Notes under the pieces: model-generated
The model's input: the letters and a program-made list of their open reading frames with translations, nothing else
The model's database searches: none
What the model was told of the DNA's origin: nothing
Assembly (NCBI GenBank): GCA_030621535.1
Contig: JAUXHM010000009.1
Location: 1-14,263, forward strand
DNA: 14,263 bases
From: Candidatus Methanophagales archaeon
GTDB lineage: Archaea; Halobacteriota; Syntropharchaeia; Alkanophagales; Methanospirareceae
Direction: 5' to 3'
Made by a program: the position numbers and the translations under genes
Shown here: piece by piece, positions 1 to 14,263 of the stretch
Position numbering within the stretch: the stretch's first letter is position 1
How the letters are laid out: each line of letters begins with the position of its first letter

Positions 1-234
1 GAAATAACAATAGATCACACGCCAACAGATGCGACTGGTGTCCTCTTAGGTGTCTGGGACTGGGATGACCTAAGTAAGGGCGAATATATAATAGATAACA
101 ACCAAGATGGACACGCCCATTTCCCATCCAGCGGTACGTACACAATACCAGAGAACGGTAATTACTATATAGCCGTGGGAGCACTAGACGGTGGCTTTAG
201 CTACGATGGATGGTATGATATCTACATTGGGTAG
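1..234 (+). CDS. C-terminal end of a secreted/surface beta-rich protein (partial)
   Basis: The frame is open from base 1 and ends in TAG at 232-234, so only the last 77 residues are present and the start lies outside the window. The segment is rich in Thr, Gly, Asp and aromatic residues, with alternating beta-strand patterns such as GTYTIPENGNYYIAVGAL and a Tyr/Trp-rich end (YDGWYDIYIG). This pattern resembles the bacterial pre-peptidase C-terminal (PPC-like) beta-sandwich domains found at the C-terminus of secreted proteins. That is a resemblance in pattern, not a proven family match. No sorting or membrane anchor is visible at the C-terminus. A T-rich tract follows from about 255. Function is unknown; an extracellular or surface role is inferred. 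Confidence 0.7.
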   Translation, partial: EITIDHTPTDATGVLLGVWDWDDLSKGEYIIDNNQDGHAHFPSSGTYTIPENGNYYIAVGALDGGFSYDGWYDIYIG

Positions 235-252
235 AGGTACTCTTTACCACCG

Positions 253-290
253 CCTTTTTGCTGCTCCTTTTTATCTTTTTTTTTCTTCAT
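253..290 (+). terminator. T-rich terminator-like tract
   Basis: The stretch after the first gene contains T5, T5 and T9 runs within about 35 bases. Archaeal RNA polymerase commonly terminates on oligo-T tracts without a strong hairpin. The tract could serve the partial gene at 1-234. It overlaps the end of the minus-strand winged-helix remnant, where it reads as lysine codons, so composition alone may explain it. Confidence 0.35.
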
Positions 291-573
291 TTTCCAACAG
301 CTCTTTTATCTTTTTCCCGTTCAGGCAAAGCTCAAAGTCACACAGCTCGTAATACCGCCTTGCTCTGTTACCTTTTCCAAGCACTGTCTTCCCCTTCAAT
401 ATCCCCACCCGTTCAAGTTTCTGAAGATGCAGATGCAGTAGTGGTCGTGATTGTTCTAACTCCCGGGCTAACTCTGAAGTGTATTTCCTCTTCTCTGATA
501 GTGCTGCTATTATGCGAAGTCGGTGTTTATTGCTCAGTGCTCCGCAGAGATTAAGGAAATTAGATGGAGTTAG
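271..573 (-). pseudogene. ArsR-like winged-helix regulator, N-terminally broken
   Basis: Reading the minus strand from 573 down to the TAA at 273-271 gives a 100-residue open frame. It contains a clear winged helix-turn-helix: ALSNKHRLRIIAAL, then SELARELEQSRPLLHLHLQK (helix-turn-helix with recognition helix), then LERVGILKGK and a wing ending in RARRYYEL. This is the classical ArsR/HTH_20 layout of archaeal transcription regulators. A lysine/glutamate-rich helix follows. Upstream, a TAG at 576-574 closes the frame, and there is no ATG, GTG or TTG before the conserved 'ALSNKHRLR'. The usual first ~10 residues are therefore missing. It is either a truncated pseudogene or uses a rare start such as CTG (552-550). 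The break lies where the plus-strand gene at 564 begins. The plus-strand frame over this stretch looks like a shadow. DNA binding is inferred; the ligand or target is unknown. Confidence 0.7.
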
Positions 574-1163
574 CTAGCGCAAAGATAGTTCCAATCGGGC
601 AATTTAGTACTATGGAAGATAGGCAGATATCGGAAGCGGTAAAAATAGACGATTCTGCAAGGACTTTATGCTACAAAGCAACAATCATCCCAGGCTTCCG
701 CGCATACGCTCGCTGCTATGCCTTTTCGTGGAAAATCGGAGCGGTAAGCGCGAGCGATGAGGCACCTTGCGCCGCAAATCTAACTGTAATACCTGTGTTT
801 AAAATAAATCCTGACGGAACCACTACGGTAGTAGAAACCATCGAGGGAAGCGGTCCTATGGTAGTGACAGTGACCCCAAACGAAGACGGCAGCACAAATA
901 TCACCAAGGAAGACAGGCAGATATCGGAAGAGGAACGATACCTTTCAAACGCATACAAGGAGATAATAATAACTCCAGAAACAGAGCTTCCCGTGAATAT
1001 TGTGAATGAAAACTTCAGTCTAACAGCATATGTCCTGGAGCCATATGAAAAAATAGACGCAGACTGGAGGTGGGGGTATTACACAACCTCAAAAAATTAT
1101 GGTTTAGGCACGGGCGCAAAAGCTTGGGATGGCCGCACCTACAGCTATCCCTTTTGGTGGTAA
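564..1163 (+). CDS. Unrecognised 199-residue aromatic-rich protein
   Basis: I do not recognise a family. The frame is closed by TAG directly before the ATG at 564; AAGGA about six bases upstream could be a weak ribosome site. An alternative ATG is at 612. There is no signal peptide and no membrane segment. The middle contains beta-like, Asn/Asp-Gly-rich stretches (FKINPDGTTTVVETIEG, VTVTPNEDGSTNIT) reminiscent of surface-protein modules. The end is strikingly aromatic (DWRWGYYTTSKNYGLG and a final YPFWW). The heptapeptide EDRQISE occurs twice (near residues 18 and 116), encoded by almost identical 21-base stretches. With no secretion signal and a broken gene at its 5' edge, it may be the C-terminal piece of a larger surface protein. 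Codon use is normal enough that I keep it as coding. Confidence 0.5.
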   Translation: MELASAKIVPIGQFSTMEDRQISEAVKIDDSARTLCYKATIIPGFRAYARCYAFSWKIGAVSASDEAPCAANLTVIPVFKINPDGTTTVVETIEGSGPMVVTVTPNEDGSTNITKEDRQISEEERYLSNAYKEIIITPETELPVNIVNENFSLTAYVLEPYEKIDADWRWGYYTTSKNYGLGTGAKAWDGRTYSYPFWW

Positions 1164-1206
1164 CGAGCTAATAGGAGAGGAAAAAGACGAGAGGTGTAAA
1201 AAGTTT

Positions 1207-1243
1207 GGCGCTTTTCATTTCTTGTGCGCCTTTTTCATTTTTT
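1207..1243 (+). terminator. Hairpin plus T-tract terminator
   Basis: GGCGC at 1207-1211 pairs with GCGCC at 1226-1230 across a 14-base loop, followed directly by TTTTTCATTTTTT. It sits 44 bases after the stop of the gene at 564-1163 and is a plausible transcription end for it. The rest of 1164-1340 holds no gene that I can support. Confidence 0.45.
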
Positions 1244-1340
1244 GTGATTCCACAGTGTTCACACTTGAAGAAAGAAGGAGAAGAGACAAGCAGAGCATGA
1301 GGCTGAACTCAAAAGCGTCTCTTCTCAGCGCTCAAATGTT

Positions 1341-1706
1341 TTATCTGCATTCATATACGACATTAATCGTAGCGCGGACTTCCACCTCTTTTGGCTCGAT
1401 TGGCGGAGCTAATGCCTCTGGCATTGAAGTTGGAATTGAAATTGCATAGTCAAATCCCCCTCCTCGATATGGTTCCACATACACGCCACTTTCCCTTACC
1501 GCGAATACCCTCACGAGCTCAAGACCTAAACCACTGGCTATCGCATCGGCTTTTGATTTTGCATCCTCACAAGCCTCTTTTATTGCTTCTTTCCTCAATT
1601 CCTTCTCCTTATCTTCGCTTAACCCAAATTCTATCCTTCTCACTTTGCTAGCACCTGCGTTTATCGCTTCTTCATTAACTTCGCCTATTAAAGATTTGCT
1701 ACAACG
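1341..1706 (-). pseudogene. SIMPL-domain (DUF541) protein, C-terminal half only
   Basis: The minus frame carries the C-terminal part of the SIMPL/DUF541 family (the YggE group). It has an amphipathic helix with AIKEACEDAKSKADAIASGL, then GLELVRVFAV, and the closing strand VEVRATINVVYE typical of the family end. Coding similarity continues upstream of the only usable start (GTG, 1643-1641) as SLIGEVNEEAINAGASKVRR. It then runs directly into the cofH stop codon (TAG, 1709-1707), which is in the same frame. Family members are usually over 200 residues with a signal or anchor segment, so roughly the first half is gone. It is most likely a deletion remnant fused behind cofH. If translated from GTG it would give about 100 residues without an export signal. 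Function of SIMPL proteins is poorly defined (envelope or stress associated). Confidence 0.7.
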
Positions 1707-2768
1707 CTACAACAATTTATATAATGTATCCCTCCTCTTAGGCGTTCTCCCCGCATCCTTTATCAATCGCTCGAAGTCCTCTGGACTCATATACTCACCT
1801 GCCAGGGAACCCGATAGCCTTGAGATGCTCTCTTCCATCAGCGTCCCACCTAAATCGTTTACACCAAAATGAAGCATCCTCTGCACATCCGCCACGCCTA
1901 ACTTTACCCATGATGCCTGCACGTTCACACAATAAGGATGAAGAATAACCCTTGATAGCGCGTGAACGATTGCATTTTCCAAAAAAGAAACTCCTCTGTT
2001 CACCATCCGCCCCAATTCATTGTTCTTTCGCATGAACTTCAGCGGCACGAACTCCGTGAATCCACCTGTCTCCTTCTGTATCTCTCTTATCTTAAATATG
2101 TGCTCTATCCTGTCCTCCAATGATTCGATATGCCCATACAGAATAGTAGACGTTGTGGGAATACCCAACCGATGTGCAGTCTTTATTATCTCCACCCACC
2201 GCGCGGTTTTTATCTTCTTAGGGCATATTATCCGTCGTATGGAATCATCGAGTATTTCTGCTGCCGTTCCCGGAATAGAACCCAGACCAGCCTTTTTTAA
2301 TTCTTTCAACACCTCCTCTTCGCTCATCCCTGAATTTCTCGCCACGTGGTGTATCTCCATCGGCGAAAAGGCATGTATATGGACATCAAAATTCGATTTT
2401 ATTTCTTCCACGATTCTACAATAGTCCGGCAGGGTAAGGTCAGGGTGCAGCCCGCCTTGAACGCATATCTCCGTTGCATCATTATTCACCGCTTCTTCAA
2501 CCTTACTCAAAACCGCATCCATGCTCAGCAGATACCCACGCTCCTTCTCTTCTCTGAACGCGCAGAACTTGCAGTTGCCTACACAAACATTCGTGAAGTT
2601 TATGTTTCGATTTGACACATACGTGACAATATCGCCTTTCTGCTCTTTACGCAGTTCATCGGCTAACTGGAACAGATAACCGGGATTAGCCGCTAAAAAT
2701 ACCGCATCTTCTCTTTCAATCTCTCCCTTCCTTATCTGCTCGTACAGGTCATCAAAATTCTCGTTCAT
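1707..2768 (-). CDS. cofH: CofH, FO synthase subunit 2 (radical SAM)
   Basis: CofH is 5-amino-6-(D-ribitylamino)uracil--L-tyrosine 4-hydroxyphenyl transferase. It is a radical-SAM enzyme that joins a tyrosine-derived group to the ribityluracil in making FO, the chromophore of coenzyme F420. The 353-residue length fits the family. The radical-SAM cluster motif CX3CX2C is at C62, C66 and C69 (CVGNCKFC), preceded by the typical RNINFTN. Further family-like blocks are SIPGTAAEILDD, RRIICPKKIKTARW, GFTEFVPLKF, VQASWVKLG, NDLGGTLMEESISR and a C-terminal GRTPKRRDTLY. The ATG at 2768 precedes a normal N-terminus; no strong Shine-Dalgarno box is visible. It lies 67 bases after marker 2 on the same strand and is probably co-transcribed. 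CofG is not in the window. The related menaquinone enzymes MqnC/MqnE are the alternative, but the methanogenesis-marker neighbour favours CofH. Confidence 0.88.
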   Translation of the reverse strand: MNENFDDLYEQIRKGEIEREDAVFLAANPGYLFQLADELRKEQKGDIVTYVSNRNINFTNVCVGNCKFCAFREEKERGYLLSMDAVLSKVEEAVNNDATEICVQGGLHPDLTLPDYCRIVEEIKSNFDVHIHAFSPMEIHHVARNSGMSEEEVLKELKKAGLGSIPGTAAEILDDSIRRIICPKKIKTARWVEIIKTAHRLGIPTTSTILYGHIESLEDRIEHIFKIREIQKETGGFTEFVPLKFMRKNNELGRMVNRGVSFLENAIVHALSRVILHPYCVNVQASWVKLGVADVQRMLHFGVNDLGGTLMEESISRLSGSLAGEYMSPEDFERLIKDAGRTPKRRDTLYKLL

Positions 2769-2809
2769 GTCTTACTCGAGATTTGGCAATATGGGTTTAC
2801 TTATGCTGT

Positions 2810-2825
2810 CCTACCCTACCCTACC
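2810..2825 (-). repeat. Short GGTAG tandem repeat between marker 2 and cofH
   Basis: On the minus strand the gap between marker 2 and cofH contains GGTAGGGTAGGGTAGG, with four G-runs spaced by TA. It would lie in the intercistronic RNA. Such a sequence could form a two-layer G-quadruplex, but nothing in the sequence shows that it does. Confidence 0.5.
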
Positions 2826-2835
2826 ACATCTCATC

Positions 2836-3867
2836 CTATTTCCCTCTTCCTTTGCTCGTTATTCCCGTTATTATCTCCTTATCAAGGTCAAATACGGTTG
2901 CTGTATCTTTGCCATTTGTTATTTTTAGCTTCTTGCTACTGTCTATTTCACCAACGATAGCGGCTTCTATTCCCGCATCTCTGAATATTTCAATGCATTC
3001 TGCTCCATTATCCTCGTTCTCTACCGTGAGTACAAATCCCGTCCCCGGATACATCTTCAGCCAGTGCTCGAAAGATATTTGTTCCACAACATCAGGTCCT
3101 GGTACCGGTATCTTATCCAGCTCCACTGTTGCACCCACACCCGAACACTCGAGTAACATTCCAAACGTGCCCAGCGTGCCGGGATTGCTTATGTCCTTCC
3201 CCGCAGTTGCTAATTTTTTCTCTCCTATCTCCACCATTGTATCCAACTGCTTTTTTATCTCAGCCTCAGACCGCTTTGTCGTGTTGTCCCAGGCTAAATT
3301 ATAGTTGGGATACACTCTACCATCAAGGTCAATAGCGACTAATACGCGGTCGCCCGGTTTCGCACCGCTTGAAACTATGACACTATCGCACTTTACCATT
3401 CCTACTATTCCGACATCCAGCGCATTATAAGACGTGTCCGGGTGCAGATGACCGCCGACCATAGGCACGCCGAATTTCTTCACGCCGTCCCCCATTCCTC
3501 GCCCCAGTTCTGCGCAGATTTCCTTCTCCTGCGTGGATGCCAGATTCACCATTGCCAATGCGGTGCCACCCATTGCCGCTATATCATTCACGTTCACAAG
3601 CACAGCGCAATATCCCGCCCACCAGGGGTCGGCATCCAGCAATTTGCCCCAGATACCGTCTACCGCAAGCAGAATGAGATTATCGCCGTTGATTTCGAGT
3701 GCCGCAGCATCTTCTCCAAATCCCACTATCGTTCGATTTCCTACGAGGTCGGAGTTCCCCAACCTTTTTACGAAGTCGTTTATGGCGCGTTTTCGCTTCA
3801 CACCATCGAAGTTTCTCAAGTTCGCTGCCAGCGATTTTAACTCTTTACCTTCTTTTGCGCGCTCCAT
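2836..3867 (-). CDS. Methanogenesis marker protein 2 (PurM/AIR synthase-like)
   Basis: This 343-residue protein belongs to the PurM/SelD/HypE-like ATP-binding superfamily and matches the subfamily called methanogenesis marker 2. Visible blocks are RNFDGVKRKRAI near the N-terminus, GEDAA (51-55), AVDGIWGKLLDADPWWAGY (68-86), NVNDIAAMGG (92-101), MVGGHLHPDTSYNALDVGI (137-155), and DISNPGTLGTFGMLLE in the C-terminal domain. The superfamily binds ATP and activates an amide, formate-like or carboxyl substrate; the substrate of marker 2 is not settled. The family is largely confined to methanogens and relatives. A strong Shine-Dalgarno box overlaps the stop codon of the upstream HAD gene, and the start is 10 bases after it, so the two are translationally linked. 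HypE or SelD are less likely given the DPWWAGY and HLHPDT signatures. Confidence 0.88.
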   Translation of the reverse strand: MERAKEGKELKSLAANLRNFDGVKRKRAINDFVKRLGNSDLVGNRTIVGFGEDAAALEINGDNLILLAVDGIWGKLLDADPWWAGYCAVLVNVNDIAAMGGTALAMVNLASTQEKEICAELGRGMGDGVKKFGVPMVGGHLHPDTSYNALDVGIVGMVKCDSVIVSSGAKPGDRVLVAIDLDGRVYPNYNLAWDNTTKRSEAEIKKQLDTMVEIGEKKLATAGKDISNPGTLGTFGMLLECSGVGATVELDKIPVPGPDVVEQISFEHWLKMYPGTGFVLTVENEDNGAECIEIFRDAGIEAAIVGEIDSSKKLKITNGKDTATVFDLDKEIITGITSKGRGK

Positions 3868-3873
3868 TTTTAT

Positions 3874-3882
3874 CCCCTCACC
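3874..3882 (-). promoter_or_regulatory. Strong Shine-Dalgarno box for marker 2 overlapping HAD stop
   Basis: On the minus strand GGTGAGGGG contains the TGA stop of the upstream HAD gene and ends six bases before the marker 2 ATG. It decides the start at 3867 and suggests coupled translation of the two genes. Confidence 0.75.
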
Positions 3883-4681
3883 CTATCTCTTCTATTATTT
3901 CCTTTATTTCTCCTATATCCTTTATTCGAATATCGGCAACATCAAAAATCTTCCCCGGTCTGTCCGCTTCTTCCTGCAGTGATAATACCGCTATATCCGC
4001 CTCCCCCATCGCGAGATAATCATTCCTGTCGTCTCCTACCATTATCACTTTATACCGCTCCTTCAATTTTCTTACTAATTTACACTTATCCCCTGGCTTC
4101 ATCATACCAAAAATGTTCTCCGGTGGCATATCAGGCAGATAAGGCGCCATCTCATCCCTTTCTATCCTGTCGCCAGATGCAACGAAAATCGCGACGCCCA
4201 TTTCACGCAATTGTTTAAGTAGGTTTTGCGTTCCCGGGAAGAAATTTATACCCCCTGCAATCAGGTATTTTGTCTTTTTCGATGCCACATCCATAATCAC
4301 GCCCACCCCTACTACGGGAAGAATATCGCACCTTCTTAAAAAGGACATCGTTTCATGCACATCCTTTAGTTTGACGTCTTTATCCCCTAAAATTGCCTCT
4401 GCCACTTCGCGGTCACTAACTCCTTTTTTCTTATACACCACCTTAATTTCTATTTTTTTCTCACGAATCACGTCAGACAGCTTTTTGGAAGGTTCCTCCT
4501 TTTCCAGCGTTTCTTCGTATCTTGTCTTTAAAATCGCCATCGCACCCCTTTCAAGACGGTCTGTGCAGGTCATTCCTGAAACCCTGCTCCGTTTTGTCAC
4601 GCCCCTTTCTATATTTTTTATAATCCTGAAAGGTGCGTATAAAACGCCAGCACCATCAAAAACAACCGCTAATTCCGTCAT
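3878..4681 (-). CDS. HAD-superfamily phosphatase-like protein linked to methanogenesis marker 2
   Basis: HAD motifs occur in order: motif I VVFDGAGVLY (nucleophile D9), a long inserted cap of about 130 residues, motif II FVASGD (S169), motif III lysine in MMKPGDKCK (K195), and motif IV VGDDRNDYLA (D217, D221). The residue two after the nucleophile is Ala, not the Asp of ordinary HAD phosphatases or the Thr of P-type ATPases. Similar D-x-A-G motifs occur in archaeal proteins annotated 'soluble P-type ATPase-like phosphatase'. Substrate is unknown. The open frame reaches a TTG at 4741. I chose the ATG at 4681 because the protein core (motif I) begins eight residues later, as is usual, but ATGs at 4732, 4729 and 4711 remain possible. 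It is first in the minus operon HAD - marker 2 - cofH and divergent from mcm. A role with the marker 2 product is inferred from the overlap of their signals. Confidence 0.75.
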   Translation of the reverse strand: MTELAVVFDGAGVLYAPFRIIKNIERGVTKRSRVSGMTCTDRLERGAMAILKTRYEETLEKEEPSKKLSDVIREKKIEIKVVYKKKGVSDREVAEAILGDKDVKLKDVHETMSFLRRCDILPVVGVGVIMDVASKKTKYLIAGGINFFPGTQNLLKQLREMGVAIFVASGDRIERDEMAPYLPDMPPENIFGMMKPGDKCKLVRKLKERYKVIMVGDDRNDYLAMGEADIAVLSLQEEADRPGKIFDVADIRIKDIGEIKEIIEEIG

Positions 4682-4741
4682 TCTAATTCTTGCACCCGCT
4701 CCTACTCCCATACGTACGCCTTTTCCCATCATTATCCACAA

Positions 4742-4831
4742 TTTTTTAAAAAAAATATTTGTATCAACTAAACTACACTACACCTATATCATATTCAAAC
4801 ATGAGATAAAAAGGGTAAAGGCAAAGATAAA
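4742..4831. promoter_or_regulatory. Divergent promoter region between HAD gene and mcm
   Basis: This AT-rich gap separates oppositely oriented genes and must hold both promoters. For mcm, CCTATATC near 4782-4789 is placed about 45 bases before the ATG, which fits a TATA box with a short leader. For the minus operon the A/T block at 4741-4760 is a candidate. The exact boxes are uncertain. Confidence 0.45.
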
Positions 4832-6928
4832 ATGATGCAAGACCTGGTAACCGAGAGGTGGGAGGGCTTTCTGAAGCGCTATTGCTGGAACGAGCTTATA
4901 GAGATGTCGAATTCATATCCCGAAAAGCGTAGTTTATTTGTTAAATTCGCCGATATGGACACGTACGACCCGAATCTTGCAGATATGTTGTTAGAAGAAC
5001 CTGATGTGACAATTGCTTCTGCAACACAGGCGTTAAGGGAAATGGACATTCCCACCGGTGTCACGCTTGAAGAAGCGAATCTCCGTATAATAAAACTTCC
5101 GAGAAAGCTGAAGATACGCGATATTCGAAGCGGAGATATAGGTAAGCTGGCGGGTATCGAGGGGCTGGTAACGAAGGCGACGGAGGTAAGACCGCGAGTA
5201 GTGGAAGCGATATTTGAATGCCCCTTTTGCGGACATATCTTTTCGGTGGAGCAAACAGGAGGGAGGCAATTCAAGGAGCCGCGGGAGTGCGAAGGATGTG
5301 ACAGAAAAGTTCAGCATTTCAAGCTATTGGTGGATAGGTGCAAATTCGCAAATACGCAAAAGATACGGTTACAGGAATCGCCGGAGGAATTAAGGGGCGG
5401 GGAACTACCACAAGCGATAGACGTAAATCTGGAAGACGACATTTCAGGTGAGATTGCCCCGGGCGACCGCATTATTGTTACCGGTATTTTAAGGTCGTAT
5501 CAGCGCACGACACAGTTCGGGAAGACGCCTTTCTTCGATATATACCTGGATGGCAATTCGCTGGAGGTAATGGAGGAGGCATTCGAAGAGATACAGATAA
5601 CGGAAGAAGATGAGCGCGAGATAATGGAACTGAAGAATCAGCCGGACGTGTATGAGAAATTAATAAGAAGCATCGCACCCTCCATATTCGGCTGCAACGA
5701 GATAAAAGAAGCGATGATACTCCAGTTGTTTGCCGGGATACCAAAGGAGCTGCCGGACGAGACGAGGGTGCGAGGGGACATACATGTGCTGCTCGTTGGC
5801 GATCCGGGAGTCGCAAAGAGTCAACTGCTCAATTATCAGGTGAAGTTAGCGCCACGTGGTTTATATACAGGAGGCAAGAGCAGCACTTCTGCGGGACTTA
5901 CCGCAGCTGCGGTGCGAGACGAGTTTGGAGAAGGACGGTGGACGTTAGAAGCGGGTGCGTTAGTGCTTGCGGATAAGGGGATAGCGGCAGTGGACGAGAT
6001 AGACAAGATGAAAAAGGAAGACCGCGATGCGCTACACGAGGCAATGGAACAGCAAACGGTGAGCATAGCGAAAGCAGGGATAATGGCGAGGTTAAATTCA
6101 CGGTGTGCGTTATTAGCGGCTGCGAATCCCATAGGAGGGCGTTTTGACCGATACGAGCCAATCTCAAAGCAGATAAATATGCCGCCCACGTTATTGTCGC
6201 GATTCGACCTTATTTACACCATGATGGACCGCCCAAATGAAGAAATGGACACAAAGACGGCGAAACATATAATAGAGACGCATTACGCGGGTGAAATACT
6301 AGCGAGGGTAAAGAACACAGGGAAGGTAGAAGAAGGAGAAAAAGAGCATTTCGGGGAGGCAATGCAAATGATGGAGCCGGCAGTACAAGGCGACTTATTA
6401 AGGAAATACGTTGCGTGGAGTAAAAGGAATGTATTCCCGGTGATGAGCGATGAAGCGAGGAAGAAGTTCCTGGAGTTTTATATCGGGCTTCGAAGGCAGG
6501 GATATGACGACGAAGAGGAGCCGGTTCCTGTAACAGCACGGCAATTAGAAGCTTTAATTCGGCTGGGCGAAGCGAAGGCGCGGACCAGACTGGGTGATAA
6601 AATAACGGTTGAGGACGCAGAATCCGTAATCGAGGTGGTTAACTACTGTTTAAAGCATGTTTTTACTGACCCGGAAACCGACAAGCTGGATGTTGATTGG
6701 ATAAACGCGGGCACGACAAAAACGCGGAGGGACCGAGCAAGGTCTATAAAGGCGATAATAACGGAGATGGAAGCAGAACACGGAGATGAAGTACCGATAG
6801 AAGACGTGCTTGACATCGCCGAGGAGGAAGGTATGGACAGGGATAAGGCAGAAGAGGTAATCGAGGCAATGAAGCGAGACGGATTACTATTTTCGCGAGG
6901 CAGTGGTGTGATTGGATTGGTGCGGTAA
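4832..6928 (+). CDS. mcm: MCM replicative DNA helicase
   Basis: This is the archaeal minichromosome maintenance protein, the ring-shaped 3'-5' helicase of the replication fork. Length is 698 residues, normal for archaeal MCM, with no intein. The N-terminal domain has a zinc site C130-x2-C133 ... C153-x2-C156 (CPFCGH, CEGCDR) and the OB-fold hairpin region (VTGILRSYQR). The AAA+ core has Walker A GDPGVAKS (323-330), Walker B AVDEID (D388, E389), sensor 1 AAANP (N432) and the arginine finger SRFD (R457). The C-terminal ~70 residues form a winged-helix-like tail (VPIEDVLDIAEEEG, ending FSRGSGVIGLVR). The start is one of two adjacent ATGs at 4832/4835; no strong Shine-Dalgarno box is seen. It stands alone facing away from the methanogenesis-marker operon; purF follows. 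Confidence 0.97.
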   Translation: MMQDLVTERWEGFLKRYCWNELIEMSNSYPEKRSLFVKFADMDTYDPNLADMLLEEPDVTIASATQALREMDIPTGVTLEEANLRIIKLPRKLKIRDIRSGDIGKLAGIEGLVTKATEVRPRVVEAIFECPFCGHIFSVEQTGGRQFKEPRECEGCDRKVQHFKLLVDRCKFANTQKIRLQESPEELRGGELPQAIDVNLEDDISGEIAPGDRIIVTGILRSYQRTTQFGKTPFFDIYLDGNSLEVMEEAFEEIQITEEDEREIMELKNQPDVYEKLIRSIAPSIFGCNEIKEAMILQLFAGIPKELPDETRVRGDIHVLLVGDPGVAKSQLLNYQVKLAPRGLYTGGKSSTSAGLTAAAVRDEFGEGRWTLEAGALVLADKGIAAVDEIDKMKKEDRDALHEAMEQQTVSIAKAGIMARLNSRCALLAAANPIGGRFDRYEPISKQINMPPTLLSRFDLIYTMMDRPNEEMDTKTAKHIIETHYAGEILARVKNTGKVEEGEKEHFGEAMQMMEPAVQGDLLRKYVAWSKRNVFPVMSDEARKKFLEFYIGLRRQGYDDEEEPVPVTARQLEALIRLGEAKARTRLGDKITVEDAESVIEVVNYCLKHVFTDPETDKLDVDWINAGTTKTRRDRARSIKAIITEMEAEHGDEVPIEDVLDIAEEEGMDRDKAEEVIEAMKRDGLLFSRGSGVIGLVR

Positions 6929-6970
6929 CGGTAATGGCAATAACAATGCTAATTTATGAAACAGGATATT

Positions 6971-6984
6971 AAACTTTTTTATAG
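6971..6984 (+). promoter_or_regulatory. Probable TATA box of purF
   Basis: AAACTTTTTTATAG resembles an archaeal BRE/TATA element. A start of transcription about 25 bases later, near 7005-7010, would exclude the upstream ATGs at 6956 and 6995 and place the purF ATG at 7025 behind a short leader with its GGTG box. Placement is inferred from spacing only. Confidence 0.5.
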
Positions 6985-7024
6985 CGCGTTAGAAATGACA
7001 AAACAAGCAGGCGAACGGTGCTTC

Positions 7025-8488
7025 ATGCGAGAAGGATGTGGAATAGCGGGTATCGCTTTAACGCAGGAGGATGCAGCTTTGCCTATCTTTTATGCTCTTT
7101 ACGCTTTACAACACCGAGGGCAGGAATCCGCAGGTATAGCGGTGAGTACGGGAGAGGATTTCAGAGCTAAAGGGAACGGAATAGGTGAGTCTGCGAAGGA
7201 CATAACACTGGCAAGGGGGATGGGTTTTGTTTACGAAGTTTTCAACAAGCATCGGTTAGAATCGTTAAAAGGGAATATTGGTATAGGGCACGTCAGATAT
7301 TCCACGACCGGCGCGTCGCAAGCAGAGAATGCCGAGCCTTTACTCGTGAATTATCGTAAGGGTAAAATCGCCATTGCACATAACGGTAACCTTGTGAATA
7401 CCGCAGAGCTGAGAAGAGAGTTAGAACGAGATGGCAGGGTTTTTCATTCTACCACGGACACGGAAGTGATAGCGCAGTTACTTGCAAAGGAACTGGTGAA
7501 GTATGACCCGATAGACGCAATAAAGGAACTGATGAAACGAGTAATCGGGTCATATTCGCTGGCTATTTTGTTGAATGACACCTTAATCGCCGTTAGAGAC
7601 CCGTTAGGTATTAAACCGTTGTGCGTTGCCGAAATACCGGATACTGAAAACGGGGGGCGCAGCAGCGGGTATATAATCGCATCAGAAAGTCCTGCAATAG
7701 AAATGTTAGGTGGAACTTCAATACGAGATGTGAAACCAGGCGAAGTATTAATGATAAAAGACGGGCATTTGGAAAGTCATCAATTATATCGAGGGCGAAA
7801 CACGGCTCATTGCGTATTTGAATACATCTACTTTGCACGGCCGGATTCGGTGCTGGATGGAAGGTTGGTGTACGACGTGAGGAGGAAAATAGGCGAGAGA
7901 TTAGCAGAGGAAAGCGATGTGGAAGCAGATATGGTCTCACCGGTGCCAGATTCCGGCATCACGTTTGCGATAGGCTATGCGAAACGGGCAAAAATAGATT
8001 ATCTGGAGGGTTTCATAAAGAACAGGTATGTAGGCAGGACTTTTATCATGCCAGAGGAAGCTTCGCGAGATATTGCGGTGCGACTGAAATTAAACGCCGT
8101 GCGCGCTAATGTGGAGGGAAAAAGAATCGTTCTGGTGGATGACAGTATCGTGCGCGGGACCACATCGCGAAAAATCGTGGGGTATTTGAAAAAGAAAGGT
8201 GCGAAAGAGGTGCATATGCGAATAGGCAGTCCACCAATAATAGCACCCTGCTACCTCGGCATTGATACGCCAACGAGGGACGAGTTATTAGCTTCAAAAA
8301 GGAGCCTGGACGACATTTGCAAGTTTTTAAATGTTGATTCCGTTGGCTATCTGAGCATGGAAGGGCTTATAGATTCAGTAGGAATAGATGCGAATAATCT
8401 TTGCCTGGGCTGTCTGACGGAAAAATACCCCGTGGAAATACCGGGAGAAGTGTGCGTCGCGAGACAGTTGAAATTGACGCAATTCTAA
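7025..8488 (+). CDS. purF: Amidophosphoribosyltransferase (PurF)
   Basis: PurF makes 5-phosphoribosylamine from PRPP and glutamine, the first step of purine synthesis. The open frame extends back to an ATG at 6956, but I choose 7025. It is preceded by GGTG at 7017-7020 and puts the catalytic cysteine at residue 5 (MREGCGIAG), as expected after a short propeptide. The glutaminase domain shows QHRGQESAG (29-37), RYSTTG and HNGN. The phosphoribosyltransferase domain has the PRPP loop VLVDDSIVRGTTS (D372, D373). Four cysteines in the positions of the Bacillus-type [4Fe-4S] enzyme are present: C263 (HCVFEYIYFARPDS), C409 (APCYLGIDTPT), C460 and C463 (LCLGC). The enzyme is therefore probably the oxygen-sensitive iron-sulfur type, fitting an anaerobe. 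It has 487 residues, typical of the family. No other purine gene is adjacent. Confidence 0.95.
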   Translation: MREGCGIAGIALTQEDAALPIFYALYALQHRGQESAGIAVSTGEDFRAKGNGIGESAKDITLARGMGFVYEVFNKHRLESLKGNIGIGHVRYSTTGASQAENAEPLLVNYRKGKIAIAHNGNLVNTAELRRELERDGRVFHSTTDTEVIAQLLAKELVKYDPIDAIKELMKRVIGSYSLAILLNDTLIAVRDPLGIKPLCVAEIPDTENGGRSSGYIIASESPAIEMLGGTSIRDVKPGEVLMIKDGHLESHQLYRGRNTAHCVFEYIYFARPDSVLDGRLVYDVRRKIGERLAEESDVEADMVSPVPDSGITFAIGYAKRAKIDYLEGFIKNRYVGRTFIMPEEASRDIAVRLKLNAVRANVEGKRIVLVDDSIVRGTTSRKIVGYLKKKGAKEVHMRIGSPPIIAPCYLGIDTPTRDELLASKRSLDDICKFLNVDSVGYLSMEGLIDSVGIDANNLCLGCLTEKYPVEIPGEVCVARQLKLTQF

Positions 8489-8530
8489 CTTTCACGAGAT
8501 TAACACAAGAAAAAATAATTTTTGATAATC

Positions 8531-8667
8531 GGACGCAGATGAACGCAGATAATCAGGATTTTAAATATAAAGAATTGACGGAGGAGATTATTAGAATCTT
8601 TTATCGAGTTTATAATAAACTGAGTTGGGAAATGGTTTTCTGCGTAAATCCGCGTAAATCTGCGTCC
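8531..8667. mobile_element. Decayed palindromic element (copy 1) with terminal inverted repeats
   Basis: The left end GGACGCAGATGAACGCAGAT and the reverse complement of the right end (GGACGCAGATTTACGCGGAT) match at 17 of 20 positions. Between them lies a shortened GxxExxY-type gene. The same family of ends is seen at 13555-13643. A 13-base block (8506-8518, CAAGAAAAAATAA) also precedes copy 2 at nearly the same distance, and the right flanks agree as well, so the true element is probably longer than the inverted repeats. It fits the widespread ACGCAGATT-type repeats that often enclose GxxExxY genes; movement by a transposase is not shown. The whole gap 8489-8815 otherwise holds only the sepF leader. 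Confidence 0.7.
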
Positions 8668-8670
8668 TAA
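8539..8670 (+). pseudogene. GxxExxY-family gene remnant (internally deleted)
   Basis: From the ATG at 8539 the frame encodes 43 residues. The N-terminus (DFKYKELTEEIIRIFYRVYN, then KLSWE) is the recognisable start of the GxxExxY/PDDEXK_3-like family. The last residues (VNPRKSAS) are the product of reading the right inverted repeat, common at the C-terminus of these proteins. Intact members are about 125-140 residues, so about 90 central residues, including the signature motif, are missing. The deletion left the ends in frame. A longer frame overlapping the end of purF exists but is a shadow upstream. The small product is unlikely to be active. Confidence 0.65.
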
Positions 8671-8685
8671 ATAGGTAGCGGTTAT

Positions 8686-8703
8686 ACTTTATCTATAATA
8701 AAA
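8686..8703 (+). promoter_or_regulatory. TATA-like block on the right flank of element copy 1
   Basis: TACTTTATCTATAATAAA lies 16 bases after the stop codon of the GxxExxY remnant. An almost identical block follows element copy 2 (13662-13680) at the same distance. It could start transcription toward sepF, 112 bases downstream, with a leader near 90 bases. Other AT-rich candidates lie closer to sepF (ATATTTTTATG near 8733), so its use is uncertain. Confidence 0.4.
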
Positions 8704-8815
8704 TATGCAATACCTTTTATTGATTACACACCATATTTTTATGTGAATGTTAGGATAGGGGGAATATTAAACAATAGAAATTTAATCAAAAAGGGGGAGT
8801 GAAAAAGGGGTAGAA

Positions 8816-9199
8816 ATGGGGATAAAAGAAGATTTAGGGAAGATGTTTGGGAAGAAGGGAGGAATAACGGAGAATGAAGACGATTATCTGGATCTGGACA
8901 TAGAAGAGTATGAGGCGGAGTTAAAGGATGCAGAAGACATAAAGATGTACATAAAGACTGCGGAAGTTACCGGTTTATACGACGTTCCCGAACTGAAAAA
9001 GGAGATATATGCAGGCAATATATTGATTCTGGATATATCCGTGGCGAAACAGGACAAAGGACTGTTAGAGAAGGTGGTAAAAGACTTGAAGATGGTGGCT
9101 TTTGACGTAGGAGGAGATATCGCGGGGATTGGGAGCGACCAGGTGATAATAGCGCCAGCGGGAATCAAAATAGAACGAAAAAAACTGAGTTCGAAATAA
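8816..9199 (+). CDS. sepF: SepF-like cell division protein
   Basis: This 127-residue protein matches archaeal SepF (DUF552), the membrane anchor of FtsZ in archaea without FtsA. The first ~14 residues (MGIKEDLGKMFGKK) can form the amphipathic membrane-binding helix. An acidic linker follows (about residues 19-42). The SepF core spans about 43-122, with IKMYIKTAEVTGLYDVPELK, GNILILDIS, DLKMVAFDVGGDIAGIGSDQ and VIIAPAGIKI. The start ATG has GGGG five bases upstream. It is followed after one base by the zpr1-like gene and then recQ, likely one transcript. The core is complete. FtsZ is not in the window. Confidence 0.9.
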   Translation: MGIKEDLGKMFGKKGGITENEDDYLDLDIEEYEAELKDAEDIKMYIKTAEVTGLYDVPELKKEIYAGNILILDISVAKQDKGLLEKVVKDLKMVAFDVGGDIAGIGSDQVIIAPAGIKIERKKLSSK

Positions 9200-9200
9200 A

Positions 9201-9707
9201 GTGGAAGAGAAATGCCCGATTTGCGGGGCTACGAGTAAACTGCAGTTTTTACCATACAAAATACCTTATTTTGGCGATGCAATGATGTTTATTGCTGTGT
9301 GCCCATCCTGCGGGCATCGCTCCACCGATGTGATGCTGCTATCAGGAGATAGAGAGAGTAGGAGGAGAAGATACGAGGTGGAGATTTCTTCTGTGGATGA
9401 TTTGAACATACGAGTAGTAAGGTCTTCATTTGGGAGCATCGAGATACCGGAACTGGGCGTAAACGTGGAGCCGAGACGAGGCGAGGGTTTTATCAGCACA
9501 GTAGAAGGCGTGTTGAAGCGTGTGGAAGACGCGGTGCGGATGCTGAGCCGGGATGTTAAAGGCGCGAGAAAGAAGCGTGCAGAACAGGTTTTGATGCAAA
9601 TAGATGACATAAAAGCGGGTAATGCGTCCATGAAACTGATAATTGATGACCCCTCCGGTAACAGTGCGATAATCTCTGACAAAGCCGAGACAAGAGACGG
9701 AGAATGA
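9201..9707 (+). CDS. Archaeal ZPR1-type zinc-finger protein
   Basis: A 168-residue protein with a single ZPR1-like domain: two CX2C pairs (C5-x2-C8, CPICGA; C34-x2-C37, CPSCGHRSTD), then a beta-rich part with SSFGSIEIPELGV, EPRRGEGFISTVEGVL and a C-terminal helical stretch. Eukaryotic ZPR1 has two such halves and binds the translation factor eEF1A as a chaperone; archaeal single-domain members have no firmly assigned role. The start must be the GTG at 9201, since later ATGs would remove the first zinc pair. It begins one base after the sepF stop, implying coupled translation. A role in folding or translation is an inference from the eukaryotic family. Confidence 0.87.
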   Translation: MEEKCPICGATSKLQFLPYKIPYFGDAMMFIAVCPSCGHRSTDVMLLSGDRESRRRRYEVEISSVDDLNIRVVRSSFGSIEIPELGVNVEPRRGEGFISTVEGVLKRVEDAVRMLSRDVKGARKKRAEQVLMQIDDIKAGNASMKLIIDDPSGNSAIISDKAETRDGE

Positions 9708-9728
9708 CTATAAAACGGTAAACCAAAA

Positions 9729-12161
9729 ATGGATACGAACTCCTCAAACTCAAGAGACGCACTGACAATTTTAAATACCGTGTTCGATTACCCCGCTTTT
9801 CGGTCACAGCAGGAAGAGATAATAAACAACGTCTTAGTTGGACGGAACACGCTTGCTATTCTACCCACGGGTGCCGGAAAATCGCTTTGCTTTCAGATAC
9901 CGGCATTGATGTTTGACGGTCTGACAGTCGTTGTAAGCCCGTTAATCGCATTGATGAAGGACCAGGTGGACGGGCTGAAGAAGAAAGGCGTGCTTGACGT
10001 GGCGTATATCAATTCTATGCTCGACCAGAGCACGAAGGAGCGTATCTACGAGCAACTAAAATCAAAACAATCGAACCTGAAGATGCTGTATGTCGCCCCG
10101 GAAACGTTTGTGGATAATAAATTGATGAGCGTATTGAGGTCGTGCAACATCAGTCTAATAGCGATTGACGAGGTGCACTGCATTTCCGTCTGGGGGCATA
10201 ACTTCAGACCCGATTATTTACGACTGCGCAGGATGATAAGCGTATTAAACCATCCTGCTGCTCCACCTGTGCTCGGACTGACAGCCACAGCCACCAGAAC
10301 GGTTGAAGAAGACGTGCAGAAACAATTAGGCATAAAATGTGACGTGTTCAAAGCCAGCTTCGACAGGAAGAACCTGTTCCTTTCCGTGCTCAACGTGAAC
10401 GTAAACCGCAGGCGCAGCAAGGAAGAAATCCTTAAAACGATGTTAAAACGGCTTGAAGGCCCGGTTATTGTTTATGTCAACTTCACGAAAACGGCAGAAG
10501 AACTCGCAGCATATTTAGCCGATGCAGGTTTCAGTGCATCGTATTATCACGGTCAGATACGGAATAAAGAAACGAGGAGGAGAGTCCAGAACGATTTTAT
10601 AAGCGGGAGAACACGAATTGTGGTTGCTACGAATGCATTTGGGATGGGCATTGATAAAGAGAACATAAGAGCGATAGTCCATTACGAACTGCCAAAATCC
10701 ATTGAGAACTATTATCAGGAAGTAGGACGTGCAGGGCGGGATGGAAAATCAGCGTACTGCCTATTGCTCTATTCCGACGCGGATGAATACAAAGTACGAA
10801 AATTGATTCAGTACAACACGCCGTCACGGGAGCAAATAGAAGAGGTGCTCCGCCTGTTGACCGAAGCATCGGGGAAGTTAATGTACGTGAATGTGAAGCG
10901 AATATCAAACGACCTGAAACTTGACGAAGTACCCATCAGGTTAATTCTGCATCATCTCGAACGGATGGGCGTGATAAAGACGCATTTTAGAGTTTTTCGA
11001 CGTGCTGCGGTACGAATAATGCGTAATGACACTGCTACTGTCGCTGCTGATAATAATGACACAGAATCGTTAAAACAGCTGCAAGAAGCGGAACGAATAA
11101 TGAGAAACGGCTATTTCAGGGATAATTTAAACGGCTGGATGGATTTGGAAGACCTGAGCAGGTCGGTTCAGATACCGGTAGGCGACCTAAACGAGATGCT
11201 GCGGGACTTAAAAGCCTCAGGCAGGCTAAAATTAGAAGAACGTGACTTTTGCACGCCAGTCAGCGTCAACCGCGGTATAAAAGACGTGGACACGACTGAG
11301 CTGCTTAAAATCTTTTTACGCGTGGAAGATGGCGGCATGAGGAAGATAGACAAGGTGATAGAATATGTAGAGAGCGAAGAATGCAAGCGGAAGTTCATTC
11401 TGGATTATTTCGGTGAATCGTATAGCGGAAACTGCAATGCGTGTAGCATTTGCAATCCGTCATTGAGCTTTTTGGATGCTGATACGGATATGGATATTGC
11501 AGCGGAAGCAAAGGTAAAACCAGAAGAATTCGTAGATGAAACTGTAATTGAGGACACGGAAGGAATAGGAAAAGAAGCATCCGCAGAAAGTACCCGAATT
11601 GCATTTGCGGTGCTCGAACTGGTAAACAATCTCGATTTTCGTGTCGGCAGAACATCACTTGCGAACATATTGATTGGGTCGAAATCAAAACGGATAATAA
11701 ACCAGAATCTTCAGGAATCGCCGTATTACGGTATCTTAAAACGATATACTGCTCGTGAAGTGGTCGGCATTATTGACCAGTTGATAGCAAAAGGATTTTT
11801 ACTAAAACGGCACGATAATAGCTCGAACTATCCCAGACCGTTGTTGTATCTTACCGAACGGGCGGCGAACGCGCTGGAAGAGCGGCCAGCTGTAGAACTA
11901 CAGTTGCCGGTAAAAAATAGGCAGGAGGTCAGCGAACCGGATAATCCGGGTGTGCTTGACGAATTGAAGAAGTGGCGACGAGATATTGCTGCTGAACGGA
12001 ACATTCCTGCTTATTGCGTCTTTCACGATAGTACATTAATCGGTATCGCGAATCGGTTACCGAAGACCGAAGAAGAGTTAGAGGAGATTAAGGGCATTGG
12101 CAGGAGGAAGATTGAGGATTACGGGAAAGCGGTGTTGAGGCTGGTGAGGTTGGGGGTTTAG
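9729..12161 (+). CDS. recQ: RecQ-family DNA helicase with HRDC domain
   Basis: RecQ is a 3'-5' superfamily 2 DNA helicase for repair and fork processing. Walker A PTGAGKS is at 46-52. Motif II is DEVH (147-150; usually DEAH in RecQ), followed by the aromatic-loop region CISVWGHNFRPDY. Motif VI QEVGRAGRDG starts at Q330. The RecQ zinc site is exact: C552-x16-C569-x2-C572-x2-C575. An RQC-like winged helix follows at about 625-705, and an HRDC domain at about 735-805 (SMART-like core with IKGIGRRKIEDYG). The protein is long (810 residues). About 215 residues separate motif VI from the zinc site, against about 55 in Escherichia coli RecQ, and the extra part contains winged-helix-like stretches. 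It is 21 bases after the zpr1-like gene. RecQ is patchy in archaea, so ancient transfer from bacteria is plausible. Confidence 0.95.
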   Translation: MDTNSSNSRDALTILNTVFDYPAFRSQQEEIINNVLVGRNTLAILPTGAGKSLCFQIPALMFDGLTVVVSPLIALMKDQVDGLKKKGVLDVAYINSMLDQSTKERIYEQLKSKQSNLKMLYVAPETFVDNKLMSVLRSCNISLIAIDEVHCISVWGHNFRPDYLRLRRMISVLNHPAAPPVLGLTATATRTVEEDVQKQLGIKCDVFKASFDRKNLFLSVLNVNVNRRRSKEEILKTMLKRLEGPVIVYVNFTKTAEELAAYLADAGFSASYYHGQIRNKETRRRVQNDFISGRTRIVVATNAFGMGIDKENIRAIVHYELPKSIENYYQEVGRAGRDGKSAYCLLLYSDADEYKVRKLIQYNTPSREQIEEVLRLLTEASGKLMYVNVKRISNDLKLDEVPIRLILHHLERMGVIKTHFRVFRRAAVRIMRNDTATVAADNNDTESLKQLQEAERIMRNGYFRDNLNGWMDLEDLSRSVQIPVGDLNEMLRDLKASGRLKLEERDFCTPVSVNRGIKDVDTTELLKIFLRVEDGGMRKIDKVIEYVESEECKRKFILDYFGESYSGNCNACSICNPSLSFLDADTDMDIAAEAKVKPEEFVDETVIEDTEGIGKEASAESTRIAFAVLELVNNLDFRVGRTSLANILIGSKSKRIINQNLQESPYYGILKRYTAREVVGIIDQLIAKGFLLKRHDNSSNYPRPLLYLTERAANALEERPAVELQLPVKNRQEVSEPDNPGVLDELKKWRRDIAAERNIPAYCVFHDSTLIGIANRLPKTEEELEEIKGIGRRKIEDYGKAVLRLVRLGV

Positions 12162-12189
12162 CGGGTTTAGCGGGTTAGCGGTTTGCTAA
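12152..12189 (+). repeat. TTTAGCGGG tandem repeat across the recQ stop, with small hairpin
   Basis: Three units of (T)TTAGCGGG run from 12157 to 12181, the first containing the recQ TAG stop. With the preceding GGGGG this gives four G-runs spaced by five or six bases. TTAGC (12175-12179) pairs with GCTAA (12185-12189) in a small hairpin, which is a weak terminator candidate without a strong T-run. Confidence 0.5.
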
Positions 12190-12217
12190 AAAGCCCTGAA
12201 AACAGACAAATAAATTA

Positions 12218-12261
12218 TAAAACTTTTTATAAAACCACAGAGATGTATGCATATAATTAAT
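12218..12261 (+). promoter_or_regulatory. metK promoter region with 14-bp palindrome
   Basis: The gap 12162-12298 before metK contains two TATA-like blocks: CTTTTTATAAAA near 12224-12235 and ATATAATTAATTATA near 12251. The latter includes the perfect palindrome TATAATTAATTATA. A start about 25 bases after the second block would give a short leader before the ATG at 12299. The palindrome could be an operator, but simple AT-richness may explain it. Confidence 0.4.
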
Positions 12262-12298
12262 TATACATTTAGATAGAGAGATAGCGAGATGGTAAAAA

Positions 12299-13504
12299 AT
12301 GGAAATAAAAAGGAATATAGAAGTTGAGTTCGTGAACACAAAACCCGTTGAAGAACAAGCGATAGAAATGGTGGAACGAAAAGGGCTGGGGCATCCGGAC
12401 AGCTTATGCGATGGTATAGCCGAAGCCGTTAGCGTAGCGTTATGCAAAGAATATAAAAGGAAATGCGGGATGGTATTGCATCACAACACGGACAAAGTAC
12501 AGCTCATCGCAGGTAGGTCAAACCCGGAATACGGTGGTGGTGAGGTCATTTCGCCGATATGCATTCTGCTGGGTGGTCGAGCAACGCGTGAATTTGAAGG
12601 CGAGGAAATCGCAGTTGATACAGTAGCGATACGAGCGGCGAGGGAATATTTACGGAACCTCAGGAATCTGGATATGGATAGTCACGTTGTAGTAGATAGC
12701 AAACTGGGAATGGGCTCTTCTGATCTTTTAACGGTTTTTCAGGGTGAGGGTAAGGACAGGGCAATACCGATAGCGAATGACACCTCCTTTGGCGTTGCAC
12801 ATGCTCCTTTTTCTGAGACTGAATCCATAGTGCTTAACGCAGAAAACAAGGTGATGGCTGAATACCGTGACCGTGAGCTCGCGATAGGAGAAGATATGAA
12901 GATAATGGCACTTAGAGAAAAAGACCGGATAACTTTAACGGTTGGCGATGCCTTTGTATCGAAATACGTGGACGATTACCAGCACTATACGGATACAAAA
13001 CAGCGATTGAACGATTTTGTTAACCGTGTCGCCGAAACACATACGAACAGAGAAGTAACTACGCAGGTTAATATGGCTGACACAAGAGACTCGGTTTATC
13101 TCACGGTAACCGGAACCTCAGCGGAAATGGGCGATGATGGAGCCACTGGTCGTGGCAACCGGTGCAACGGGCTTATCACGCCAAGCAGACCCATCAGCAT
13201 GGAAGCGACATCGGGAAAAAATCCCATAAACCATACCGGGAAAATATACAATTTGCTTGCCAATAAAATAGCCAATGAAGTCGTAGATAGCGTAGATGGG
13301 ATTCAAGAAGTGTATATAAAGATCCTTTCGGAGATAGGCAGGAGGATAGACGACCCCAAGGTGGCGACCGCTCAGATTGTCCCACGGAGCAATGTAAACC
13401 CTGGAGTAATGGAAAAGAAGGTTAGCAGAATAATAGATGATTGGCTTTCGAATATTGCGGAGATAACGGAGATGGCGATTAGAGGTGAGTTGAGAACGTT
13501 TTAA
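12299..13504 (+). CDS. metK: Archaeal S-adenosylmethionine synthetase
   Basis: Methionine adenosyltransferase makes SAM from methionine and ATP. The 401-residue protein is the archaeal class, distinct in sequence from bacterial MetK. Visible family blocks are [17 protein letters not shown] near residue 26, [38 protein letters not shown], and the long conserved [20 protein letters not shown] followed by [20 protein letters not shown]. The end (IRGELRTF) is complete. The start ATG at 12299 has GGT a few bases upstream and a normal N-terminus for the family. It stands alone. A diverged second copy of its last 61 codons lies at 13997-14182. SAM is the cofactor of radical-SAM enzymes such as CofH, but no co-regulation is visible. 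Confidence 0.96.
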
Positions 13505-13585
13505 TCTCCTTACAAATGTTTACGATATATCAAGAAAAAATAAATTATTTAAACGACACAGATTAACGCAGATTAACACAGATGA
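13319..13585 (+). repeat. Direct repeat copy A (metK 3' end plus element left arm)
   Basis: This 267-base stretch covers the last 61 sense codons of metK, its stop and 3' flank, and the left arm of the palindromic element. It aligns without gaps to 13997-14263. By my count 16 bases differ, all in the first 168; the final 99 are identical. Confidence 0.9.
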
Positions 13586-13643
13586 TAAAAATCAACAATG
13601 TCAAACTTAAATAAGTCCGCGTAAATCAGTGTAAATCCGTGTC
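13555..13643. mobile_element. Palindromic repeat element (copy 2)
   Basis: Left arm GACACAGATTAACGCAGATT... (13555-13582) and right arm (13616-13643) are imperfect 28-base inverted repeats, 21 of 28 matching, around a 33-base AT-rich centre without a gene. Each arm is itself made of ACGCAGATTA-type units. It is the gene-less counterpart of copy 1 at 8531-8667, with similar flanks on both sides. RNA or single-stranded DNA from it would fold into a hairpin. Whether it moves on its own is unknown. Confidence 0.7.
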
Positions 13644-13661
13644 TTAAATAGAAGGAAGTCA

Positions 13662-13680
13662 TACTTTATATACAATAAAA
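13662..13680 (+). promoter_or_regulatory. TATA box on the right flank of element copy 2
   Basis: TACTTTATATACAATAAAA contains TTTATATA (13665-13672), a good archaeal TATA box. It lies 27-34 bases before the antitoxin ATG at 13699. The block is shared with the flank of element copy 1, suggesting that the element family carries an outward promoter. Confidence 0.5.
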
Positions 13681-13686
13681 ATAATG

Positions 13687-13692
13687 GGTGAT
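13687..13692 (+). promoter_or_regulatory. GGTGAT ribosome-binding site deciding the antitoxin start
   Basis: GGTGAT is complementary to the 3' end of archaeal 16S rRNA. It ends six bases before the ATG at 13699, favouring that start over the ATG at 13684, which has no such box. Confidence 0.6.
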
Positions 13693-13698
13693 GAAAAA

Positions 13699-13911
13699 AT
13701 GAGTGAAGCAGTTTCTGTGTTTGACAAAGGAGCATTAGAACTTCTGTTTCAGACGAGAAACCTCTTGGAAGAGGTTCTTGAAACGATGGATATTTTAGCA
13801 GATGAAGAATTAATGAAGGCGATAAAAGAATCAGAAGATGAGATAGAAAGGGGCGAGGCAAGGGATTTAAAGGATTTTGTTAAGGAGCTCGGTTTAGAAG
13901 ATGAGTTATGA
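13699..13911 (+). CDS. Antitoxin-like small acidic protein
   Basis: The product from 13699 is 70 residues, acidic and mostly helical (ALELLFQTRNLLEEVLETMD, then ADEELMKAIKESEDEIERGE). It ends in a segment typical of RelB-type antitoxins that wrap their toxin (EARDLKDFVKELGLEDEL). Its stop overlaps the ATG of a RelE-like toxin remnant in the classical antitoxin-toxin arrangement (ATG at 13901, stop TGA 13909-13911). I do not see a clear DNA-binding fold at the N-terminus, so the exact family is unassigned. The open frame starts at 13684, but the GGTGAT box favours 13699. With its toxin broken, it is an orphan antitoxin. Residual autoregulation or neutralisation of another toxin is possible but unproven. 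Confidence 0.7.
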   Translation: MSEAVSVFDKGALELLFQTRNLLEEVLETMDILADEELMKAIKESEDEIERGEARDLKDFVKELGLEDEL

Positions 13912-13992
13912 ATTTACGAAATCCGAGATAACATAGTTTATCTGCTCGGAGTGGGGCATAGAAAGAAAATCTACGAGATGTTAGCGAGATGA
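13901..13992 (+). pseudogene. RelE/ParE-like toxin remnant with central deletion
   Basis: The ATG at 13901 overlaps the antitoxin end and begins MSYEF, like many RelE toxins, but this frame stops soon after at a TAG. In another frame, directly after the antitoxin stop, is the unmistakable end of a RelE-type mRNA interferase: IYEIRDNIVYLLGVGHRKKI followed by YEMLAR and TGA (13990-13992). About 55-60 central residues are missing, apparently by a deletion joining the first few codons to the last 26. The product would be inactive. Loss of the toxin while the antitoxin stays open is the expected direction of decay. Confidence 0.75.
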
Positions 13993-13996
13993 AAAT

Positions 13997-14182
13997 AAAA
14001 TTCTTTCGGAGATAGGCAGAAGGATAGACGACCCGAAGGTAGCAACCGCTCAGATTGTCCCACGGAGCGATGTAAACCCTGGAGTAATGGAAAAGAAGGT
14101 TGGACGAATAATAGATGATTGGCTATCAAACATCGCGGAGATAACGGAGATGGCAATTAGAGGGGAGTTGAGAACGTTTTAA
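13997..14182 (+). pseudogene. Second, diverged 3' end of metK (fragment)
   Basis: This stretch encodes [20 protein letters not shown] through IRGELRTF and TAA, the last 61 residues of the SAM synthetase, in a frame with no start codon ahead of it. Compared with metK at 13319-13504, 15 codons differ but only two change the residue (Asn to Asp, Ser to Gly). The rest are silent. It begins five bases after the toxin remnant's stop. It must derive from a functional metK of a related genome or an older complete duplicate, not from simple decay in place. Confidence 0.85.
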
Positions 14183-14232
14183 TCTCCTTACAAATGTTTA
14201 CGATATATCAAGAAAAAATAAATTATTTAAAC

Positions 14233-14263
14233 GACACAGATTAACGCAGATTAACACAGATGA
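14233..14263. mobile_element. Palindromic repeat element (copy 3, left arm only)
   Basis: The bases are identical to 13555-13585, the left arm of copy 2. The window ends inside it, so the right arm cannot be judged. Confidence 0.7.

Follow-up and report, generated by a model that had tools for sequence, protein, structure and literature searches.

Two copies of the metK 3' end in an ANME-1 draft genome: a possible tandem duplication followed by allele exchange

Introduction

ANME-1 are methane-eating archaea that are known mostly from metagenomes. Prophages that use the 3' end of a housekeeping gene offer a parallel to the locus reported here; at icd, phage 21 and e14 leave a displaced gene end with largely silent differences. 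The two share a site in icd of E. coli (PMC12803456). The locus behind metK in one ANME-1 draft genome resembles this system in its target, the 3' end of a housekeeping gene, in the presence of a displaced end and in the largely silent differences, whereas no integrase was found, there is no element body and the spacer is just 411 nt.

Partial tandem duplication with allele exchange or gene conversion is alike in the direct repeat, the one new junction, the identity step and the mostly silent differences. It differs in that the proposed exchange tract at this locus ends inside the repeat and that the contig breaks off within the second copy, which leaves the order of events to deduction. The locus also carries a short palindromic element, likened to MITE-like elements by its length of about 150 nt, its tens of matches per genome and its hairpin. 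No mention of metK was found among the papers listed for recombination in ANME-1/Methanophagales.

Results and Discussion

The repeat pair and the end of the contig

The window (the whole stretch of DNA analysed, 14,263 nt) is contig C56 of G000, an ANME-1 (Methanophagales) draft genome of 1.09 Mb in 170 contigs that is 60.6% complete; most of its nearest named relatives are filed under Methanophagales or ANME-1. The full-length gene and the repeated parts are as follows.

12299..13504, + strand: metK, archaeal methionine adenosyltransferase, 401 aa, full length (Pfam PF01941, 2.2e-165; NCBIfam NF003364, above cut-off)
13319..13501, + strand: tail A, codons 341-401 of the full metK (repeat alignment)
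13997..14179, + strand: tail B, an orphan copy of metK codons 341-401 (repeat alignment)
14165..14263, + strand: stretch identical to 13487-13585, reaching the contig end (repeat alignment)

A preliminary description had reported 267-base repeats with 16 differences in the 168 bases at the coding side and none in the last 99, and alignment confirmed these figures. The direct copies (13319-13585 and 13997-14263) lie in the same sense at a spacing of 678 nt, and their 16 differences fall at offsets 2-167. As also reported, 15 codons differ between the tails; 13 of the changes are silent, and the other two are at codon 365 (N/D) and codon 376 (S/G). The identical 99 nt comprise 18 coding nt including the stop codon, 25 intergenic nt and 56 nt of the dispersed element. 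The open frame of tail B starts just 4 codons upstream of it, with no ATG, GTG or TTG there.

Simulation of 16 random substitutions in 168 nt changed the amino acid in about 11 codons on average, and of the 20,000 runs made for each of three transition weights, none gave two or fewer amino-acid changes. Because the amino-acid changes are far fewer than the random expectation, the differences between the tails most likely arose in working metK genes, which bears out the earlier claim of accumulation under selection. An orphan tail decaying in place was ruled out by the 13 silent changes among 15 codons and by the position of the other two on the side of the full gene. The probability of a 99-nt run without mismatch at 9.5% divergence was 5e-5 at a given place and 0.005 anywhere within 1000 nt. 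The identity step from 16/168 to 0/99 is real and unlikely by chance, and the mosaic pattern described earlier holds, although the place where the identical stretch stops on the right may have no biological meaning.

The right end of C56 overlaps its own interior by exactly 99 nt, and exactly 119 nt are common to contig ends at eight ends (66 contigs compared, three of them with N). The next overlap lengths at other ends were 72, 34 (contig C63 against tail B), 23, 19 and 17 nt. The 119-nt end overlaps are a sign of k-mer graph assembly, and both 99 and 119 are among the k-steps of multi-k assemblers in common use. The right limit, previously taken as a sharp biological edge, coincides with a contig end at an assembler-like overlap length and has the appearance of an assembler k-step. 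The assembler apparently lost the ability to separate copy 2 from copy 1 at this point and ended the contig, a cause read from the observed overlap length. The identical stretch is therefore at least 99 nt, a lower limit, since the contig ends 99 nt past the last mismatch, and the absence of differences in the next 99 nt is partly a stopping rule, because the contig end cuts it at a likely k-step length. If so, the locus is a worked example of an assembler k-mer length posing as a sharp biological boundary.

The contig end at exactly this overlap is also what would be seen if tails A, B and a third tail, tail C on contig C63, came from different genomes (strains or species) that were assembled or binned together. 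Such a mixture is a strong rival, quite conceivable although we lean against it; under it the bin's own metK end may be tail C. Some redundancy in the bin is hinted at by C18 (1-822) and C55 (11146-11965), which are 92.7% alike over 822 nt near contig ends and represent either a segmental duplicate or a strain variant. On the other hand, apart from this pair and the window's own repeat, no alignment of at least 220 nt above 84% identity was present among 66 of the 170 contigs.

Sequence between the tails

The spacer and its borders carry the following features.

13505..13529, + strand: short 3' flank of metK
13530..13682, no strand: copy of a dispersed palindromic element of about 150 nt (similarity searches, fold)
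13684..13911, + strand: antitoxin-like ORF, 75 aa (85% identical to the ORF before an intact ParE/RelE-type toxin gene in genome G061)
13901..13992, + strand: remnant of a ParE/RelE-type toxin gene (about 160 nt of the middle missing compared with G061)
13996..13997, + strand: junction of the toxin-antitoxin remnant end with metK codon 341

The flank starts like the flank 3' of metK in G022 and G017, and another flank type lies 3' of metK in G001, G002 and G019 and 3' of tail C. The palindromic element is predicted to fold into a hairpin (z -3.15). Many similar copies are dispersed, as in MITE-like elements: of the 47 matches in the own genome (40 of 124 candidates scored), 45 overlap the element, some of them as pieces of one copy; with up to 16 candidates scored in each, 40 of the 51 family genomes have matches. 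Among the copies scored, the best eight outside the window are all in G011 of genus g7 (89-94%). The nearest copies in G011, which belongs to another genus than the window, are 93-94% alike, and full-length copies in the window's own genome reach at most 88% among those scored, with shorter pieces up to 94%. The exchange had previously been tied to this element; no such tie was found, and the last mismatch, at 13486, lies 44 nt before it.

Separate insertions of the element at the identical base behind both tails were considered and are unlikely, since the arms are identical while the scored full-length copies of this genome are no more than 88% like this one. At 8532-8703 the window carries a relative of the element, with inverted ends at 8531-8550 and 8648-8667 and 65 nt that are 78% alike to 13616-13680. 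A GxxExxY link of this relative was considered and dropped, as neither Pfam nor NCBIfam gave a match for the ORF at 8401-8667. Scans of the whole window for Rfam families and tRNAs found nothing.

The second gene of the intact pair in G061 encodes a ParE/RelE-type toxin (PF05016, 2.5e-9). The sole Pfam match of the antitoxin-like ORF is below cut-off and not credible, and its G061 homologue has no Pfam or NCBIfam match. The best score for the toxin-antitoxin remnant was obtained in G022 of genus g7 (87%, positions 65-313 of 313), where it also lies directly behind metK, and the G022 sequence departs from that of the window at the junction 13996/13997. In G019 (g4), remnant positions 1-220 matched at 89%, above the 87% of G022. 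The remnant behind metK in G022 (L087) is shorter than that of the window and lacks the start of the antitoxin ORF.

The single novel junction at 13996/13997 with head-to-tail direct copies is the arrangement left by a tandem duplication. No smaller event than this putative duplication yields the junction together with the spacing, the shared orientation of the copies and their identical flank and element arm. Our preferred explanation, held tentatively and at somewhat less than even confidence, is that 13319-13996 was duplicated in tandem and that the metK 3' part was later exchanged with another ANME-1 allele. The 678-nt segment from metK codon 341 to just past the toxin-antitoxin remnant would have been duplicated, and this step alone would produce the junction and leave each tail followed by an identical flank and element arm. 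The full-length metK would later have swapped codons ~306-396 with another ANME-1 allele by ordinary homologous recombination, the exchange halting near the stop codon, where metK loci of differing flanks cease to be homologous. Tail B would keep the older sequence, with no function assigned to it, and the contig would end as copy 2 enters sequence that the assembler presumably could not tell from copy 1. We infer the timing, direction and donor of the exchange, and its left break near codon 305 is a statistical one. Copy 2 is visible for 267 of the 678 nt before the contig ends at 14263, which counts against duplication with exchange. The single own-genome match to the toxin-antitoxin remnant also counts against it, although it is expected from a collapsed repeat and from absence alike.

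The join of the remnant to tail B bears on the mixture of genomes as well, in that it offers a graph assembler no long stretch of shared sequence at which to switch.

The exchanged part of the full-length gene

The second tail had been regarded as the outsider. A count over 14 relatives reverses this view: of the 16 sites that differ, 13 have the base of tail B as the majority state and 2 that of tail A, with one tie. All 14 relatives have G, the base of tail B, at the first position of both codon 365 and codon 376. The tail of the full-length gene is therefore the more divergent one, because relatives share the tail B states and both amino-acid differences are on the A side. An exchange of the 3' part of the full gene would explain the unusual amino acids of tail A as well as its silent divergence.

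Of 183 positions, tail B has 10 mismatches to G022, 12 to G011 (both genus g7) and 13 to G005 of the window's genus. The mismatches of tail A number 13 to the shorter tail on C63, 16 to tail B, 18 to G022 and 19 to G005, and tail A thus has no near relative. For codons 378-396 of this tail, L084 and L090 come closest (2 mismatches), and codons 301-340 of the window metK are closer to G005 than to g7, so that no single donor fits. The encoded protein is 94% identical to that of G001. Between these two genes, 36 of 900 positions differ in codons 1-300 and 26 of 183 in tail A (Fisher p 1.3e-6). The proposed tract is the following.

13214..13486, + strand: putative exchanged tract, codons ~306-396, not following the gene body (left end placed by maximum chi-square against relatives, right end where identity with copy 2 resumes)

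Maximum chi-square analysis placed a break after codon 305 in all six window-centred triplets (permutation p 0.0005-0.001). Besides the boundary that had been proposed in or next to the repeat element, the full gene has a further break on the upstream side, near codon 305. The same break appeared equally in both G001-centred triplets, and which of the two genes changed, that of the window or that of G001, is not polarised by it. Two other triplets among relatives gave breaks after codon 361 (p 0.0045) and at 282 (p 0.0005).

The longest exact match near the break was 80 nt, with G005, in a comparison of the window metK with 10 relatives, and 83 nt in three further gene pairs; a 128-nt exact match with G001 lies elsewhere (codons 148-190). 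The break region is a natural place for homologous exchange and also for confusion of species by an assembler. Against a mixture of genomes, the 80-nt match falls short of both 99 and 119 nt, and no match near the break reaches 99.

In a near set of 15 metK genes including that of the window, which we chose as the closest ones, divergence of the tail agreed poorly with that of codons 1-300 (rho 0.40). The first 60 codons against the rest of codons 1-300 gave rho 0.46 in the same genes, and four interior segments gave 0.85-0.90. The corresponding values without the window and G001 were 0.39 for the tail, 0.44 for the first 60 codons and 0.70-0.86 for the interior segments. The poor agreement of tail and body is limited to close relatives, because over all 703 pairs of 38 metK genes the tail tracks the body well (rho 0.90). 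L113 (length not a multiple of three) and the partial genes L110, L111 and L120 were excluded from trees and tables, and the matches L112, L119 and L121-L135 also stand outside them. Codons 1-60 of the window metK (12299-12478) are 92-96% identical to those of G002, G004 and G005, as against only 77-84% over codons 61-300.

Of the inner branches, 23 of 35 were starred in the metK body tree and 16 of 37 in the tail tree, which was open around tails A, B and C. In AU tests on the tail, part of the tree comparison that the preliminary description had suggested, none of six groupings was rejected (p 0.19-0.44).

The preferred sequence of duplication and exchange is favoured by the proximity of tail B and the element copy to genus g7, by the best score of the remnant in G022 of that genus, by the departure of tail A from G001, by the codon-305 break, by the rho of 0.40 and by the position of G000 as the lone multi-tail genome of 51. 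The g7 signal for tail B and the remnant is weak, with G005 at 13 mismatches and the 89% match in G019 above the 87% of G022. The affinity of tail B and the element to another genus is equally what a mixture of genomes would give.

The third tail on contig C63

Tail C lies at the end of contig C63 (4828-4962; L039, L007) and corresponds to codons 358-401 by protein search. Past it, C63 carries about 1600 nt with RNase III-like and VRR-NUC genes, and then the genes found downstream of metK in relatives. The latter follow metK in G005 (95%) and G001 (94%) and not in G002 and G004, that is, in two of four same-genus genomes, and their distance from metK is about 80 nt in G005, 540 in G001 and 1600 in C63. 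The window DNA upstream of metK is common to G004 (93.5%, 3543 nt) and G005 (89%, 1843 nt), whereas with G001 and G002 only the 100 nt or so closest to metK are shared. Both neighbourhoods therefore flank one metK in G005, which shares the upstream DNA of the window and the downstream genes of C63. C63 itself is not joined to the window, because its end matches tail B for only 34 nt. Two arrangements would fit: a single genome with the insert of the window lying between its metK and C63, or an origin of C63 in another strain.

These results add to the case for a mixture of genomes, since C63 joins a third tail to the genes downstream of metK in G005 and G001, and G005 has the window's upstream DNA and the C63 genes around one metK. 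Tail C is left unexplained by duplication and exchange and counts against that reading, as does the 60.6%-complete bin, in which strains may be mixed. The presence of C63 genes in two of four genomes, the pattern of upstream sharing and the G019 match together weaken the argument for a single source.

The three tails in one bin could also reflect repeated insertion of foreign DNA at the metK 3' end by a single crossover within the tail (Campbell-like), each insertion leaving a displaced tail, with A, B and C as successive tails and C as the old end. The variable distance from metK to the downstream genes (about 80, 540 and 1600 nt) accords with this, as do the matches of the window's upstream side to G004 and G005 and of the C63 side to G001 and G005. 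We nevertheless regard it as unlikely: independent insertions give no reason to expect A and B to be followed by the same flank and element arm, and no contig joins 14263 to C63, whose end matches tail B over 34 nt only.

A site-specific integrative element using the metK 3' end as its attachment site and supplying a new tail in place of the old, in the manner of phage 21 and e14 at icd, would explain why a replaced gene end differs mostly silently and has a displaced tail; tails also seem to be exchanged among near relatives. Displaced gene ends are present in the form of tails B and C, but they are unlinked as one element. No integrase was found next to the metK end, and no second tail is present in the 50 other family genomes, so that we consider this explanation very improbable. 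No tyrosine recombinase was found in G000 (60.6% complete, with the DNA beyond 14263 unseen), nor on the metK contigs of G001, G002, G005, G011 and G022, each of which has one elsewhere, and no resolvase in any of the six genomes. A search of IMG/VR for a metK tail, which finds close relatives only, returned 45 pattern stretches, none of them confirmed, and phage records gave no match.

In a broader reading, the metK 3' end would be a standing exchange point in ANME-1, at which foreign segments enter with their own tail, tails move from genus to genus irrespective of the gene body, and several of them (A, B and C) have been caught here; we think this improbable. If the preferred explanation of duplication and allele exchange is right, exchange between ANME-1 lineages would occur at a scale of about a hundred codons inside a housekeeping gene, and the metK tree of close ANME-1 relatives would mix histories.

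Among the 51 family genomes, G000 alone has more than one metK tail; of the other 50, 46 have one and 4 have none. Outside the family, G030 (C49) and G032 (C1), kin at the class and phylum levels, each contain a second metK match.
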